Positions 1-64,000 of a stretch of 64,000 bases of DNA are shown here, piece by piece. Source of the stretch: an uncultured Dyadobacter sp. (GTDB taxonomy: Bacteria; Bacteroidota; Bacteroidia; Cytophagales; Spirosomataceae); contig NZ_CAMLSE010000009.1 of NCBI RefSeq assembly GCF_946482605.1, forward strand, positions 62,001-126,000, written 5' to 3'. Numbering within the stretch: the first letter of the stretch is position 1; every line of letters starts with the position of its first letter. The position numbers and the translations under genes were made by a program. The notes beneath the pieces were generated by a model that ran no database searches, was not told the origin of the DNA, and saw nothing but the letters and a program-made list of their open reading frames with translations.

Positions 1-176
1 CGTTCCAGTCTTCCGGATGGATACGGATAGCAGTGCCAGGTATTCGATCTCCTGCACTTGGTGATGGGAAGGCAACTGGGAACGAGGTAATCGGACGAAG
101 ATCCTCGAATTGTCAATAAAGATCTGCCTTGAGGTAGTCCACCTATTAACAAAAAATTTTCAAGAAAAAGTCATAA

Positions 177-196
177 AATAAACTTTTTAGTATATT
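177..196. promoter_or_regulatory. Putative TetR operator, copy 1
   Basis: Read on the minus strand this is AATATACTAAAAAGTTTATT, which matches 17 of 20 positions of the palindrome at 823-842. It lies 21 bp before the start codon of the TetR gene, a position suited to autorepression. The match is seen directly; the binding protein is inferred from proximity. Confidence 0.6.
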
Positions 197-217
197 TTTA
201 CTAAGCGATTTAAAGAT

Positions 218-808
218 ATGATCACGAAGGCAGAAAGAACAAAGCGGTTTATCCTGGAAACAGCAGCGCCGCTGTATAACCAGAAAGGGATTTCAGGAGT
301 TAACATTGATGACGTACTTGCGGCTACGAAGTTGACGAAGGGATGCCTTTACGGACACTTTGAAAATAAAGACGACTTGTCTGTGCAGGTCATTGAGTAT
401 ATGCTAGATAATGTCGTTCAAAAAATGATGTTTGCAGTCGGTGCGGGAAAGACAGCCACTGCGAAAGTATTCGCATTCCTTGATTTTTATAAAGACCCCT
501 TTAATACTTACATCAGTGGAGGATGCCCTATTATCAATACTGCTGTTGAGGTTGATGACAATTTCCCGGAGATTAAAGAAAAAATTGGCGGGGTAATCCG
601 CCGGGGGCAGGATACGTTTACCGCTATATTGAAACAAGGCATTCAGGATGGTGAATTTTCAACAAAGCTGGATCCGGCCGTCTACGCTTTCAAGGCGACT
701 GCCGCCATTGAAGGAGGACTGGTGATGTGCCGGGCCATGAATACCGCAAAGCCGATGCATGGCCTGATCAAAAGCCTTAAATCTGAACTAGAGAGTTATA
801 AAGTTTAA
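218..808 (+). CDS. TetR/AcrR family transcriptional regulator
   Basis: A 196-residue protein of usual TetR length. Residues about 1-50 form the N-terminal helix-turn-helix (ILETAAPLYNQKGISGVNIDDVLAATKLTKGCLYGHF pattern, with the family's typical LYGHFENKDDL end). The C-terminal ligand domain contains the GGCPIINTAVE segment seen in many TetR regulators placed next to oxidoreductases. Family knowledge says such proteins are dimeric repressors released by a small ligand. Four copies of one dyad lie at 177-196, 823-842, 891-910 and 2172-2191, in front of this gene, the oxidoreductase and the ene-reductase remnant. I therefore infer local control of enone/quinone reduction genes. The ligand is unknown. 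Confidence 0.9.
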   Translation: MITKAERTKRFILETAAPLYNQKGISGVNIDDVLAATKLTKGCLYGHFENKDDLSVQVIEYMLDNVVQKMMFAVGAGKTATAKVFAFLDFYKDPFNTYISGGCPIINTAVEVDDNFPEIKEKIGGVIRRGQDTFTAILKQGIQDGEFSTKLDPAVYAFKATAAIEGGLVMCRAMNTAKPMHGLIKSLKSELESYKV

Positions 809-822
809 TTTTTTTACAATAA

Positions 823-842
823 AATAGACCAAAAAGTCTATT
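823..842. promoter_or_regulatory. Perfect palindromic operator, copy 2
   Basis: AATAGACCAAAAAGTCTATT has perfect 7-bp arms (AATAGAC / GTCTATT) around a 6-bp centre. It sits just after the TetR stop codon and upstream of the oxidoreductase gene. This is the best copy of the four related sites. Confidence 0.65.
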
Positions 843-890
843 TCTAATCAGCTAAGCTGATAGCTCGATTGATAACAACAAAGAAATGAG

Positions 891-910
891 AATATACTTA
901 AAAGTCTATT
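891..910. promoter_or_regulatory. Putative TetR operator, copy 3
   Basis: AATATACTTAAAAGTCTATT matches the palindrome at 823-842 at 17 of 20 positions, with the right arm GTCTATT intact. It lies 49 bp downstream of copy 2 and about 127 bp before the oxidoreductase start, so the two sites may be used together. Confidence 0.55.
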
Positions 911-1036
911 TTGAGGCCATAATATTGAAAGATAAAAACGATCCCGATCATGGCCTTTGGTTCAGTCAATTCAAAAAAGAATTAAAACCTGCCGGAGCCA
1001 TAGCTGACCACTATTTCAAACATTCAAAGAAACAAT

Positions 1037-2038
1037 ATGAAAGCATTTATCATTGATGGCTATAAGCCGAAAAACGGCATGCGTAAGGCAGACATTCCCG
1101 ACCCGGTTGTCGGAGAAAACGATGTGCTGGTGCAGGTCCATGCAGCCGGTGTTAACCAATTGGACTCCAAAATCATGAGTGGCGAATTCAAAGCGATGTT
1201 ACCTTACAAATTCCCCTTGATCATGGGACATGACATGGCTGGGGTGGTAGTAAAAACCGGCTCCCGTGTAAAGCAATTCAAAGCGGGTGATCAGGTATAT
1301 GCGCGGCCAGCTGATTTCAGCATCGGTACGTTTGCCGAACTGATAGCTATACGCGAATCGGATCTGGCCTTCAAGCCAACTTCGCTTTCTATGGAAGAGG
1401 CTGCATCGATTCCACTGGTGGGTCTTACCACATGGCAGGCGCTGGTTGAAAAGGCGAACCTGAAAAGAGGGCAAAAAGTGTTTATCCAGGCGGGTTCTGG
1501 CGGCGTGGGGACATTGGCCATACAACTAGCCAAGCATCTGGGGGCTACAGTGGCCACCACCACCAGCGCGCCCAACATAGAACTGGTAAAAAGCCTGGGA
1601 GCAGATGTGGTGATTGATTACCGGAAAGAGGATTTCGAGACCATTCTTAAAGATTACGATGTGGTCCTGAACAGCCAGGATGCAAAGACCCTCCAAAAGT
1701 CGCTGCGTATATTAAAACCCGGTGGAAAACTCATCTCCATCTCTGGCCCACCTGATCCCGCATTTGCCAAGGAATTCAGATTGAATGCAATACTGAAAGT
1801 AGTCATGTTCTTTCTAAGCTTTACGACGAAAAGAAAAGCCAGGCGGCTTGGCGTGGACTATTCTTTTCTTTTTATGAAGGCCGACGGAAACCAGCTTGGT
1901 AAAATCACTGACCTGATTAATTCAGGGATCATACGTCCTGTGATGGATAAAGTATTCCCATTCGATAAGGCCAATGAAGCTCTGGCTTATGTGGAAAGCG
2001 GGCGTGCCAAAGGCAAAGTTGTCATCAAAGTAGCTTAG
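1037..2038 (+). CDS. Zinc-independent NAD(P)-dependent alcohol dehydrogenase / quinone oxidoreductase family
   Basis: A 333-residue MDR-superfamily enzyme. Residues about 1-120 form the GroES-like catalytic domain (VLVQVHAAGVNQLDSKI, then GHDMAGVV). The Rossmann domain has AGSGGVGTLAIQLAKHLGA near residues 154-172. The cysteine/histidine zinc ligands of true alcohol dehydrogenases are not evident, which fits the quinone oxidoreductase (QOR/zeta-crystallin) branch, reducing quinones or enones with NADPH. The C-terminus GKVVIKV is typical of the family. Two operator-like dyads lie in its 5' region and the upstream gene is TetR, so induction by an electrophilic compound is a reasonable inference. 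The exact substrate cannot be read from sequence. Confidence 0.9.
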   Translation: MKAFIIDGYKPKNGMRKADIPDPVVGENDVLVQVHAAGVNQLDSKIMSGEFKAMLPYKFPLIMGHDMAGVVVKTGSRVKQFKAGDQVYARPADFSIGTFAELIAIRESDLAFKPTSLSMEEAASIPLVGLTTWQALVEKANLKRGQKVFIQAGSGGVGTLAIQLAKHLGATVATTTSAPNIELVKSLGADVVIDYRKEDFETILKDYDVVLNSQDAKTLQKSLRILKPGGKLISISGPPDPAFAKEFRLNAILKVVMFFLSFTTKRKARRLGVDYSFLFMKADGNQLGKITDLINSGIIRPVMDKVFPFDKANEALAYVESGRAKGKVVIKVA

Positions 2039-2171
2039 TACAATAATGGCCAGGACAATGCATCCTAGCCCATGTTCAAACAGTATTTCATTTTTATTAA
2101 CGCAGTTACAAGCCAGAGCATAAGTGGTTAGGCGACCATAGAAGGTGTCTGGTATTCAAAGCTCGATCAAA

Positions 2172-2191
2172 AATAGACCAAAAAGTATAAT
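2172..2191. promoter_or_regulatory. Putative TetR operator, copy 4
   Basis: AATAGACCAAAAAGTATAAT has the left arm and centre identical to the palindrome at 823-842 and a degenerate right arm. It lies 9 bp before the ATG at 2201 of the truncated ene-reductase, so the regulatory link survives although the enzyme gene is broken. Confidence 0.55.
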
Positions 2192-2200
2192 ATGTATTTT

Positions 2201-2557
2201 ATGAATGATAAACAAATTTTTGACAGATACCAACTTGGGGGAATTGAATTAACAAACCGCCTGGTCATGGCCCCTATGACACATTCCCGCTCCAACAACC
2301 CTGGGAACGTGGCCACTGAACTGACTGCAAAGTATTATCAGCAACGAGCTTCCGCAGGCTTGATCATTACCGAAGGGACGTTCATCAGTCCGGAAGCCGT
2401 AGGAATAATAAACGTTCCCGGCATTTATACCAGCCAGCAAGTTCGGGGATGGAGACTGACAACGGATGCTTTACATCAGGCAGCAGGAAAAATCTTTGCA
2501 CAACTCTGGCACACCGGGGCATACTCGCATCCTGGCTTACATAGGTTATTCCGCTAG
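2201..2557 (+). pseudogene. Truncated old yellow enzyme (alkene reductase) N-terminal fragment
   Basis: The 118 residues from the ATG at 2201 match the N-terminal third of OYE/NemA-family FMN-dependent alkene reductases: FDRYQLGGIELTNRLVMAPMTHSRS, then PGNVATELTAKYYQQRASAGLIITEGTFISPEA and GKIFAQLWHTGAYSHP. A full member is about 350-370 residues. The reading breaks off just after SHPGL, and the remaining barrel, with the HGANGYL and later FMN-binding regions, is absent downstream. I read it as a deletion remnant. I chose 2201 over the ATG at 2192 because the operator copy abuts 2192 and MNDKQIF is the usual family start. Confidence 0.75.
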
Positions 2558-3351
2558 ACTTTTTGGCAGGTAGAGAAAATTCAGCAAAAACAATTCACCG
2601 TTGGCAGAATATCCGAGGTTCGTGATGCATTCATTTTCCAATGCTTCACCAGTTTTGCATATCAAGACGTCTACGATCTCAAAAGCATCAGGACAACCAT
2701 GCGGTATTGCCGAGTGAGAAAATCAAGGATCAGTGAGAATGTGGCGAAAGTCAGAAATAAATTATTCTCTTCATCCGGATCGTTAAGGCATATAAATTAA
2801 AGGTAAGGTAACGCCCTCTCCGAACCTTGCCCTACTGAGTTGCACTGGATCACTTACTCATGGCTCGCCGGATTTGTAAAACACCTTCGGCATTTTCTGT
2901 TGGAGGTGTTAACGGTTACTAAACGTCCGGCGCGAAAGCGCCATCTATCAATGGAATATAGCTAAATTTCAGTTAGGTATGAATGGAGGGAGCGCAAGGG
3001 CAGCTTTGTTATTGCTTCCTTCCATAATTAGGCCTTCCTTCGATGCTGCGACTTTTTCAAACACTTTTTTAACGGAGCTATTATCAACAGGATTCATTGG
3101 GAATAGGTCACAACATTCTTGATCTTTCGATTTTCCTATTGATTCCTTTTGAAAAAGGTCATTCCTGTAAATGCCTGATGCAATATTCGCTGAGACGTTT
3201 TGTGGGTTCGACCATTGCATAGCTATTCCAAGGGCAGCACCGGTTTACGTTAAATTATGATTAAATTTTCCGTTAATGGTTTCGGGCCAGGGTTTCCTCT
3301 AAAATTCTTCCAAATTGACTTCTACGTTTGCTTCAACATCGGACGTATCTC
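2558..3351. other. Gene-poor stretch with degraded sequence
   Basis: No intact gene is supported in this 0.8 kb. It begins at the truncated ene-reductase. It holds one minus-strand open frame with weak short-chain dehydrogenase resemblance (2969-3244). It ends at the barrel gene starting at 3352. It looks like an eroded former gene region. Confidence 0.5.
2969..3244 (-). pseudogene. Possible decayed short-chain dehydrogenase fragment
   Basis: The minus-strand frame is open from a stop just beyond 3244 to 2969. It reads TGAALGIAMQWSNPQNV at the top and later VDNSSVKKVFEKVAASKEGLI. These resemble the TGxxxGIG cofactor motif and the D..SVKKVFEKV..GLD segment of SDR enzymes, but the spacing is distorted and the rest of the fold is missing. 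This is a weak resemblance rather than a family assignment; a non-coding explanation is possible. Confidence 0.25.
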
Positions 3352-5817
3352 ATGAAGCCCCTTATTTCTTCTGCAATTCTCTTTCTCTTTGCCTTGGTCA
3401 ATGCTTATGGCCAAAGCAAATCCAATGCCACAATAACCGGCAAGATCACAGATGCCGCCACCAGCAAACCTGTGGAATATGCCTCGGTAGGCATCACCGA
3501 TCAACTGACCAATCGGGTCGTCAACGGCACGGTCACCGATTCGTCGGGTTATTTTGAAATTAGCGGTCTCGCCTCCGGCACATTTACGGTCAACGTCGAT
3601 TTTATCGGCTATGAAAAGAAGGCTGTTAAAGATGTGATTATAGCCAGTAAGGCTGTTAACCTGAATAATATCGCCCTGACACCGTCCATCAAAACGCTGG
3701 CGGAAGTTACTGTGACGGGCCAGGCGGCGATTGTTGAAAACCAGATCGACAAAATCGTTTACAATGCCGCCAACGACATTACCTCGCAGGCGGGCGTGGC
3801 TCTGGATGTTTTGAAAAAAGTCCCGCAGGTGTCAGTCGATATCGACGGAAATGTGGAGTTGCAGGGCAATCCTAATGTCCGTTTTCTGATCAACGGAAAG
3901 CCGTCGAGCGTTTTTGGAAACAGCCTCACCGATGCGTTAGCTTCTATCCCGGCCAGCCAGATTAAAAGTATTGAGGCGATCACCAGTCCGGGTGCTAAAT
4001 ACGACGCGCAGGGCACGGGCGGAATTATCAATATCATCCTGAAAGACAACCGCTTGCAGGGCATCAATGGAAGTGTGAACCTGACAGCCGGTACAAGGCT
4101 CGAAAACGGCTCGGTGAACTTGAATTTCAGGAAAAACAATTTTGGATTGAATGCATTTTTCAGCGGTAACAAACAACTCAGCTCGCGTACGCCCGGCACC
4201 CAGAACCGCATTTCCACGGACCCATCCGGTAACCGGACCCACCTGCTGCAAAACGGTTATCAGGATTTTGAGCGAAGCGGCTACCGGTCGGGTATCGGCT
4301 TCGATTGGAGCCCGTCGAAAAAGGATAACCTGACCGGTGCGATCGGCTATAACAGTTTCAGCAATGCCAGCAGCGGTATTACCAATATCACCCAATCGGC
4401 ATTGGACGGAATTGGTATGCCGGTTGCAACCTCGGATATTCTCCGAAATTCGAGCAACCGCGGCCGTATCAATGCCGTGGATTGGAGTTTGAATTATATT
4501 AAAAAACTCAAAAAGGATGGCCAGGAACTGAATGTGCTGTACAGTTCCAGCTTTGGGAAGCCGCGCAACAGCTACTACCAGATACAAAGCCGCACATCCG
4601 AACAGACCCCTTACGCGGGAACATCCGGCAATACGCCGGGCAACGACAAGCAAACCAACATTTCCATCGACTATTCCCACCCGGTTAAAAAAGATTTGCT
4701 GATCGAAACCGGTGTCAAAACGGTGTTGCAGGACATTACCAGCGTGGCCGATATTCAGGTTTTCCGTCCGTCGCAAAGTGCCTACATCCCCGACCCTACC
4801 CAATCCTACGAGCTGGGTTATAATATGAAGGTTTACGCTGGCTACCTGTCCGCGACATTCCCTCTTTTCCATTTTCTGAATGTCAAAGCCGGTGTGCGTT
4901 TCGAGCATACCGATGTTAAAATCGATTACCCGAATACTTCCATTCCTTCGTACAACAACCTGGTGCCGTCGCTGATCTTCTCGCACAACTTCAAAGATGA
5001 GCAGTCGCTCAAACTGGCATTCACGCGCCGCATCGAACGGGCCGAATACCGGGATATTAACCCATTCATGAACCTGAGCGACCCCTATAATATCACCACG
5101 GGCAACCCGCTTCTCAAACCCGAGATCGGCAACAATTTTGAACTGGGATATAATAAAACGTTCAAAAACGGCGGTAACGTCTACATCGCATTGATCGAGC
5201 GCATTAATACCGATGACGTCAAGCCCTACACGGTCCTCTACCCGAGTTATGTGATCGGTGATTCGACCTATGTGAATGTTTCGATTACCAACCGGCGGAA
5301 TATCGGTGTCGAATACAACTCCGGCCTAAGCGTTTCGGGCTCGGTACCGGTTACCAGCCAGCTCAACCTGCGCGGGAACCTGATGGTTACCCAGAAACGC
5401 GTGGTCAACGACCTGCTGGGAGGCAATGTTACCAACGGTACCAACTGGCGTTTCAACCTGAATGCCACTTATCAGCTTCCCAAAAACCTGATCCTCGAAG
5501 GTTTCGGAAATTACTCGTCGGCGATCAACACCATTCAGGGCAAGCGGCCGCAGCAGCTAACCTATAACTTCGCTTTCCGCAAGCAGTTTTATCACAAAAA
5601 TGCCAGCATCGGGCTGACGGCCACCAATCCATTTACCAAATACATCAGCCAGGTTACCACCATCCGGACCGCTAACTATATTTCGACCAATACCGTCCTG
5701 ATCCCCTACCGGTCGTTCGGCATCAGCCTGACCTACAAATTCGGCAAACTCGAATTCAAAAAAGGTAAAGAACAGGGCAACGACTTCCTGCACAGCGCCC
5801 CAAATAGCGATAACTAA
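3352..5817 (+). CDS. TonB-dependent-receptor-like outer membrane beta-barrel protein
   Basis: An 821-residue outer-membrane protein. The start at 3352 gives a clean signal peptide (MKPLISSAILFLFALVNAYG); an in-frame ATG at 3328 would spoil it. A carboxypeptidase-regulatory-like domain follows (ITGKITDAATSKPVEYASVGI, GYFEISGLASGTFTVNVDFIGYE). A plug-like part comes next (DVLKKVPQVSVDIDGNVELQGNPNVRFLINGKPSS, SIEAITSPGAKYDAQGTGGIINI). The rest is a long aromatic-rich barrel in the style of the Bacteroidota OMP_b-brl_3 family. The substrate is unknown. It lies 26 bp upstream of the PAP2 gene on the same strand, so co-transcription is likely. Confidence 0.85.
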   Translation: MKPLISSAILFLFALVNAYGQSKSNATITGKITDAATSKPVEYASVGITDQLTNRVVNGTVTDSSGYFEISGLASGTFTVNVDFIGYEKKAVKDVIIASKAVNLNNIALTPSIKTLAEVTVTGQAAIVENQIDKIVYNAANDITSQAGVALDVLKKVPQVSVDIDGNVELQGNPNVRFLINGKPSSVFGNSLTDALASIPASQIKSIEAITSPGAKYDAQGTGGIINIILKDNRLQGINGSVNLTAGTRLENGSVNLNFRKNNFGLNAFFSGNKQLSSRTPGTQNRISTDPSGNRTHLLQNGYQDFERSGYRSGIGFDWSPSKKDNLTGAIGYNSFSNASSGITNITQSALDGIGMPVATSDILRNSSNRGRINAVDWSLNYIKKLKKDGQELNVLYSSSFGKPRNSYYQIQSRTSEQTPYAGTSGNTPGNDKQTNISIDYSHPVKKDLLIETGVKTVLQDITSVADIQVFRPSQSAYIPDPTQSYELGYNMKVYAGYLSATFPLFHFLNVKAGVRFEHTDVKIDYPNTSIPSYNNLVPSLIFSHNFKDEQSLKLAFTRRIERAEYRDINPFMNLSDPYNITTGNPLLKPEIGNNFELGYNKTFKNGGNVYIALIERINTDDVKPYTVLYPSYVIGDSTYVNVSITNRRNIGVEYNSGLSVSGSVPVTSQLNLRGNLMVTQKRVVNDLLGGNVTNGTNWRFNLNATYQLPKNLILEGFGNYSSAINTIQGKRPQQLTYNFAFRKQFYHKNASIGLTATNPFTKYISQVTTIRTANYISTNTVLIPYRSFGISLTYKFGKLEFKKGKEQGNDFLHSAPNSDN

Positions 5818-5843
5818 TCCTCCTTCAATCAAGATTACTTATT

Positions 5844-6509
5844 ATGAAACTGTTTCTGTATAATCTGGCCGTATTATTGGTATTGAGCACCGCGGCATTC
5901 GCACAGTCTGCCGATTCAACCGTTCATAACTATATCCGTTTCAGCACGAGGCAACTCTATTCTCCCGCCTCGCTTATTCTCGGGGGCCTGATCGCCAACG
6001 GACATTCGGAAGAATCCATTAAGCATGAACTCGTCGAAGAGCGAAATGAAATGATCCCTCATTTTAAAACACGCCTGGACGATTACCTGCAATTTTCTCC
6101 GCTGGCTGTTGCTTATGGCCTCGATGCATTTGGTGTTAAATCCAAAACCGACTTTGTAAACCGGACGGCCATTCTGGCAAAAGGAGAAATCCTTGCGCTC
6201 GGCACGGCCACACTATTGAAGAAAGCCACGCACACGCTCAGGCCCGACGGAAGTTCGTACACCTCATTCCCATCCGGGCACACGACGCAGGCATTCGCGG
6301 CGGCCACCTTTCTGAGTGAGGAGTACAAAGACCGCTATCCCTGGATGCCCTACGCCTCCTATTCGGTCGCTTCCTCCGTCGGGCTGTTGCGTATGGCCAA
6401 CAACCGGCATTACATCAGCGATGTGCTGGTGGGCGCGGGCATTGGTTACCTGGCGATGAAAACCGCCTACTGGACGCACCGATACAAATGGGGGAAAAGA
6501 CGGTATTAG
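5844..6509 (+). CDS. PAP2-family phosphatase, exported
   Basis: A 221-residue protein with an N-terminal signal peptide ending near FAQS. It has the three acid-phosphatase motifs of the PAP2 family: K127-x5-RP134 (KATHTLRP), PSGH at 143-146, and R183...H189...D193 (RMANNRHYISD). Family knowledge points to dephosphorylation of lipid pyrophosphates or phosphatidic-acid-like substrates at the periplasmic face. It follows the barrel gene by 26 bp. Its TAG stop overlaps the stop of the convergent HD-domain gene. Confidence 0.9.
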   Translation: MKLFLYNLAVLLVLSTAAFAQSADSTVHNYIRFSTRQLYSPASLILGGLIANGHSEESIKHELVEERNEMIPHFKTRLDDYLQFSPLAVAYGLDAFGVKSKTDFVNRTAILAKGEILALGTATLLKKATHTLRPDGSSYTSFPSGHTTQAFAAATFLSEEYKDRYPWMPYASYSVASSVGLLRMANNRHYISDVLVGAGIGYLAMKTAYWTHRYKWGKRRY

Positions 6510-7117
6510 GCCGCTACGAATTCGCTTGAAGCCGGATTCAGTATTTGCAGGTTAATCTGCTTCTGTTCGCTGAGCGTATCCCGGCAATACGACGTGTGGT
6601 AGCTGTGCGATTCGAGTAACCGGATTGTGGCTGCCACCCATTTTGCTTCACCAATCACGCAGCTATTTACGATTTCTACTTCCTGCCGCATCAGCTTGTC
6701 GCGGGTGAATAATTCCAGTGTGCCGAAATGATACAGATCAGCATCGCAAACGATCTGCTCCAGCAGGCCTGCCGGGCATTGAGGCTGTCTTGTCGCCAAT
6801 ATACAGCCTCCGATGGCGTCTATGAGGCCGCCGGGAACGTGATGCTCTGTCAGAAATGTCCGGACCATATCGGCCCCCTGGCACTCGTGGCCTTTCTGTC
6901 CTCCCAATAAATACCCTGAGTCATGAAACCAGGCGGCGGTGGTCGCTATGAACAGCTCGTGCTCGGGTAGTTCGTAGTAAGCAGAAATCTCTAGCGTACG
7001 CGAGACCACCGTGCGCGTATGGGTCAGATTATGAAATGCCAGATCCGGATTGCGATGATGCTCGAAAAGACGGACAATATGGCTTTCCACGATCTGACTT
7101 AACACGCCGTAATTCAT
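6506..7117 (-). CDS. HD-domain protein, putative metal-dependent phosphohydrolase
   Basis: A 203-residue soluble protein. The HD-type metal site is visible as HNLTHTRTV near residues 29-37, then AAWFHDSGYLLGG (the HD pair), and later CDADLYHFG with a conserved Asp. Such proteins hydrolyse phosphate esters of nucleotides or related compounds; no specific substrate can be named. The gene faces the PAP2 gene, and the two stop codons interlock (TAG at 6507-6509, its own stop at 6506-6508). No clear partner lies upstream. Confidence 0.8.
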   Translation of the reverse strand: MNYGVLSQIVESHIVRLFEHHRNPDLAFHNLTHTRTVVSRTLEISAYYELPEHELFIATTAAWFHDSGYLLGGQKGHECQGADMVRTFLTEHHVPGGLIDAIGGCILATRQPQCPAGLLEQIVCDADLYHFGTLELFTRDKLMRQEVEIVNSCVIGEAKWVAATIRLLESHSYHTSYCRDTLSEQKQINLQILNPASSEFVAA

Positions 7118-7480
7118 TACAAGATTATTATTTAAATATCGAATTGCTAAACCGATAGCTGATAAACATAAAACTCCGAACCAAAACTGAATTTTTTTGG
7201 AAGAATACTAAAAAAGGTGTTTGAAATTCCCAGGGTATCGGGTGTTGTCACGGCGTGTCGACGAGGCAATGTCGGCCACCCAGCTGATCAAGGTAGTCAA
7301 CAGGCCCAGTCAGCAGTGAATGCTCAAATAGATCCCCAGACTAAGCTAAGGACGGGACATTGTTGCTACTGGTCGAGAAAGTACCGGAGTAAAACAGTTA
7401 ATTGAATTGTAATTTTATCAAATACTATTGCAACTTCAAGCGGCGTAACCCTTAAACGAGCCGGTCTTAACCAAATTGAC
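7118..7480. other. Intergenic region without recognisable gene
   Basis: This 363-bp divergent interval separates the HD gene from the EamA gene. Short open frames exist but show no family resemblance. It probably contains promoters for both neighbours, but I cannot place them with confidence. Confidence 0.5.
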
Positions 7481-7894
7481 ATGTGGAAATATTATGCATT
7501 ACTCTCAGCGCTCTTTGCCGCCTTTACGTCTATTCTTGCCAAAATCGGGGTTAAAGGAATCAGCGGTGATGTAGCGACGGCGGTAAGGACGGTCGTGATC
7601 CTGGTGATTGCATGGGGCATTGTGCTATTTGGTGGCCAATTGAAACAGGTAAGGGAAATCAACGGAAACAACCTGCTGTTTCTGGCGCTTTCGGGAGTTG
7701 CAACGGGGCTATCCTGGATCTTTTATTTCAAAGCACTGCAAACGGGAGACGTTTCAAAGGTAGCACCGATCGACAAGCTGAGTGTCGCAATCGCCATTGG
7801 CCTGTCTATTGTCATACTGAAAGAACCGGTTGACCTGAAAACCATTTTAGGTGCGCTGATGATTGTCGGGGGCACTTTGGTTATCATATGGTAG
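7481..7894 (+). CDS. Small EamA/DMT-family transporter (single-domain)
   Basis: A 137-residue, very hydrophobic protein with four to five transmembrane spans. It contains the EamA signature at its C-terminal half: GLSWIFYFKALQTGDVSKVAPIDKLSVAIAIGLSIVILKEPVDLKTILGALMIVGG. It is half the length of the ordinary ten-helix drug/metabolite transporters, but 137-140-residue single-domain versions are a common family form thought to work as dimers. The substrate is unknown and it stands alone. Confidence 0.88.
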   Translation: MWKYYALLSALFAAFTSILAKIGVKGISGDVATAVRTVVILVIAWGIVLFGGQLKQVREINGNNLLFLALSGVATGLSWIFYFKALQTGDVSKVAPIDKLSVAIAIGLSIVILKEPVDLKTILGALMIVGGTLVIIW

Positions 7895-8043
7895 TGGTAA
7901 GTCAGTAAGCAGTGCTTATCATCCTTAGCCGTTAAATCACTAATGGATCACTGAAAAACCTTGCGCTTCCACGAATGGCGATTTAAAAGTAGCTTCGGAA
8001 CATTAGATCAATGCATTTGTCACAATGCTAGGCAACTACCTCC

Positions 8044-8820
8044 CTATCCTTTCTCCGGCAGGCTTTTGATATCAAAATATGCAATACAAAGACTGAGAAT
8101 CACTGCAACAACGGAGCTCGTTGTTAGCACGACCAGTTGCCGCGGCTCTTTATCGAAATCAATGAAAAACATGAATGCGCTGTACACATAAGGGTAATAG
8201 ATGCTCTTCTCCCAATCCATCAGCACGATACCGGTGATCCATAAGCCAAGGCCCAGGCCCAGGGGAACCACGAAGTTGCGGAAACGCAGGCTTAGCCAGT
8301 ATTGGATAATGCTCATCGCCAGACAACCCAAGTAAACCCGCCCGGAAACTACCAGCAGGGAGTGCCAGTCGATATTGTAGCCAAGCAGGCGATAGCCCGG
8401 ATTGAGCTGGTGGACAAACAGTCCTGAAAGCAGCACGAAACAGTCAAAGCAGATAATATAAAATGGCACCAGCACCTGGATCACCACCAGCTTTGAAAAG
8501 AAAATATCTGCAAACCCTCGTGGCGAAGCATGTACCTGCTTGAAGGTATTGTTGCGGAACTCGATCTGCACGATCAGATTTGTAATCAAAATAATATACA
8601 TGGGTAAAATGACCGCCGCTACATTTTTCCAGTTGAACCGGAAGAACGTCAACCAGGGCGTCTGCTCGAATTTGAGAAGGAGTGCTTCCGGCCTTTGCAA
8701 AAGAATAATGGAGTTGATAACCGGAATAAAAACGGCGGCCAGAATGGTAAGCCATAATGCAAAGCTTCTTCTGGTTTTGATGAATTCGCCCATCGTGTTG
8801 GAAATGAACCTTGATTTCAT
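8044..8820 (-). CDS. ABC-2 type permease, bacitracin/lantibiotic transporter type (module 1)
   Basis: A 258-residue membrane protein with six predicted spans and no periplasmic enzyme domain, of the lantibiotic/bacitracin immunity permease type (BcrB/LanE/G-like, ABC2_membrane_4). Its start lies 3 bp downstream of the ATPase stop, so the two are translationally linked. A paralogous permease is at 17369-18139. By analogy these exporters protect membranes from peptide antibiotics or sense envelope stress. The cargo is not known here. Confidence 0.85.
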   Translation of the reverse strand: MKSRFISNTMGEFIKTRRSFALWLTILAAVFIPVINSIILLQRPEALLLKFEQTPWLTFFRFNWKNVAAVILPMYIILITNLIVQIEFRNNTFKQVHASPRGFADIFFSKLVVIQVLVPFYIICFDCFVLLSGLFVHQLNPGYRLLGYNIDWHSLLVVSGRVYLGCLAMSIIQYWLSLRFRNFVVPLGLGLGLWITGIVLMDWEKSIYYPYVYSAFMFFIDFDKEPRQLVVLTTSSVVAVILSLCIAYFDIKSLPEKG

Positions 8821-8823
8821 AGA

Positions 8824-9735
8824 TTAAGCTGAAATGATTTGTAGAAAAAGCTCTTCCAGATCGTTACCCACGACCGCGAGCCTGCTGACGCGTACCCCGC
8901 CATGCACGAGCATTTGGTTGATCATGGCCAATTCATCCGGCTCTGAGTGACTGATATGAACGGTGTGGCCCTGCTGCGGTATGACACCAAACCGGCCAGC
9001 GAGGATTTCTTCCGTTCTGACCATATCGTCGACTTCTACTTCCACCAGCGAATGCTGGAACTGCATCGTTTGAAGTTCCCCAATGGTGCCCTGAAAAAGC
9101 GACTGCCCATGATGGATAATGCCTACGTGGGTTGCTACCTTTTCTACTTCTGCCAGCAAATGGCTGGAAACCAGCACCGTCTTTCCTTGCTGACTGTTAA
9201 GCTCCCTTATCAATTCGCGGATTTCGATGATTCCATTAGGGTCCAGACCGTTGGTAGGCTCGTCCATGATCAGCAGTTCCGGGTCGTGCAGCAATGCGAT
9301 CGCGATGGCTAGCCGCTGCTTCATACCCAGTGAATAGGCTTTAGCCTTTCTGTGGGCCGCGTCGGAGAGGCCGGTGATGCGCAATACTTCCCCGATCCTG
9401 CTTTTAGTGCATTCATAGGAGCGCCTGAACACTTCCAAGTTTTCTTGCCCGGTCAGATGCAGGTAAAGCGAGGGTTGTTCGATGAGAGAGCCTGTTCGTC
9501 GTAAAATGTCGATCCGGCTGCTGGCCATCTCTTGCCCGAAAAGCCTGATACCTGCCTGCCCATTTTGCAACAAGCCGAGCAAAAGGCGGAGGGTAGTGGT
9601 TTTTCCGGCCCCGTTTGGGCCGAGAAAACCATAGATGCTTCCCTGGGGAACGTGCAGATTAATGTCATGCAGGATTGGCTGGCCTTTCTGAAAGGCATAA
9701 TCCAGATGATTGGTTTCGATAACCGCATTTTTCAT
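8824..9735 (-). CDS. ABC transporter ATP-binding protein (module 1)
   Basis: A 303-residue ATPase. It has Walker A GPNGAGKTTT, a signature loop of the YSLGMKQRL form typical of the bacitracin/lantibiotic branch rather than LSGGQ, Walker B LLIMDEPTNGLD, and the switch histidine in SSHLLAE. A C-terminal extension of about 80 residues (VEVEVDDMVRTEEILAGRFGV...) follows, as in BcrA-type proteins. I chose the start at 9735 (MKNAVIETNHLDYAF) because family members begin there; upstream ATGs at 9762 and 9777 are possible. The preceding LytTR gene ends 134 bp upstream on the same strand, so the module may form one operon or use an internal promoter. Confidence 0.9.
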   Translation of the reverse strand: MKNAVIETNHLDYAFQKGQPILHDINLHVPQGSIYGFLGPNGAGKTTTLRLLLGLLQNGQAGIRLFGQEMASSRIDILRRTGSLIEQPSLYLHLTGQENLEVFRRSYECTKSRIGEVLRITGLSDAAHRKAKAYSLGMKQRLAIAIALLHDPELLIMDEPTNGLDPNGIIEIRELIRELNSQQGKTVLVSSHLLAEVEKVATHVGIIHHGQSLFQGTIGELQTMQFQHSLVEVEVDDMVRTEEILAGRFGVIPQQGHTVHISHSEPDELAMINQMLVHGGVRVSRLAVVGNDLEELFLQIISA

Positions 9736-9869
9736 GGCAGGTGTTATTTTTTGATTGTGCATCAAAGAAATAAGCACCTTTTTACATGAGGAAATAAAAT
9801 CGCCAACAGGCCTTTTTTGCCTTCAAACCAGCCTGAATAACCGACCAAAAAAATGACTATTAATTCATG

Positions 9870-10547
9870 TCATCCGATCCTCCTCAGCAAATCATCGCGA
9901 AAAAGGTCGCCGATCGGCACTTTTTGATTACCGATGTAAATGATATTACGCTCGATGAACGTGATCTTGTTGACCGCCACGATAAACGAGCGGTGCACGC
10001 GGACAAAGTCCCGGGCAGGCAGTTTTTCAAGCAACGCGGTCAGGGTCATCAGCGTTTCGATCACCTGGCCGGACGTATGTAAGGCGACGTGGTCTTTTTT
10101 CCCTTCCACCAGTAGAATATCCTCCAAATCCACGCGTAACATCCTGTGCGCGGAACGTATGAAGAGATAACCGGGAGCGCTTGCGGCCACCGGCGCCTGA
10201 CGTAGCTGCGCTTTCTGAATTGCTTTCAGAAAACGCTCAAAGGAAAAAGGTTTCACCAGGTAGTCTACGACATCTGCTTCAAAACCCGCCAGCGCGAACT
10301 GGGGATAGGCCGTGGTAAGAATTACTAACGGCGGGTTTTGGATCGCATTCAGGAAATCCAGGCCATTCACATCAGGCATATTAATATCCAACAGCAGCAG
10401 ATCACATTTTCCGCTGTTCAGCAGCGGCAGTGCTTCCAACGGAGAGCAGAACCTGGCGATAAGATCCAAAAAAGGGCATTTGGAAACATAATTGTCTACT
10501 ATTTCCAATGCAAGGAACTCGTCGTCGATGGCAATACATCTGATCAT
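9870..10547 (-). CDS. LytTR-family response regulator (module 1)
   Basis: A 225-residue regulator. The receiver domain has acidic residues D8/D9, phospho-acceptor D54 (LLLLDINMPD) and the VKPF lysine near residue 104. The C-terminal LytTR DNA-binding domain covers about 125-225 (YLFIRSAHRMLRVDLEDILLVEGKKDHVALHT...FVRVHRSFIVAVNKI). It overlaps the kinase gene by 4 bp (ATGA) and is clearly its partner. The DNA target is inferred to be the adjacent ABC genes. Confidence 0.95.
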   Translation of the reverse strand: MIRCIAIDDEFLALEIVDNYVSKCPFLDLIARFCSPLEALPLLNSGKCDLLLLDINMPDVNGLDFLNAIQNPPLVILTTAYPQFALAGFEADVVDYLVKPFSFERFLKAIQKAQLRQAPVAASAPGYLFIRSAHRMLRVDLEDILLVEGKKDHVALHTSGQVIETLMTLTALLEKLPARDFVRVHRSFIVAVNKITFIERNIIYIGNQKVPIGDLFRDDLLRRIG

Positions 10548-11584
10548 CGGGCGGGTTTGTCAAATTGAATGGCAAGGTCGGCGGTAAATATGTCCTGCAC
10601 TTGCTGCAAGGAAAGTTCGTGCGCTCCTGGGTAAAGCAATGCAAGCCGCCGCCGTAAATTGGCGATACCCAGCCCGCCGGATATCTCCGGCCCCGCTGCC
10701 CGCAGTTTGTTACTGGTATAGACGCTGAGCACCTGATCGTTTAGCCGGACAGCAATAACAATCGGAGACGATCCGTGCTTGAAAACATTCTCGATCAAAG
10801 GCAAAAGCAGCAGTGGCGGGATCATGACAGATTGTAGCTGACCGGAAGATTCGAAACAGATCCCCTCTTCCGATTTGCTGCGCATTTCATGCATGGCAAC
10901 ATAAGTCCGTATCATGCTGACCTCTTTTTCGAGTGGAACCATTTCGGCATTGGTTTCATATAGAAGGTAGCGCATCATTTCGGAAATGCGGAGGATCACG
11001 GTGGGTGTCTCCGGCGCTTGCCGTAACGACAGCGCGTAGAGGTTATTGAGCGAATTAAAGAGAAAATGCGGGTTGATCTGCGCTTTCAGGACTGCGAGCT
11101 CGGATTTCAGATACTCATTTTCCTTCTCCTTCTCCTTGCTCAGCTTCCTGTACCAATCCACGCTCAGTCTCACAACCAGCCCAAATAAAGCAAAAATGAT
11201 ATAATTGCTACCCCTGGTCAGCAATGGCGAAAAATCCCCACTGGATATTCGCCGGGAAAACTGTCCCAAGTGCAAAAGTGCATCTTCAACCACGAGCGCT
11301 GATACGGCGATCAGCATCATCGCCATCACATTTCCGACCAGAAAGAGTACCAGACTATGTCGCGGGAGGATTCTGGGAATCAGGTAGGCGTAGTTAAGGT
11401 AAAAGCTGCCTGCATGGGCTACTAATGCTATTCCATAGTGTATAAAAAACACATCGGGAGATGTTCGGGCATAATTGCCGTAGAAAACTACGGTTGCATA
11501 AATCCCCCAGGCCAGTAAATGCAGCATTACCGGAAGTTTCTTTTCCAGCAGCGGTTGCCATACCTCATTGGTCGGTTCAATCAT
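10544..11584 (-). CDS. LytS-type sensor histidine kinase (module 1)
   Basis: A 346-residue membrane kinase. Four hydrophobic spans occupy roughly residues 18-145. A short coiled coil (KLSKEKEKENEYLKSELAVLKAQ) follows, then the His_kinase dimerisation segment with phospho-acceptor H173 (INPHFLFNSLNNLYAL) and a HATPase domain (PLIENVFKHG, GGLGIANLRRRL). No extracellular sensor loop is large enough to bind a ligand by itself. Small kinases of this kind often sense through a partner transporter. It overlaps its LytTR regulator by 4 bp and diverges from the ECF sigma operon. Confidence 0.93.
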   Translation of the reverse strand: MIEPTNEVWQPLLEKKLPVMLHLLAWGIYATVVFYGNYARTSPDVFFIHYGIALVAHAGSFYLNYAYLIPRILPRHSLVLFLVGNVMAMMLIAVSALVVEDALLHLGQFSRRISSGDFSPLLTRGSNYIIFALFGLVVRLSVDWYRKLSKEKEKENEYLKSELAVLKAQINPHFLFNSLNNLYALSLRQAPETPTVILRISEMMRYLLYETNAEMVPLEKEVSMIRTYVAMHEMRSKSEEGICFESSGQLQSVMIPPLLLLPLIENVFKHGSSPIVIAVRLNDQVLSVYTSNKLRAAGPEISGGLGIANLRRRLALLYPGAHELSLQQVQDIFTADLAIQFDKPAR

Positions 11585-11829
11585 ATGCGAGTATACTGAT
11601 TTTGAGGCTTACTGTAAAAAATCAGCGTCAATGCACACTTTTTACCTACCAACACGCAGAACTTACCGATTACTTTGCGTGAATAAAGTGCAGTCTGACG
11701 CGGTCGTAAACCGGCGGGCAGGTTAGTTATTAGCCTTATTCGAAAAGAATAGGTTCAATGCTGACTTATCCGTTAATAGTCTATCGGTTTTTGCAACTTT
11801 TTGAAGCCATGGCTGTCCAATGATTAGCA

Positions 11830-12426
11830 ATGGATCAGAAAGAACATTACAGGCCAACAGACCGCATATTGGTTGAGCGAGTACTCAGTGGAAACACGAG
11901 GGCTTTTGGCATGATCATCAAGCATACCGAAAACCTAGTCGCACAGATTGTTTTCAAAATGATTTCAGATAGGGAAGAACGTGGTGACCTGGCGCAGGAT
12001 ATTTATGTAAAAGTCTTCCAAAAGTTGAACACTTTCCGCTTTCAGGCCAAACTCTCGACGTGGGTAGCCCGGATCGCCTACAATACCTGCATCAATCATC
12101 TGGAAAAGAACCGGTCTTCGCCTTTCCAAAATCTGGATGATTTCTGCAATGACGATCAGACCGGGCATATTCAGCAATACGACGACACGAATGATACGGA
12201 ACAGGAGCTGATCCGTAACGAGTTCGACGCGATCCTACAATTGGAACTTGAAAAGCTCCCGCCGATATACAAATTGCTTGTCACGCTTTACCATCACCAG
12301 GAACTAAGCTATTCAGAGATCGCGCAGATCGTCGACTTTCCTGAGGGAACGGTTAAAAGTTACCTTTTCCGCGCACGGAAAAGGCTGAGAGAGCAGCTTG
12401 AAGTGATTTATAACAAAGGTTTATGA
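11830..12426 (+). CDS. ECF-type RNA polymerase sigma factor
   Basis: A 198-residue sigma-70 family protein with only regions 2 and 4. Region 2 reads MISDREERGDLAQDIYVKVFQKLNTFRFQAKLSTWVARIAYNTCINHLEK. Region 4 reads LPPIYKLLVTLYHHQELSYSEIAQIVDFPEGTVKSYLFRARKRLREQL. It is the first gene of a tight operon and overlaps the ZAS-motif anti-sigma gene by 4 bp, the classical arrangement for an ECF/anti-ECF pair. The stimulus is not known. Confidence 0.95.
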   Translation: MDQKEHYRPTDRILVERVLSGNTRAFGMIIKHTENLVAQIVFKMISDREERGDLAQDIYVKVFQKLNTFRFQAKLSTWVARIAYNTCINHLEKNRSSPFQNLDDFCNDDQTGHIQQYDDTNDTEQELIRNEFDAILQLELEKLPPIYKLLVTLYHHQELSYSEIAQIVDFPEGTVKSYLFRARKRLREQLEVIYNKGL

Positions 12427-12908
12427 AAAACAAAAATCATTTAACGGATGCTGAAATCCAGCAATATGCATTCGACGAAATAAGGCTGAACGATGGTGTA
12501 ACAACGCATATCGATCAATGCAGGCATTGCTCAGCTCGCGTCGCATTGTACCGGGAACTAGCGGCGTCAATTGCGGTCACATCCGAGCCGGTTTTCGATT
12601 GCGAGCTCGTGCCTGCGGTACTGGCAAAGCTACCGTCACCAAAGCCCCGGCAGTCGCAAATCCAGTTGATCGTAGCCTCGGTGGCGATAATGGGCGTGTT
12701 GATCGGTATTTTCAGTTTCTATTATTTGAGTAAGGGGTCACTGACGGGAGTGTCTTTGGACTACGTACCGGCAATCTATGGCATTGTCGCTCTCTGCACA
12801 TTACTCTTTGCTTTGCTGACGGCAGACCTGTGGAAACAGTATACCCATAAAATTCACAGCCTGGATACCTCCACACCATTGCAACAAAATCTCCGCGGTG
12901 CTGTCTAA
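12423..12908 (+). CDS. ZAS-motif membrane anti-sigma factor
   Basis: A 161-residue protein. The N-terminal part carries H29-x3-C33-x2-C36 (HIDQCRHC), the zinc-binding anti-sigma (ZAS) motif. Two membrane spans follow, at about 83-105 and 118-137, and the cytoplasmic C-tail is short. Coupled to the ECF sigma gene by a 4-bp overlap, it is inferred to hold that sigma factor at the membrane. It lacks a large periplasmic sensor domain, so signals may come through the next membrane protein or redox/zinc changes. Confidence 0.8.
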   Translation: MKNKNHLTDAEIQQYAFDEIRLNDGVTTHIDQCRHCSARVALYRELAASIAVTSEPVFDCELVPAVLAKLPSPKPRQSQIQLIVASVAIMGVLIGIFSFYYLSKGSLTGVSLDYVPAIYGIVALCTLLFALLTADLWKQYTHKIHSLDTSTPLQQNLRGAV

Positions 12909-12930
12909 CTCAAAAAACCGGCTTACGAAT

Positions 12931-13353
12931 ATGAAAAACATCTTATCGATACTACCCTTTATTTTATTTTCCAGGCTGACAAGTGCCCAGGCCTTCGAGC
13001 GCACCTACATCGACCGCGACCAGATTGCGCTTGGTGTCGCGGTACTGCTTGTTGTAATCATTCTGGCTTTTTTGCTAGAACTCCTCAAACGGTACCTGGA
13101 CTACCGTCTTAAAGAAAAAGTCCTTGAATCAGGCGTCACCCAAGAGCTGGCGGCGCTTTTGTTACAACGGGACCCGCGAGAACATCTACGGGCCAGCATT
13201 AAATGGCTAGCTATTTTTCTGGGTCTCGCCTGCGGTTTTGCCATCGTCGCTGTTACCCGGCTGCCGGTCTGGGGCGCTCTGGCGGTCATCGCGCTGTGTC
13301 TGGCTGGCAGTTTTCTGGCTTATTACTTTTTCATAAAAAAATCTCTTCACTAG
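12931..13353 (+). CDS. Small membrane protein of unknown function in the sigma operon
   Basis: A 140-residue protein from the ATG at 12931, which gives a signal-peptide-like start (MKNILSILPFILFSRLTSAQA). One span follows at about residues 33-53, then a charged cytoplasmic helix (LLKRYLDYRLKEKVLESGVTQELAALLLQRDPREHLRASIKW) and two more spans at the C-terminus. The layout resembles Bacteroidota sigma-operon membrane proteins of the DUF6249 kind, but I am not certain of the family. An alternative start at 12898 overlaps the anti-sigma gene. Confidence 0.7.
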   Translation: MKNILSILPFILFSRLTSAQAFERTYIDRDQIALGVAVLLVVIILAFLLELLKRYLDYRLKEKVLESGVTQELAALLLQRDPREHLRASIKWLAIFLGLACGFAIVAVTRLPVWGALAVIALCLAGSFLAYYFFIKKSLH

Positions 13354-13374
13354 GACTTCATCAATCAACCGATC

Positions 13375-14763
13375 ATGCTGTACGCTAAAACACCCATTCA
13401 ATGGGACAGGCTTCTTATTGCCCTTTCTCTGCTTCTTTCGACCTTTAATGCCTTCGGGCAGGCAACGCAGCAAGTCGATTTTCGTCGTTTGCTGGGAACA
13501 CCGCAGCTTAGGGAGGACTTTCAAATATTTCGCTCGGCGTTAACCGAAAATCATCCTGATTTGTATCGTCACCGCTCCCAGGAATTGGTAGACCAGATGC
13601 TGGACAGTTGCCAAATGAGCATTGCTGGTCCGATGGACCTGATTGCATTCGGGAACCTGGTCCGTTTTGCCGTAAGCGCCATTGAATGTGGCCACACCAG
13701 TGGTAGTTTACCGGGTGAGCTCATGGAACACTACGCGGCGTCGGTACCCATGTTTCCGCTCAAATTATGGTTTGCCGGCGACCGGGTGTTCGTGCTGTGC
13801 AGTAAAGAAGCCCTTGTACCTGTCGGATCAGAAATCCTTTCGATCGACAATAGGCCTATTAAGCAGATTCGTGAGAAGTTATTTCACTACCTGCCCTCGG
13901 ACGGCAAAATTCAGACCAAGAAAAATGCAACCCTGAACAATGACGCTTTCCTGTTTCTATACAATTTTATTTATGGCGAAAAACCGCATTTCAAAGTCAG
14001 GTTAACAACGCCTGACCGGCAGAACCGGCAAGTAATCTTGCAGGCGACGTATTTTGAAAATACCCAATGCCCTGCACATCAAACCACTGACAACGACAAA
14101 CCCCTCGAAATCAGCCTCACCGACAGCACTAGCGCCTTGCTGACAATCCGGACATTCAGTAAAGACCGAATTTCCAATGCTAGCCAGGATTTCCCGGTTT
14201 TCCTGCAAAACGCATTTGAGCAAATAGGGCAGCGAAAAACTCAGCATCTACTTATTGATTTGCGAGGAAACGGTGGTGGCGACGATGTGTACGGGGCGCT
14301 GCTTTATTCCTACCTGACCAGTAAACCTTTCCGGTACTTTTCAGCGCTTCAATCCAAGCCCAAACCGGTGATGACCCCGCAGGATCATTCCGGGTTAACC
14401 GTTCACAAACCTGCAAATGTTAGTTTCGGCGGAAAAATATACGTGCTAATTGACGGACGGACATTTTCTACTGCGGCCGACTTTTGCGCCATTGCCCGAA
14501 GTAATGCAAGAGGTATTTTTATCGGCGAGGAAACCGGCGGAGGTTATGAGGGCAACAATTCGGGTGGGACCGTCCTCGTCAATCTTCCGCATTCGGGCAT
14601 CCGGGTGGCGGTTTCCACCATCAGGTATTCTAATGCCGTGACGCCTGGCACTGAGCCGGGAAGAGGCATTATTCCGGATTATCCTGTCAGCTCTTCCATT
14701 TGGGAGGTGCTAGCAAAAAAAGACGTGATATTGCAAAGAGCGCTTGAAATCGCGCTTCCATGA
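13375..14763 (+). CDS. S41-family peptidase, exported
   Basis: A 462-residue protein with an N-terminal signal peptide (RLLIALSLLLSTFNAFGQ). The C-terminal half is an S41 (tail-specific protease/tricorn-like) domain: LLIDLRGNGGGDDVYGALLYSYL, GGKIYVLIDGRTFSTAADFCAIAR with the predicted nucleophile Ser near residue 365, and FIGEETGGGYEGNNSGG. The PDZ region is not obvious; a short PDZ-like stretch (PVGSEILSIDNRPIKQIREKL) lies near 140-170. It is the last gene of the sigma/anti-sigma operon, 21 bp after the membrane protein, and may process a substrate in the same stress pathway. Confidence 0.88.
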   Translation: MLYAKTPIQWDRLLIALSLLLSTFNAFGQATQQVDFRRLLGTPQLREDFQIFRSALTENHPDLYRHRSQELVDQMLDSCQMSIAGPMDLIAFGNLVRFAVSAIECGHTSGSLPGELMEHYAASVPMFPLKLWFAGDRVFVLCSKEALVPVGSEILSIDNRPIKQIREKLFHYLPSDGKIQTKKNATLNNDAFLFLYNFIYGEKPHFKVRLTTPDRQNRQVILQATYFENTQCPAHQTTDNDKPLEISLTDSTSALLTIRTFSKDRISNASQDFPVFLQNAFEQIGQRKTQHLLIDLRGNGGGDDVYGALLYSYLTSKPFRYFSALQSKPKPVMTPQDHSGLTVHKPANVSFGGKIYVLIDGRTFSTAADFCAIARSNARGIFIGEETGGGYEGNNSGGTVLVNLPHSGIRVAVSTIRYSNAVTPGTEPGRGIIPDYPVSSSIWEVLAKKDVILQRALEIALP

Positions 14764-14832
14764 TTGATCCCCAGCAACACGGCTACCCACGAACTTAGCG
14801 TGCCAGGCAATGAGTTAGTGAGCCTTCCATTC

Positions 14833-15756
14833 TCATTTTCTGCTTTTGAACCTGGGAGGCTGTACATAAAAATCGAGTGTCATCGCTAGCCCGGAAGGTC
14901 TCACCGGCAATGCCCCTTCGACTAGTTTGGTGGTCAAATTTTTACGGTATCCGGCAGAAACCTCCACGCCCGCCCAGCTTCCTAATCTCCGGTTATAGGC
15001 TAGGCCCAGGTCCACATCAACCCGCCTGTATAAGGAAGGGTTTTCCCCTCCGGTGGGATTGGTATAATAGGTGCGGGTGACCGACTCACCGCGAAGGTAC
15101 AGGATGTCGTTTCGTGACAGGTTTTGCCGCCAGGCCACACGCCTGGGCAGCATCATTTCGATACCGGAATGTTCCGAGAAGTTATAGTTGAATATCAACA
15201 CAGGCAGAATGGTCATCTTATAGCTTTGGTTGAGCATAATCCCTGCCCCAATTTCCTTATTCGCCGATTTTTTGCGGAGCAAAGATGCCGACACCGTGTA
15301 GTTGAGCGGAACCTGTTTCAGGGACAGTTCGGCCATATTGCCGCTCTTATTAAAATGCGTTGTAGCTACCACCCAGGAAGTGCTGTCCAGCTTCACAAAA
15401 GAATTCACATCCAGCCCGTACGAGCGCAGGTTCCAGCCCGACATGCTGCGTATCGGGTTTTCACCCGGTGTTTTCGATTCGAACTGCTCGGTCCGGTAGT
15501 TGGGGCCAAGAAGCACCGTTACCCTTTTATTGTGCACGACAGGCAGCCATACCCTTGCGAAGTACTCTTCATAGGTATATGTCTTCGGGCCTGCGTTTGC
15601 AAAGTTGTATACCTTGCCCGGCGAATGCGTGTTTCGGAACGTCAGCCATTTGGAGGGCGCAGTCCCGGTGAGTCCGGGCTGGGAGGATTGGCACATAACA
15701 TGCCCGGTGATAAGGCATAATAGAGCGGCGGCTGCATTCCGGCAAACTGAGAACAT
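14833..15756 (-). CDS. Outer membrane beta-barrel protein, DUF6268-like
   Basis: A 307-residue protein. The start at 15756 (MFSVCRNAAAALLCLITGHVMCQ) gives a signal peptide; an upstream ATG at 15816 adds a less plausible tail. The mature part is a series of alternating aromatic/polar strands (RVTVLLGPNYRTEQF, SWVVATTHFNKS, GAGIMLNQSYKMTILPVLIFNYNF) ending in TLDFYVQPP. This matches small Bacteroidota barrels annotated as DUF6268. The role is unknown. It converges with the S41 gene. Confidence 0.65.
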   Translation of the reverse strand: MFSVCRNAAAALLCLITGHVMCQSSQPGLTGTAPSKWLTFRNTHSPGKVYNFANAGPKTYTYEEYFARVWLPVVHNKRVTVLLGPNYRTEQFESKTPGENPIRSMSGWNLRSYGLDVNSFVKLDSTSWVVATTHFNKSGNMAELSLKQVPLNYTVSASLLRKKSANKEIGAGIMLNQSYKMTILPVLIFNYNFSEHSGIEMMLPRRVAWRQNLSRNDILYLRGESVTRTYYTNPTGGENPSLYRRVDVDLGLAYNRRLGSWAGVEVSAGYRKNLTTKLVEGALPVRPSGLAMTLDFYVQPPRFKSRK

Positions 15757-15846
15757 ATGACCACGAAAAACAAAGTGTAATAAGCTGAATATGTGACGTT
15801 TTAAGTAAGCGAACAATCACAACACAGCAACATTACTGTCGCGATA

Positions 15847-16257
15847 TTAAGTTCCGGATCGTGAGGGGTCACCCCCGGGCTTTCTTTTTAGAGTTTGTCG
15901 CAGTTTTTCTCTTATTCTTGAGACGATAAACCCCGAAAATAGACTCAATGTCGTAAAGCATCCGATATTAATCAGCGATTCTAGATAATGTGTCCACCGC
16001 AGGCCAGATTCGACGTAGCTGGCAAACACAGTCAGGCCTCCGATACTTATGGTAAAAAAACTAAGAAAGGACATTCGGAACATATCGACCCAACTGGCTG
16101 CAAACGATTGAGCGTATATCCATCTTCCTATATAGATACCGCTCAGAAAAAGGAAGTAGCCAAAAACGGAATGGCGGCCGTCTATCAGCGGTTGACCAAC
16201 AAATAGCAGCAGTGTTACCGAACAGAATAGGAAATGCAGCTTAATTTCATTTCGCAT
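15847..16257 (-). CDS. Small four-helix membrane protein, unknown
   Basis: A 136-residue protein with four predicted spans and a basic C-terminal tail (SRIREKLRQTLKRKPGG). The layout recalls the membrane half of LytS-type kinases without the kinase part, but no family can be named. It stands divergent from ccsA. I do not recognise it. Confidence 0.55.
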   Translation of the reverse strand: MRNEIKLHFLFCSVTLLLFVGQPLIDGRHSVFGYFLFLSGIYIGRWIYAQSFAASWVDMFRMSFLSFFTISIGGLTVFASYVESGLRWTHYLESLINIGCFTTLSLFSGFIVSRIREKLRQTLKRKPGGDPSRSGT

Positions 16258-16421
16258 TATCTTCTCATTTTAAGTATCCAATATCCGAAAACCACCTGGC
16301 AATTCAAACAAAGCTTTGAGTCGCAATGCCAGATCCACTAACCCAGATTAAACCTGTATTAAAATTGAGTAGTGAAAGCATCTGGCGGTTACCTTTGTGT
16401 ACCCTAACCATTGTAACCTCT

Positions 16422-17132
16422 ATGCATTATTTCAAGCAGTTTTGGTGGAAATCCCTCACCATTGCCATATTACTATATGTATTGATTGCCGGCCTGATCA
16501 ACAATGTGCCGCGTTTGCCGATCCTGAATGAAACAATCCGGAATGCATTCTATCATCCGCCACTGTGGATTGCCATGATGACTTTGCTGCTATTATCGGC
16601 CATTTTCTCTATCCGGTACCTAAGCAAGGGGAGGATTCAGGACGATTTATGGGCCATCGAGCTGGCCAATACCGCGATTCTGTTCGGAATTTTGGGCTGC
16701 ATTACGGGTTCGGTTTGGGCCTATTTTGCGTGGGGCGATTTCTGGCCCAATGACCCAAAGACCAATGGCGTCGCCGTGGGTATGCTGCTGTATCTCGCCT
16801 ATTTCATACTGCGCGGCTCGTTCGAGGATGAATTAAGACGCGCCCGGATTTCTTCGGTTTATAATATTTTCGCCTTTGCAATGTTCATCCCCCTGATCAT
16901 GATCCTTCCCCGCCTGACCGACTCACTGCATCCGGGCAATGGCGGCAATCCCGGTTTCAACCAGTATGACCAGGACAAAAGCATTACGATGATCATCCGC
17001 CCCGCCTTTATCGGATTTACCTTGTTGGGCCTATGGATAACCCAACTCCGGTTCAGAATGCGAAGGATCCAGAAAGTACTTGAAGAGCAGGATTTGACTC
17101 AAAAATCAAACGAAACTTCCCTGACACAATGA
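16422..17132 (+). CDS. ccsA: Cytochrome c biogenesis protein CcsA/CcmC (haem handling)
   Basis: A 236-residue six-span membrane protein. The ATG at 16422 matches the family start (WWKSLTIAILLYVLIAGL...PRLPILNETIRN). It has the tryptophan-rich haem-handling WWD segment GSVWAYFAWGDFWPNDPK at residues 97-113 and haem-ligand histidines H45 (AFYHPPLW) and H170 (DSLHPGNGGNPG). In the CcmC pathway it presents haem to CcmE in the periplasm. It overlaps the ccmD-like gene by 4 bp. The usual neighbours ccmB, ccmA and ccmE are not in this window. An upstream ATG at 16326 is in frame but outside the conserved region. Confidence 0.9.
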   Translation: MHYFKQFWWKSLTIAILLYVLIAGLINNVPRLPILNETIRNAFYHPPLWIAMMTLLLLSAIFSIRYLSKGRIQDDLWAIELANTAILFGILGCITGSVWAYFAWGDFWPNDPKTNGVAVGMLLYLAYFILRGSFEDELRRARISSVYNIFAFAMFIPLIMILPRLTDSLHPGNGGNPGFNQYDQDKSITMIIRPAFIGFTLLGLWITQLRFRMRRIQKVLEEQDLTQKSNETSLTQ

Positions 17133-17350
17133 AAGCATTTTCACAACACATATCCAAACTACTATTGCTGTTATCGATGCTACTCCCCCTGATGGGCCAC
17201 GCCCAATCCCAAGGTCCGGTCTCTGATTTGCTCCGGCAGGACGGCAAATTGTGGGTGGTTGTCACGGTTATCTTTATCGTTTTCACAGGATTATTCTACT
17301 ACCTATTTCGGACGAACCAGCGGATCAACAGATTGAAAAACCGCCGGTAA
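17129..17350 (+). CDS. CcmD-like small membrane protein
   Basis: A 73-residue protein with a signal-like N-terminus (LLLLLSMLLPLMGHAQ) and one span (LWVVVTVIFIVFTGLFYYLF) followed by a basic tail (RTNQRINRLKNRR). The size, topology and 4-bp overlap with ccsA fit CcmD, which helps CcmC release holo-CcmE. Sequence conservation in this family is low, so context carries most of the call. Confidence 0.75.
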   Translation: MKAFSQHISKLLLLLSMLLPLMGHAQSQGPVSDLLRQDGKLWVVVTVIFIVFTGLFYYLFRTNQRINRLKNRR

Positions 17351-17368
17351 CTATCAAAAAAGTACGCC

Positions 17369-18139
17369 TCAGACAATATCTTTCCGGTTGAGAACCTGAA
17401 TACTTACCACCGCGCCCAAAACAAAAACTACTATGCTGACTAGCAGGTACGAATAGCGCCAGTCTGTCATGTCCAATGAATTGTTCAAAAAGCAGATAGG
17501 CCACAAATAGGGTGAGGCAGTACTGATCGTAAATCCCCGCGAGATCACGCCGGCCATGGTTGCGAAAAGCCCGAAACCGGCCGGTATAATAAAGCTTGCA
17601 AACTGTATGCTGATAAAGAGTTGTATGACCATTATTCCCCCGCCCCCTAAAAACATCCGTAAGGTGGCCTTCAATAGCACCTCGTGCATGGAATGGTTTT
17701 GAAACCCGTAGTGTGGTTTGAGCAGCCCCAGTAGCCATCCCGCAGCCTCTGCCGATCCATATAATGCGACGTGGCTCAATCCGGTCAGCACCGTAAGGAC
17801 CAGCAGTTTGGACGCGTAGATACTCCACCTGGGAACAGGCAAACTATACAGATAGGCGAATGCGCGGTTCTGATGTTCAATAGCGGCGTACAGAGCCGAT
17901 TGAAGCGAAACATAGATCGGAAAAACAAACAATGCCCAACCAACGAGGACATGACCAGAAAAATTCAACCAAGGGTTCACACCCGGCTTATAAAATTTAT
18001 CTCCGTCCGCATAAGCCGCCACAAATGCCACCAACACCACAAATGCAGGGGCAAAAAATGCCAGCCATAGCACCAGCGTTCTGCTGACCTTAATCTTTTC
18101 CATCAAAAGGCTCCGCCACAAATAGCTCAACGCGTTCAT
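17369..18139 (-). CDS. ABC-2 type permease, lantibiotic transporter type (module 2)
   Basis: A 256-residue membrane protein with six predicted spans, similar in size and layout to the permease at 8044-8820. It starts with a cytoplasmic segment (SLLMEKIKVSRTLVLWLAFFAP) and has LPVPRWSIYASKLLVL after the second span, as in lantibiotic-immunity permeases. It overlaps its ATPase by 4 bp. It converges with ccmD (18-bp gap). Confidence 0.87.
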   Translation of the reverse strand: MNALSYLWRSLLMEKIKVSRTLVLWLAFFAPAFVVLVAFVAAYADGDKFYKPGVNPWLNFSGHVLVGWALFVFPIYVSLQSALYAAIEHQNRAFAYLYSLPVPRWSIYASKLLVLTVLTGLSHVALYGSAEAAGWLLGLLKPHYGFQNHSMHEVLLKATLRMFLGGGGIMVIQLFISIQFASFIIPAGFGLFATMAGVISRGFTISTASPYLWPICFLNNSLDMTDWRYSYLLVSIVVFVLGAVVSIQVLNRKDIV

Positions 18140-18900
18140 ATCAACGGGTTTGTTAAGTTCAAAAAAATATCTTCCAGTGTCGGTATCGCATACGAAGTAT
18201 CATTGGAGGTTCCACCCGCCAGTATGTGCTGGTCTGCGCGTAACTCATCCATCGACCCCTGGAATAGTAAATGCCCTGCATCGATGATCGCGACATGGGT
18301 CACCATTTTCTCCATTTCGGCAAGTAAATGGCTGGAAATAAATATGGTCTTACCATGCGACTGGCACAAATCCACCAGTAATGTCCGGATTTCGCGGATT
18401 CCTACCGGGTCCAGCCCGTTGGTCGGCTCATCCAGGATCAGCAACTCCGGATCGTCAAGCAGCGCCAACGCGATACCCAGTCGCTGCCGCATACCCAGGG
18501 AATAACTATCAACTTTTCGTGAAGCATCCCGCGTTAACCCAACCATTTCCAATACTTTGTCCACCTGCCCGCGATTTGAATCGCGCGCCAACCTTCCGAT
18601 TTCAAGGTTTTGCCAGCCCGAAAGGTGCGGGTATAGGATCGGCGTTTCAATGAGCGCTCCTACCCTGCGCAATATCGGAAGGCGGTTAGCGTCGATGTCC
18701 TGCCCGAACAAGCTAATCCGATGTTTTTGGGAATGAATCAGGCCCAGCAGCAAACGAATCGTCGTCGTTTTCCCTGAACCATTCGGTCCCAGGAAGCCGA
18801 AAATGCTCCCTGTAGGCACTTGCAGGCTTACATGGTGGAGCACGGGCCGGTCGCCGTAAGCATAGCTGAGCCGGTCGGTTTGGATGATGTATGAAGTCAT
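18136..18900 (-). CDS. ABC transporter ATP-binding protein (module 2)
   Basis: A 254-residue ATPase. It has Walker A GPNGSGKTTT, signature loop YSLGMRQRLGIALALL, Walker B LLILDEPTNGLD and switch His in SSHLLAE. It closely parallels the module 1 ATPase but lacks most of that protein's C-terminal extension. The start at 18900 (MTSYIIQTDRLSYAYG) aligns with the family; an ATG at 18921 is also in frame. It is transcribed away from the kinase gene across a 205-bp shared promoter region with LytTR-like direct repeats. Confidence 0.92.
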   Translation of the reverse strand: MTSYIIQTDRLSYAYGDRPVLHHVSLQVPTGSIFGFLGPNGSGKTTTIRLLLGLIHSQKHRISLFGQDIDANRLPILRRVGALIETPILYPHLSGWQNLEIGRLARDSNRGQVDKVLEMVGLTRDASRKVDSYSLGMRQRLGIALALLDDPELLILDEPTNGLDPVGIREIRTLLVDLCQSHGKTIFISSHLLAEMEKMVTHVAIIDAGHLLFQGSMDELRADQHILAGGTSNDTSYAIPTLEDIFLNLTNPLI

Positions 18901-19027
18901 ATTGTCTTGATTTTTGGTCAAATCAAAACCCTGCGAATTTCAAACAAAACACATTTTCGTCCTATACAGGTTTACAGGCCGTGGAAAACAGATAATACCC
19001 TGGCAGGCTGTTAAGGGGCCGGATCAG

Positions 19028-19058
19028 GGTGTCTGAGTCTTGATTGGAGGCGTCTGAG
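19028..19058. promoter_or_regulatory. Direct repeat pair with 21-bp period, candidate LytTR binding site
   Basis: GGTGTCTGAG at 19028-19037 and GGCGTCTGAG at 19049-19058 match at 9 of 10 positions and start 21 bp apart, two DNA turns. LytTR regulators are known to bind two short direct repeats at about this period. The pair lies between the divergent ATPase and kinase genes of module 2, so it could control both. Identity of the binder is inferred. Confidence 0.45.
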
Positions 19059-19105
19059 GGTAAACCAAAAAATACGATAAGCCATTTTTGTAACTTCGCC
19101 GGGTC

Positions 19106-20146
19106 ATGTGTTCCCGAATTCCACAGCTCTTTTACAGGCTCCTTCCAACTCATTTACCGTTTCTGCTTCATGGCATGGGCTGGGTATTATATGTGCTGCT
19201 TGTCGTATATGTTAGTAATTACCAAGATATTGATTTTGTAGTCGGCCATCCGAGTATCCATATTTTCGCCCAGGCCGCTATCTTTTATCTGAATTACTGC
19301 TTTTTGATTCCTTCGCTGCTCGCACAGAAAAAACTTCCGGAATTTCTATTCCTGAATGTGATGAGCATAACTGTGCTAGAATTGGTATTTATCCCAATAT
19401 ATCATGGGCTACGCAACTGGTATATTGGGCCCACGGTTACGCCTTTTCCTTTGCCATATTCAGAGCAATTTTTGCTCAGATTCTTCGAATTGGTACTGTT
19501 TGCCTTGATCGCCTGCGTAGTCCGGTTTACCGTCGACTGGTTTTCGTTGCAACAAAAGACCCGGGATTTGGAAAATTCACACTTGAAAACCGAACTGGCT
19601 TTTCTGCGCTCTCAGCTCAACCCCCATTTTCTATTCAACACACTCAACTCCCTATACGCGCTGGCGCTCAAACGATCACCGGACACGCCCGAGGGCATTA
19701 TGCAGCTGTCACAACTGATGCGGTATGCACTATATGAAACCAATGAGGGGCGCGTCAAACTTTCGAAGGAAATGGAAATGATCGAAAATTTCATCGAATT
19801 ACAGAAATTACGACTTCCTCTGGACTTCCCCATTCATTTTGAAATCCAGGGAAATATCGAGCAAGTCTTCATAGAGCCGTTCCTGATGATGCCCCTCATG
19901 GAAAACATGTTTAAGCACGGAGCAGAATTCGCTTCTATTTTAGTGAGCATAGAGGAAAATAGCCTGACGGTACTGACCAGTAACGGCATCCAGCAACCTA
20001 CCCGGAACGAGCTAGGCGGGATCGGTTTGGATAACCTGCAAAGGCGATTGTCCCATTTATATCCGGGCAGACATCAATTCAATTTCGAGAAGACCGCGAA
20101 CCGTTTTAATGCCCGCCTTTCTTTGACCATAAATTTACAAACATGA
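19106..20146 (+). CDS. LytS-type sensor histidine kinase (module 2)
   Basis: A 346-residue kinase of exactly the same length as the module 1 kinase. Four spans cover about residues 15-145, phospho-acceptor H174 lies in LNPHFLFNTLNSLYALALKRSPDTPEG, and the HATPase domain has PLMENMFKHGAE and GGIGLDNLQRRLSHLYPGRHQF. The start at 19106 is supported by alignment of its N-terminus (LPFLLHGMGWVLY) with the other kinase (LPVMLHLLAWGIY). It overlaps the LytTR gene by 4 bp. Confidence 0.93.
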   Translation: MCSRIPQLFYRLLPTHLPFLLHGMGWVLYVLLVVYVSNYQDIDFVVGHPSIHIFAQAAIFYLNYCFLIPSLLAQKKLPEFLFLNVMSITVLELVFIPIYHGLRNWYIGPTVTPFPLPYSEQFLLRFFELVLFALIACVVRFTVDWFSLQQKTRDLENSHLKTELAFLRSQLNPHFLFNTLNSLYALALKRSPDTPEGIMQLSQLMRYALYETNEGRVKLSKEMEMIENFIELQKLRLPLDFPIHFEIQGNIEQVFIEPFLMMPLMENMFKHGAEFASILVSIEENSLTVLTSNGIQQPTRNELGGIGLDNLQRRLSHLYPGRHQFNFEKTANRFNARLSLTINLQT

Positions 20147-20859
20147 AGATTCGTTGCCTGGTCGTGGATGATGAGAGACTGGCCTTGGAGGTCATGGAGG
20201 GCTACATTGAAAAAGTGCCCTTTTTGCATCTTGAAATGCTGTGCTCAACGCCGTTGCACGCCCTTGATTTTTTATCAAGAAATGCAGTCGACGTCATCTT
20301 TCTCGATATTGAGATGCCTGGCCTTACCGGTTTACAGTTTTTGCAGACACTTAAAAATCCACCCGCCGTTGTTTTAACAACAGCCTATCCACAATTTGCG
20401 GTCGATGCATTTGAGCTCAATGCGACGGATTATCTGCTTAAACCAATCTCTTTTCAGAGATTTCTGACGGCGGTTCAAAAAGTTCAGTCAAAACTGTTGG
20501 AACGGGCCGCTTCAATAGCGCCTGTCGAACAGGAATTCACGCCATCAGAAGGGTACATTTTCATTAAATCCGGTACCAAAACTGTCCGGATTGACCTGGC
20601 GGAAATTCTGTTTATCGAAGGAAAAAAGGACCACGTCCTAATAAAGACAGACCGTAGCAGCATTAGCACCCAAGTTTCCCTTAGCGGGTTGTTGGAAAAA
20701 TTGCCGACCGAGCAATTCCTCAGAGTACACCGCTCCTTTATTGTTGCACTAGCGAAAATAGAAACCATCGAGCGCAATCGGATCATGATCGAAAAAACAG
20801 AAATTCCGGTGGGCGATTTTTATCGGGATGCACTCGCCAAGCGCATTGGTTTACAGTAG
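20143..20859 (+). CDS. LytTR-family response regulator (module 2)
   Basis: A 238-residue regulator. The receiver has D9/D10, phospho-acceptor D55 (VIFLDIEMPG) and KPISF near residue 108. The LytTR domain covers about 137-238 (GYIFIKSGTKTVRIDLAEILFIEGKKDHVLIKT...FLRVHRSFIVALAKIETIERN). It is paralogous to the regulator at 9870-10547. It lies 4 bp into the kinase gene and is its partner. Confidence 0.95.
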   Translation: MKIRCLVVDDERLALEVMEGYIEKVPFLHLEMLCSTPLHALDFLSRNAVDVIFLDIEMPGLTGLQFLQTLKNPPAVVLTTAYPQFAVDAFELNATDYLLKPISFQRFLTAVQKVQSKLLERAASIAPVEQEFTPSEGYIFIKSGTKTVRIDLAEILFIEGKKDHVLIKTDRSSISTQVSLSGLLEKLPTEQFLRVHRSFIVALAKIETIERNRIMIEKTEIPVGDFYRDALAKRIGLQ

Positions 20860-20939
20860 GAAACTTAAAAGGACAACTATTGCTTTATAGAGTTTTCCAA
20901 GGGGCACTTAAATCTTGCGTTGTAAAATAATCCGCTACG

Positions 20940-21224
20940 TCAGGATTCTTGCTCGGTAAGAGTCCCATGCCAAATCCAGGTCCAAGCGAGCGTTTTCCAA
21001 TTTTTTAGTCGCTGCCGACTGGTATTTGACCATCGTTTTGTGTTGTAATGGCAGAAAAACCTGGTAGCATCTTGAACCGTCGATCCTTGTTGCAAGAAAT
21101 AAACCCTGACGTGATTTTCGTTATGGTGCATTGGATTCCAAAGCCCAATGAAGATAGTGTCTTCTTCATTTGATCGCAGGAATTTTGAACTTCGCGAACA
21201 TTTTCTCGATGTCTGCCCGATCAT
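20940..21224 (-). pseudogene. C-terminal fragment of a mobile-element replication-type protein
   Basis: The frame contains VRVYFLQQGSTVQDATRFFCHYNTKRWSNTSRQRLKNWKTLAWTWIW. This resembles the C-terminal tail found in phage- and transposon-borne replication or hypothetical proteins (pattern A..FF.HY...W.....KNWK..A..WI). Only about 60 such residues are present, and the preceding part overlaps the HTH gene in another frame. I read it as a remnant. The resemblance is from memory of the pattern, so confidence is moderate. Confidence 0.4.
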
Positions 21225-21492
21225 AATTAATCACACCGCCGATACGCATATAGCTGAGCTGCCGGTTTATACGCATTGCATATAGCTTGCCGGGCGAAAC
21301 ATCAAGCAACTTCCTAACCTTCCGAGATTTGAGCCATTGCTTGGAGGGCTGAGGCCCCCACCCGAAAATAGCCTTCTCATTTAAGAAAGTATTTGCTCCT
21401 TCAACTTTTCCAGATCCGCCAAAGTGACTAATTGATGCGCGTATAACGCTGAACTCTCCTCCGTTTGCTTGCCCTTCTTTTCCATCGCTCAT
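21166..21492 (-). CDS. Excisionase-like helix-turn-helix protein (HTH_17)
   Basis: A 108-residue protein. Residues about 50-100 read WLKSRKVRKLLDVSPGKLYAMRINRQLSYMRIGGVINYDRADIEKMF, the MerR/excisionase-like HTH found in many Bacteroidota transposons and integrative elements. It controls excision or transcription of the element it sits in. It neighbours a replication-protein fragment and an integrase remnant, so it marks a decayed mobile element. It could still be functional. Confidence 0.75.
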   Translation of the reverse strand: MSDGKEGQANGGEFSVIRASISHFGGSGKVEGANTFLNEKAIFGWGPQPSKQWLKSRKVRKLLDVSPGKLYAMRINRQLSYMRIGGVINYDRADIEKMFAKFKIPAIK

Positions 21493-21575
21493 TATTTCGC
21501 GTTACTAATCAAAAACATAGATTACCACGCAGTTGGCGTTTTTGACCGGAAAATAATACGCTGCATTTAATACTT

Positions 21576-21773
21576 GTGTCCTCTTTTTCCGGGTGGAACA
21601 AAAAGGTGTCGCTAATTGAAGAAAAGCTCATCCATTTAGCCTATGTGCTTCGGTTCTGGGGTATCACAGAGGATGTCGTTGACCACTTTTGTCAAAAGAT
21701 TTTCACAAGCAGGTTCAATAATGTACGGTATTCCTTGCTTGCTCGACTAAAAGGTGCTGGTATGATCAACTAA
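21576..21773 (+). CDS. Hypothetical short protein in mobile-element remnant
   Basis: A 65-residue open frame (IEEKLIHLAYVLRFWGITEDVVDHFCQKIFTSRFNNVRYSLLARLKGAGMIN) with a plausible helical composition. I do not recognise it. It lies between the HTH gene and the integrase remnant and may be a fragment of a larger element protein. Confidence 0.3.
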   Translation: MSSFSGWNKKVSLIEEKLIHLAYVLRFWGITEDVVDHFCQKIFTSRFNNVRYSLLARLKGAGMIN

Positions 21774-21828
21774 TTTTTGAAAGTTTATTGACGGATGGCG
21801 ATACCATTCTGAGGCAATAATATCGACA

Positions 21829-22002
21829 ATGGAAGCAGTGATAGGACCTTTCGCTTACCTGATGGCTAACAAAAATTTTACAGAGGATAAAAGTGAAAGT
21901 CTACTGCGGCTTAGAACAACTCTTAGAGAATTGGATTTTGACCCCGATCCGAACGACTAATGGACTGAAATCGCCAAATGGATGAAAGAATACTATCAGT
22001 AA
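21829..22002 (+). pseudogene. Small frame with in-frame TAA
   Basis: From the ATG at 21829 the frame encodes 43 residues (MEAVIGPFAYLMANKNFTEDK...). It meets TAA at 21958-21960, then continues in frame as WTEIAKWMKEYYQ to a second TAA at 22002. The acidic-amphipathic composition on both sides suggests a 57-codon gene broken by one substitution. The alternative is a real 43-residue protein. No family is recognised. Confidence 0.25.
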
Positions 22003-22235
22003 ATACTTTGGGCTAAATCGAACATTCTGCGGTCGGTGTAAATATCTCGAACAAAAATTTGTCGTACATTGGAGGAGGAAAGTTGGTCAATAGTTAACAA
22101 TTGTCATCATTCCAACCGGTAACCTATCGGGTAACCTGGAAATTGAAGTCAGAAACGAGACTGTGTTCGAGACAGTTAGGCGATAAAAATGATTCCAGCG
22201 GGATCACTCGAAGTAGTAACAAAAAGCATCAAAAT

Positions 22236-22265
22236 CCTGCAAATCAAACGATTGCAGGCTTTTTT
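22236..22265 (+). terminator. Hairpin plus T-run terminator
   Basis: CCTGCAA (22236-22242) pairs with TTGCAGG (22252-22258) and is followed by a T-rich run to 22265. It is a standard intrinsic terminator shape, upstream of the integrase remnant. Confidence 0.6.
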
Positions 22266-22460
22266 GTTTGCCGCAACTATACCAAAACGTTCAAATATTC
22301 TCAAAGTTTTGGTGAGTAATTCGGTGAGTCAATCCGCCTGCAAAGTTTACTCACCAGAAATCACGTAACTAATTGAAAGACAACATGTCCACGCGATGGA
22401 CATCTTGCGCTGACTAGGCTTGCAAGACTACATTTGTTTAACCTTTAAACCAGAGAATGG

Positions 22461-22621
22461 TTATGAAAACAAAGCTGAGTCTGCTCTTCTATTTGAAGAA
22501 GCCGAAGAATTATCAAAAAGCGCCAGTGCTTACTCCGATATTCAGAAGCTCGAAAAATGCCAAATAACACGAGAGACTAATGTTGAGCAGTGGATTTTCA
22601 GCGAGCGGAGGCAAACGAACG
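22461..22621 (+). pseudogene. Tyrosine recombinase (integrase) N-terminal remnant, frameshifted
   Basis: The ATG at 22461 opens MKTKLSLLFYLKKPKNYQKAPV, the characteristic start (arm-type DNA-binding domain) of Bacteroidota tyrosine recombinases. That frame then stops at 22565. In the next frame, QITRETNVEQWIFSERRQTN continues the expected pattern (I.TGR...P..WN...ER). This implies a frameshift between about 22510 and 22530. Nothing of the catalytic domain follows. The reading ends against a minus-strand lectin-like fragment at 22622. Confidence 0.6.
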
Positions 22622-22873
22622 TCAAATCACATATCCTGCTGCCAGAGGCCCATTGCTGAATTTCATCATTTTTTCTTTGTGAAGGTTTTTTTGCTGAAAG
22701 GAATGCTCACCAGTTGGAGTGGGCCGCCAGGTCATACATTTCCAGTCATTGAGGTCATGCAGGATGACCCTGTTGCCATTCCACCAACAGGCATTGTAAG
22801 CGCTGAGTCTTTGCCCTGTTTTGACATTCTGGATAGCATATATATCCTTCATGTGACCAAAGTGCCGGTCCAT
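22622..22873 (-). pseudogene. RICIN-type beta-trefoil fragment
   Basis: An 83-residue frame reading IYAIQNVKTGQRLSAYNACWWNGNRVILHDLNDWKCMTWRPTPTGEHSFQQKNL. This resembles one subdomain of the ricin-like trefoil found in Bacteroidota carbohydrate-binding proteins (YxIQNVKTGxxLxPYNA..G..I.LY....WKCMTW). A full trefoil would be three times longer and would carry an export signal, neither of which is present. It probably is the cut end of a former gene at the mobile-element junction. Confidence 0.45.
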
Positions 22874-22932
22874 TTCTGTTTTTTACCAACCCCCATATCC
22901 CGGATTCGGGGTGAGCTATTGCAGGGCAGTAA

Positions 22933-23604
22933 CTACCTTTTTTTGAATGAATAAAAATATTCCCGAATGGCCAGCGTGTCCGCTCTACTGATTGAATTCA
23001 CATAAGATTCATCAAATTCATTAAACCTCCTACCGGATGAAGAGCCTCTATATAATTGCGGATGCAAGTAATAATTATCCGGGTCAGTGAATGTATTCCA
23101 GGATACACGTCTGTACTCAAACACAGATAGATTTAGTTCGGAATAGTTTCCGTAGCCTACCAGCATATTGTAAGTGCTGAATTTACTATCCCAAACGGGT
23201 ACGAACTCGCTCCTGTATTTTGACATGTTGTAGCTGTACTGAATAGCTTCTCTTGTTACAATCAGCCTGTTTGTCGACTTGAATACCAATTGATTGTCAT
23301 TTTTGGTGACTAGCAAAGAGTTAAACGAGTCAGGTATTTCAGCGGAGTCGGGTGAAAAGAATTTGATGCATTCATCGCTTACAAAAGAGGAGTCTTTCAA
23401 TTCAAAACCTCCATTGATTTTTAAGAACCTATCTATCAAAGCCTTATCAGTTATCTCCTTCCGATCAGTGTACAGCCGGATTTTCGATTTTATACTGATG
23501 CGATTTAAATTGAGCGTAGATGGAAACTCAGGAGGCTGCTCTATGTCTGTTTTTTTACAACTGTTGATAACGAGGAGAAGAAGGAGAACGCACACGTATT
23601 TCAT
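22933..23604 (-). CDS. Putative lipoprotein of unknown function
   Basis: A 223-residue protein with a lipoprotein signal peptide: MKYVCVLLLLLVINSCKK, with Cys16 as the lipidation site. No conserved domain is recognised. The mature part is rich in Ser, Arg and aromatic residues. Base composition is more AT-rich than the large genes around it, which fits a recently acquired stretch next to the mobile-element remnant. Confidence 0.7.
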   Translation of the reverse strand: MKYVCVLLLLLVINSCKKTDIEQPPEFPSTLNLNRISIKSKIRLYTDRKEITDKALIDRFLKINGGFELKDSSFVSDECIKFFSPDSAEIPDSFNSLLVTKNDNQLVFKSTNRLIVTREAIQYSYNMSKYRSEFVPVWDSKFSTYNMLVGYGNYSELNLSVFEYRRVSWNTFTDPDNYYLHPQLYRGSSSGRRFNEFDESYVNSISRADTLAIREYFYSFKKR

Positions 23605-23838
23605 AGATTGCAGAGGTATTTTTTTGCAATATAGGCATTTCCCATCCGGCCATGCCTATCCCAAAAATTCGACAAACTATATAACAACGCTTCAAAATTG
23701 TAATATTTTTGCGTCGCCCGGTTTTAACACTTCGTCTACACCAAATGCTTTCTTAGTCGCGTCCGCATTGATTCCAGGAACCGATTCTGACACTCGTTTT
23801 ACCATGTACCTGCCAACTCATTAAGCGGATCTCGTGCT

Positions 23839-26800
23839 ATGAAGATTTTCTCCGTTCCGGATTTAGCCAAAGTATTTAGTGTATCCGGCAATCCGGGCGA
23901 TTTTTGTCGAAAGTTTATTTTCCCGGTATTACTGGGTTTCTCTTTACTTTCCAATGTCCATGCTGCCGGGGCCAGATTACAGATAACAGACATCTCTCTT
24001 CCCAGGCAGTTCAAGGACCGCAATATCAAACAGGCGGTGTACGACTCAAAAGGGCTCCTCTGGTTTTTTACCAACCGAGATATATACCGCTTCGACGGGA
24101 ACAATGTCATCGGATTGGGCCCACAATTCGGGATACAGCCCTATACGATCAAATTCATCCACTGCGACGGTCAGGACCGCCTCTGGATAGGCACCCGGCA
24201 AATGCTCATCCGGCTAGATCTTAAGACCTGGAAACATCATGCCTTCACTTTTCCTACCGTTGCACATGATCCCGACAACGCGGGCGCTACCGGCTATGTC
24301 ATGCAGACCAGGGCTGGACGTGTACTGGTAGCGGCAGGATGGGGAAAATTGTATGAGGTAAAATCGGATAGCCTGCGGCTGGTATTTGATCTAAAAGACA
24401 ACATTAATGAGGCAACAAGAAAAGGCGCTGTCAACTGGATTCACGAACAGGCCGACGGCGATTTATGGCTCACTACCGGCTACGTGGCCCGCATTGTGAG
24501 GCTACGCCCTGAAAAGAGCCAATACCTGCTGAAAGATATCATCAAACAGGACGGCTTTGCTGATAAATCCATTCAACACCCGGTTTATCACGACTCCGGG
24601 AAAATATTGTTTCTGACCGATCGCGGAGAGCTGAAAATTCTGGATTGTAATTCAAAGGTCATAGAAAACGTCGGGTTACCCCACCCCGTGCGCTGCGCCT
24701 ATCAGACCCCGCTTTCCAGGCATCAGGTATTGATAACCACCATCGAAAATGAGCTCTTTATCTACGATTTCAATAGCAGCCGCATTACACCTGCCGGCCA
24801 GGGAATCCAGAGCATGATTGCAGGAAAGCGCATTCCTGAACACAACAATTACAACCTCAGCCAGCTTCTCGTGTACGAATCCGGCCAGGAAAGGGGAATC
24901 TTTCGTGTCACCCTCGCTCCGGACAAGCCCGGCATAGAGGCGATTGATCTGACGAGGGGCAATAGCATCAGATCCATCTACAAACATCCCAACGGAGCTA
25001 TATACCTGGGAACCTACTCGGAGGGGTTCCTCAAAATTGACGGGAATACCGGCACCAAAAAACAGCTGACGGATTTGCTTTTCGTCTACAAAATCGTCCC
25101 CTGGTCGGCAGATACGCTCCTGCTGGGCATTGAAGGTGCTGGTTTGTATTGGTACGACATTCCGAAAGGCACCTTTTCACAGGCCATGAATAAGTATGGG
25201 CAGCTGTACGAAAAATACGTCACCTCTATTGTCCGTACAGGTAACCTTGCATGGGTGGGATGCTACCAGGGTTTTTATCTTGCCGATCTTCAAAAAGGGC
25301 AAATAATAGAAAGGAATGGAAACAACGTTGAGTTTGCCGCCCGGCAGGTCCATGTCTCCGCCTTGTACATTCAGGATAACCTACTATGGGTATGTACTGC
25401 CGATGGCCTTTTTGTTTTTGAATATGGTAAAGAAGGTCTTGGGAAGATTGTTTATCAAAGTAATGACCAGACCGGCTGCACCTCGCTGGCATTCGTGGGA
25501 AACCGGGTTTATGCGGCTACCATTGGAAAGGGGCTCGTCGTGCTTGATCGGCGTACCTTCGCCCGGGTCGCGTGGATCGATGAAACGAAGAACCTGGCCG
25601 GTAGCCTGGTCTATTCCATCAGCTTTCGGAAAAATGTGCTGCTCGCCGGTACCAACAACGGGCTCAGCCGGATCGACCTGCAAACCGGCCTGATCCGTAA
25701 TTACAGAGAAAACGACGGCTTGCCCTCGAACGAATTCAATACCGGCGCCTCATTTTTGTCCGGCGATACGCTGTTGCTGGGAACCGTCAGCGGCGTTGTG
25801 GTCATACCCATCGACAAGCTGCTGGCATCCGGCCCCAAAGCGCCCGGCGCGCTTTATGTGACCCAGCTTCTCACGCAGACGAAAGACAATGACCGGAAAG
25901 CTAATTTAACGCTTCCGTATCATTCACGGAAGGAAATTATCATTCCACCTGATGTTATTTCCTTCACGATCCACCTCGGCGGCGACATCAGCGGAACAAC
26001 CGATGAAACCCCCTATTTTTTCAGGCTCGACAAGGACATGGCATGGAGCAGACTGGGAAGTAACAAGGAGATTTCACTCGTAAGGCCCCAGCCCGGATCT
26101 TACCGCCTCGAAGTGGGCACCGCCGCGCCCAACGGAAAAGTCAGCGCGATTGTGACGGCGGAAATGATCAACATTAAACCGCAATTTTCGGAAACGGTGT
26201 GGTTTAAAATATTGATAGTCATTGTCGCCCTGGCCTTGGGGATGGCTGTATTCCGGTATTTGGAGCGGCAACGGGAAAAAGAAAGAGGCTTACGGCTCAA
26301 AATCGCGGAAGATCTTCACGACGAGGTAGGCGGACTGATTTCAGGGCTAGCCCTTCAGGCCGATTTTCTCCAATATGCCGACGAGAGCCAAAGAAAGGAA
26401 TACCTCCGCAAAATTATAGAGACGGGGCGTCTGGCTGTTAAAAGCATGCACGACGTGGTATGGAGTATCGATCCACGGAACGACAATGCCAAAACATTGA
26501 CCGAACGCATGAAAGATTATGCCGAGTTTGCCCTGAAACCGCTTGGGATACAATACAGGTTTGAAAGTGAAGGGATTACCGAGCTCACCTTTCTTTCCCA
26601 GCAGGTCCGGCAGAATATGTGGCTCATCTACAAAGAGGCGATCACCAATGTGTGCAAACATTCGCAGGCCGGAGAAGCGCGCATCACCCTCGATTTCAAC
26701 GATTCGCACTGGCGAATGTGCATTACAGACAATGGAAAAGGGCTCGGTGATCTTTCCAGCCAGGGAAATGGCCTCAAAAACATGCAAAACAGGGCGCACA

Positions 26801-26922
26801 AGATTCGTGCAGAGTTAAAAGTAGAATCCGGCAAACGCGGAGTAACGATTATATTGGCAAAAAAGCAAAATGGTGTAGAACTACCTGTATGGGTGGGAAA
26901 ACACACCCAGGACCCCGCTTAA
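23839..26922 (+). CDS. Propeller-type sensor histidine kinase (Reg_prop / Y_Y_Y / HisKA_3)
   Basis: A 1027-residue membrane kinase. A signal/anchor region lies near residues 25-45. A long series of two-component-regulator propeller repeats follows (GLLWFFTNRDIYRFDG, DRLWIGTRQMLIRLD, GDLWLTTGYVARIV, LLWVCTADGLFVFE, VLLAGTNNGLSRIDLQTG), then a Y_Y_Y-type domain (about 690-780) and one span near 790-812. The HisKA_3 segment carries H at about residue 827 (IAEDLHDEVGG), and the HATPase region has YKEAITNVCKHS and DNGKGLG. Propeller kinases sense periplasmic ligands, often glycans. The NarL regulator follows 13 bp later. Confidence 0.92.
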   Translation: MKIFSVPDLAKVFSVSGNPGDFCRKFIFPVLLGFSLLSNVHAAGARLQITDISLPRQFKDRNIKQAVYDSKGLLWFFTNRDIYRFDGNNVIGLGPQFGIQPYTIKFIHCDGQDRLWIGTRQMLIRLDLKTWKHHAFTFPTVAHDPDNAGATGYVMQTRAGRVLVAAGWGKLYEVKSDSLRLVFDLKDNINEATRKGAVNWIHEQADGDLWLTTGYVARIVRLRPEKSQYLLKDIIKQDGFADKSIQHPVYHDSGKILFLTDRGELKILDCNSKVIENVGLPHPVRCAYQTPLSRHQVLITTIENELFIYDFNSSRITPAGQGIQSMIAGKRIPEHNNYNLSQLLVYESGQERGIFRVTLAPDKPGIEAIDLTRGNSIRSIYKHPNGAIYLGTYSEGFLKIDGNTGTKKQLTDLLFVYKIVPWSADTLLLGIEGAGLYWYDIPKGTFSQAMNKYGQLYEKYVTSIVRTGNLAWVGCYQGFYLADLQKGQIIERNGNNVEFAARQVHVSALYIQDNLLWVCTADGLFVFEYGKEGLGKIVYQSNDQTGCTSLAFVGNRVYAATIGKGLVVLDRRTFARVAWIDETKNLAGSLVYSISFRKNVLLAGTNNGLSRIDLQTGLIRNYRENDGLPSNEFNTGASFLSGDTLLLGTVSGVVVIPIDKLLASGPKAPGALYVTQLLTQTKDNDRKANLTLPYHSRKEIIIPPDVISFTIHLGGDISGTTDETPYFFRLDKDMAWSRLGSNKEISLVRPQPGSYRLEVGTAAPNGKVSAIVTAEMINIKPQFSETVWFKILIVIVALALGMAVFRYLERQREKERGLRLKIAEDLHDEVGGLISGLALQADFLQYADESQRKEYLRKIIETGRLAVKSMHDVVWSIDPRNDNAKTLTERMKDYAEFALKPLGIQYRFESEGITELTFLSQQVRQNMWLIYKEAITNVCKHSQAGEARITLDFNDSHWRMCITDNGKGLGDLSSQGNGLKNMQNRAHKIRAELKVESGKRGVTIILAKKQNGVELPVWVGKHTQDPA

Positions 26923-26935
26923 TTTTACAGCTACG

Positions 26936-27565
26936 ATGAACAGACTAGCTATTATTGAAGACACAGCGGGCATTCGGCAAGTCCTGGCCGACTTTTTTGC
27001 GGTGCAACCCGATTTCGAACTCGTACTCTCCGCCGCGTCATTTGAAGAATTCGTGGATCGCTGGAATCCCGCGCAACGCCTTGACCTGCTCCTATGCGAC
27101 ATCGGCTTGCCCGGCAGGTCGGGGATCGAAGCCGTTTGGCATATTAAAGAAAGCAGCCCGCAGACACAGGTGATGATGTTTACCGTGTTTGAGGACCAGG
27201 ACAAAATATTCCAGTCGCTTTGTGCGGGTGCGACCGGGTATATGCTCAAAAGCTCCCAATTGAGCGAGCTACGGGCCGGGCTCAGAGAAATGCTGGCCGG
27301 AGGCGCCGCCATTTCCCCGAAAATAGCAATGGAAGTGATCCGGTTTTTCAACCGTCCCCAGCAAAAGCAGCCGGACGCTAAATTGACCGTCCGCGAAATC
27401 GAGATATTATCCTTGCTGCAAAGCGGCTCGTCCAACAAAGACATTGGCGATAAGCTATTCATATCGGTGGAAACCGTCAAGTACCACATCAAGAACATCT
27501 ACATCAAGCTCCAAATATCGAGCCGCAGCGAGCTGTTGCTGCGTTTCAGAAATCCGCTGGGATAA
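26936..27565 (+). CDS. NarL/LuxR-family response regulator
   Basis: A 209-residue regulator with a receiver domain (phospho-acceptor D55, LLLCDIGLPG) and a C-terminal LuxR-type HTH (LTVREIEILSLLQSGSSNKDIGDKLFISVETVKYHIKNIYIKLQ). It is the cognate partner of the HisKA_3 kinase upstream. Three T9SS-secreted proteins follow on the same strand and are candidate targets, but no binding sites are shown. Confidence 0.95.
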   Translation: MNRLAIIEDTAGIRQVLADFFAVQPDFELVLSAASFEEFVDRWNPAQRLDLLLCDIGLPGRSGIEAVWHIKESSPQTQVMMFTVFEDQDKIFQSLCAGATGYMLKSSQLSELRAGLREMLAGGAAISPKIAMEVIRFFNRPQQKQPDAKLTVREIEILSLLQSGSSNKDIGDKLFISVETVKYHIKNIYIKLQISSRSELLLRFRNPLG

Positions 27566-27799
27566 TTCGCGACGGATTAGCTAAGTAACTCTGCAAAATC
27601 AATCAAACGTATAGACAACTACCCGGATGGGTAGGAAATGCTTCGCGCATGGCAATTTCCTTTGCATGGTGCATTGTTCATGGAGACATCGGGCGCAATC
27701 CGACCCATTACAGAATTCTCAGCCTGCTCTCCTTCCGAAAGTCAGAAACGCTTTTTCTCAAAATCAAAAAACCAACACCTGAAAAAACACTACCATTAT

Positions 27800-30640
27800 A
27801 TGTTTGATCTCAAAAAACTCTTTCTGTCGATTGGTTTCGCCTTTTGCCTTTCTGCCGGCGTTGTGCATGCGACAGTGTATAATGTGACCAATACTACCGA
27901 CGGGAGTGGTCTTGACCAATTGAGAGGGGCGCTCGTGGATGCAGGTAACACGCCCGGCACGCATACCGTCAATGTCATTGCCGGAACTTACTATATAGAC
28001 CCGCTTGCCATTGAAATTGGGACGGTCAGCGGGGTTGACATCACCATCAACGGTGCCGGCCCCGGGAATACAATCATTGATGCCCGCAACCTTGGTCGTG
28101 GCTTTGTCATAAATCCCAACGCCGATCAAACGAATGTCAAGGTTGCTTTTAACGGGATGACCTTTCAGAACTGTACATCCGGTTCCATTATCGGTGGCGG
28201 CGCCGTTCTGGCTCGTAACGGGCGTGGAAATGCTATCAGCTTCGATAATTGCTGGTTTTTTTATAATAAGGCAACTCACGAAACAGCTAAACCTTTTGGA
28301 GGTGCAATCTGCTGCTTCGATGTATCCCTTTCTGTCAACAACTGTACGTTTACAGGTAACACGGCTTACGTCGGCAACGCGGGAGCCATAGGCATAAAAC
28401 TTGAGATGGGATCTGACAAGCTTAACTCCGCGCAAATCAATATTACTAACTCCCTATTTTCTAACAACAAGGCAACTGAGGCCCATGCAGGCGCTATTTA
28501 CATACTTGCGGTTGGCGGGCCCGGTACTTTTTCAACCTCTATTACCGAATGTACATTTGTGGCCAATTCCGCCAAAGGGTTGGTTGGGGCGATTGGCTGG
28601 ACGAGTTGGATCGATGGATCCAAGCTCAATATCAATTACAACCGTTTCTTGAGTAATACTGAACGGGATCACGGTGCGGTATTCATTAACTTACTCAAGC
28701 AGGCTGGCTCTGATATAATCAATCCACCATCCGATCTGCTCAATGTAAAAAACAATTGGTGGGGCTGCAATGAGGGTGCTCAGGGATGCAGTGACTATGG
28801 TATATCGCCGAACGGTTTCGCCGAGATTTTCACCCCTCATTTGCAATTGAAAACAACCGTCAGCACGCAAAGCATTTGCTACCCCGGCACCAATTCGGTT
28901 CAAGCCTCGACGGGTTTTACCTCCAACTCTGCCAATGAGCTGATCGACCCCTCCAACCTGGGTGCGTTTATCGGCCGCCCTGTAAGTATCTCAGCCATTC
29001 CAGGCAGTATGGGAATTATTTCCGGGGTACAATCGAAGATTCAGGCAAACGGCATGGCCACCGCGAACTTCATTTCCAACGGAACACCCGGCGTGGTGGA
29101 AATTTCTTCGAACTCGGATAATTCCTCAAATAAGGCGCCGCTCACCGTGAACACGCCGGGTAGCTGGCTTGGCACTACCAGTAACGACTGGTACCTGCCC
29201 GCCAACTGGTGCGGCGGGGCCATTCCTACCGCCAGCACGAATGTTAACATCCCGGCAGGTACACCCAACCCGCCGGTCATCAAAATATCCCAATCCGAGG
29301 CTTTGGCCAAAAATCTCACGATAGCGCCGAATGCAACCCTCAGTTTGGATGCAAACGCAACACTCGATGTAAAAGGGGATTTCACCAACAACGGTTCTTT
29401 CAACGCAGGTGCCGACGGAGCATACACCCTATTTTCGGGCACTGGTACTCAAACCATTCCAGGAGGTACATATTCGATCCTGGGCATTAGTGGCGGCAAT
29501 AAAACGCTTACTGCCGATGCCACCCTGAGTCACTACTTTGTATTTTTGAGTAATACAAAAATGATATTGGGCAACAACACCTTTACGGTTGCCAGTCCGT
29601 CACCATTCAACGATTTCAATTCGGAGCGGTATTTTATTACCAATGGTACCGGAGGCCTGAGAAAGAATGTCGGCGCCTCAGCATTCACATTCCCGATCGG
29701 TTCGGAGACGAGTTACATGCCGGTGGTGCTTTCCAATACGGGCGCTCCCGACCATTTTACGGCACGCGTGGGCGAAGGCGTTTATACTTCCTATTTAAAC
29801 AATGTACCACAAGGCAACCCGATTGCCCTGAAAGCAGTCAACAGCACCTGGTACATCAGCGAAGACGTGCCGGGAGGATCAAATGTGGGAATGTCCCTGT
29901 ACTGGAACCCGACAGACGAACTTCCCTCATTCGACCGAAGCAACTGCTACGTTTCACATTATCAAAACGGCAGCTGGAAACCGACCACCAGCGGCCTCGC
30001 CTCCGGCAGCAATCCGTTTTTTGCAAGCCGATCCGGCATTACCAGCTTCTCCCCTTTCGCAGTCACCAACCCCGATTCTCCTCTACCTGTTACACTAGCA
30101 CGCTTCGATGCGGTGAAGGAGGGCTCCACCGCCCTTCTGAGCTGGTCGACCACCGAAGAAACCAATAGCGACCGTTTCGAAGTGGAGCGTAGTATTAATG
30201 GTAAAACCTGGCAAAAAATCGGCACCGTCATGGCAAGCGGTGAAAGCAAAATCTGGACAGACTACCGCTTTGCAGACGAGCAGCCGGTAACTTCCGAGGA
30301 AAATCTGTACCGTTTAAAAATGATCGACCGCGCCGCTCCGGGAGCGGCGCTTCCCGAAGACGGTGCGGTTGCGTATAGTCGCATCCGAAGCCTGAAATTT
30401 GATGGCGAAGCCAGTCCCGTGGTCTTCCCCAACCCGGCGAGTGACAAGCTCTTCGTACAGGATTTTGCCCGTGTTTCAAGCCTGCGCATGATGGATGTAA
30501 GCGGAAAGGTAGTTTACCAATCCGGCACCATGAAAACCGATGCAATCAACGTCGACAAACTCGCGGCTGGGGTGCACCTGGTAGAGATCAAGTGGCTTGA
30601 TGGAAGAAAATCAGTAAGGAAAATTGTGATCAATCCGTAG
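27800..30640 (+). CDS. T9SS-secreted right-handed beta-helix surface protein
   Basis: A 946-residue exported protein. The start at 27800 (MFDLKKLFLSIGFAFCLSAGVVHA) gives a signal peptide; the upstream in-frame ATG would add 54 unlikely residues. Residues about 25-370 form a parallel beta-helix (TVYNVTNTTDGSGLDQLRGAL, NNCTFTGNTA, TECTFVANSA), as in polysaccharide-binding or adhesin-type proteins. The rest contains strand-rich modules (SWLGTTSNDWYLPANWCGGAIPTASTNVNIPAG). It ends in a T9SS type A sorting domain (VFPNPASDKLFVQDF...VHLVEIKWLDGRKSVRKIVINP). The C-terminal 400 residues are closely paralogous to the next gene. Confidence 0.88.
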   Translation: MFDLKKLFLSIGFAFCLSAGVVHATVYNVTNTTDGSGLDQLRGALVDAGNTPGTHTVNVIAGTYYIDPLAIEIGTVSGVDITINGAGPGNTIIDARNLGRGFVINPNADQTNVKVAFNGMTFQNCTSGSIIGGGAVLARNGRGNAISFDNCWFFYNKATHETAKPFGGAICCFDVSLSVNNCTFTGNTAYVGNAGAIGIKLEMGSDKLNSAQINITNSLFSNNKATEAHAGAIYILAVGGPGTFSTSITECTFVANSAKGLVGAIGWTSWIDGSKLNINYNRFLSNTERDHGAVFINLLKQAGSDIINPPSDLLNVKNNWWGCNEGAQGCSDYGISPNGFAEIFTPHLQLKTTVSTQSICYPGTNSVQASTGFTSNSANELIDPSNLGAFIGRPVSISAIPGSMGIISGVQSKIQANGMATANFISNGTPGVVEISSNSDNSSNKAPLTVNTPGSWLGTTSNDWYLPANWCGGAIPTASTNVNIPAGTPNPPVIKISQSEALAKNLTIAPNATLSLDANATLDVKGDFTNNGSFNAGADGAYTLFSGTGTQTIPGGTYSILGISGGNKTLTADATLSHYFVFLSNTKMILGNNTFTVASPSPFNDFNSERYFITNGTGGLRKNVGASAFTFPIGSETSYMPVVLSNTGAPDHFTARVGEGVYTSYLNNVPQGNPIALKAVNSTWYISEDVPGGSNVGMSLYWNPTDELPSFDRSNCYVSHYQNGSWKPTTSGLASGSNPFFASRSGITSFSPFAVTNPDSPLPVTLARFDAVKEGSTALLSWSTTEETNSDRFEVERSINGKTWQKIGTVMASGESKIWTDYRFADEQPVTSEENLYRLKMIDRAAPGAALPEDGAVAYSRIRSLKFDGEASPVVFPNPASDKLFVQDFARVSSLRMMDVSGKVVYQSGTMKTDAINVDKLAAGVHLVEIKWLDGRKSVRKIVINP
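30331..30349. repeat. Perfect 19-bp palindrome inside the beta-helix gene
   Basis: CGCCGCTCC and GGAGCGGCG are exact inverse complements around a single central G. The element falls in the loop of the protein (DRAAPGAALPEDGAVAYSRI) where the paralogue at 33015-33059 has an expanded repeat. Confidence 0.7.
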
Positions 30641-30704
30641 TCAGGGCCTCTTCCACCGGCTGTGCGGATCGATCTTATGCTCAATATCAACCAACCTTAA
30701 CCTC

Positions 30705-33341
30705 ATGCTCAAACTTCTACTTCCGTTATTTTTCGTATGCGCCGTAAGTTCCACGTTATTTGCTCAGAAAACCTGGACAGGAGCATCAAGCAGCAGTTGG
30801 ACGGACGATTCCAACTGGCAACCCTTGGGCGTACCATCCTCCACTGCGAGCATAACCATTCCCGAGGGCACTCCTAACAGCCCGGTTGTTCTGGCCGGCT
30901 CAAACATTAATTTCGGTAGTATCAAAGTCAATTCCGGCGCTACTTTTGATGTGGAAGCCGGCGCCACCATGACATCCACCGCTTCGCAGAATCGTACCCT
31001 GGAGATTTTGGGAAGATTTATTAGCTATGGAACCATAACGATCAGCAACAACGCAGTCGGTCCTGAGGAGTGGGCCGCAATTGAGATAAATAATGGCGGT
31101 GTGCTTGGCAACGCTGGAACCCTGACTGAAACCGGCACCATATCGGTTGGCATTCATGTTATTTCGGGTCAGCTATTGAATGCCTCGGGTGGGCTTATTT
31201 CCCTTGACAACAACTTTGGATTGGTCTCCCAAGGTAACTGTGACATAGTCAATGAAAACGGGGGTGAAATACGGACCAAGGGTATGCTCTTTTCTATCCT
31301 TGGTGCTCCCTACCTCGTTAATGGCGGCAAGTTTGTATGCAATGGCAATGCGATGTTCCTGGCTGGAACGATAAAAAACGAAGAATGTGCGCATTTCCAT
31401 GTGAACGGCTCTCTAACCATCGACTACAACGCTCGCTCAGGCATGACCAATAAAGGAACCACTATCATTACCGACGCACTGAAGTTGCCGGAGGGGCTAT
31501 TTGTAAATGCGGGCATTCTAAAATATAAAACGCTCGACGCAGCCAACCCGGATTATTTCCAAATTGTGTATAACAATGAAGCAAGAAAGGGCTCCGCTTT
31601 GGTCACCGATGACCCGAAGCTCTTGATTACCGCCTATGGAACGGAAAGTGGGCTGGAAGTTTTAGGCATTTTCCGCGATCAGGAGGGCACCCAGTCGGCT
31701 GGCACCTATGACGGGTACGATTTTACACCAGACCCATTCTTGCCCCCCGGAAATCAGACACTTTATGTGCAAATGGTGATCAATCGTTCGAAGTGCGTTT
31801 ATATGGTACCGTTTAACTATAAAATGGCCGGCCCTCCCGGTACCTGGCTGGGCGTGCACGATTCTGGCTGGAATAATCCTGAAAACTGGGCTTATGGCAA
31901 AGTTCCCGATGCGACGACCAATGTCTATATCCCCGCCGGTACGCCGAATGATCCGGTCATCAGTTCCACGAGGCCCGTCACCAATGATTTGACGATAGCA
32001 GCAGGCGCAAGTCTCGTAGTGACGGGAAGAGGCATATTAACGATATCGGGAAATGCTGTCAGCAATGGGGGGCTGTACGCAGGTTTTGAAGGTGCTGTTG
32101 TCGCTTTCGTAGGCGCCGGTCCGCAAACCATCCCGAGTGGAGAATACTGGATCTTCGCCGTCGCCGGCGATGGCAGGAAACTGCTCACTGGCGATGCAAG
32201 TGTGAGCAGCCAAATACTGTTGTCCGGCACTACCAAGGTTGCCTTGGGCGACAACACGCTGACCCTGATTGATAATGCCGGAATTACCGGCGCCGGTGCG
32301 GAAAGCTATTTTATCACGGATGGTAAGGGAGGACTAAAAAAAGACAATGTCGGTTCCCAGGACTTCACCTTTCCGGTAGGCACCGAAACCGGCTACTCGC
32401 CGGTGGTTCTGAGCAACCTGGGCACTGCAGACAACTTCACCGTTCGCGCCGGTGATGGCGCCTACCCGACTTACGCGGATAATGTTCCTCTGGGAAGCCC
32501 AGTTTCCAGCATGGCGGTAGACAAAACCTGGTATGTCAGCGAAGACGTGCCCGGCGGCTCCAATGTGACGATGTCGTTGTCCTGGCACGCGGCTGATGAA
32601 TTACCCTCTTTTGACCGCAGCAGTTGCTTTATTTCTCATTACACTAACAATAAATGGGACGAGATTCCGGCAGGTCCCGTGGAGGGAAGTGACCCTTACA
32701 CCAAAAGCCGCTCGGGTATAACTAGTTTTTCGCCCTTCGCGGTGACCAACCCCAACAGCCCGCTTCCCGTCACACTCGCCCGTTTCGATGCGGTACGGGA
32801 AGGGAATGCGGCGTTGCTAAGCTGGTCGACCACGGAGGAGACCAATAGCGACCGCTTCGAAGTGGAGCGCAGCATCAATGGAAAATTCTGGCAGAAAATC
32901 GGCACCGTGAGGGCCAATGGCGAAAGCAAAGTTTGGGCAGACTACCGCTTTACAGACGAGCAGCCGGTACTTTCTCAGGAAAATCTGTACCGTTTGAAGA
33001 TGATCGACCGGGATGCGATGGCTCCCGGAGCATCGGCTCCCGGAGCGACGGCTCCTGGAAGCGGTGCGTTTGCTTATAGCCGTATCAGAAGCGTGAAGTT
33101 CGATAGCGATAACAATCCCGCAGTGTTCCCCAACCCGGTTGTTGATAAGCTATTCGTAAAAGATTTCACTCATGTTTCAAGCCTCCGCATCATTAATGTA
33201 AATGGGGAGGTAGTCTACCAAGCCGGCACGATGAAAACCGAAGCAATCGGCGTCGATAACCTCACGGCAGGGGTACATCTTGTGGAAATCAGGTGGCTTG
33301 ATGGAAGAAAAACAGTAAAGAAAATTGTGATCAACCCATAG
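30705..33341 (+). CDS. T9SS-secreted surface protein, paralogue of the upstream gene
   Basis: An 878-residue protein with a signal peptide (MLKLLLPLFFVCAVSSTLFAQ). Repeated strand-rich modules begin with KTWTGASSSSWTDDSNWQPLGVPSSTASITIPEGTP and recur as TWLGVHDSGWNNPENWAYGKVPDATTNVYIPAGTP. A polyadhesion-like section and a T9SS sorting domain (VFPNPVVDKLFVKDF...VEIRWLDGRKTVKKIVINP) follow. Its C-terminal half is nearly the same as that of 27800-30640 (SPLPVTLARFDAV.EG...LLSWSTTEETNSDRFEVERSINGK.WQKIGTV), pointing to gene duplication. It lacks the beta-helix. Cell-surface adhesion or polymer binding is inferred. Confidence 0.87.
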   Translation: MLKLLLPLFFVCAVSSTLFAQKTWTGASSSSWTDDSNWQPLGVPSSTASITIPEGTPNSPVVLAGSNINFGSIKVNSGATFDVEAGATMTSTASQNRTLEILGRFISYGTITISNNAVGPEEWAAIEINNGGVLGNAGTLTETGTISVGIHVISGQLLNASGGLISLDNNFGLVSQGNCDIVNENGGEIRTKGMLFSILGAPYLVNGGKFVCNGNAMFLAGTIKNEECAHFHVNGSLTIDYNARSGMTNKGTTIITDALKLPEGLFVNAGILKYKTLDAANPDYFQIVYNNEARKGSALVTDDPKLLITAYGTESGLEVLGIFRDQEGTQSAGTYDGYDFTPDPFLPPGNQTLYVQMVINRSKCVYMVPFNYKMAGPPGTWLGVHDSGWNNPENWAYGKVPDATTNVYIPAGTPNDPVISSTRPVTNDLTIAAGASLVVTGRGILTISGNAVSNGGLYAGFEGAVVAFVGAGPQTIPSGEYWIFAVAGDGRKLLTGDASVSSQILLSGTTKVALGDNTLTLIDNAGITGAGAESYFITDGKGGLKKDNVGSQDFTFPVGTETGYSPVVLSNLGTADNFTVRAGDGAYPTYADNVPLGSPVSSMAVDKTWYVSEDVPGGSNVTMSLSWHAADELPSFDRSSCFISHYTNNKWDEIPAGPVEGSDPYTKSRSGITSFSPFAVTNPNSPLPVTLARFDAVREGNAALLSWSTTEETNSDRFEVERSINGKFWQKIGTVRANGESKVWADYRFTDEQPVLSQENLYRLKMIDRDAMAPGASAPGATAPGSGAFAYSRIRSVKFDSDNNPAVFPNPVVDKLFVKDFTHVSSLRIINVNGEVVYQAGTMKTEAIGVDNLTAGVHLVEIRWLDGRKTVKKIVINP
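33015..33059 (+). repeat. Three 15-bp in-frame tandem repeats
   Basis: Three units (GCGATGGCTCCCGGA, GCATCGGCTCCCGGA, GCGACGGCTCCTGGA) encode AMAPG-ASAPG-ATAPG. Most copies contain the short palindrome GCTCCCGGAGC. The insertion sits in the surface loop before GAFAYSRI and keeps the frame. Confidence 0.8.
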
Positions 33342-33406
33342 GCTGGAATCCGTTCCAAATCGCGGCAGCCCATAAATTTCAGTTTCAAAGTCTTTGCGAA
33401 ATGAAG

Positions 33407-33435
33407 GCCCCTCAACTTGCGTTGGGGGGCTTTTT
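33407..33435 (+). terminator. Intrinsic terminator after the T9SS paralogue
   Basis: GCCCCTCAA (33407-33415) pairs with TTGGGGGGC (33422-33430) with one G-T pair, and TTTTT follows. It ends the transcript of the two T9SS paralogues. Confidence 0.8.
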
Positions 33436-33487
33436 GGGCTGCATTGCCCCCTAGCAGCTCACGCAAGGGGTTTAGCCGGCCTTGTTC

Positions 33488-33536
33488 ACCTTTTGTATAC
33501 CCCCATTTAAAGGTCGTTTACCATTTGTGTACCTCC
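33488..33536 (+). promoter_or_regulatory. Direct repeats 32 bp apart upstream of a T9SS gene
   Basis: ACCTTTTGTATACCCCC (33488-33504) and ACCATTTGTGTACCTCC (33520-33536) match at 14 of 17 positions and start 32 bp apart, about three helical turns. They lie 112 bp before the ATG at 33648. This is a candidate activator site; the binder is unknown. Confidence 0.35.
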
Positions 33537-33647
33537 TGAAATTGTTGCCGACATCGATCAGCCCTAGGTTTGTATTGGCTTTGGGAACAGACGTTCCAGT
33601 TTGCCTTCCCCAACGGTCGTTCAGCCATAAATCAATTAATATTTGTC

Positions 33648-35831
33648 ATGAAAAAAATCGTTACCACCAGACCATTCCACTATTTCATTCACACACTGAC
33701 ATTTACATTAATACTGTTGAAAATCTTCACCGCCGACGCTCAAATCCAATGGACCAGCTTAACGCCGAGCCCGGAACAACAGCTGCTGGATGTGGCCTTC
33801 GGGGCGGGTAAATATGTTGCAGTGGGTGAAAATAACATCATCCGCACTTCAACAGACGGCGCCACCTGGAACACACAGCAATCCAGCCTGGGTAACAATG
33901 GTACATTGTACGGTATTGTTTTTGCCAACAACCGGTTTGTCGCGGTCGGCAGTCCGGGCGTGATCCTCACTTCGCCGGACGGAATTTCGTGGAGCACAAA
34001 ATCGCTGGGAACCGGACAGATTCTCAAGAGTATCGCTTACGGTTCCGGAACATTCGTAATCGTAGGTTCAGCAGGCGCATTATTGACGTCGGCAGACGGT
34101 GAAAACTGGACACAACGGCCAAATGGCCAGGATTTTTTGAACGACGTAGCCTATGTGAATTACGGTTTTATTGCTGTGGGCCCCAACGGAGTGATCAAAA
34201 CATCCTCTGCCACTGGCGTAGAGTGGTCAGTGAGAGGATCGGGCACTGTGAACGAATTGCGGGCCGTCAAGGGCGGCCTGAACGGCAGTGCCGTGATCGT
34301 GGGTGACAAGGGAACAATCTTGCATTCCAACAATGGTACAACCTGGACACCCATTCCAAATCAGGACAAAACGTTGTCTCTGAGTGGCGTCGAGTGCAAT
34401 CCGTCGAACGGCCGGTTCGTGGCCGTTTGCTCGAATAAAAACGTGGCGCTCGTGTCTCCCGATGGTTCAAACTGGGGTGACGCACCCATGCCAACCGGAT
34501 CGGCCTGGTATTTTAACCGCATCCGCTTTTTACAAAATTCATTTCTGGCCGTCGGAAGTAAGGGAACGTTCCGTTCATCGTATAACAACGGCTATTCCTG
34601 GTCTTCTGCAACCACAAATTTCAGGAACATGCAGCTGAATGGCTCGGCCTTTGGAAACGGATATTTCGTTTCGGTAGGAAGTGCCCCGCTCGACAATGGA
34701 ACAACGGGGTTGGGAATTACAAACCTCGCTATTGTCTCCACAGACGGGGTAAACTATTCGATTGGCCAAACGATAAAGCTCGTTGGCGGCGGAAAATCCA
34801 TTCATGATGTTGCCTTCGGGAATAATTTGTTTGTTGCTGTGGGGTCCGATGCATTGATCCAGACTTCACAGGATGGAAAGAACTGGAGTTACAGCCAGGT
34901 CGAATTTGGGCAGAACCTTCGCGGGGTCACATTCGGAGATGGCAAGTTCGTGGCAGTCGGTGAACACGGCCTTATTTTATATTCTTACAATGGAAAGGTT
35001 TGGAAGAAATCAACTAACACGGTCCTATACGCATTCAATGGCGTGGCCTATGCAAACGGCATGTTCGTAGCGGTGGGAAATTCGGGTGTTATCGGCACTT
35101 CGACGGATGGAAATGTCTGGTCGTACCGTTACAGCGGCACCTCGAATAACCTTACAAGCGCGGCGTACGGGCGCGAAAAATGGATTTTGGTTGGAGCCAA
35201 TAATACTATCCTCACTTCTCCCAACACCGATAAATGGACGCCGCTAACCCCCGACATCAGCATCGGTAAGAGTGACTTTACAGATGTCATTTACGCCCAC
35301 GCTCATTTTGTGATCACCGGCACCAACGGCAAGATAGTCAGATACATACCTAAAACATGGTGGTCAAATCCATCATCATCCACCTATAAACACCTGAATA
35401 CCATTACTTATGGAAATGGACGATACGTGGCGGGTGGGAGCGCCGGAGCTTTAGTGGCATCGGTTGACTATCTGTTTTATCCCGATACCCCGGCTTCGCA
35501 AGCCGAGGAAGCTCCCTGTGACGTCTGCCGCACCGCCCTGGACGAAAATGCAGCAGCCGGAGAAGAAACCCCGAAAGCGGCATTCCGTGCTACTACTTAC
35601 CCTAATCCGGTGGATGACCAGTTTTCCGTTAATGTTGAAGGGGCCGTGGGAGAAAAAGTGAGACTGCAGCTGCTGGATATCTCTGGCCGCACGATCCTGG
35701 ATAAGGTGGTCGCGGCAGGAACAGGCGCCTGCCAGGAGACCCTATCGATGGTTCAAAAACAAACCGGAATGTACGTCCTGCGGGTTAGCACCGCCACTCA
35801 GACTCAAAGTTTGAAAATACTGAAAAGATAG
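33648..35831 (+). CDS. T9SS-secreted beta-propeller (BNR/photosynthesis-stability-like repeat) protein
   Basis: A 727-residue protein from the ATG at 33648; the upstream in-frame extension from 33570 lacks a signal. The signal peptide ends near TADAQ. About a dozen repeats of the form VAYGNGxFVAVGxxGxIxTSxDGxxWxxxxS (for example FANNRFVAVGSPGVILTSPDGISW, AYANGMFVAVGNSGVIGTSTDGNVW) build a sialidase/BNR-type propeller. Cysteines in APCDVCRT precede a T9SS sorting domain (TTYPNPVDDQFSVNVEG...GMYVLRVSTATQTQSLKILKR). No catalytic residues of sialidase are visible, so a binding or surface role is more likely. Confidence 0.85.
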   Translation: MKKIVTTRPFHYFIHTLTFTLILLKIFTADAQIQWTSLTPSPEQQLLDVAFGAGKYVAVGENNIIRTSTDGATWNTQQSSLGNNGTLYGIVFANNRFVAVGSPGVILTSPDGISWSTKSLGTGQILKSIAYGSGTFVIVGSAGALLTSADGENWTQRPNGQDFLNDVAYVNYGFIAVGPNGVIKTSSATGVEWSVRGSGTVNELRAVKGGLNGSAVIVGDKGTILHSNNGTTWTPIPNQDKTLSLSGVECNPSNGRFVAVCSNKNVALVSPDGSNWGDAPMPTGSAWYFNRIRFLQNSFLAVGSKGTFRSSYNNGYSWSSATTNFRNMQLNGSAFGNGYFVSVGSAPLDNGTTGLGITNLAIVSTDGVNYSIGQTIKLVGGGKSIHDVAFGNNLFVAVGSDALIQTSQDGKNWSYSQVEFGQNLRGVTFGDGKFVAVGEHGLILYSYNGKVWKKSTNTVLYAFNGVAYANGMFVAVGNSGVIGTSTDGNVWSYRYSGTSNNLTSAAYGREKWILVGANNTILTSPNTDKWTPLTPDISIGKSDFTDVIYAHAHFVITGTNGKIVRYIPKTWWSNPSSSTYKHLNTITYGNGRYVAGGSAGALVASVDYLFYPDTPASQAEEAPCDVCRTALDENAAAGEETPKAAFRATTYPNPVDDQFSVNVEGAVGEKVRLQLLDISGRTILDKVVAAGTGACQETLSMVQKQTGMYVLRVSTATQTQSLKILKR

Positions 35832-36237
35832 GTGCCGCTTGTTCCTGCCCCATAAATTGCTCATAGATTCTTCCGACTGGTTGAATGGAAAAGCCTGCAA
35901 ATAAAAGATTAGCGGGCTTTCTCTTTGCACGTGAAGATATTCCGTAAGATTGTCAACATTTGCGCCCGATAGGAAGATTGTTCCATTTGTGAGCCTCACG
36001 GGCTTGTTCTCCCAGTACCCGATAAGCAGCAAATGAACGACCACCAGACGGGCGTGTTTCGCATTGTCAAACGCCCAAAAATACAAATAAACAACTAAAA
36101 ATGAGCACATTATATATTTTTTATATCTAAAATACTGATGTGGGCTTATTGGTTAGCACGATGTTGTGCAAACCGAAAGGTTCGTATATTTATGGGTTGG
36201 TGGCAGGTGTAGTAGATGACAGTAACAACTTGAAACA
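35832..36237. other. Intergenic region before the Crp/Fnr gene
   Basis: This 406-bp gap begins with a hairpin terminator (35890-35920). The later part becomes AT-rich towards the regulator start. Open frames here show no family resemblance. Confidence 0.5.
35890..35920 (+). terminator. Hairpin terminator after the propeller gene
   Basis: AAAGCCTGC (35890-35898) pairs with GCGGGCTTT (35912-35920), nine pairs with one G-T, followed by a pyrimidine-rich stretch. Confidence 0.6.
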
Positions 36238-36819
36238 ATGCAAGATTTATTATTTGACTTTATATCAAAATACATTTCGCTGACCGAAGATGAAAAGAAT
36301 GCAATCGTTTCTTTGGCTATTTTTCACTCAGTAAAAAAAGGAACAATCCTACTTCAAGAAGGGCAAAAGTCTGACGATGGCTACTTTGTTCTTAAAGGTT
36401 GTATTCGGACATACTACATGATAGACGGAGAAGAAAAAACGACCGCCTTCTACACAGAAATGGAAGCCTTGACACCGCATTGCGTTATCAATAAAGCACC
36501 TTCCCAATATTATGTATCCTGTGTGAAAGATACCATTCTGTTAATTTCAAATCCCGATATGGAAACTGAAATGTTTAGTAAGTTCCCAAAGTTTGAAACC
36601 CTTTGCAGAATATTGGCAGAAGAGTTTTTGGCTAAACAACAAATTAATTTTGATGAGTTTAAGACTTCTTCACCCGAGCAACGATATTTGAATCTGTTAC
36701 AAAAAAGGCCAGACCTGATTCAACGTGTCCCCCAACACCAGCTGGCAAGTTATCTTGGCATCAAACCACAATCATTAAGCCGGTTAAGGGCAAGGATTTT
36801 GGAGAAAAATAAAGGTTAA
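36238..36819 (+). CDS. Crp/Fnr-family transcriptional regulator
   Basis: A 193-residue protein. The cyclic-nucleotide-binding-like fold covers about residues 15-110 (SVKKGTILLQEGQKSDDGYFVLKGCIRTYYMIDGEEKTTAFYTE). A C-terminal helical HTH follows (RYLNLLQKRPDLIQRVPQHQLASYLGIKPQSLSRLRARI). The FNR cysteines are absent, as in most Bacteroidota members. Codon use is more AT-rich than in neighbours. It is probably paired with the barrel-like gene 78 bp downstream, an arrangement often seen in this phylum. Confidence 0.88.
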   Translation: MQDLLFDFISKYISLTEDEKNAIVSLAIFHSVKKGTILLQEGQKSDDGYFVLKGCIRTYYMIDGEEKTTAFYTEMEALTPHCVINKAPSQYYVSCVKDTILLISNPDMETEMFSKFPKFETLCRILAEEFLAKQQINFDEFKTSSPEQRYLNLLQKRPDLIQRVPQHQLASYLGIKPQSLSRLRARILEKNKG

Positions 36820-36866
36820 GAGTCATTTCTTAACCTAAGTGAACGTATTTGAGCGACCTCCCGATT

Positions 36867-36874
36867 TACTTTTG
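36867..36874 (+). promoter_or_regulatory. Bacteroidota-type -7 box (TACTTTTG)
   Basis: TACTTTTG fits the TAnnTTTG consensus exactly, with TTG at 36849-36851 as a possible -33 element (15-bp spacer, slightly short). It precedes the gene at 36898. Confidence 0.45.
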
Positions 36875-36897
36875 CAATATCATTCAGCAAAAAAGAC

Positions 36898-37521
36898 ATG
36901 CAAAAGAAAATTCTATGGTTTCCTTTCATTTTCATGATGGCAAGCACTCTGCAAGGTAACGCTCAATATGCCAAACAAGACAGTACTTATAAAAAGTACT
37001 TTATAGGCAGTACCTTATTTATGCTGGCTAATGTTGTACCCGATAACAATCCGCCTGAGATGGTTTATCTGAACTTAGGGTATCGAATTACAGGAAAGGA
37101 TGTAATTTCACTTGAATTTAAAACCTGGAAATATGCCTGGCCAATTGGCATTCCTTTTGGAAAGTCATATGAAGCAGAAGGAGAAGGGTTTCCAGGTTAT
37201 ATTCGTGAATACGGAGTTTCACTTAATTACCAAAGGTTTTTATGGAATGGCCTTTTCGCTCAGGTTGACGTGATGCCTGCCTTTCAAACTTTTGTAAATG
37301 ATAATGGTAAGAAGATTGACAATGGATTTCAAATATTTAACACTTATTCCATTGGTTATCACATTAAACTTTTCAGGGATAGGCTTTTTTTTCAGCCTTC
37401 AATAGCAATGACTCATCGCCCCTATCAATCAACAATGCCTAGTTCGTTTAAACAGGTTGACGATAGATGGCCGAGAGTCTTCTTCTGGCAGCCGGGCCTT
37501 CATTTTGGGGTAAATTTTTAA
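36898..37521 (+). CDS. Outer membrane beta-barrel protein, unknown
   Basis: A 207-residue protein with a signal peptide ending at QGNAQ. The mature part alternates aromatic and polar residues (MVYLNLGYRITGKDVISLEFKTWKYAWPIG, YGVSLNYQRFLWNGLFAQVDVMPAFQTF) and ends in FGVNF, as in small porin-like barrels. I do not recognise a family. AT-rich codons match the Crp/Fnr gene in front of it. Confidence 0.65.
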   Translation: MQKKILWFPFIFMMASTLQGNAQYAKQDSTYKKYFIGSTLFMLANVVPDNNPPEMVYLNLGYRITGKDVISLEFKTWKYAWPIGIPFGKSYEAEGEGFPGYIREYGVSLNYQRFLWNGLFAQVDVMPAFQTFVNDNGKKIDNGFQIFNTYSIGYHIKLFRDRLFFQPSIAMTHRPYQSTMPSSFKQVDDRWPRVFFWQPGLHFGVNF

Positions 37522-37535
37522 AACTAAAATGAGCA

Positions 37536-38747
37536 TTATCCAGCCTGACGGCGTATAACGGGCGCTGGTCTTTTGCGCCCTGCGGCTTGCACTGGTGCCC
37601 GAGCTTCGCCTTTCTTTCTTCGTCGCCCCAACCAGATCAGAAAGCCGGACACAGGCAGACTGGCCAGGAAAAGCGCCCCAAATGTCGCCAGTAACTTCGT
37701 AGGTAGGCCATAAATACTTCCCACATGAATGGCATAATTCGAGTTCCGCCACTTGGCACCCAGGGTTTTGCTTTCCTGGCGCCCCTGATAGAAGAGCTTC
37801 CCTGTAACCGGATGATAGGAATATTGGTCGCCTTCGTCCCAACCGCTTTCGCCGTCAAACAACAGATAAGCACCTATTTCCGCCCGGCCCTCTTCGGCAA
37901 CCGCCGGGTATAAACCTACCGATCTCCAATGCGCACGCTTGGTAACCACATCGGCAAAAACTTTGTCGATCGGCTCGTCAGACAACGGCAGGCTTACGCG
38001 CGGACTCTCGTGCGTGGGAAACACCTTGCCCGGATCATCGCCCAATAGCCGGTAAATGCCGTTGGTCCACCAGTCAAATGTCCATACGAGTCCGGTAATC
38101 GCCAGCAACAGAATGAGCAAGTGGGTGTAAAATCCGCCCACATTATGCAGGTCGTAATTGACCCTGCGCCACCGGGCGTCCCATTTAATGGTGAAGCGCT
38201 GTTTGAATGCCGCCTTGTTTTTCGGCCACCATAATACCACACCCGTTATGGCAAGTATCATGACGAACAACGTCGCAAAGCCAACAATGTAATGACCGAT
38301 GTCGTAACGCAAAAGTAAGTTTTGATGCAACCGCCTGGTTAGATCGATCGGGTTACGCAGCATGTTCACCGCGCCGAGCACTTTCCCGGTGTATGGATCG
38401 ATATAAACCTGCTCCCAATAGGCATAATCATCCCAATGCGTCCAGCCACCCGGCTGCGCATTATCCTTGTAAGCCGAGAAAATGTAGGCCCGCCCCGGAT
38501 CGTTAAAGATGTCAATCCAGGCCAGTTTCTTGCCGGGCAAGGTATTTCGGGCCGTTTCCAGTAGCTGCGAAACTGGCAGACGCTGATTCTGCTGCGACTT
38601 AACGAATACATAATCGCCATAGTACCAGTCTGTCAACTCCGCATCCCAAACAAAAATTGCGGCGGCAGTCATGCTGACGACCACCACCAGGCCGGTGATC
38701 ATCCCCAGCCAGAGATGCACAACACCGATTATTTTTTTCACTTTCAA
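37536..38747 (-). CDS. PepSY-associated TM-domain protein, putative iron reductase partner
   Basis: A 403-residue membrane protein of the PepSY_TM family. It starts with KIIGVVHLWLGMITGLVVVVSMTAAAIFVWDAEL and has FATLFVMILAITGVVLWWP and LLILLLAITGLVWTFDWW later. The C-terminus is strongly basic (LGRRRKKGEARAPVQAAGRKRP). Family members are often next to siderophore receptors and are thought to reduce ferric siderophores. The gene follows the TonB receptor by 11 bp, which fits that role. Confidence 0.85.
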   Translation of the reverse strand: MKVKKIIGVVHLWLGMITGLVVVVSMTAAAIFVWDAELTDWYYGDYVFVKSQQNQRLPVSQLLETARNTLPGKKLAWIDIFNDPGRAYIFSAYKDNAQPGGWTHWDDYAYWEQVYIDPYTGKVLGAVNMLRNPIDLTRRLHQNLLLRYDIGHYIVGFATLFVMILAITGVVLWWPKNKAAFKQRFTIKWDARWRRVNYDLHNVGGFYTHLLILLLAITGLVWTFDWWTNGIYRLLGDDPGKVFPTHESPRVSLPLSDEPIDKVFADVVTKRAHWRSVGLYPAVAEEGRAEIGAYLLFDGESGWDEGDQYSYHPVTGKLFYQGRQESKTLGAKWRNSNYAIHVGSIYGLPTKLLATFGALFLASLPVSGFLIWLGRRRKKGEARAPVQAAGRKRPAPVIRRQAG

Positions 38748-38758
38748 TGATATAACTG

Positions 38759-41113
38759 CTAAAAAGTGTAAGCGACACTCGCAAGAAAATTTCGCGGAGC
38801 ACCCGGATAGTTACGCTGAAAATTATAACCACCCGTGAAATACGTTTTATCAGCCAGGTTATTGGCATTTACCGACACCCGGACTCTATCTACCTGATAG
38901 TAGGCCATTGCATTGAAAACGACGAATTCCGGCAGGATCACCGCCACATATTTGGCATCACGAAATCCGTTGCGCACTGAATTATGACTATGTCCTATCC
39001 CCAGGCCAAAACCATTCAGCTTGCCGGTGAACGTGTATTTGATCCACGAATTGCTGTTATGCCGTGGCGCGTTCTCCTTAGTCAGGCCGACCAGGTTCTC
39101 GTCCGCATCGCGGGTAATGGTAGCGTGGTTATAGGCATACCCGAGTATAATGCTCAGATTCGGGACCGGGTTGCCTACTAGTTCCAGTTCCACGCCCCTG
39201 GCCCGTTCCTGTCCGCGCTGAACGAGCAGGTCCGGGTTACCGGCGTCGTTCGCATTTGTTATCACATTGTTCTGGATCAGGTTGTAAACGGATAAGGTCG
39301 TCAGAAACTGTTTGCCGAACCATTCGCTCTTCACACCTGCCTCGTACAGCTCACTGGTTACCGGCTTCGGTGAACCGCCGATGATGAGCGGGACGCTGTA
39401 AGGATCGGGCACCTGGAAACCCTGATTGTAGGTAGCATATACATTGGTCCCCTTGCTTACGCTATACACCAGGCCGATGCGGGGTAAGGTGGCATTGGTA
39501 GGCACATCTTTGCCCTCCTGTGCGCTGGCGCTGGTAGCGGGAATGTTGTATCGCTCGTGGCGAAGGCTCAGCAGCAATTGCAGTGCGCGCCATTTGAATT
39601 GGTCTTGAATATAAAAGCCGTTCGTACTATACTGATCGCGGTTTTTCTCCTGCGGGTCGTGCTGGTAGTTGTATTTTGAAACATCCCGAGGGTAATAGGT
39701 AGGATTCCGGAGCGACAGCGTGAAAACATCGTCGGCATATTTTTGGGTGAAATTATAGTCGTAATCCGCGAAATCATATCCGGCAAGCAGTAAATGCTCG
39801 GTTTGGCCCGCATTAAGCTTGTAACTCGCGTAAAGGTTCAGATTATTGTTGGTATAATCCACCAGCCGATCCGTGTAGTAAACCTGAATAGAATCGCGGG
39901 TAATGTAGCTGTTGAAACCATGTTCCTGCAATTGCTGGTCTTCATGAAACCGCAGGAATGCGGCGGTGATATTGAACCGGTCGCTGATCTGCTGCGACCA
40001 GGAAAACGCAGATGAGAATACCCTCGGGCGGAGCATATCGCCAGGCTGACTGATGTTGAATCCGATGGGCGTCGCAAGCAGGTTTTGCTCGTTTTGCATG
40101 ACTGTCCGGCCGCGGTCGAGCACGGTATTGATATCCTGGTAGTTCAGGTCAAGGTTAATGCGTGTTTTCGGGTTAGGCAGGAAAGAAATGGACGGTGCCA
40201 CTGCAAATGTCCGGAACTTGATCTGTTCACGGAATGAGCCTGAATTCTCATAGCCCAGGTTCAGGCGGTAAAGCAAGGTTTTATCCGCGTTGAGCGGACC
40301 GGTAAAATCGGCGGTCGTGCGCGTCGTCTTGAAACTGCCTGCATTCAATTGAATCCCAGCGCGATTCTCTTCCAAAGGCTTTTTGGTCACCATGTTGATC
40401 GTTCCGCCCGGGTTCGTATTACCAAACATCGCCGATGCGGGCCCTTTGATCACCTCTACCCGCTCGATGTTGACCAGAAGCGGGCTCGTCCAGAAATTGC
40501 CCGCGAACCGCAGCCCATTCAGCAAACGGTTTTCCGACGACCGGAAGCCGCGGATAGCAATATCGTCGTATACAGAAAACTGGTTGGCACCGGTAACATT
40601 TTTGACCACGTCCTGCAACCGGTAAGACTGCTGGTCCAGCATCAGCTCCTTGGTAACTGTGGAGATCGTCTGCGGAATGTCTTTCAGGGGAGCCTGCGTT
40701 TTCGTGGCTGAAAAGCTGTATTCGTTCTTATAAGTCGTCTCACGCCGACCGGTTATCTCCACGGTCTGCAACTGCTCGGCGGCTTCCAGGATGGTAAGCT
40801 TTAACTGCACGGTCTGCCCCGGCTCCACGTTCACCTGCTCCCGCGATGGCTGGTATCCCACGGCCGACGTTTGCAGAATATGCTGGCCAGGCTTAATGTT
40901 CAGGAGGATAAACTGCCCCCGTTCGTCAGTGGTAACCCCCGATTTCAATCCCTTCAAAGTGACATGTATGAATGCGGCCGGCTTGTCGTCCCGGCTGGTG
41001 ATGCGTCCCTCGATCCGGCCCGGCTGCGCGTTCGACTGTGCCTTGGCATGGCCCGCAGCTGCGAGTAGCATCCATAATACTACCAGGAATTTTCCAAGTA
41101 AAGTTGTTTTCAT
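38759..41113 (-). CDS. TonB-dependent siderophore receptor 1
   Basis: A 784-residue outer-membrane receptor. The ATG at about 41113 (MKTTLLGKFLVVLWMLLAAAGHAKAQ) gives the signal peptide; an upstream TTG would spoil it. A carboxypeptidase-regulatory domain follows, then a plug with the siderophore-receptor pattern (IPQTISTVTKELMLDQQSYRLQDVVKNVTGANQF...IAIRGFRSSENRLLNGLRF, VEVIKGPASAMFGNTNPGGTINMVTKKP). The barrel ends in ASVAYTF. It is divergent from a second receptor and shares the candidate Fur-box region. The ligand is unknown. Confidence 0.92.
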   Translation of the reverse strand: MKTTLLGKFLVVLWMLLAAAGHAKAQSNAQPGRIEGRITSRDDKPAAFIHVTLKGLKSGVTTDERGQFILLNIKPGQHILQTSAVGYQPSREQVNVEPGQTVQLKLTILEAAEQLQTVEITGRRETTYKNEYSFSATKTQAPLKDIPQTISTVTKELMLDQQSYRLQDVVKNVTGANQFSVYDDIAIRGFRSSENRLLNGLRFAGNFWTSPLLVNIERVEVIKGPASAMFGNTNPGGTINMVTKKPLEENRAGIQLNAGSFKTTRTTADFTGPLNADKTLLYRLNLGYENSGSFREQIKFRTFAVAPSISFLPNPKTRINLDLNYQDINTVLDRGRTVMQNEQNLLATPIGFNISQPGDMLRPRVFSSAFSWSQQISDRFNITAAFLRFHEDQQLQEHGFNSYITRDSIQVYYTDRLVDYTNNNLNLYASYKLNAGQTEHLLLAGYDFADYDYNFTQKYADDVFTLSLRNPTYYPRDVSKYNYQHDPQEKNRDQYSTNGFYIQDQFKWRALQLLLSLRHERYNIPATSASAQEGKDVPTNATLPRIGLVYSVSKGTNVYATYNQGFQVPDPYSVPLIIGGSPKPVTSELYEAGVKSEWFGKQFLTTLSVYNLIQNNVITNANDAGNPDLLVQRGQERARGVELELVGNPVPNLSIILGYAYNHATITRDADENLVGLTKENAPRHNSNSWIKYTFTGKLNGFGLGIGHSHNSVRNGFRDAKYVAVILPEFVVFNAMAYYQVDRVRVSVNANNLADKTYFTGGYNFQRNYPGAPRNFLASVAYTF

Positions 41114-41250
41114 AAAGTTGTTTTCAAGCAGCCTCCATTTCGCCTCAGACAGCGAGCCGTCGTCGGCCAAATTAGGCTATGGGTGACGTTAGTTTAAGCT
41201 TTAGGAATCAGCCCCAAAAAGCTCCACAAAGGAATAAATTTATTATTACA

Positions 41251-41269
41251 ATTTAAACTAATTATAAAT
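41251..41269. promoter_or_regulatory. Fur-box-like dyad
   Basis: ATTTAAACTAATTATAAAT reads as two 9-bp arms around one central base, matching each other at 7 of 9 positions. This is the layout and AT-rich composition of a Fur box. It lies between the two divergent receptors, just upstream of the promoter for the plus-strand gene. Confidence 0.45.
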
Positions 41270-41271
41270 AA

Positions 41272-41304
41272 TTGCAAAGTGAGTAAGGTTTCGCACTATC
41301 TTTG
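41272..41304 (+). promoter_or_regulatory. Bacteroidota promoter for receptor 2
   Basis: TATCTTTG at 41297-41304 fits TAnnTTTG exactly, and TTG at 41272-41274 is a -33 element with a 22-bp spacer. It is about 30 bp before the ATG at 41335. Confidence 0.6.
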
Positions 41305-41334
41305 GCGCCACTTACATTCAAATCCACCCTATTT

Positions 41335-43644
41335 ATGCAAAAACTTTTAAGCTGCATTCTCATCCTGACAAGCCTGCCGGCTTTCGCGCAGATGGGCATC
41401 ATCCGGGGAACCGTGATCACCTCCGACGGTAAACCCGCGGAATTCGTAAACGTGGTGCTCGAACGCACAGGCCGGGGCGCTACCGTCGACCAGGCAGGTA
41501 ATTACACCATAAACAAAGTACAGCCTGGCAACTACACCCTGGTGGCGAGCTTTACCGGGCTACTGACTCAGAAAAAACAAGTGACTGTCGAGGCCGGAGA
41601 AACCGCGCGTTTCGATTTTACACTCACCGAAGACAATCAGCAATTGCAGGAAGTAATCGTACGGTCGTCTGCCAACAGAGTGACCGACAAAGGCACCGAA
41701 ATGGTCGCCCGAATGCCGATCACAAACCTGCAAAATCCGCAGGCATTCAATGTGGTTGGAAAAGAATTGATGAAACAACAGAACGTCGTCACCATTACCG
41801 ATGCATTCAAAAACGCGCCGGGCGTGGTAGCCGCGCTGTACCCCAGCGGCGGGATCGGTGCGTTGTCGCGAGGGTTTTCTACCGGGATAGACGCGCGTAA
41901 CGGCTTGCAAACCACATCCGGAAGGGGTAGCGCAGACGTTGCCAACATCGAGCGTATAGAGTTTATCAAAGGGCCGTCGGGCACGCTGTTCGGCGCGGGC
42001 ATTTCCTCCTTTGGCGGGGTGGTCAACCTCGTAACCAAAAAGCCTTTTGAAACGTTTAAAGGCAGCGTGGATCTTTCGGTGGGCAGCTTTGGCCTCGGTC
42101 GTATCAGCGCCGATGTAAATACGCCGCTGAATGCCGACCGCAGCCTATTACTCAGGGTCAACACCGCATTGCAGCGCCAAGACAGCTATAATGAAAGAGG
42201 CTTTTATAACAGTGCACTATTTGCACCCAGCCTGCTTTACAAGGCCAACGACCGGTTATCGGTACTGGTAGACGCGGAAGTGTACAGCGTGAATTCCATA
42301 CGCCCCACCTATGTGCGCATTGCGCCTGACGCAGGAATCCGCTCCTATGCCGACATTCCGCTGGACTACAAAAAATCGCTGCTGGAAAATGACCTCGACG
42401 CGAAAACCAACACCGTCAAATTCTTTACCGAAGCCAAGTACCGGCTGAATGGCGGCTGGACTTCGACAACCAATTTTTCCTATGTGAATGAAGCCACCGA
42501 GCGAAGCTACCAGGATTATCCCATCTGGATTTCTCCCAATGAAGTTACGATCGATGTGTCCCGGTACGGCCCGGTTGGTAACACTTACCTGAATTTGCAG
42601 CAGAACTTCAACGGACGTTTTCAGACCGGCCCGTTGAAACACACTGTACTGGCCGGTGCTAATGTAACCAACTACACAGGTCGGGGTCAGAGCGGCGGCA
42701 CGGGCATTATCCGGACGCTGGATGTCCGCAAAGCAAATCTGCCTAAAATAGACCGTATTCTCGTGGACAGCGCCTTCGTACCGGGCACCATGCTCAACTG
42801 GGGCCGTTCCAACACGATGAGCTACGGCGCCTATGCGGCCGACGTGATCAGTTTGAGCGACCGGTTATATGCCATGCTCAGCTTGCGCTATGAGTATTTC
42901 GAAGACAAATCCGTAGGGCCGTGGTCGACACCGTATACCCAAAGCTCCTTGTCGCCCAAACTTGGGTTGGTGTACCAGCTGGTGAAAGACAATGTCTCGC
43001 TGTTTGCCAACTACATGAACGGTTATCAGAACTACCCTGCCATTGTCCAACCCGACGGTTCGACATTGCAGGTGAAGCCGATTTATGCGATCCAGTACGA
43101 AGGCGGCGTAAAAGCCGAGCTGTTTGACAAGAAGGTCAACACGACATTGAGCTACTACTACATTAATATAGACAATGCGGTGCGTTACGGCGGCAACTCG
43201 TTCGCATTCCAGGACGGCAAGCAGGTAAGCAAGGGAATCGAGTGGGACTTCTCGGCCAATCCTGTGCAGGGCCTGACCATGATTCTGGGTTACGGCTACA
43301 ACAACAACAGGATCCTGGGTGCAGAAAATCTTGATCGCAACATATCAAACAACTCTCCCCAACATGTGGCCAACTACTGGGTCAACTACCAGTTCCAGCA
43401 GGGTGCGTTGCGCAATTTCGGCCTGGGCGCTGGCGGAAACTATGTTTCGGATGCCTATTTCGACGATTCGAATCTCTTTCTGCTGCCTTCCTACCATGTG
43501 GTGAATGCCAGTGCATTCTACGAAAACAATAAAATGCGGGTAGGTTTCAAGCTGAACAACATCGGCGATCAAAAAAGCTGGGGATTCTGGGGGGCGCCCA
43601 ACCCTACCCGAAACTTCGTAGCTAATGTAATTTTCAAATTCTGA
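41335..43644 (+). CDS. TonB-dependent siderophore receptor 2
   Basis: A 769-residue receptor. The signal peptide is MQKLLSCILILTSLPAFAQ (ATG at 41335; the upstream in-frame start at 41302 is inside the promoter). A carboxypeptidase-regulatory domain and plug follow (ATVDQAGNYTINKVQPGNYTLVASF, MPITNLQNPQAFNVVGKELMKQQNVVTITDAFKNAPGVVAAL, ERIEFIKGPSGTLFGAGISSFGGVVNLVTKKPFE). The barrel ends in NFVANVIFKF. Its plug differs clearly from receptor 1, so the pair probably takes different siderophores. Confidence 0.92.
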   Translation: MQKLLSCILILTSLPAFAQMGIIRGTVITSDGKPAEFVNVVLERTGRGATVDQAGNYTINKVQPGNYTLVASFTGLLTQKKQVTVEAGETARFDFTLTEDNQQLQEVIVRSSANRVTDKGTEMVARMPITNLQNPQAFNVVGKELMKQQNVVTITDAFKNAPGVVAALYPSGGIGALSRGFSTGIDARNGLQTTSGRGSADVANIERIEFIKGPSGTLFGAGISSFGGVVNLVTKKPFETFKGSVDLSVGSFGLGRISADVNTPLNADRSLLLRVNTALQRQDSYNERGFYNSALFAPSLLYKANDRLSVLVDAEVYSVNSIRPTYVRIAPDAGIRSYADIPLDYKKSLLENDLDAKTNTVKFFTEAKYRLNGGWTSTTNFSYVNEATERSYQDYPIWISPNEVTIDVSRYGPVGNTYLNLQQNFNGRFQTGPLKHTVLAGANVTNYTGRGQSGGTGIIRTLDVRKANLPKIDRILVDSAFVPGTMLNWGRSNTMSYGAYAADVISLSDRLYAMLSLRYEYFEDKSVGPWSTPYTQSSLSPKLGLVYQLVKDNVSLFANYMNGYQNYPAIVQPDGSTLQVKPIYAIQYEGGVKAELFDKKVNTTLSYYYINIDNAVRYGGNSFAFQDGKQVSKGIEWDFSANPVQGLTMILGYGYNNNRILGAENLDRNISNNSPQHVANYWVNYQFQQGALRNFGLGAGGNYVSDAYFDDSNLFLLPSYHVVNASAFYENNKMRVGFKLNNIGDQKSWGFWGAPNPTRNFVANVIFKF

Positions 43645-43964
43645 ACCATTGCATTGTCAGCCAGTTCGTTACCCCGGATATTGATTACCGGGGTAATGAG
43701 CTGGCTTAAATACTGTATTTCTACCCCAAATTACAGTCAGCTTATTTCACTAATGATTTTGTCAAAAGGTTTGCCTCAGGCTTTCTATTTTGGAAGTTGC
43801 GTTTATACGCATCGGAACCTCGCAACAAGCACATAACTTTTGTCTAAGCAATTAGTTTCCGGTGCAGATCTACATGTTAAATCTCGGTAACTTTTCCTCC
43901 ATAAGAGTTTCCAGGGAATCAGATCGATTCCAAAAACTACACGTAAACCCTAAACAAGAATACA
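43645..43964. other. Intergenic region before the amidase
   Basis: This 320-bp gap begins with the hairpin at 43669-43696. The remainder has no supported gene and should contain the amidase promoter (a TAACTTTT stretch near 43888 is a weak -7 candidate). Confidence 0.5.
43669..43696 (+). terminator. Perfect 9-bp hairpin after receptor 2
   Basis: TTACCCCGG (43669-43677) and CCGGGGTAA (43688-43696) pair perfectly around a 10-base loop. No T-run follows. It is likely the transcript end of the receptor. Confidence 0.55.
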
Positions 43965-44597
43965 ATGGAAAAGACGGGTACAATCGTATTAGATCCGGGG
44001 CATGGAGGTCAGCATGAAATAGGAGGATCATCCGCGAACAATGCAATCAGCGCCAGTGGTGTTCTGGAAAAAAACATCACGTTGCGAATGGCCTTTTTGA
44101 TAAGGGAATCACTTGAAGAGATTGCTGCCAGCGAAGGACATCACCTAACAACTATACTTACAAGAGAGGAGGACAAAAATCTGGCACTGGCAGCGAGAGC
44201 ACGAGTCGCGAAAACCAAAAAGGCCGATTTGTTTTTAAGTATTCACTGCAATGGTTTCAATGGAAGAGCCAGAGGTACTGAGACACTCATTAGTCCCGTA
44301 ACTTCCGGAAATACAAATCACCAGGCTGATCGTGCGTTCGCACAAATGATTCAAAATGCAGTTTTCAATACTATAAGGCGTCATGATCCGAAAGCGACCG
44401 ACCGAGGCGTGAAAGATCAACGCCTCGGTGTGTTGAGTGACCTCAATTTAGGCCCTGTTCCCCGGAGCTGTTTATTGGAACTTGAATTTATCGATGTGAA
44501 GGCGGTTGACCAGTTATTAAACATCGGCCCCAACTCCTTGCAAGTTCGCACCGAAATTGCCCAAGCTATTGCCAGGTCACTTATTGACGCTTTGTAG
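43965..44597 (+). CDS. N-acetylmuramoyl-L-alanine amidase (Amidase_3), no signal peptide
   Basis: A 210-residue zinc amidase. TIVLDPGHGGQHEIGG carries the first zinc histidine H13, LEKNITLRMAFLI the acidic ligand region (E35), LFLSIHCNGF the second histidine H94, and LLELEFI the late glutamate. The domain is almost the whole protein. No signal peptide, LysM or SH3 part is present, so export through the Sec system is not evident. It precedes the large membrane patatin (255-bp gap) and DUF3616 genes. Cell-wall cleavage is the family activity; the role here is unclear. Confidence 0.85.
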   Translation: MEKTGTIVLDPGHGGQHEIGGSSANNAISASGVLEKNITLRMAFLIRESLEEIAASEGHHLTTILTREEDKNLALAARARVAKTKKADLFLSIHCNGFNGRARGTETLISPVTSGNTNHQADRAFAQMIQNAVFNTIRRHDPKATDRGVKDQRLGVLSDLNLGPVPRSCLLELEFIDVKAVDQLLNIGPNSLQVRTEIAQAIARSLIDAL

Positions 44598-44852
44598 TCT
44601 AAATGTTCTTGAACAGCGCCGGATTAACCCCTCATTATTTAGTGGGATTAATTTTCGGATAAGCGGCATCTGCAAACAAGCTGAAACCTGCCGTTCAAAG
44701 AATAGAGAGACACCCACGTATACGCACCTGCGTTCCCAAACCAACTTTCATCGCGTAGCCTGTCGGCAAAGCAGATATTGAACCTGGCGAAGTTGCCGGC
44801 GGAGAAACCCAGCACGCTAACCGACATAACTCCCCCATTCAATTTCATAGAT

Positions 44853-47800
44853 ATGGACATCGTCACCGACCTTTCCTCGCAAGCCGTTTCGATCCTCACA
44901 CTACTGCAAGACATTCTCAAAGACAATGAGATCCTGCCTGAAAAGCGGGATGCTCCTGGCTATGAAGAAATGGTGCGCTCGAAAATCAAAAGCTTCAAGC
45001 CCTCGCCATCCTCCGAATACCGGCCAAATAGCCGTGCACCAAGGGAGGTGTTCTCGGTGGATGAGAAGCGCGTCAACCGCATCAGCGAAATACTGGTCTG
45101 CACAGTTGCGCCGGACGAAGCGAAGGATATGTTGGTGAGCGTGTTTTTTGAGATTTCAGACAGGCTTTTCGAATGGCTGTATAACTGGACCAGGACGTCT
45201 CCGGCAATAATGGTGGAATTCACCGACACTCCGCTGCCGTTGATGTCGCCTGATGAATGGAGACGACAGCTAAGATCTATTCTGTATACTTTCCCGGCCG
45301 AACGTTTGAAATTGGCAAGGACTATCCATTATATGCCGGTACTGCTCATTCAGGCAATGGGTGAAAAAGATTATGAAAAACAAAAAATCCTCCGGGTTTT
45401 CAATGATGCCAAAGGTTATCGGTTATTGTCCGCGGCAGACAATGCCCGGGTAGAGCAATGGTGGTCTGAGACAGTTATAAGGGACGGGTGGTCCATCACC
45501 GCGTACCACAGCGAGCGGGAAGAAACCACTATGGAAGGCTCAGCAGCGGCGGCCATTTTCGAAACAGAAACCTATGCTGGAAAGCGGCTGGAAGTAGCAG
45601 AAATTCTCCTGACCGATGACAGGGAGCTGTATAAATGGGTGGCCGACGAGGAGCCGGTCTCCTTCGAAATGGCTTTTAACCATGAACTGGATGTAGTGGA
45701 AAGGTCGCGCGCACAAAGGCTGAAAGACCCGGAAAGCAAATTGGATGTAGAAGATTTGACAATAAAGGTTATTTCTCAATGCAAAAAAGATTGTGAGGAA
45801 GAAAAAACCGGCAAAGACGCCCCGGAAGCAGCAAACAACGATCCCACGATCCAGCTGAATTTCAACGATCACATTTCTGTTCCGATCCCACCATCGGGAA
45901 GTATCGATCCCCTTCGTAGGGCCGAGCGCATGGAACTCGCCGCACTTGCATTTTCGGGCGGGGGGATACGATCGGCGACATTCAATCTGGGGGTTATCCA
46001 AAAATTGGCGGAAAAAGGCGTGCTGCATCATATCGATTATCTTTCCACGGTCTCGGGCGGCGGCTACATCGGCTCCTGGCTGCTTTCGTGGATCCATCGC
46101 TCGGGATCGATATCCAAAGTTGCTGATCGCCTCAATGCGAGCAAATCCACCGATCCGCTCGCCGACGAAGTCCGCCCGCTCCGGTGGCTGCGCATGTACA
46201 GCAACTACCTCGCGCCAAATGCAAGCATCATGTCCGCCGATGCATGGACGATCGGCGTCACCTGGCTCCGGAATACGCTCATTAATCAGAGCATTCTGTT
46301 GCTGTTGTTATGCACGGCCCTGTCGGTAGTGGAAGGCTTCCAGTATTTGTGGAATGCGATGGCCGATCATCAACCCTATGACGATTGGCTGGTCATGACC
46401 ATCAGCATTGTCATGATGGCACTCGGTGCAGCCTTTGCAGCTATGGGCATGCTTACCTTTGATAAAGACTTGCCACCGAGCCGACTCTGGAAATACGGTG
46501 AAAACACCGGATTTGCCTCGTTGCTATTGGGTTGGACCCTGCTGGCTGCCTATCTGCTCGCCGGCTGGCTCTACAACACCACTTCCGGCGTTCATGAATT
46601 TCCCGACAAGCTCTATGTACTGATCGTTCCCGCCATCGTCACCTTGCTGGGGATCCTGGCCATTTCTTTTTTTGGGAAATACCACCTGTACAAGCGCATC
46701 AGGGTCCGCAGATGGGCTATCGTTCACATCTTCATCTCCTCCTTGCTGGCCATTCTGGTTTCCTTCCTGCTCCTGATAGGTATCTGGAAAATTTTCGAAG
46801 AGCTTCGCGGCGGGTATGAGGCTATATTGGATAGCTGCGGGAAGATATCCTTGCTAGAAAAAATAAAACGCTTCAAGGACGTCAAAGTCCTGATATACAC
46901 GTTTGGGATACCAATTATTCTGGAAGTATTTTGTATCGGCGTCGTGATCAGGATGTACATTATGGGCATCTATTTTCCGGACGAGCGGCGTGAGTGGTGG
47001 GGACGGGTGGGCGCTATGGTGCACCGGCTTATTTTAATATGGATACTCGTCAACGCCGCAGTGCTCATCCTTCCCATTATCACGGAAGATGTGCTGTGTA
47101 ACCTCGAATTCGGGACGATCGTCACCACATTGGGTGGCTGGTCGGCCATCGTCGGGGCAGGCGTCAGGCTGGCTTATAATTCCAACACTTCGGGTGAAGA
47201 TCCAAAAAATAACGGGTTGGGTTTCAAAGAGCTTTTCGTACGTCTCGTACCTTACCTGTTTATGATCGGCTTTCTGCTGATCGGTTCCGCGACACTCGAG
47301 TATTTTCAGGGGCTGAATTTCTGGGGTGTGATTAAAGAAGTTGCAAACCGGATTGCGGATCCCGACCAGATCAAATTTCTGACCGACCGGATAGAAGGTT
47401 CATCAACGGCAGAATTTTGGCGCAGCATCCTCAACACGGTCGTCATCGGGCTGCTCACCATTTATCTGAGCCAGCGCGCGGGTGTAAACGAGTTTACGCT
47501 CCACCACTTTTATCGCAACCGCCTCGTGCGTGCCTACCTGGGCGCTACACGCCGGAGAACCGAACGCCAGCAAACCGCCAATAGCTTTACCAATTTCGAT
47601 AGCGAGGACGACATTTCACTGGATGCATTTTCCAGCGAAAACTACTATGGTCCCTATCCGCTGATCAACACCGCGCTCAATGCGACCGTCATATCGGAGC
47701 TCGACCGCCAGGACCGGAAAGCGGAGTCCTTCCTGTTCACCCCTCTCTTTTGCGGCTTCGATTTCAGTGCTACCCGTGCGGCGTCCTATCATAAAGAAGG

Positions 47801-48509
47801 TACGCCCAATTATGCCTACCGGCCTACGACCAGTTTTGCCGGCGGGCCAAGCCTGGGTACAGCAATGGCTATTTCCGGAGCCGCCGTGAACCCAAACATG
47901 GGCTACCACTCATCGGCCGCCACCGCCTTCCTGCTGAGCGTATTCAATGTCAAACTTGGCTGGTGGATCGGTAACCCCCGGGGCGACAAATGGAAAAATC
48001 CCGAACCCTGGTTCGGCCTCGCCTATCTGGTCTCCGATCTGATCGGGAAGTCCGACATGACCTCCAAATACGTCAGTCTGTCGGACGGCGGGCATTTCGA
48101 CAATATGGGATTGTACGAACTCATCCGCCGCCGTTGTTCGCTGATTATCCTGTCGGACGCCGAGGAAGACGACCAATCCCTGTGCGAGGGCCTGGCCATG
48201 GCCGTAAGACGCTGTCGCATCGATTTCGGCGTTGAAATTGTAATCGATACCAGCCCGATCACCGCCAAGGATCCGGACACCAGGCTCTGTCGATCCCATG
48301 TGGTGGAAGGAAAGATTCTCTATCCCGGCAATCGCATTCCCGGCAAACTGATCTATATCAAAACAGCCCTTAACGGCGACGAACCCGTTGATATCCGCCA
48401 ATACAAAATGCAAAATCCGAAATTCCCGCAGCAGCCCACTTCGGATCAGTTCTTCACCGAAGAGCAGTTTGAAAGCTACCGGAAGCTGGGGTATCACAGT
48501 ATGGAGTAA
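44853..48509 (+). CDS. Very large membrane patatin-like phospholipase
   Basis: A 1218-residue protein from the ATG at 44853 (an upstream TTG at 44778 is less likely). Residues 1-350 form a soluble region. The patatin oxyanion loop GGGIRSATFNLGVI lies near 367-380 and the nucleophile motif (STVSGGGYIGSW) near 400. Nine to ten transmembrane spans lie between about 475 and 890 (SILLLLLCTALSVV, LVMTISIVMMALGAAFAAMG, IVHIFISSLLAILVSFLLLIG, LILIWILVNAAVLILPI). The catalytic Asp motif SDGGHFDNMGLYELI appears only near 1076. The Ser-Asp dyad is thus split by a membrane insertion. Family activity is lipid acyl hydrolysis; the physiological target is unknown. Confidence 0.85.
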   Translation: MDIVTDLSSQAVSILTLLQDILKDNEILPEKRDAPGYEEMVRSKIKSFKPSPSSEYRPNSRAPREVFSVDEKRVNRISEILVCTVAPDEAKDMLVSVFFEISDRLFEWLYNWTRTSPAIMVEFTDTPLPLMSPDEWRRQLRSILYTFPAERLKLARTIHYMPVLLIQAMGEKDYEKQKILRVFNDAKGYRLLSAADNARVEQWWSETVIRDGWSITAYHSEREETTMEGSAAAAIFETETYAGKRLEVAEILLTDDRELYKWVADEEPVSFEMAFNHELDVVERSRAQRLKDPESKLDVEDLTIKVISQCKKDCEEEKTGKDAPEAANNDPTIQLNFNDHISVPIPPSGSIDPLRRAERMELAALAFSGGGIRSATFNLGVIQKLAEKGVLHHIDYLSTVSGGGYIGSWLLSWIHRSGSISKVADRLNASKSTDPLADEVRPLRWLRMYSNYLAPNASIMSADAWTIGVTWLRNTLINQSILLLLLCTALSVVEGFQYLWNAMADHQPYDDWLVMTISIVMMALGAAFAAMGMLTFDKDLPPSRLWKYGENTGFASLLLGWTLLAAYLLAGWLYNTTSGVHEFPDKLYVLIVPAIVTLLGILAISFFGKYHLYKRIRVRRWAIVHIFISSLLAILVSFLLLIGIWKIFEELRGGYEAILDSCGKISLLEKIKRFKDVKVLIYTFGIPIILEVFCIGVVIRMYIMGIYFPDERREWWGRVGAMVHRLILIWILVNAAVLILPIITEDVLCNLEFGTIVTTLGGWSAIVGAGVRLAYNSNTSGEDPKNNGLGFKELFVRLVPYLFMIGFLLIGSATLEYFQGLNFWGVIKEVANRIADPDQIKFLTDRIEGSSTAEFWRSILNTVVIGLLTIYLSQRAGVNEFTLHHFYRNRLVRAYLGATRRRTERQQTANSFTNFDSEDDISLDAFSSENYYGPYPLINTALNATVISELDRQDRKAESFLFTPLFCGFDFSATRAASYHKEGTPNYAYRPTTSFAGGPSLGTAMAISGAAVNPNMGYHSSAATAFLLSVFNVKLGWWIGNPRGDKWKNPEPWFGLAYLVSDLIGKSDMTSKYVSLSDGGHFDNMGLYELIRRRCSLIILSDAEEDDQSLCEGLAMAVRRCRIDFGVEIVIDTSPITAKDPDTRLCRSHVVEGKILYPGNRIPGKLIYIKTALNGDEPVDIRQYKMQNPKFPQQPTSDQFFTEEQFESYRKLGYHSME

Positions 48510-48535
48510 CGTAAGACAATTAAATCGATAAAAAC

Positions 48536-49657
48536 ATGAAATTCGCCTTGCTGGAATTTGATCCGGAGCACAACCAGATCAACGATGACAAGAAGCTTAG
48601 CTCCGGCTTGTCAGTTTCTGTCCTTATTGAGGACACGCTATGGGTGGCTAATGACGAGACGATAAGCCTGGAACGGCTTTCGCTCGTCAAAAAGGATGAT
48701 CAGGGTAATTACTTTTATGGAAATCACGAGCAATTTTTACTGAGCAATTTTATTGAGCTTCCGGTGCCGCCCACTTTCAGTAATAGCGGCAAAATGAAAT
48801 TTAAGGAAGCAGATATTGAAGGTCTGGATTATAAGGACGGCTATCTGTGGCTGGTTGGGTCACATAGCGCAAAGCGCAAAAAAACTGAAAGCGGCGATCC
48901 TGAAACCAATGAGGAGAGACTTATTAAACTATCTGATGTCAAAAGTGACGGAAACAGATTCATTCTTGCCCGGATCCCCCTTGTAAAACAAGGCGGGACC
49001 TTTGTTCCGAAAGATCAGGTCGAGCAGGACGGGCGCATTCGCGTGGCGGCCCAATTAAAAGATGGGATTATAGCCAACGAAATTATCAGATTAAGAAATG
49101 ACAAACACCTTAGCATGTTCATTGATATTCCAGGCAAGGATAATGGCTTCGATATCGAGGGGTTGGCAGTATCAGGAAACAAGGTATTTGTGGGACTACG
49201 CGGTCCGGTTCTCAGGGGCTGGGCGGTAATACTCGAATTACTGCTGGATGACGAGATTGATCAATCCGGTTCGGTATTGCTATTGAAGGGCTACAAAAAA
49301 CATGTTTTGCCATTGGGTGGCCTTGGCGTCCGCGACCTCTGTATCCATGAATCAGACATACTCATTTTGGCAGGGCCGACAATGGATCTGGACGGACCCG
49401 TTGTAATTTATAGATGGGTGGGCGGCGTCAATCCGGGGAATGAGAGCGTGATTTTTAATGAGGATATCTTAAAAAAGATAATGGATGTTCCTTTTGGAGA
49501 AGGGGTGGATCATGCAGAAGGAATAACACTATTTTCGTCAACCGGTGACAGCGAACCCGATTCAATTTTGATCGTATACGACTCGGCTTCGCAAGATCGC
49601 CAGCCTGCGGGCACTACTAGCGTGAAAGCAGATGTCTTTCCATTATTTGTTACATAA
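48536..49657 (+). CDS. DUF3616-like beta-propeller protein
   Basis: A 373-residue soluble protein 26 bp after the patatin gene. It has repeated strand segments (DTLWVANDETISLERLSLVK, ADIEGLDYKDGYLWLVGSHSAKRKK, NGFDIEGLAVSGNKVFVGLRGPVLRGWAVILEL, GVDHAEGITLFSS) matching DUF3616 proteins, a propeller family of unknown function. It lacks a signal peptide. Spacing indicates co-expression with the patatin. Confidence 0.8.
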   Translation: MKFALLEFDPEHNQINDDKKLSSGLSVSVLIEDTLWVANDETISLERLSLVKKDDQGNYFYGNHEQFLLSNFIELPVPPTFSNSGKMKFKEADIEGLDYKDGYLWLVGSHSAKRKKTESGDPETNEERLIKLSDVKSDGNRFILARIPLVKQGGTFVPKDQVEQDGRIRVAAQLKDGIIANEIIRLRNDKHLSMFIDIPGKDNGFDIEGLAVSGNKVFVGLRGPVLRGWAVILELLLDDEIDQSGSVLLLKGYKKHVLPLGGLGVRDLCIHESDILILAGPTMDLDGPVVIYRWVGGVNPGNESVIFNEDILKKIMDVPFGEGVDHAEGITLFSSTGDSEPDSILIVYDSASQDRQPAGTTSVKADVFPLFVT

Positions 49658-49722
49658 AGACTCGCTCAGTTTTTCAAAATCTCTTCGACGGCGATGACCG
49701 CGATGGAATACCTTCATCAATA

Positions 49723-49748
49723 AGAGGCAATGGCAAACCATTGCCTCT
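49723..49748 (+). terminator. 11-bp perfect hairpin after DUF3616
   Basis: AGAGGCAATGG (49723-49733) pairs perfectly with CCATTGCCTCT (49738-49748) around CAAA. No T-run follows, so the transcript end is inferred. Confidence 0.6.
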
Positions 49749-49842
49749 CTGTCCGATCGACGACATTTCGCCGGAAGATACTTTTCGTTGCCTGAAATGT
49801 CGAATACTGCGAATAAGAGCCCTAAATCTTTCCCGCACAATA

Positions 49843-49859
49843 ATGCAACAATGTTGCAT
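49843..49859. promoter_or_regulatory. 7-1-7 palindrome box A1 (Zur-like)
   Basis: ATGCAACAATGTTGCAT is a perfect dyad around one central A, with a TGCAACA-1-TGTTGCA core. The 7-1-7 layout is typical of Fur-family regulators. It opens the DUF3526/TonB operon and is paired with box A2 38 bp on. Confidence 0.65.
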
Positions 49860-49880
49860 ATAAATGTTTTGTTTTGTTAC

Positions 49881-49897
49881 TTGCAACAATATTGCAA
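49881..49897. promoter_or_regulatory. 7-1-7 palindrome box A2 (Zur-like)
   Basis: TTGCAACAATATTGCAA is the second box, 38 bp downstream of A1 and 75 bp before the ATG at 49972. The outer hexamers TTGCAA/TTGCAA are exact. Confidence 0.6.
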
Positions 49898-49971
49898 AAC
49901 GTCTCCTACACACAGCAAACTTTGGCTGGTAGGACCGTCATTGGATTGCAACGTGGACAAAACCCGTTTAT

Positions 49972-51414
49972 ATGGCCCATTTCACTTTTATTAAGATCAT
50001 TGCCCGACAGGAATGGGCAACTACATTCAGAAGCAAGACGCCCCTGGCATTGTTTGCAGTGCTTTTTGCGGTTTCGCTGCTGGCTACCGTAACCGGCTGG
50101 CAATACGTGAGCAAATTCAACCAACAACAGGAATCGGCACACCAGCAAGTCCACGACCAATGGGTGAACCAACCCGACCGCCATCCGCACCGGGTCGCGC
50201 ATTACGGGTACCTGGTTTTCAGGGAAAAATCGCCGCTCAGCTTCTTTGATTTTGGCCTGGACAGTTATGTAGGGAATTCTGTGTTCCTGGAAGCCCACCG
50301 GCAGAACACGGTGAATATGAGTGAGGCAGGGTTCTCCAACGGCATGCTGCGGTTCGGGGAGCTCAGTATGGCGTTTGTGTTACAGCTGCTGGTGCCGCTT
50401 TTCATCATTTTTGTGGGCTTTCAAACCGTAGCCGGACTGAAAGCAAATGGCGTCCTCAAAATCCTCTTGTGCCAGCGGGCGTCATATCTGGACATTCTTT
50501 TGGGTAAAACCGCAGGACTGACGGCCGTCACCTGGGCCTTGTTTCTGCCGCTGCTGCTTGTGAGCCTGATTGGGGGAAATCTGCTCATTACGCGCAGTCT
50601 GGAAGCGGAAACTTTACTGCGTATAATGGTGATTGTTACGCTTTATGCCCTTTATTTCCTCGTCATCAACATGCTCGTGGTTACTGTTTCGGCCGTCAGC
50701 AAATCGTCCAAAAATGCATTGGTATCATTGGTACTGATATGGATCCTGTTTTTTATTGTGATACCCAAAAGCGGCCAGACGCTCGGCAGCGCATTGTTTA
50801 CCGCACCCGACAAAATCGCATTCGAAAGTGCCATTCATGAGGATGTAAGCAAGCAGGGTGACAGCCATAACCCCAATGATCCGCATTTTGCCGGTCTGAA
50901 GGCAATGACATTGAAGAAATACGGCGTGGATTCGATTTCGGCACTACCTGTGAATTATGGCGCGCTGGTCATGCAGGAAGGCGAAAATATCTCCTCAGGT
51001 ATTTTTAACAAACATTTTGACCGGCTGATCCGCATTTACAAATCACAAAACGCAGTTTCCGCCGTGCTCGGATTCGTCGATCCCTACCTCGCGATCCGGA
51101 ACATTTCCATGAGCCTCTCCGGCACCGATTTTGACTCGTTTACCGCCTTCCAGAAACAAACCGAAGCGTATCGGTTTGAAAAAACCAGGTTATTGAACGA
51201 GATCCATCTGACCCAAATCAAATTCCAGAACGACAGCAAACAACGAGTAAGTGCGGAAAACTGGCAGCAGCAGCCCGACTTCGCCTATCAGCCTGCTTCC
51301 ATGGCAAACAGCCTGGCGAGCAGTGGCGTAAGCCTGCTGGCGCTGCTTTGCTGGGCCGCCGTCGGCCTGGCCTCATTGACTTATGTTTCCTCCAAACGTG
51401 TATACCAGTTATGA
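49972..51414 (+). CDS. ABC-2 type permease with DUF3526 domain (first)
   Basis: A 480-residue membrane protein. One span near residues 24-44 is followed by a large periplasmic region and then a five- to six-span membrane part. Residues 57-77 carry five histidines (H57, H61, H71, H73, H77; HQQVHDQWVNQPDRHPHRVAHYG), the conserved DUF3526 HPHR..HYG segment. Later, GFSNGMLRFGELSMAFVLQLLVPLFIIFVGFQTVAG precedes the membrane domain. Its stop overlaps the next permease by 4 bp. With the ATPase it should form an exporter-type ABC complex. The Zur-like boxes in front suggest a metal-linked role. Confidence 0.88.
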   Translation: MAHFTFIKIIARQEWATTFRSKTPLALFAVLFAVSLLATVTGWQYVSKFNQQQESAHQQVHDQWVNQPDRHPHRVAHYGYLVFREKSPLSFFDFGLDSYVGNSVFLEAHRQNTVNMSEAGFSNGMLRFGELSMAFVLQLLVPLFIIFVGFQTVAGLKANGVLKILLCQRASYLDILLGKTAGLTAVTWALFLPLLLVSLIGGNLLITRSLEAETLLRIMVIVTLYALYFLVINMLVVTVSAVSKSSKNALVSLVLIWILFFIVIPKSGQTLGSALFTAPDKIAFESAIHEDVSKQGDSHNPNDPHFAGLKAMTLKKYGVDSISALPVNYGALVMQEGENISSGIFNKHFDRLIRIYKSQNAVSAVLGFVDPYLAIRNISMSLSGTDFDSFTAFQKQTEAYRFEKTRLLNEIHLTQIKFQNDSKQRVSAENWQQQPDFAYQPASMANSLASSGVSLLALLCWAAVGLASLTYVSSKRVYQL

Positions 51415-52802
51415 TTACCAATCGAAAGGTGTTGTTTCTTGAGACAAAAAATTTCGTACTAGGAAAAACCGTCCTGATCGGCACCATCAGTCTCCTGCTC
51501 TTCGGGTTTTACGGATTCTTCCACGGGAGCCAGGTGATCAGCCGGCAGCAAGAAAGTATCGCCGCGGTGCCGCAAGTCCAAAAGCATCATTTGGCGCAAA
51601 TAGTCGGGCACGGCACAGGCAAGCCCGTCGGTACAACAGCCTATTACCCTTTTTTCTATACCACCAATCCAGCCTCGCCCTGGGCGAAATTTTCGATCGG
51701 GCAGCGCGATGTAAACCCGCAAACGCTGAAAGTCAAGATGCTGGCCATTGAGGGCCAGTTGTACGACTCCGAGCTGACCAACCCGCTTACCCTGCTGGTT
51801 GGCAACCTGGACGCTTCGTTTGTCTTTATTTTCCTTTTTCCACTGCTTATCATCGCGTTTACCTACAATGCGATTTCGGAGGAGCAGGAAAATGGCGTCT
51901 GGAAAATCGTACGCACGACCTCCGCAAGCATAGCCGGTGCCATCGCGGGTAAGCTGCTCGTACGGCTTGCCATTATCATGCTGGCTGCCCTCGCCATTTT
52001 CATCTCTGCAGTATTGGCACTTCAACTCCCGTTTTCAACGCCTACTTTCCAGCTTTTAATTGTGGTGCTGCTCTATGTGCTGTTTTGGTTTATGCTTTCG
52101 GTGCTGGTGATCTCTTTGGGCAGAAGCTCTTCCTTTAATGCGACCACGCTGGTCTGCATCTGGATTTTCCTGGCAATTCTCTTTCCCGGGACTGCGAACA
52201 TCGTGATCAATGACCTGATAGCCGTGCCGGAGGCTGCTCAAACGGCCATTCAGCAAAGAGAGGGCTACCATGCCAAATGGGACCAGCCCAAAAAGCCGAC
52301 CATGGAAAAGTTTTATGCGGTATATCCACAATATCGCCGTTACCCTATTCCGGACGACAAATATTCGCCCGGCTGGTATTACGCCATGCAGTTTTCGGGC
52401 GACCTGGAATCGGCGCATTCATCGGAAACGCTCTTTAAAAAATTGTTTCAAAGACAGCGCTTGTCCGAACTGATCGCACGCTACAATCCGGTGATAGCGG
52501 CGCAGCAATCGATGAACAAAATCGCCAACTCGGATTTAACCAGTCATATCCGTTATCTGCAATCGGTAAAAGCCCATCACAAGCAGATCCGCGAGTACTT
52601 CTATCCTTTCATTTTTGAAGAAACACCTACCGAAAGCATCGACTGGGCCGGCTACCCTGCCTATGAGCCGAATGGTTATGTTACGGAAAAAGTCGCGGGA
52701 GGGCTTTACACGATCGTCATATGGATAGTCGCCGCGCTGGCGGTTGCGCTGGCATTGATCAATAAGAATTTTATACGGATAACAGACATACAAAATGCTT
52801 GA
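51411..52802 (+). CDS. ABC-2 type permease with DUF3526 domain (second)
   Basis: A 463-residue paralogue of the preceding permease. The ATG at 51411 overlaps the upstream stop (ATGA); an upstream in-frame start at 51348 lies inside the previous gene and is rejected. It has the same topology: a span near 20-40, a periplasmic part with HH and LYDSELTNPLTLLVG, then FIFLFPLLIIAFTYNAISEEQENGVWKIV before the membrane part. The two probably form a heterodimer. It overlaps the ATPase gene by 8 bp. Confidence 0.88.
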   Translation: MITNRKVLFLETKNFVLGKTVLIGTISLLLFGFYGFFHGSQVISRQQESIAAVPQVQKHHLAQIVGHGTGKPVGTTAYYPFFYTTNPASPWAKFSIGQRDVNPQTLKVKMLAIEGQLYDSELTNPLTLLVGNLDASFVFIFLFPLLIIAFTYNAISEEQENGVWKIVRTTSASIAGAIAGKLLVRLAIIMLAALAIFISAVLALQLPFSTPTFQLLIVVLLYVLFWFMLSVLVISLGRSSSFNATTLVCIWIFLAILFPGTANIVINDLIAVPEAAQTAIQQREGYHAKWDQPKKPTMEKFYAVYPQYRRYPIPDDKYSPGWYYAMQFSGDLESAHSSETLFKKLFQRQRLSELIARYNPVIAAQQSMNKIANSDLTSHIRYLQSVKAHHKQIREYFYPFIFEETPTESIDWAGYPAYEPNGYVTEKVAGGLYTIVIWIVAALAVALALINKNFIRITDIQNA

Positions 52803-53490
52803 AGCAATAAACCTTACCAAACAATACGGCGCACATACGGCGCTCAATGACCTGAACCTGACGATCGGTCCGGGTGAAATATTTGCATTACTCGGCCAGA
52901 ACGGTGCCGGAAAAACGACGACCATTAACCTGTTCCTGGGCTTTATCGAACCCAGCAGCGGCAAGGCACAGATCGACGGCATTTCAGTCGCCGAAAACCC
53001 GCAGGAAATCAAAAAATTGCTAGCCTATATTCCTGAAACAGTGATGCTTTACCCGAACCTGACCGGCATTGAAAACCTGAAATATTTCTCGTCGCTCGCA
53101 GGATTCGACTATTCCAAAAAAGAACTGGAACAATTGCTCGCAACGTCCGGACTGCAATCCAAAGCATTTGACCAGAAGCTGTCAGGTTATTCCAAAGGCA
53201 TGCGGCAAAAGGTGGGCATTGCCATTGCCGTCGCAAAAAGGGCCAAGGTGCTGTTGCTGGATGAACCTACAAGTGGCCTGGACCCGAAAGCTTCCAACGA
53301 ATTTTCTGAGATTATCAAAACCCTGGCCGCCAGCGGAACGACGATCCTGATGGCGACTCATGACATTTTCAGGGCAAAACAGGTGGCCAGCCGCATTGGC
53401 ATCATGAAGGAGGGAAACCTGCAATCAGTCATTCATGCCGGCTCGATCTCCGCCAATGAGCTGGAAAACTTATATCTGAAAACCGTTTAA
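52795..53490 (+). CDS. ABC transporter ATP-binding protein of the DUF3526 system
   Basis: A 231-residue ATPase with Walker A LLGQNGAGKTTT, signature SGYSKGMRQKVGIAIAVA, Walker B VLLLDEPTSGLD and switch histidine in MATHDIF. The size and motifs are those of CcmA/NosF-type ABC-2 partners. It overlaps the second permease by 8 bp and precedes the TonB receptor by 31 bp, so the four genes form one operon. Confidence 0.93.
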   Translation: MLEAINLTKQYGAHTALNDLNLTIGPGEIFALLGQNGAGKTTTINLFLGFIEPSSGKAQIDGISVAENPQEIKKLLAYIPETVMLYPNLTGIENLKYFSSLAGFDYSKKELEQLLATSGLQSKAFDQKLSGYSKGMRQKVGIAIAVAKRAKVLLLDEPTSGLDPKASNEFSEIIKTLAASGTTILMATHDIFRAKQVASRIGIMKEGNLQSVIHAGSISANELENLYLKTV

Positions 53491-53521
53491 AATTTCCGCA
53501 AGTCATCTTTTACCTTCTTGT

Positions 53522-55966
53522 ATGGTCAGGACTTTTATTCTCATTTTTATCATTGCAGCCATTTCCGCAAAGGGGCAAACGATCACCGGCTCGGTCTCCG
53601 ATGCCGCCACCGGAGCAAAAATTCAGGGAGCGACCGTTAAACTAGGCACCAATGGCACCGTGACCGACTCAGCTGGTTTTTTCACATTGCCCGGAAAAGG
53701 CGTCATACACATCACAGCGGTGGGCTATAAAACGGCCCGGCTGAATGGCGGGAACGCTTTTATGCACGTGGAACTGGTTCCTCAGGCAACGCAGCTTCAA
53801 ACCGTGGAAGTCACCGGCCGCGTTGCCAGGGATTACACGAGCGACTACTCCTTTTCGGCAACACGTATCTCGGCTTTCAATAAGGATGTGCCGCAGTCCA
53901 TTACATCCATTAGCAAGGAGCTGATGGCCGACCGGCAGGCGTTCCAGCTGGCCGATGCGGTCAAAATAGCCAGCGGGGTGATCCCTTCGAGCTACTACAA
54001 CCAATACACCATCCGCGGCATCAGTCAGAATGAGGAAGGGCAGATTATCAATGGCATGCGCACGCGGCAGTACTATTTCCTCCAACCACTGACAGCCAAT
54101 ATCGAACGCGTGGAAGTGATCAAAGGGCCCGCGAGTGCTACCTTTTCCTCGGTTGATCCAGGCGGGAGCATTAACCTCGTAACAAAAAAACCATTGGCCA
54201 CTGTACGCAAAGAAGCAAGCCTGAGCGCGGGCAGTTTCAGTACTTTCAGGGGCACGCTGGACTTCACAGGGCCGCTCAATGCATCTAAAACGCTGCTTTA
54301 CCGTGTGAATGGCGCCTACCAGCAGGCCCGCTCTTTCCGGGATATGGTCGGTAGTAAAGCATTGCTCCTGTCCCCGTCGCTGAGCTACATACCCAACGAG
54401 AAAACGGCTATCAATGCGGAACTGATTTACAGCAATATGGCCGGCACCCTCGATCGCGGCCAGCCTGTGTTCGGTGCCGTAGCGGGCGAAACCAAACTGA
54501 ACAGTACGCCGATCAGCCTCAACCTGGGCGCGCCCAACGACCATTTCAACTCGAAGGAAGTGATTATCACCGGCAGCCTGGCGCACAAGTTTTCTTCCCA
54601 TATCGGTTTCAATGCTTCTTACATGAAACAATCCTGGACGGAAGATTTGCAGGAGCACCGCACCACCAATGCCTTTGCCCCGGATATCACCAATCAGCCC
54701 GTCACCAGCCTCGCTGCCATGCAATTTGTACAGCGGCAGCAGTATTGGAACATCGACAATTTGAATGCCTATTTCAATTTCAACTTCCAAACCGGAAAGC
54801 TGGGCCACAAGCTGCTGGCCGGATATGATTTGAGCAGCTGGCACAAGCTCAAAGGCGGCGGGCAAAATGCGGCAAGGAGCTTTTTGTTGAAGGACGGCAC
54901 GGTAGCCAGCTCTTTCGTCCCGGCCAATGCGGCAAATTATCAAACGATTACAGTCAACGGCAGAACGCTCCCTAAACCGAATGTTAACCATTTTGACGTT
55001 CAAAATCCGCAATACACGATCCGGAATGCGGAAGACTACCAGCTGAACGTGCGGACAGCGCTTCCATCGGCTTTGACCACGACCAATGCGGTTTACATTC
55101 AGGAACAGGCGCAGCTGGGAAAACTGACGATGCTGCTCGGCCTGCGCCACGAATGGTTTGAAGATATTACCAACTACAAAGCACCCAACACGCTGACGGT
55201 CAAAAAGAATGCATTGCTTCCCAGGATCGGGGTAACCTTCGCTTTGAGCAAAGCTGTGAATGTGTATGGTACTTACCTGGAAGGTTTTCAGCCGCAATCC
55301 AACACGGTAACATTAATGCCCCAAACGGGCACGTTGCCCGCCGGCAGCCAGTTCGATCCGCTGCGGAGCAGTCTGAAAGAAGCCGGCCTGAAAACAGACC
55401 TGTTTCACAACCACATGCGCCTCAATGTAGCATTCTATGAGATCATCCAGAAAAACATCCTGATGAATGCCAATGATCCCGTCAATCCCGACCGCCTCGT
55501 AACGCGCGGAGAAGAGCGGAGCCGCGGGATCGAATGGGACCTGGCCGGGTACATTGTCCCCGAATGGCAGGTGAATGCTTCGTACAGCTACATTCACGCG
55601 GAGATTACCCGCGACCAGGACGAGCGCCTCGTAGGCGCACGCAAACAAAACACGCCCAAACACAGCGCAAATCTATGGACACGTTACAATTTCGGAGGCT
55701 CAACAGCGCTTAAAGACCTCGGAGTGGGTCTGGGTGTGCAGTACCAATCCAATAAAGTGCCCTGGTTTACCAGGGACTTTCTGGTACCAGCCTACACCAT
55801 CCTCGACGCGGCGGTGTATTACACGCCCGCCCGGAGCAACATTCAGCTCGCTTTGAATGCCGGTAACCTGCTCAACAAAACCTACTGGCTCGGCGCACAG
55901 AACTATCTCCGCCTGTTTCCCGGCGCGCCCCGGAATGTGACATTGACGCTGACTTTCAAATTCTGA
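53522..55966 (+). CDS. TonB-dependent siderophore/metallophore receptor 3
   Basis: An 814-residue receptor with signal peptide MVRTFILIFIIAAISAKGQ. A carboxypeptidase-regulatory domain (ITGSVSDAATGAKIQGATVKLG) is followed by a siderophore-receptor plug (VPQSITSISKELMADRQAFQLADAVKIASGVIPSSYYNQYTIRGISQNEEGQIINGMR, VEVIKGPASATFSSVDPGGSINLVTKKP). The barrel ends in NVTLTLTFKF. It is the last gene of the Zur-boxed operon. It ends 1 bp from the stop of the convergent barrel gene, so the two operons meet end to end. Confidence 0.92.
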   Translation: MVRTFILIFIIAAISAKGQTITGSVSDAATGAKIQGATVKLGTNGTVTDSAGFFTLPGKGVIHITAVGYKTARLNGGNAFMHVELVPQATQLQTVEVTGRVARDYTSDYSFSATRISAFNKDVPQSITSISKELMADRQAFQLADAVKIASGVIPSSYYNQYTIRGISQNEEGQIINGMRTRQYYFLQPLTANIERVEVIKGPASATFSSVDPGGSINLVTKKPLATVRKEASLSAGSFSTFRGTLDFTGPLNASKTLLYRVNGAYQQARSFRDMVGSKALLLSPSLSYIPNEKTAINAELIYSNMAGTLDRGQPVFGAVAGETKLNSTPISLNLGAPNDHFNSKEVIITGSLAHKFSSHIGFNASYMKQSWTEDLQEHRTTNAFAPDITNQPVTSLAAMQFVQRQQYWNIDNLNAYFNFNFQTGKLGHKLLAGYDLSSWHKLKGGGQNAARSFLLKDGTVASSFVPANAANYQTITVNGRTLPKPNVNHFDVQNPQYTIRNAEDYQLNVRTALPSALTTTNAVYIQEQAQLGKLTMLLGLRHEWFEDITNYKAPNTLTVKKNALLPRIGVTFALSKAVNVYGTYLEGFQPQSNTVTLMPQTGTLPAGSQFDPLRSSLKEAGLKTDLFHNHMRLNVAFYEIIQKNILMNANDPVNPDRLVTRGEERSRGIEWDLAGYIVPEWQVNASYSYIHAEITRDQDERLVGARKQNTPKHSANLWTRYNFGGSTALKDLGVGLGVQYQSNKVPWFTRDFLVPAYTILDAAVYYTPARSNIQLALNAGNLLNKTYWLGAQNYLRLFPGAPRNVTLTLTFKF

Positions 55967-55967
55967 C

Positions 55968-58400
55968 TTATAGCCGGTCCTGCTCTTCAATGCGGCGGGA
56001 CCGGCCCTGTTGTAACTGGCCGCCTAAATGATATTTCAGTGAAAGTGCCGCGCGCCGGGTGTCCGGAAGCTCATTGTAGCGGTAATTGGTGTAGTCGGTC
56101 AGCGAACGGCCCTGGTAGCGGTTGGTTCTCAAAAAATCATTAACCGAGATGCGTACGTCTAGTTTTCCCTTTGCAAAGGTTTTTTTCATTCCAAAATCCG
56201 CAACGAAGATGCGTCTCTTTTGATAAATCCCCAGGAGCTCACGCGAGGTCCAGGCGCCGGCAAGTTCTATATGAATGCCGGCAGATAACTTAAACTGCTG
56301 GGTAAGCATGGTATGGGCAGCCCACATGCCCGCAACCCGCTCCCCTTCCAAAAGCGGAATGGGGTAGCTGGTGTGGCTTGCAGCCGCCGTGAGCTGCAAA
56401 TCCCAGAATGAAAATGGATGAAAACCAGCATTGCCCGTCACATCCAACCGTCGCATACGTCCCAGATTGGCATGCTGACTGATGACCGCGCCGGTGCCTT
56501 CCTCGATCCCGAGCCTGCGCGAAAGAAAATTGCTCCTCGTCGAATAACTGGCCGAAAGCACATAGTTGTCTTTGAGTGTATAACCGGCCGAATAGCTCCA
56601 CGCCATTTCCGGTTGCAGGTAAGGATTTCCGGAAAAGTAAAAGTACTGGTCATAGTACCAGCGGACGGGATTGAGCGTCGAATATGCCGGCCGGTTGATC
56701 CGCCGGCTTATTGAAAGATTAAACTTGTTATTCGCATTCAGTAGATGCTCCGCAGAAAACGAGGGAAAAAGACGGATATACTGCCACCGGTTATCGATTC
56801 CTGTTTCTAATGTATAACCCCGGGCGCGGGTCCATTCCAGCCGCAAGCCAGCCTCCCACCGCGTTTTGCCCGATTTTCCCGACAAAGATGTGTACGCTGC
56901 CGCGATCTGCTCACGATACCGGAAACGGTTCGACATTGACTTTGCTTCTACAAATCCGCCATTCAGCAGGGAGTCAAAACGGTAATTCGCCTGGTTTCGG
57001 ATGTCGGCATATTTCACTCCGGCTTTGACATTAACCCGCTCGAAAGGAAGGTCCAGGTCTGCTTTGATGGATCGGATCGCGACGGTTCCCGGCTGGTGCA
57101 CACGTAATTGTTCATCGGGACCATCAGGGTGCCCGGCTGCATTGGTATAGCCGGTTGTCAATAATCCATCTGAAAAATTGCGGTAGGAAATGTAATGTGC
57201 ATCGGCGGTAAGTTTCTTTCCCGCGCTGTCGATATTGAACTGGTAGCCCGCGTTGGCTGCGTCGTAATGATAAGGTTCTTCGAGGTAGTTGGTACTGTTC
57301 ACAACGCCGGTCAGCTCCTGCCTTGCATTGTATTTGCTGACGCGTGACAGCGCATTGTCCTTCACATAATCATCAATATAACCATTATAACCGGCCGTAA
57401 GCTGGTGAGCGGCTGCTATCTGCCATTCGACGTTTGCTCTGAAGGTATAAAAATAGATTTTGGTAGGCGTTTCGAGCTGGCGGTCGATGTAGATCCGCTG
57501 ACCATTTTCTGTGACCGAATTCCCGGACCGGCTTTTCACAAACCGGTGTGGGGTATTGTAGTCAAAAGATGCAAATGCATTTAGTTTGCTGTTCCGGTAA
57601 CTGCCGGCCACATTCTGGTTATTCATCCAGAACCTGCCTTTGGATATTGAAGTTAAAAAATCCAGCGAATACCCTGACGACAGGTTTTTCCTGGTGACAA
57701 AATTGATGATACCCGCATTGCCCGCCGCATCAAATTCTGCGCCCGGTGTCGGCATCAGCTCAACTTTGCTGATACTTTCCCCACTGATGCTTTTCAGCAG
57801 TTGGGCAAGCTGCTGCTCCGACAAATAGGTCATTTTTCCATCGATCATCACATTGACCCCACCGGCGCCTTTGAGCAGGATCTGATCATCCTGCCCCAGG
57901 CTAACGCCCGGCACCTTGCGGAGCAGGTCAAGAGCCGACGCCCCGGAGCTGAGCGCGCTGTTACCCACATTCAATACCAGCTTGCCATGATCCATTTCAA
58001 TCGCCTGTCTGCGGGCCGTCACCGTCGCCGCATTCAGTTCTACCGCCGCTTCTGTCAAAACCAGATTACGTTGAATAGTCATTGACACTTCCGCAGCTAC
58101 CACGACGGTATCGGCATGGCCGGCGACATAACCGACCATCGAAGCGCTCAGGACATAACGCCCCTGCCCTACGCTTTCAAACGCAAAGCCACCATCTTCG
58201 GTACTGACCATCGTCTGCCTCTCCTGTTGCGCGTCAAGACTGATCAATCGCACATGCGCCCCCGGAATGGACTGCCGGTTGGAATCGGTTACCTGACCGT
58301 AAATTCTGGCCTTTTGAGTTTGCGCAAAACTTTGGACAGAAAACAAAAGTGCTACCAGGGTAACACACTTCGAACATTTCAGGAAGTAAGGTTGGTGCAT
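55968..58400 (-). CDS. TonB-receptor-like outer membrane barrel in the COG0523 operon
   Basis: An 810-residue OMP_b-brl_3-type barrel protein. It has a signal peptide (CVTLVALLFSVQSFAQ), a carboxypeptidase-regulatory domain (IYGQVTDSNRQSIPGAHVRLI), and a plug-like part (ATVTARRQAIEMDHGKLVLNVGNSALSSGASALDLLRKVPGVSLGQ, NVMIDGKMTYLSEQQLAQLLKSI). A barrel follows, and the C-terminus is extended and basic (GGQLQQGRSRRIEEQDRL) rather than ending in an aromatic residue. It follows the COG0523 GTPase by 78 bp and probably imports or retains the same metal. Confidence 0.85.
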   Translation of the reverse strand: MHQPYFLKCSKCVTLVALLFSVQSFAQTQKARIYGQVTDSNRQSIPGAHVRLISLDAQQERQTMVSTEDGGFAFESVGQGRYVLSASMVGYVAGHADTVVVAAEVSMTIQRNLVLTEAAVELNAATVTARRQAIEMDHGKLVLNVGNSALSSGASALDLLRKVPGVSLGQDDQILLKGAGGVNVMIDGKMTYLSEQQLAQLLKSISGESISKVELMPTPGAEFDAAGNAGIINFVTRKNLSSGYSLDFLTSISKGRFWMNNQNVAGSYRNSKLNAFASFDYNTPHRFVKSRSGNSVTENGQRIYIDRQLETPTKIYFYTFRANVEWQIAAAHQLTAGYNGYIDDYVKDNALSRVSKYNARQELTGVVNSTNYLEEPYHYDAANAGYQFNIDSAGKKLTADAHYISYRNFSDGLLTTGYTNAAGHPDGPDEQLRVHQPGTVAIRSIKADLDLPFERVNVKAGVKYADIRNQANYRFDSLLNGGFVEAKSMSNRFRYREQIAAAYTSLSGKSGKTRWEAGLRLEWTRARGYTLETGIDNRWQYIRLFPSFSAEHLLNANNKFNLSISRRINRPAYSTLNPVRWYYDQYFYFSGNPYLQPEMAWSYSAGYTLKDNYVLSASYSTRSNFLSRRLGIEEGTGAVISQHANLGRMRRLDVTGNAGFHPFSFWDLQLTAAASHTSYPIPLLEGERVAGMWAAHTMLTQQFKLSAGIHIELAGAWTSRELLGIYQKRRIFVADFGMKKTFAKGKLDVRISVNDFLRTNRYQGRSLTDYTNYRYNELPDTRRAALSLKYHLGGQLQQGRSRRIEEQDRL

Positions 58401-58478
58401 AGTACCGGGTTCAGGTGTTTGGAAGAATCGACATTCAGATACCGGCCACGCCGGGCAGTATCTTTTGCTATCAGGCCG

Positions 58479-59687
58479 TTATAAAACTGGAAACGGATCG
58501 TCGAATCGTCCGCCGCTTTCCATCAGCCGGACCTCTGCTTCGGTGCATAGGCACTGCCGTAAATCTTCCATTACCTGATCCTGGTCCAGGTCCTGCCCGA
58601 TCACAACCAGTTCGTTGGTGCGATCCCCGAACCTGCCCCAGCGCGAATCGATAGCATCACGATTATCAATATACGCCTGATAGCGCAAACGCTGCGCTGC
58701 CGGCATGCTTGCCCACCACACCCCCGCGGACTCGGCTCTCACCGATCCCCCGGCCTGGCTCCAGTTGAGCGCATCGGCCGGTCGCGATGCAATCCAGAAC
58801 AAGCCCTTGCTACGGATAATGCCTGCTGGCCAATTTCCCTGAATGTAGTCCCAAAAGCGCTTCGGATGAAACGGGCGCGCGTCTCGAAAGACAAAAGAGC
58901 TGATCCCGTATTCCTCCGTCTCTGGCACATGGCCGCCATGCTCGGCCTTGTTCAACTCCTGAATCCACCCGGCCGACTGTTCGGCCTTTTCGTAGTTGAA
59001 TAAACCGGTATTGACCACATCATTCAGATCCACATTGGAAAACGAACTTTCAATCACCTTTGCACCGGGGTTGAGTGCGACCAGGATAGCACGGAGCTCT
59101 TTGATCTCACGCCCGGACACCAGATCGGCCTTATTGAGAACAATCACATCAGCGAATTCAATCTGATCGGTCAGTAAATTGACAATCGTTCGCCTGTCGG
59201 ACCGGTCGTCATTGAGCTTCCTGCTAAAAACCGTGTCGAGCGAGCCGAAATCCCTGGCGAAATTAAATGCGTCCACCACCGTCACCATGCAGTCAATCAT
59301 GGCCCATTTCGATAGGTCGATACCGCTCTGCGCATCGACAAACGAAAAAGTCTGCGCCACGGGAACAGGCTCGGAAATGCCCGTGCTTTCGATCAGCAGA
59401 TAGTCGAAGCGGTTTTCTTTGGCCAGGTTTTCCACTTCAATCATCAAATCTTCACGCAGGGTACAACAAATGCACCCGTTGGACATTTCTACCAGCCGCT
59501 CCTGGGTGCGGCTTAATGTATTCTGCTCGCCAACAAGCCGGGCATCGACATTGATTTCGCTCATGTCATTCACGATCACGGCCACCTTCAAACCCTGCTT
59601 GTTATGCAGAATATGATTGAGTAAACTCGTTTTACCCGCACCCAAAAATCCGCTGAGCACCGTTACCGGCATTTTTTTCTGATCCAT
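58479..59687 (-). CDS. CobW/COG0523-family GTPase, putative zinc metallochaperone
   Basis: A 402-residue GTPase. Walker A GFLGAGKTS covers residues 13-21, metal motif CICC (CXCC) 72-75, base-recognition NKAD 186-189, and the CobW C-terminal domain starts near 255 (GISSFVFRDARPFHPKRFWDYI). COG0523 proteins deliver zinc to apo-enzymes during starvation. The start at 59687 fits the family; a TTG at 59711 would lie inside the palindromic box. Two 7-1-7 boxes and an exact TATATTTG promoter precede it. Confidence 0.9.
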   Translation of the reverse strand: MDQKKMPVTVLSGFLGAGKTSLLNHILHNKQGLKVAVIVNDMSEINVDARLVGEQNTLSRTQERLVEMSNGCICCTLREDLMIEVENLAKENRFDYLLIESTGISEPVPVAQTFSFVDAQSGIDLSKWAMIDCMVTVVDAFNFARDFGSLDTVFSRKLNDDRSDRRTIVNLLTDQIEFADVIVLNKADLVSGREIKELRAILVALNPGAKVIESSFSNVDLNDVVNTGLFNYEKAEQSAGWIQELNKAEHGGHVPETEEYGISSFVFRDARPFHPKRFWDYIQGNWPAGIIRSKGLFWIASRPADALNWSQAGGSVRAESAGVWWASMPAAQRLRYQAYIDNRDAIDSRWGRFGDRTNELVVIGQDLDQDQVMEDLRQCLCTEAEVRLMESGGRFDDPFPVL

Positions 59688-59702
59688 ACTAAAAGAATAA
59701 TT

Positions 59703-59719
59703 ATGCAACAATGTTGCAA
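59703..59719. promoter_or_regulatory. 7-1-7 palindrome box B1 (Zur-like)
   Basis: ATGCAACAATGTTGCAA differs from box A1 at 49843-49859 only in the last base. It overlaps the -7 element of the COG0523 promoter. Confidence 0.68.
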
Positions 59720-59745
59720 ATATAAATCAAAATCAGAAAATGCAA
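59717..59745 (-). promoter_or_regulatory. Promoter of the COG0523 operon
   Basis: On the minus strand TATATTTG (59724-59717) fits TAnnTTTG exactly, and TTG (59745-59743) sits 18 bp upstream. Box B1 overlaps the -7 element and box B2 overlaps the -33 element, the layout expected for repression. Confidence 0.62.
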
Positions 59746-59756
59746 CATTGATGCAC
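59740..59756. promoter_or_regulatory. 7-1-7 palindrome box B2 (Zur-like, degenerate)
   Basis: ATGCAACATTGATGCAC matches box A1 at 14 of 17 positions and lies 37 bp from B1, nearly the same offset as A1-A2 (38 bp). Confidence 0.5.
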
Positions 59757-59941
59757 AAATATTCCGATGGATCAGGGCAGAGCGTATGTGATAAAGTTCT
59801 GCGGTGGGGTGAAAATGGACAAGCTCAGCTACCTGTCGCTCTAAGGAGTAGATTCCGGGGCAGAAAACGTGTCACCTCCAAGCTGGAAAAAATCGGGAGT
59901 TTTTCCATGCTGCCAGCATTGGATGCGTTACGCAAGTTTTT

Positions 59942-60862
59942 CTAGCCCTGATTTAGTGAGCGCCGGTACCATAGCGGCGTTACATTGGTTTTACTCTTGA
60001 ACAGCCGGCTGAACGATTGCGGAAATTCAAAACCCAATTGAAAACTGATCTCGCTCACGGTCAATCTGGTTTGGGTAAGCAAAGCTTTGCCCCTCTCGAT
60101 GACAAACCGGTGAATGTGTTGCTGGGTATTTTGCCCGGTAAGGCTTTTGAGCAGGTCGCTCAGGTAGTTGTCGGAAAAATTCAGTTCGCCGGCCAGATAC
60201 GATACAGTCGGCAAGCCTTCGGAAATGGGTCGGTCGCCGGTGAAATAGTCGGACAGGAGTTTTTCCAGGCGTATGAGTACGTCGCTTGTGACGGGCTTAC
60301 GGGTGAGAAACTGGCGGCCGTAGAACCGTTGTCCGTAGCTCAAAAGCAGTTCCAGCTGCGCGATAATCACATTTTCGGAATAGGCGTCGATCCGCCCGCT
60401 GATTTCGTCGCGAAGCATCCTCATGACGGAGAGTACAAGGCTTTCCTCCTGTTCCGACAAGTGAAGGGCCTCGGTGACCGCATAGTCGAAAAAACCGTAT
60501 TCTTTCATGCGCTGTGCGAGCGGGTGACGCCTGATGAAATCGGGATGGAAAACCGCACAGCAGCCGCTGGGCCGGTGATCCTCGGAGATATTGCTGGTCA
60601 CCTGGCCGGGCGCTGTGCAAAACATAATGCCTTCATCAAAATCGCAGAAACCTTGCCCGTAACGCACTTTTCCTTTTACATTTCTTTTCAGGGAAATACA
60701 ATACATGTTCATGACGAGCATTTCCTTACTGGTATCGGCATGGATGAGATCCATCTCTTCGAAGTCGAAAACGCTTATGAGCGGGTGCACGGGCCGGGGC
60801 AGGCCGAGTATGCGATGCTTCTCAGAAATGGAATGGATGATATGGGGTGCCTGTTTTTTCAT
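59942..60862 (-). CDS. AraC-family transcriptional regulator
   Basis: A 306-residue regulator. An N-terminal cupin-like sensing region covers about 20-130 and a C-terminal double HTH about 200-303 (TVSYLAGELNFSDNYLSDLLKSLTGQNTQQHIHRFVIERGKALLTQTRLTVSEISFQLGFEFPQSFSRLFKSKTNVTPLWYR). It sits directly downstream of the aldo/keto reductase behind a strong hairpin, so it may have its own promoter. Control of the adjacent reductase/SDR genes is plausible but unproven. Confidence 0.93.
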   Translation of the reverse strand: MKKQAPHIIHSISEKHRILGLPRPVHPLISVFDFEEMDLIHADTSKEMLVMNMYCISLKRNVKGKVRYGQGFCDFDEGIMFCTAPGQVTSNISEDHRPSGCCAVFHPDFIRRHPLAQRMKEYGFFDYAVTEALHLSEQEESLVLSVMRMLRDEISGRIDAYSENVIIAQLELLLSYGQRFYGRQFLTRKPVTSDVLIRLEKLLSDYFTGDRPISEGLPTVSYLAGELNFSDNYLSDLLKSLTGQNTQQHIHRFVIERGKALLTQTRLTVSEISFQLGFEFPQSFSRLFKSKTNVTPLWYRRSLNQG

Positions 60863-60878
60863 TGGTTAAATATAAACA

Positions 60879-60906
60879 TACGGGCAGGAACTTTGCCCTG
60901 CCCGTA
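60879..60906 (-). terminator. 10-bp hairpin after the aldo/keto reductase
   Basis: TACGGGCAGG (60879-60888) pairs perfectly with CCTGCCCGTA (60897-60906). On the minus strand it follows the AKR stop at 60913 by a few bases and is followed by TGTTTATATTT. This is a convincing intrinsic terminator. Confidence 0.75.
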
Positions 60907-60912
60907 CATGGA

Positions 60913-61914
60913 TTAACGGTCGATCGCGTCCATCCCAAATTTGTCATAACGGTCGCCCGTTTCGGTGCCAAGCGGGATAATGGCTTCCAGCCGTGCCAGA
61001 TCTTCGGTACGGAGCGCGATGTCAGTAGCGGCGATGTTATCTTCCAGGTATTTCCGGCGTTTCGTGCCCGGAATAGGCACAGCACCTTTGGCAATCACCC
61101 ATGCCAGCGCCAACTGTGACGACGTTACCTGCTTTTCCAAGGCCATACGCTGTATTTCCGTCAGCAAATCCAGGTTTTTGTAAAACTGGGCGCCCTGAAA
61201 ACGCGGGATACCACGCCTGAAATCGTCCTCCGGCAGGTCATCCGGGCTCTTCAACTCTCCTGAAATGAACCCGCGGCCGAGTGGTGAGTACGCTACAAAA
61301 CCAATGCCCAGTTCTTCCAAAGCCTGCATCATGCCCGCCTCTTCGGGAGTGCGTTCAAAAAGCGAATACTCGGTTTGCACGGCAGTTACCGGGTGGACTG
61401 CATGGGCTCGCCGGACTGTCTCAGCCGAAACCTCCGACAAACCGATGTAACGCACTTTGCCTTCCTTTACCAGGTCAGACATTGCCCCCACCGTTTCCTC
61501 GATCGGCGTATTCGCATCGAGCCGGTGCAGGTAGTACAAATCGATGTAATCGGTTCCCAGGTTTTGCAGAGAGCGCTCCGCGGCCTTTTTCACATAGGCC
61601 TTGTCGGCCCGGAACTTCCAGGTAATCTGCGCCTGGTCGTCGATTTCCCACCCAAACTTGGTCGCGATCAGAAAGTCGCCCCGGCGACCTTTCGTCGCTT
61701 TGGCTATGAGTTGTTCGTTAACCAACGGACCGTAAAGATCGGCTGTGTCGAGAAAATTCCCACCGAGTTCCAGCGACCGGTGTATGGTAGCGATCGCTTC
61801 GGTTTCATCCGCTTTGCCATAAATGTCCATATTGGCCATACCCGTCATTCCCATACAGCCCAGTCCGATCGACGGCACGACGAGCCCCTGGCTTCCTAAT
61901 TTGACTAGTTTCAT
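60913..61914 (-). CDS. Aldo/keto reductase
   Basis: A 333-residue TIM-barrel reductase using NADPH. The start at 61914 (MKLVKLGSQGLVVPSIGLGCMGM) is the family start; an upstream ATG would overlap the SDR gene. The catalytic set is visible: D in FLDTADLYG, the following Y, K in TKFG and H in YYLHRLD. Later EYSLFERTPE and PIPGTKRRKYLEDN match AKR11/13-type enzymes that act on small aldehydes and ketones. It is the third gene after TetR and SDR on the minus strand. Confidence 0.93.
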   Translation of the reverse strand: MKLVKLGSQGLVVPSIGLGCMGMTGMANMDIYGKADETEAIATIHRSLELGGNFLDTADLYGPLVNEQLIAKATKGRRGDFLIATKFGWEIDDQAQITWKFRADKAYVKKAAERSLQNLGTDYIDLYYLHRLDANTPIEETVGAMSDLVKEGKVRYIGLSEVSAETVRRAHAVHPVTAVQTEYSLFERTPEEAGMMQALEELGIGFVAYSPLGRGFISGELKSPDDLPEDDFRRGIPRFQGAQFYKNLDLLTEIQRMALEKQVTSSQLALAWVIAKGAVPIPGTKRRKYLEDNIAATDIALRTEDLARLEAIIPLGTETGDRYDKFGMDAIDR

Positions 61915-62008
61915 ATTCTTGGTATTTGTTTGTTTTAACCATACAAAACTAGGGAAGCCCGCCGCCGCGGAATAAACCGTATTCAGGAGATTTGTATCCG
62001 AAATCGGG

Positions 62009-62800
62009 TTACAGCGTTTGAAGCACGCCGCCATCGGCCCGTACCGATGTACCATTGGTCGCTACGGCAAGCGGGCTGCACAAGTAAGCTGTCAGCGCCG
62101 CTATTTCTTCCGGCTCGATGAAACGCTGCAAAAGTGAATGCGGGTTGGTACCGGCAAGAATAGCTGCCTTCATTTGCTCCACCGTACTACCCTGCGTCTC
62201 TGCAATCATTTCGACCGTCCCTGCCACCCCGTCGGAATAGGTCGGCCCGCCCAGGATGCTATTTACTGTCACTTCGGTCCCTTTAGTGAGTTTGGATAGT
62301 CCGTTCGCAAGTGACAACATCGCCGTTTTAGTAACGCCATAATGGATCATGTTCGCCGGAACATTGATTCCCGATTCGCTGCTGATAAAGACGATCCTGC
62401 CCCAATTTCTGTCGAGCATGCCAGGCATAAGCGCCTTCGCCAAGCGGGCCGCACTCAGTAAATTGATCTCAAACATCTGCTGCCAATCAGCATCCTGGAT
62501 TTCAAAAAATGGCTTCAATTCGAAAATACCCACGTTATTGATCAAGATGTCGATCTGCGGCAATTGGGCAATCAGCGCCGTCACTTCCACTGCCCTCGAA
62601 AAATCAGCCGTGACACCCGTCACATTACCCGATGGCCCGAATGTGCGCAGGCGACTCACTGCCTCCGCGGTCTTCTCACTGGTTCTGCCATTGACAATCA
62701 CATTCGCTCCCTCATTGAGGAGTTGTCGGGCAATAGCAAATCCAATCCCTCGCGCGGATCCGCTTACAAAAGCTGTCTTGTTTTTTAGTTTTAAGTCCAT
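62009..62800 (-). CDS. Short-chain dehydrogenase/reductase
   Basis: A 263-residue SDR. The cofactor motif is GSARGIGFA near residues 14-22, NNVG near 90, the active-site Ser lies in VFISSESG and the YxxxK motif in YGVTKTAML near 155. The NGRTSEKTAE segment after strand 2 suggests NADP preference. The left arm of the TetR operator lies 16 bp before its ATG, so it is very likely repressed by the adjacent TetR protein. Confidence 0.93.
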   Translation of the reverse strand: MDLKLKNKTAFVSGSARGIGFAIARQLLNEGANVIVNGRTSEKTAEAVSRLRTFGPSGNVTGVTADFSRAVEVTALIAQLPQIDILINNVGIFELKPFFEIQDADWQQMFEINLLSAARLAKALMPGMLDRNWGRIVFISSESGINVPANMIHYGVTKTAMLSLANGLSKLTKGTEVTVNSILGGPTYSDGVAGTVEMIAETQGSTVEQMKAAILAGTNPHSLLQRFIEPEEIAALTAYLCSPLAVATNGTSVRADGGVLQTL

Positions 62801-62815
62801 TAATCGTTATTAATT

Positions 62816-62832
62816 TATTTTTGTATTGATCA
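62816..62832. promoter_or_regulatory. Operator copy before the SDR gene
   Basis: TATTTTTGTATTGATCA is identical to the left arm and centre of the 38-bp palindrome at 63435-63472. The right arm here is only partly conserved. It lies 16 bp upstream of the SDR start. Confidence 0.62.
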
Positions 62833-62855
62833 TTCCAGAAATGCTGCAAAAAAAG

Positions 62856-63437
62856 TCAGCTGATCACTGACAATTGCAAGTCAATCAACTCGCGCAGGGT
62901 GTCTCTATCCGGGTGTACACGACGCGTCACATTCAGGCCGTTCCAGACCGTCATAAGGTAACGCCCCAGCACTTCCGATGGCGCAGGGTTGGCGATAGTT
63001 CCGGCAAGCTGTTCCTTCCGGATGGCGTTGGCGAACATCTGCTCCACTTCCAACAAGATCTGCGCAGCTTCTTTTTCCAGTTCCGCGTCCAGGAACGTCA
63101 TTTCGGTCACTGCGTTTGCAATGATGCAGCCGCGCATATGCGTATCATTGTCGGCGTCCGCGATGCTACGAAAAAAGCGCTTGATCTCCCGCACCGGCGA
63201 GTCGGTGGCGTCCAGCACTGCCTGGAATTGCTGGAATGCCTCCCTGCGTTGGGCGATAGCTTTGCAAAAAAGCTCCTTCTTTCCACCTTTAAAACTATTG
63301 TAAAAGCTTCCGCTTCCCATATCGGTCGCGTTCAGCAAGTCCCCCAAAGACGTCGCTCCAAAACCCCTCTCCCAAAAAACGCGCTGCGCTTTCAATATTA
63401 CTTGCTCTTGATCGAATGATGACGGTCTACCTCGCAT
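62856..63437 (-). CDS. TetR/AcrR-family transcriptional regulator
   Basis: A 193-residue TetR protein. The N-terminal HTH reads FDQEQVILKAQRVFWERGFGATSLGDLLNATDMGSGSFYNSFKGGKKELF, followed by a helical ligand domain. The start MRGRPSSFD is the family start. A perfect 38-bp palindrome covers its start codon, and half of it recurs before the SDR gene. It most likely represses itself and the SDR-AKR operon in response to an aldehyde- or drug-like ligand. Confidence 0.92.
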   Translation of the reverse strand: MRGRPSSFDQEQVILKAQRVFWERGFGATSLGDLLNATDMGSGSFYNSFKGGKKELFCKAIAQRREAFQQFQAVLDATDSPVREIKRFFRSIADADNDTHMRGCIIANAVTEMTFLDAELEKEAAQILLEVEQMFANAIRKEQLAGTIANPAPSEVLGRYLMTVWNGLNVTRRVHPDRDTLRELIDLQLSVIS

Positions 63438-63472
63438 GCTATTTTTGTATTGATCAATACAAAAATAGCATG
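63435..63472. promoter_or_regulatory. Perfect 38-bp palindrome over the TetR start codon
   Basis: Every one of 19 base pairs is symmetric (centre TTGATCAA at 63450-63457, arms CATGCTATTTTTGTA and its complement). The outer CAT at 63435-63437 is the TetR start codon. It is the operator for autoregulation, extraordinarily long for one TetR dimer. Confidence 0.75.
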
Positions 63473-63639
63473 TCGAATCTAGCTATCAAAATGTGATATT
63501 CCTGGATGTGCCTGATAATTCTGATGCCGGTAGGCTCTGGTGATGATGAGCACGGAAAAACCACCGTGGCTGTTTCGGAACTAGTAGGAGATTTCTGGTG
63601 AGTTAGTTTCAATATGTATTATCCATGAATTTTAGGAAG

Positions 63640-63960
63640 TCATCGTGAAGCGATCAAAGGCGTCAAGAATGTAGCATCAGATAGATCAATGGCCTCTTTT
63701 GAAGCGCTCCGCACCAGTTTCCTATTAAATGTTTTGAGGGACTTTTTAAGATTAAAGCAGATAGCTGGCATCAACATCACCTTGTGAGCCGCCGCCTTTC
63801 CCGGAACGTTAATTTTACTTAATCCTTAGTGATGGACCAGGCTTCCAAAGACTGGCTCTATTGTACTCTGTCGCAGTTGTTTCATTTGTTTGCCTTGCCT
63901 GCTGTGTTGCCTTTCATGAGCTCTATGGTGTTAGTCTTCGCAGGTTATCGTGAATATTCT
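63640..63960 (-). pseudogene. IS1182-type transposase C-terminal remnant
   Basis: The minus-strand frame reads NSRQGKQMKQLRQSTIEPVFGSLVHH, then an in-frame TAA where a tyrosine is expected, then GLSKINVPGKAAAHKVMLMPAICFNLKKSLKTFNRKLVRSASKEA. This is the C-terminal end of IS1182-family transposases (RQSTVEPVFG.L...GM.K.N..G...A.K.ML..A..YNLKK). The catalytic core and termini are missing or lie beyond the window. Confidence 0.65.
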
Positions 63961-64000
63961 TTTAAATAGCGACTTGGGGACACAAGAATCTTTGAGAATG

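Follow-up and report, generated by a model that had tools for sequence, protein, structure and literature searches.

Paired candidate Zur operators at two Dyadobacter promoters, with a spacing that appears to follow promoter geometry

The window analysed here, a 64,000-nucleotide stretch of DNA from an uncultured Dyadobacter sp., carries four copies of one palindrome, two at each of two promoters. These boxes are probably the operators of a Bacteroidota Zur, placed so that repression would act through the geometry of the promoter itself. A preliminary description of the same DNA had proposed a Zur regulon with paired operators, and sequence comparison supports this proposal through the sites, the genes next to them, the ligands of a candidate regulator and a pair spacing that recurs in the phylum.

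Results

Within one mismatch of TGCAACANTGTTGCA, the window holds four sites, two per promoter, and the two pairs precede two convergent operons, A and B.

49843-49859, no strand: box A1, ATGCAACAATGTTGCAT, exact core TGCAACA-A-TGTTGCA
49881-49897, no strand: box A2, TTGCAACAATATTGCAA, one core mismatch, 38 bp from A1
59703-59719, no strand: box B1, ATGCAACAATGTTGCAA, exact core
59740-59756, no strand: box B2, core TGCAACATTGATGCA, one mismatch, 37 bp from B1
49972-51414, plus: ABC-2 permease with DUF3526, first gene of operon A
51348-52802, plus: second ABC-2/DUF3526 permease of operon A (its ORF overlaps the first permease; the true start is probably later)
52795-53490, plus: ABC ATPase, operon A
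53522-55966, plus: TonB-dependent receptor, operon A (NCBIfam TIGR01783, siderophore-receptor subfamily)
55968-58400, minus: outer-membrane beta-barrel protein (OMP_b-brl_3), second gene of operon B
58479-59687, minus: COG0523/CobW-family GTPase, ZigA-like, first gene of operon B

The box coordinates of the preliminary description agree with the sequence, as do its spacings, measured start to start (38 bp in pair A, 37 bp in pair B), and the single difference that it noted between A1 and B1 in 17 bases; the core that it gave as common to the boxes is exact in A1 and B1 only, A2 and B2 having one mismatch each. Two exact sites were found in the window against 0.0005 expected under a first-order Markov estimate, and four sites with at most one mismatch against 0.019. 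With up to three mismatches the window contains nine sites against a shuffle mean of 4.06, a number reached by 2 of 100 shuffles.

The COG0523 gene that had been placed at one of the promoters is indeed there, as the operon B GTPase. Its ORF opens at 59711 with TTG, the likely start being the ATG at 59687, and the protein scores 538.5 bits over the full length of the ZigA model NF038288, below the curated cut-off of 600, which suggests a ZigA-like protein rather than ZigA proper. The TonB receptor of operon A exceeds the TIGR01783 cut-off (300 bits against 223.5), a match that points to iron as much as to zinc.

In Dyadobacter sp. CECT 9623 (L001), all six genes are retained in the same layout, and both operons have a 38-bp box pair with one or two mismatches per box (synteny of the window genes was examined in 12 of 80 COG0523 loci). 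Genome-wide counts come from the genomes of relatives, beyond the window's own genome. With at most one mismatch allowed, 61 genomes of the relative's family contain the motif 247 times and its reversed pattern 17 times, so that the motif is non-random in the kind of genome scan that had been suggested; the reversed pattern contains CG steps, which the motif lacks, and is therefore a lenient control that understates chance. A better baseline is given by the 59 sites in 290 genomes without a strong Zur-like match.

Promoter B, compared here with the sigma-ABfr type, embeds its box pair in the following elements, the -7 position of the Bacteroidota promoter being taken from PMC9723704.

59717-59724, minus: -7 element, TATATTTG, exact against the consensus TAnnTTTG, with a predicted start site at about 59712
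59743-59745, minus: TTG within B2 at position -33, 18 bp upstream of the -7 element

On the minus strand, the final two bases of the -7 element fall within B1, as does the predicted start site; the B1 core spans about -6 to +9. The overlaps first described between B1 and the -7 element and between B2 and the -33 element hold to this extent, B2 containing the TTG at the -33 position. Of the exact promoter announced at this place, the -7 element is exact, but the -33 element reads GTTG, with three of the four letters of TTTG (the TTG is preceded by G). At pair A no -7 element occupies the embedded position, the best candidate having two mismatches.

Among pairs spaced 36-40 bp, TAnnTT abuts the inner flank of a box in 37 of 49 and the outer flank in 2 of 49 (Fisher 7e-14); with one mismatch allowed the contrast is weaker (47/49 and 20/49). 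With TAnnTT at the inner flank, the -7 element TAnnTTTG overlaps the edge of the downstream box. In the upstream box the TTG is present in 36 of 37 cases, but the corresponding position of the downstream box keeps it nearly as well, and its conservation alone is therefore no proof of a -33 role. Strong single boxes also have an exact TAnnTT flank in 9 of 44 cases; among background TG positions the figure is 10 of 1569. Judging from these flanks, one box copy probably covers each recognition element of the promoter.

Distinct pairs peak at a spacing of 38 bp (38-39), with 42 of 56 at 36-40 bp and minor classes at 28-29 and 22-23 bp; these spacing and flank counts include close relatives (L188, L190, L192, L193; L197, L198). 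Our phylum sample comprised 395 genomes, 105 of which were marked by a Zur-like profile at E<=1e-12. A TGCAACNNNGTTGCA site is present in 49 of these 105 and in 53 of the other 290 (Fisher 5e-8), and absent from the remaining 56 Zur-like genomes; at least three such sites occur in 13 Zur-like genomes and in two others, all these tests being uncorrected for kinship or genome size. A strict double box was found in 16 of the 395 genomes, 14 of which encode the Zur-like regulator. The two without a Zur-like match, G114 (spacing 55, repeat-like) and G118 (spacing 33), have the look of stray hits. A search for pairs 25-55 bp apart supplied the 16 loci (L183-L198); 12 of the 16 pairs lie at 36-39 bp (8 of 12 when near-identical ones are merged by eye), and nine of the 16 loci have no plainly zinc-linked neighbour.

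A box with at most three mismatches lies within 250 bp upstream at 31 of 80 COG0523 loci, against one for the reversed control; other loci have boxes farther upstream or none, and we accordingly rejected a universal association of the box with COG0523 genes. In relatives, recurrent partners of the box are genes for COG0523, AztD-like, MerC and TonB proteins together with one Fur-family gene. To this extent the boxes lie near zinc genes, as first supposed; some other neighbours look unrelated to zinc. Those lacking a plain zinc link include a 2-hydroxyacid dehydrogenase, an FtsX-like permease, a fatty-acid desaturase, a response regulator and a sigma factor. Zinc genes sharing an operator are found, mixed with genes of no plain zinc connection. 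The box-linked AztD-like proteins score 81.9 and 93.1 bits against NF038015, whose cut-off is 400, which suggests only remote similarity to the AztD zinc chaperone. This survey used crude ORF calls; the Pfam scan covered 20 ORFs, drawn from 19 of the 41 clusters. The 51 regions examined derive from sites listed for 18 of the 61 family genomes (G020 in part), outside L001 and L002; they include three weaker places of G001, two chosen as paired and one as the neighbour of a Fur-family gene, to the exclusion of the other two-mismatch places of G001 and G002.

The box-associated regulator matches PF01475 (Fur family) above the gathering score. Of seven Fur-family matches in G001 and G002, three are preceded by a box at a distance of up to about 175 bp (G001 C3:626191; G001 C12:46561; G002 C45:251761), whereas neither of the two canonical Fur genes, which score best, has one beside it. 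About 3.4 kb was examined at each of 30 Zur-like loci; a box with at most two mismatches is present at 13 of them and the reversed control at none, and in G078 a double box stands directly before the Zur-like gene (L183). A tblastn search with five regulators found no zur gene in the 64-kb window.

The regulatory site B of E. coli Zur is formed by His77, Cys88, His96 and Glu111 (PMC4219657). In an alignment of 36 regulator rows (one gene entering twice, as L159 and L199), the equivalent of His77 is present in 35 rows and that of Cys88 in 34, the exceptions being the L001 paralogue at both positions and the L183 regulator at Cys88, where a Cys occupies a neighbouring column. The position taken for His96 has H in 17 rows and D in 19, with neighbouring His in 35/36 and 36/36. 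All four Cys of structural site A (two CXXC pairs) are present in 36/36 rows. The canonical Fur of two Dyadobacter genomes has no equivalent of His77 or Cys88 in the alignment. For one regulator three solved chains were matched: FurB first, then a zinc uptake regulation protein (4mtd), then a ferric uptake regulator.

Naming the regulator from curated NCBIfam models failed, all of them remaining below cut-off. The Fur, PerR and Zur models give one regulator about 33 bits each; the Zur model NF008646, whose cut-off is 167, yields 32.9 and 40.2 bits, and the Fur and PerR models are also below theirs. For the L183 regulator the Zur model leads (40 against 29 bits), and for the L001 paralogue Zur is absent among the NCBIfam matches listed.

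Discussion

We infer from these comparisons that a Zur would bind the boxes, respond to zinc and repress both operons, and that the spacing of the pairs appears to follow from promoter geometry. Each 15-17 bp palindrome would be the site of one Zur dimer. The downstream box would start within the final two bases of the -7 element (TAnnTTTG/CAACA) and extend across the start site; the TTG of the -33 element would come from the inner half-site (TGTTGCA) of the upstream box. With ample zinc, zinc-loaded Zur would sit on both elements and switch the promoter off; under zinc shortage it would depart, and a programme of zinc acquisition and allocation would be expressed, consisting here of the COG0523 GTPase with the outer-membrane protein and of the ABC-2/DUF3526 transporter with the TonB receptor. 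On this reading the primary sigma factor, through the distance that it requires between -33 and -7, would fix the pairs at 36-40 bp, and dimer contact would not; 37-38 bp is about 3.5-3.6 helical turns, which would place the dimers on roughly opposite faces of the DNA.

The spacing might instead come from contact, or joint DNA bending, between two Zur dimers or dimers of dimers, promoter overlap being secondary; this reading concerns the spacing only and is compatible with Zur, and we give it perhaps one chance in four. The sharp peak at 38-39 bp and the minor classes at 28-29 and 22-23 bp would suit it. Cooperation of the E. coli Zur type, however, acts between closely adjacent dimers and not between sites 38 bp apart. 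That cooperation, through an Asp49-Arg52 salt bridge (PMC4219657), offers a precedent for contact as such. We ascribe the spacing to promoter geometry because TAnnTT abuts the inner and not the outer flank (37 against 2 of 49), which ties the pair to the promoter; strong single boxes, moreover, still have the exact flank well above background (9/44 against 10/1569).

As to the protein that binds, the iron-responsive Fur or a sensor of both iron and zinc, with the locus as a siderophore-type iron uptake system, is improbable. The operon A receptor, which exceeds its siderophore-receptor cut-off, keeps this reading alive, and the single scanned box-linked TonB receptor of relatives matches haem/haemoglobin receptor models best, below cut-off, with ZnuD third. 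Its low rating follows from the canonical Fur, which shows no box beside its gene in G001 and G002 and lacks the Zur ligands, whereas another Fur-family gene has a box; the ligands of the box-associated regulator at His77/Cys88 are of the Zur type, and the recurrent partners are COG0523, AztD-like and MerC proteins. Slightly less probable still is a regulator outside the Fur family, for instance of MerR, MarR or TetR type: the motif is a plain palindrome, and TetR-like ORFs, by reading of the sequence, lie near two oxidoreductase sites (L181, L182), but boxes recur at the Fur-family gene itself, 14 of the 16 double-box genomes encode that gene, and the B. subtilis Fur-dimer site is named as a 7-1-7 repeat (PMC5007448). 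Chance palindromes, for which only a low baseline speaks (the 59 sites in 290 genomes without the regulator), have a negligible probability and were rejected, given four boxes in the window against 0.02 expected and the conservation of both pairs in Dyadobacter sp. CECT 9623.

The proposed Zur arrangement has parallels elsewhere. The yciC promoter of B. subtilis and the znuA promoter of S. coelicolor have two Zur boxes each (PMC6103462), and the likeness lies in the number of boxes, at least two at each promoter, and in their placement, with one on the -35 element and another on the -10 element; YciC is, like the operon B GTPase, a COG0523 protein (PMC5007448). The sigma factor consensus of those promoters is unlike that of Bacteroidota, and the comparison is one of promoter layout rather than of operator letters. 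The significance of the double boxes is called unclear in that account, whereas here the 36-40 bp pair recurs across the phylum. E. coli Zur is likewise a Fur-family zinc repressor with the same site-A Cys and His77/Cys88 ligands; it differs in binding as cooperating dimers and in reading bases partly by Tyr45 (PMC4219657), a position not conserved in our 36 rows (G, A, S, P and others). A Zur-linked COG0523 subgroup, with genes downstream of putative Zur sites as in operon B, was described by Haas et al., 2009 (PMC2770081), in whose main text a term search gives no word beginning with Bacteroid, Flavobacter or Sphingobacter and one Cytophaga, in a UreG table. The Caulobacter Zur regulon includes TonB receptors (PMC4176598), again tying Zur control to TonB-dependent outer-membrane proteins, in another phylum and by regulon content rather than operator. 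The open-access literature yielded no Bacteroidota Zur operator or regulon among the matches listed (subscription papers and regulon databases being outside its scope), and a search by motif letters gave no Zur paper by title among the matches listed.

There is about an even chance that these pairs reflect a phylum-wide zinc operator grammar of Bacteroidota, with one Zur box fused to each element of the primary promoter and the sigma factor dictating the spacing; its layout would be TGCAACAnTG[TTG]CA - 15 to 19 bp - [TAnnTTTG]CAACAnTGTTGCA. If so, the double box would be a detector of zinc-starvation genes, and a readable operator with fixed promoter geometry would let sequence alone call them, in a phylum whose promoters depart from the usual models. 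Testable zinc roles would follow for several families still lacking an assigned function, among them unannotated lipoproteins (one of about 190 aa and small His-rich ones), for a thioredoxin-reductase-like flavoprotein, and for the window's operon of a DUF3526 (ABC-2) transporter and a siderophore-type TonB receptor, possibly a metallophore-linked zinc system. The pairs would also lend themselves well to the question whether it is the sigma factor or the repressor that determines how operators are spaced.

Box pairs in the window and the genes behind them

Re-reading of the window sequence bore out the positions at which the preliminary description had placed both palindrome pairs, and the core TGCAACA-A-TGTTGCA is exact in A1 and B1 and carries one mismatch each in A2 and B2. 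The start-to-start distance is 38 bp in pair A and 37 bp in pair B. These four boxes are the only sites at no more than one mismatch in the 64 kb scanned, where 0.019 would be expected from base and neighbour frequencies. Pair A is followed by a close-packed plus-strand run (49972-55966) of two ABC-2/DUF3526 permeases, an ABC ATPase and a TonB receptor, and pair B by two minus-strand genes:

58479-59711, minus strand, ORF of the COG0523 GTPase (likely start ATG 59687)
55968-58400, minus strand, outer-membrane beta-barrel protein

Gene spacing suggests that each run is a single operon. The GTPase aligns with the ZigA model along its full length (538.5 bits, below the cut-off of 600), and the TonB receptor scores above the cut-off of a siderophore-receptor subfamily model.

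The closest relatives of the COG0523 protein are from Dyadobacter (79 and 76% identity). In Dyadobacter sp. CECT 9623 (locus L001) all six genes occur in the same convergent layout, with protein identities of 67-85%, and box pairs at 38 bp precede both operons (9946/9984 and 19757/19795), each box having one or two mismatches; the block is not conserved within the stretch compared from a second relative, L002. Among 12 COG0523 loci tested, the two DUF3526 permeases and the ABC ATPase are found close to COG0523 in L005 and L048 as well as in L001, and the linkage of the two operons may therefore be older than Dyadobacter. Three contigs labelled Nostoc, Planktophila and Thalassobius (L003, L007, L023), which encode COG0523 proteins 66-72% identical to that of the window, look like Bacteroidota contamination.

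The motif marks a set of genes

The genome scan proposed in the preliminary description, run on relatives, found the motif above chance: 247 sites at no more than one mismatch in 61 genomes of the relative's family, against 17 for the reversed pattern (the motif read backwards), a control that is lenient because of its CG steps. At least one such site was present in 59 of the 61 genomes. At up to two mismatches, two Dyadobacter genomes had 33 and 34 sites, and the reversed pattern gave 5 and 9. A box with up to three mismatches lies within 250 bp upstream of 31 of 80 COG0523 loci (reversed control, 1), and at some further loci boxes lie farther upstream.

A crude caller gave 100 flanking ORFs from 51 regions plus L001 and L002, which were grouped into 41 clusters. 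Clusters were named through L001 and L002 (COG0523), NCBIfam (AztD and flavoprotein) or sequence reading (lipoproteins), and twenty ORFs drawn from 19 of the 41 were scanned against Pfam.

Clusters recurring beside boxes (ORFs of 100)
About 190-aa lipoprotein: 10
TonB receptors: 9
MerC: 8
Thioredoxin-reductase-like flavoprotein: 7
AztD-like proteins: 7
COG0523: 5
Fur-family regulator: 5
ABC ATPase: 4
His-rich lipoproteins: 4
DUF3526 permeases: 3

Scanned ORFs with no plain zinc link comprised a 2-hydroxyacid dehydrogenase, an FtsX-like permease, a fatty-acid desaturase, a response regulator, a DoxX protein and a sigma factor; part of these sites are probably due to chance.

The lipoprotein of about 190 aa, recognised by sequence reading, is the commonest neighbour (L174:1247-1867:-, L134:1241-1855:-, L139:1970-2521:+ and 7 others); several members are divergent from a MerC gene, and the one member scanned had no match in Pfam or NCBIfam. 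The flavoprotein adjoins boxes repeatedly (L147:1839-2807:+, L183:1603-2553:+ and relatives); at two of these loci, L181 and L182, an ORF of TetR-like appearance lies nearby. Small His-rich lipoproteins beside boxes (L152:1387-1800:-, L163:1883-2290:+) are possible metal-binding proteins.

The putative regulator

In the two Dyadobacter genomes, a box precedes three of seven Fur-family matches by no more than about 175 bp, and no such box was found at the two best-scoring, canonical Fur genes. A profile built from four box-associated proteins matched 129 of 395 genomes across the phylum, 105 of them at E<=1e-12. With two mismatches allowed, boxes turned up in 13 of 30 Zur-like loci and the reversed control in none. 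Ranked in order, the solved chains matched by one regulator's sequence were FurB (2o03), the zinc uptake regulation protein (4mtd, the E. coli structure) and the ferric uptake regulator (5nbc).

In an alignment of 36 rows, with one gene entered twice, the site-A cysteines were invariant, His stood at the His77 position in 35 rows and Cys at the Cys88 position in 34; the His96 position was ambiguous, with several neighbouring His. The two canonical Fur proteins aligned had no equivalent of His77 or Cys88. In E. coli Zur, as described in the excerpted text of PMC4219657, zinc is bound by Cys103, 106, 143 and 146 at site A and by His77, Cys88, His96 and Glu111 at site B, Cys88 being the site-B residue that varies least among Zur proteins. 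From context and ligands, and not from a curated model, Zur is the best name for the box-associated regulator.

L001:7273-7776:+ is a second, diverged Fur-family paralogue with an exact box adjoining and no His77 or Cys88 equivalents, and may sense something else. In L220 (G227:C2:1644026-1644433) a Zur-like domain lies within a 793-residue open frame, possibly a fusion or merely a long frame. L101:1459-1731:+ (genome G002) is a truncated 90-aa Fur-like ORF directly 3' of an ORF that reads as a beta-barrel-like outer-membrane protein.

Across the phylum, 49 of the 105 genomes that have a strong Zur-like match contained TGCAACNNNGTTGCA, versus 53 of 290 others (Fisher 5e-8, uncorrected for kinship and genome size); three or more sites were present in 13 versus 2, and the strict double box in 14 versus 2. 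The remaining 56 of the 105 lacked TGCAACNNNGTTGCA; the operator has therefore drifted or is missing in part of the phylum.

Pair spacing and promoter geometry

A gene-blind search of the phylum recovered two boxes 25-55 bp apart in 16 of 395 genomes (reversed pattern, 0), with 12 of the 16 pairs spaced at 36-39 bp, or 8 of 12 after near-identical pairs were merged by eye. Seven of these double-box loci have zinc-linked neighbours, and the other nine have no plain ones.

Zinc-linked double-box loci
L191, L196, L197, L198: COG0523 (by reading)
L184: MerC-like protein (by reading; NCBIfam match absent)
L185: AztD-like protein
L183: Zur-like gene, flavoprotein on the opposite side

Near-identical loci from four genomes (L188, L190, L192, L193) have 38-bp double boxes ahead of an aminopeptidase-N-like gene, with a 116-117-aa ORF containing CxxC on the far side. 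Taking the window, L001-L080 and L132-L198 together, 42 of 56 distinct pairs are spaced at 36-40 bp (mode 38), with minor groups at 22-23 and 28-29 bp, and no strong site was found for the reversed pattern. A separate class of intergenic pairs, 22-23 bp apart, lies beside MerC and the 190-aa lipoprotein (L144, L176, L177, L178).

In 49 pairs at 36-40 bp, TAnnTT abuts the core on the inner side in 37 and on the outer side in 2 (Fisher 7e-14), or 47 versus 20 with one mismatch allowed; it flanks 9 of 44 strong single boxes versus 10 of 1569 background TG positions. Cores so flanked form TAnnTTTG, the closing TG of which also opens the box. The excerpts of PMC9723704 and PMC6847099 give TAnnTTTG, at -12 to -5, as the -7 element of the primary sigma factor; the downstream core therefore falls at about -6 to +9. 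In 36 of 37 oriented pairs the upstream box has a TTG in its inner half, 17-21 bp ahead of the -7 element, where the -33 element belongs; this half of the argument is the weaker in light of the excerpted F. johnsoniae work (PMC7366714). Pair B conforms, with TATATTTG as the -7 element at 59717-59724, TTG at 59743-59745, and a predicted start site at about 59712 with a leader of some 25 nt. Pair A departs from the rule, its best embedded -7 element having two mismatches, and its promoter may be displaced or of low strength.

Discussion

In the simplest model, zinc-loaded Zur would occupy both boxes and thereby cover both promoter elements. A box spacing of 37-38 bp corresponds to about 3.5 helical turns and would place the dimers on more or less opposite sides of the DNA, so that direct contact between them would be disfavoured. 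The closest known arrangement, in the excerpts of PMC6103462, is that of yciC of B. subtilis and znuA of S. coelicolor; YciC, like the window GTPase, is a COG0523 protein (PMC5007448, in excerpt).

Among the matches listed from the open-access literature, neither the topic nor the motif letters yielded a Bacteroidota Zur operator in titles, abstract openings or excerpts, and the excerpted Riemerella zinc study mentions Zur in general terms only (PMC11960050). Zur regulons as such are known; what we rate as new here is a putative Zur regulon that has an operator of its own, with box pairs embedded in the promoter.
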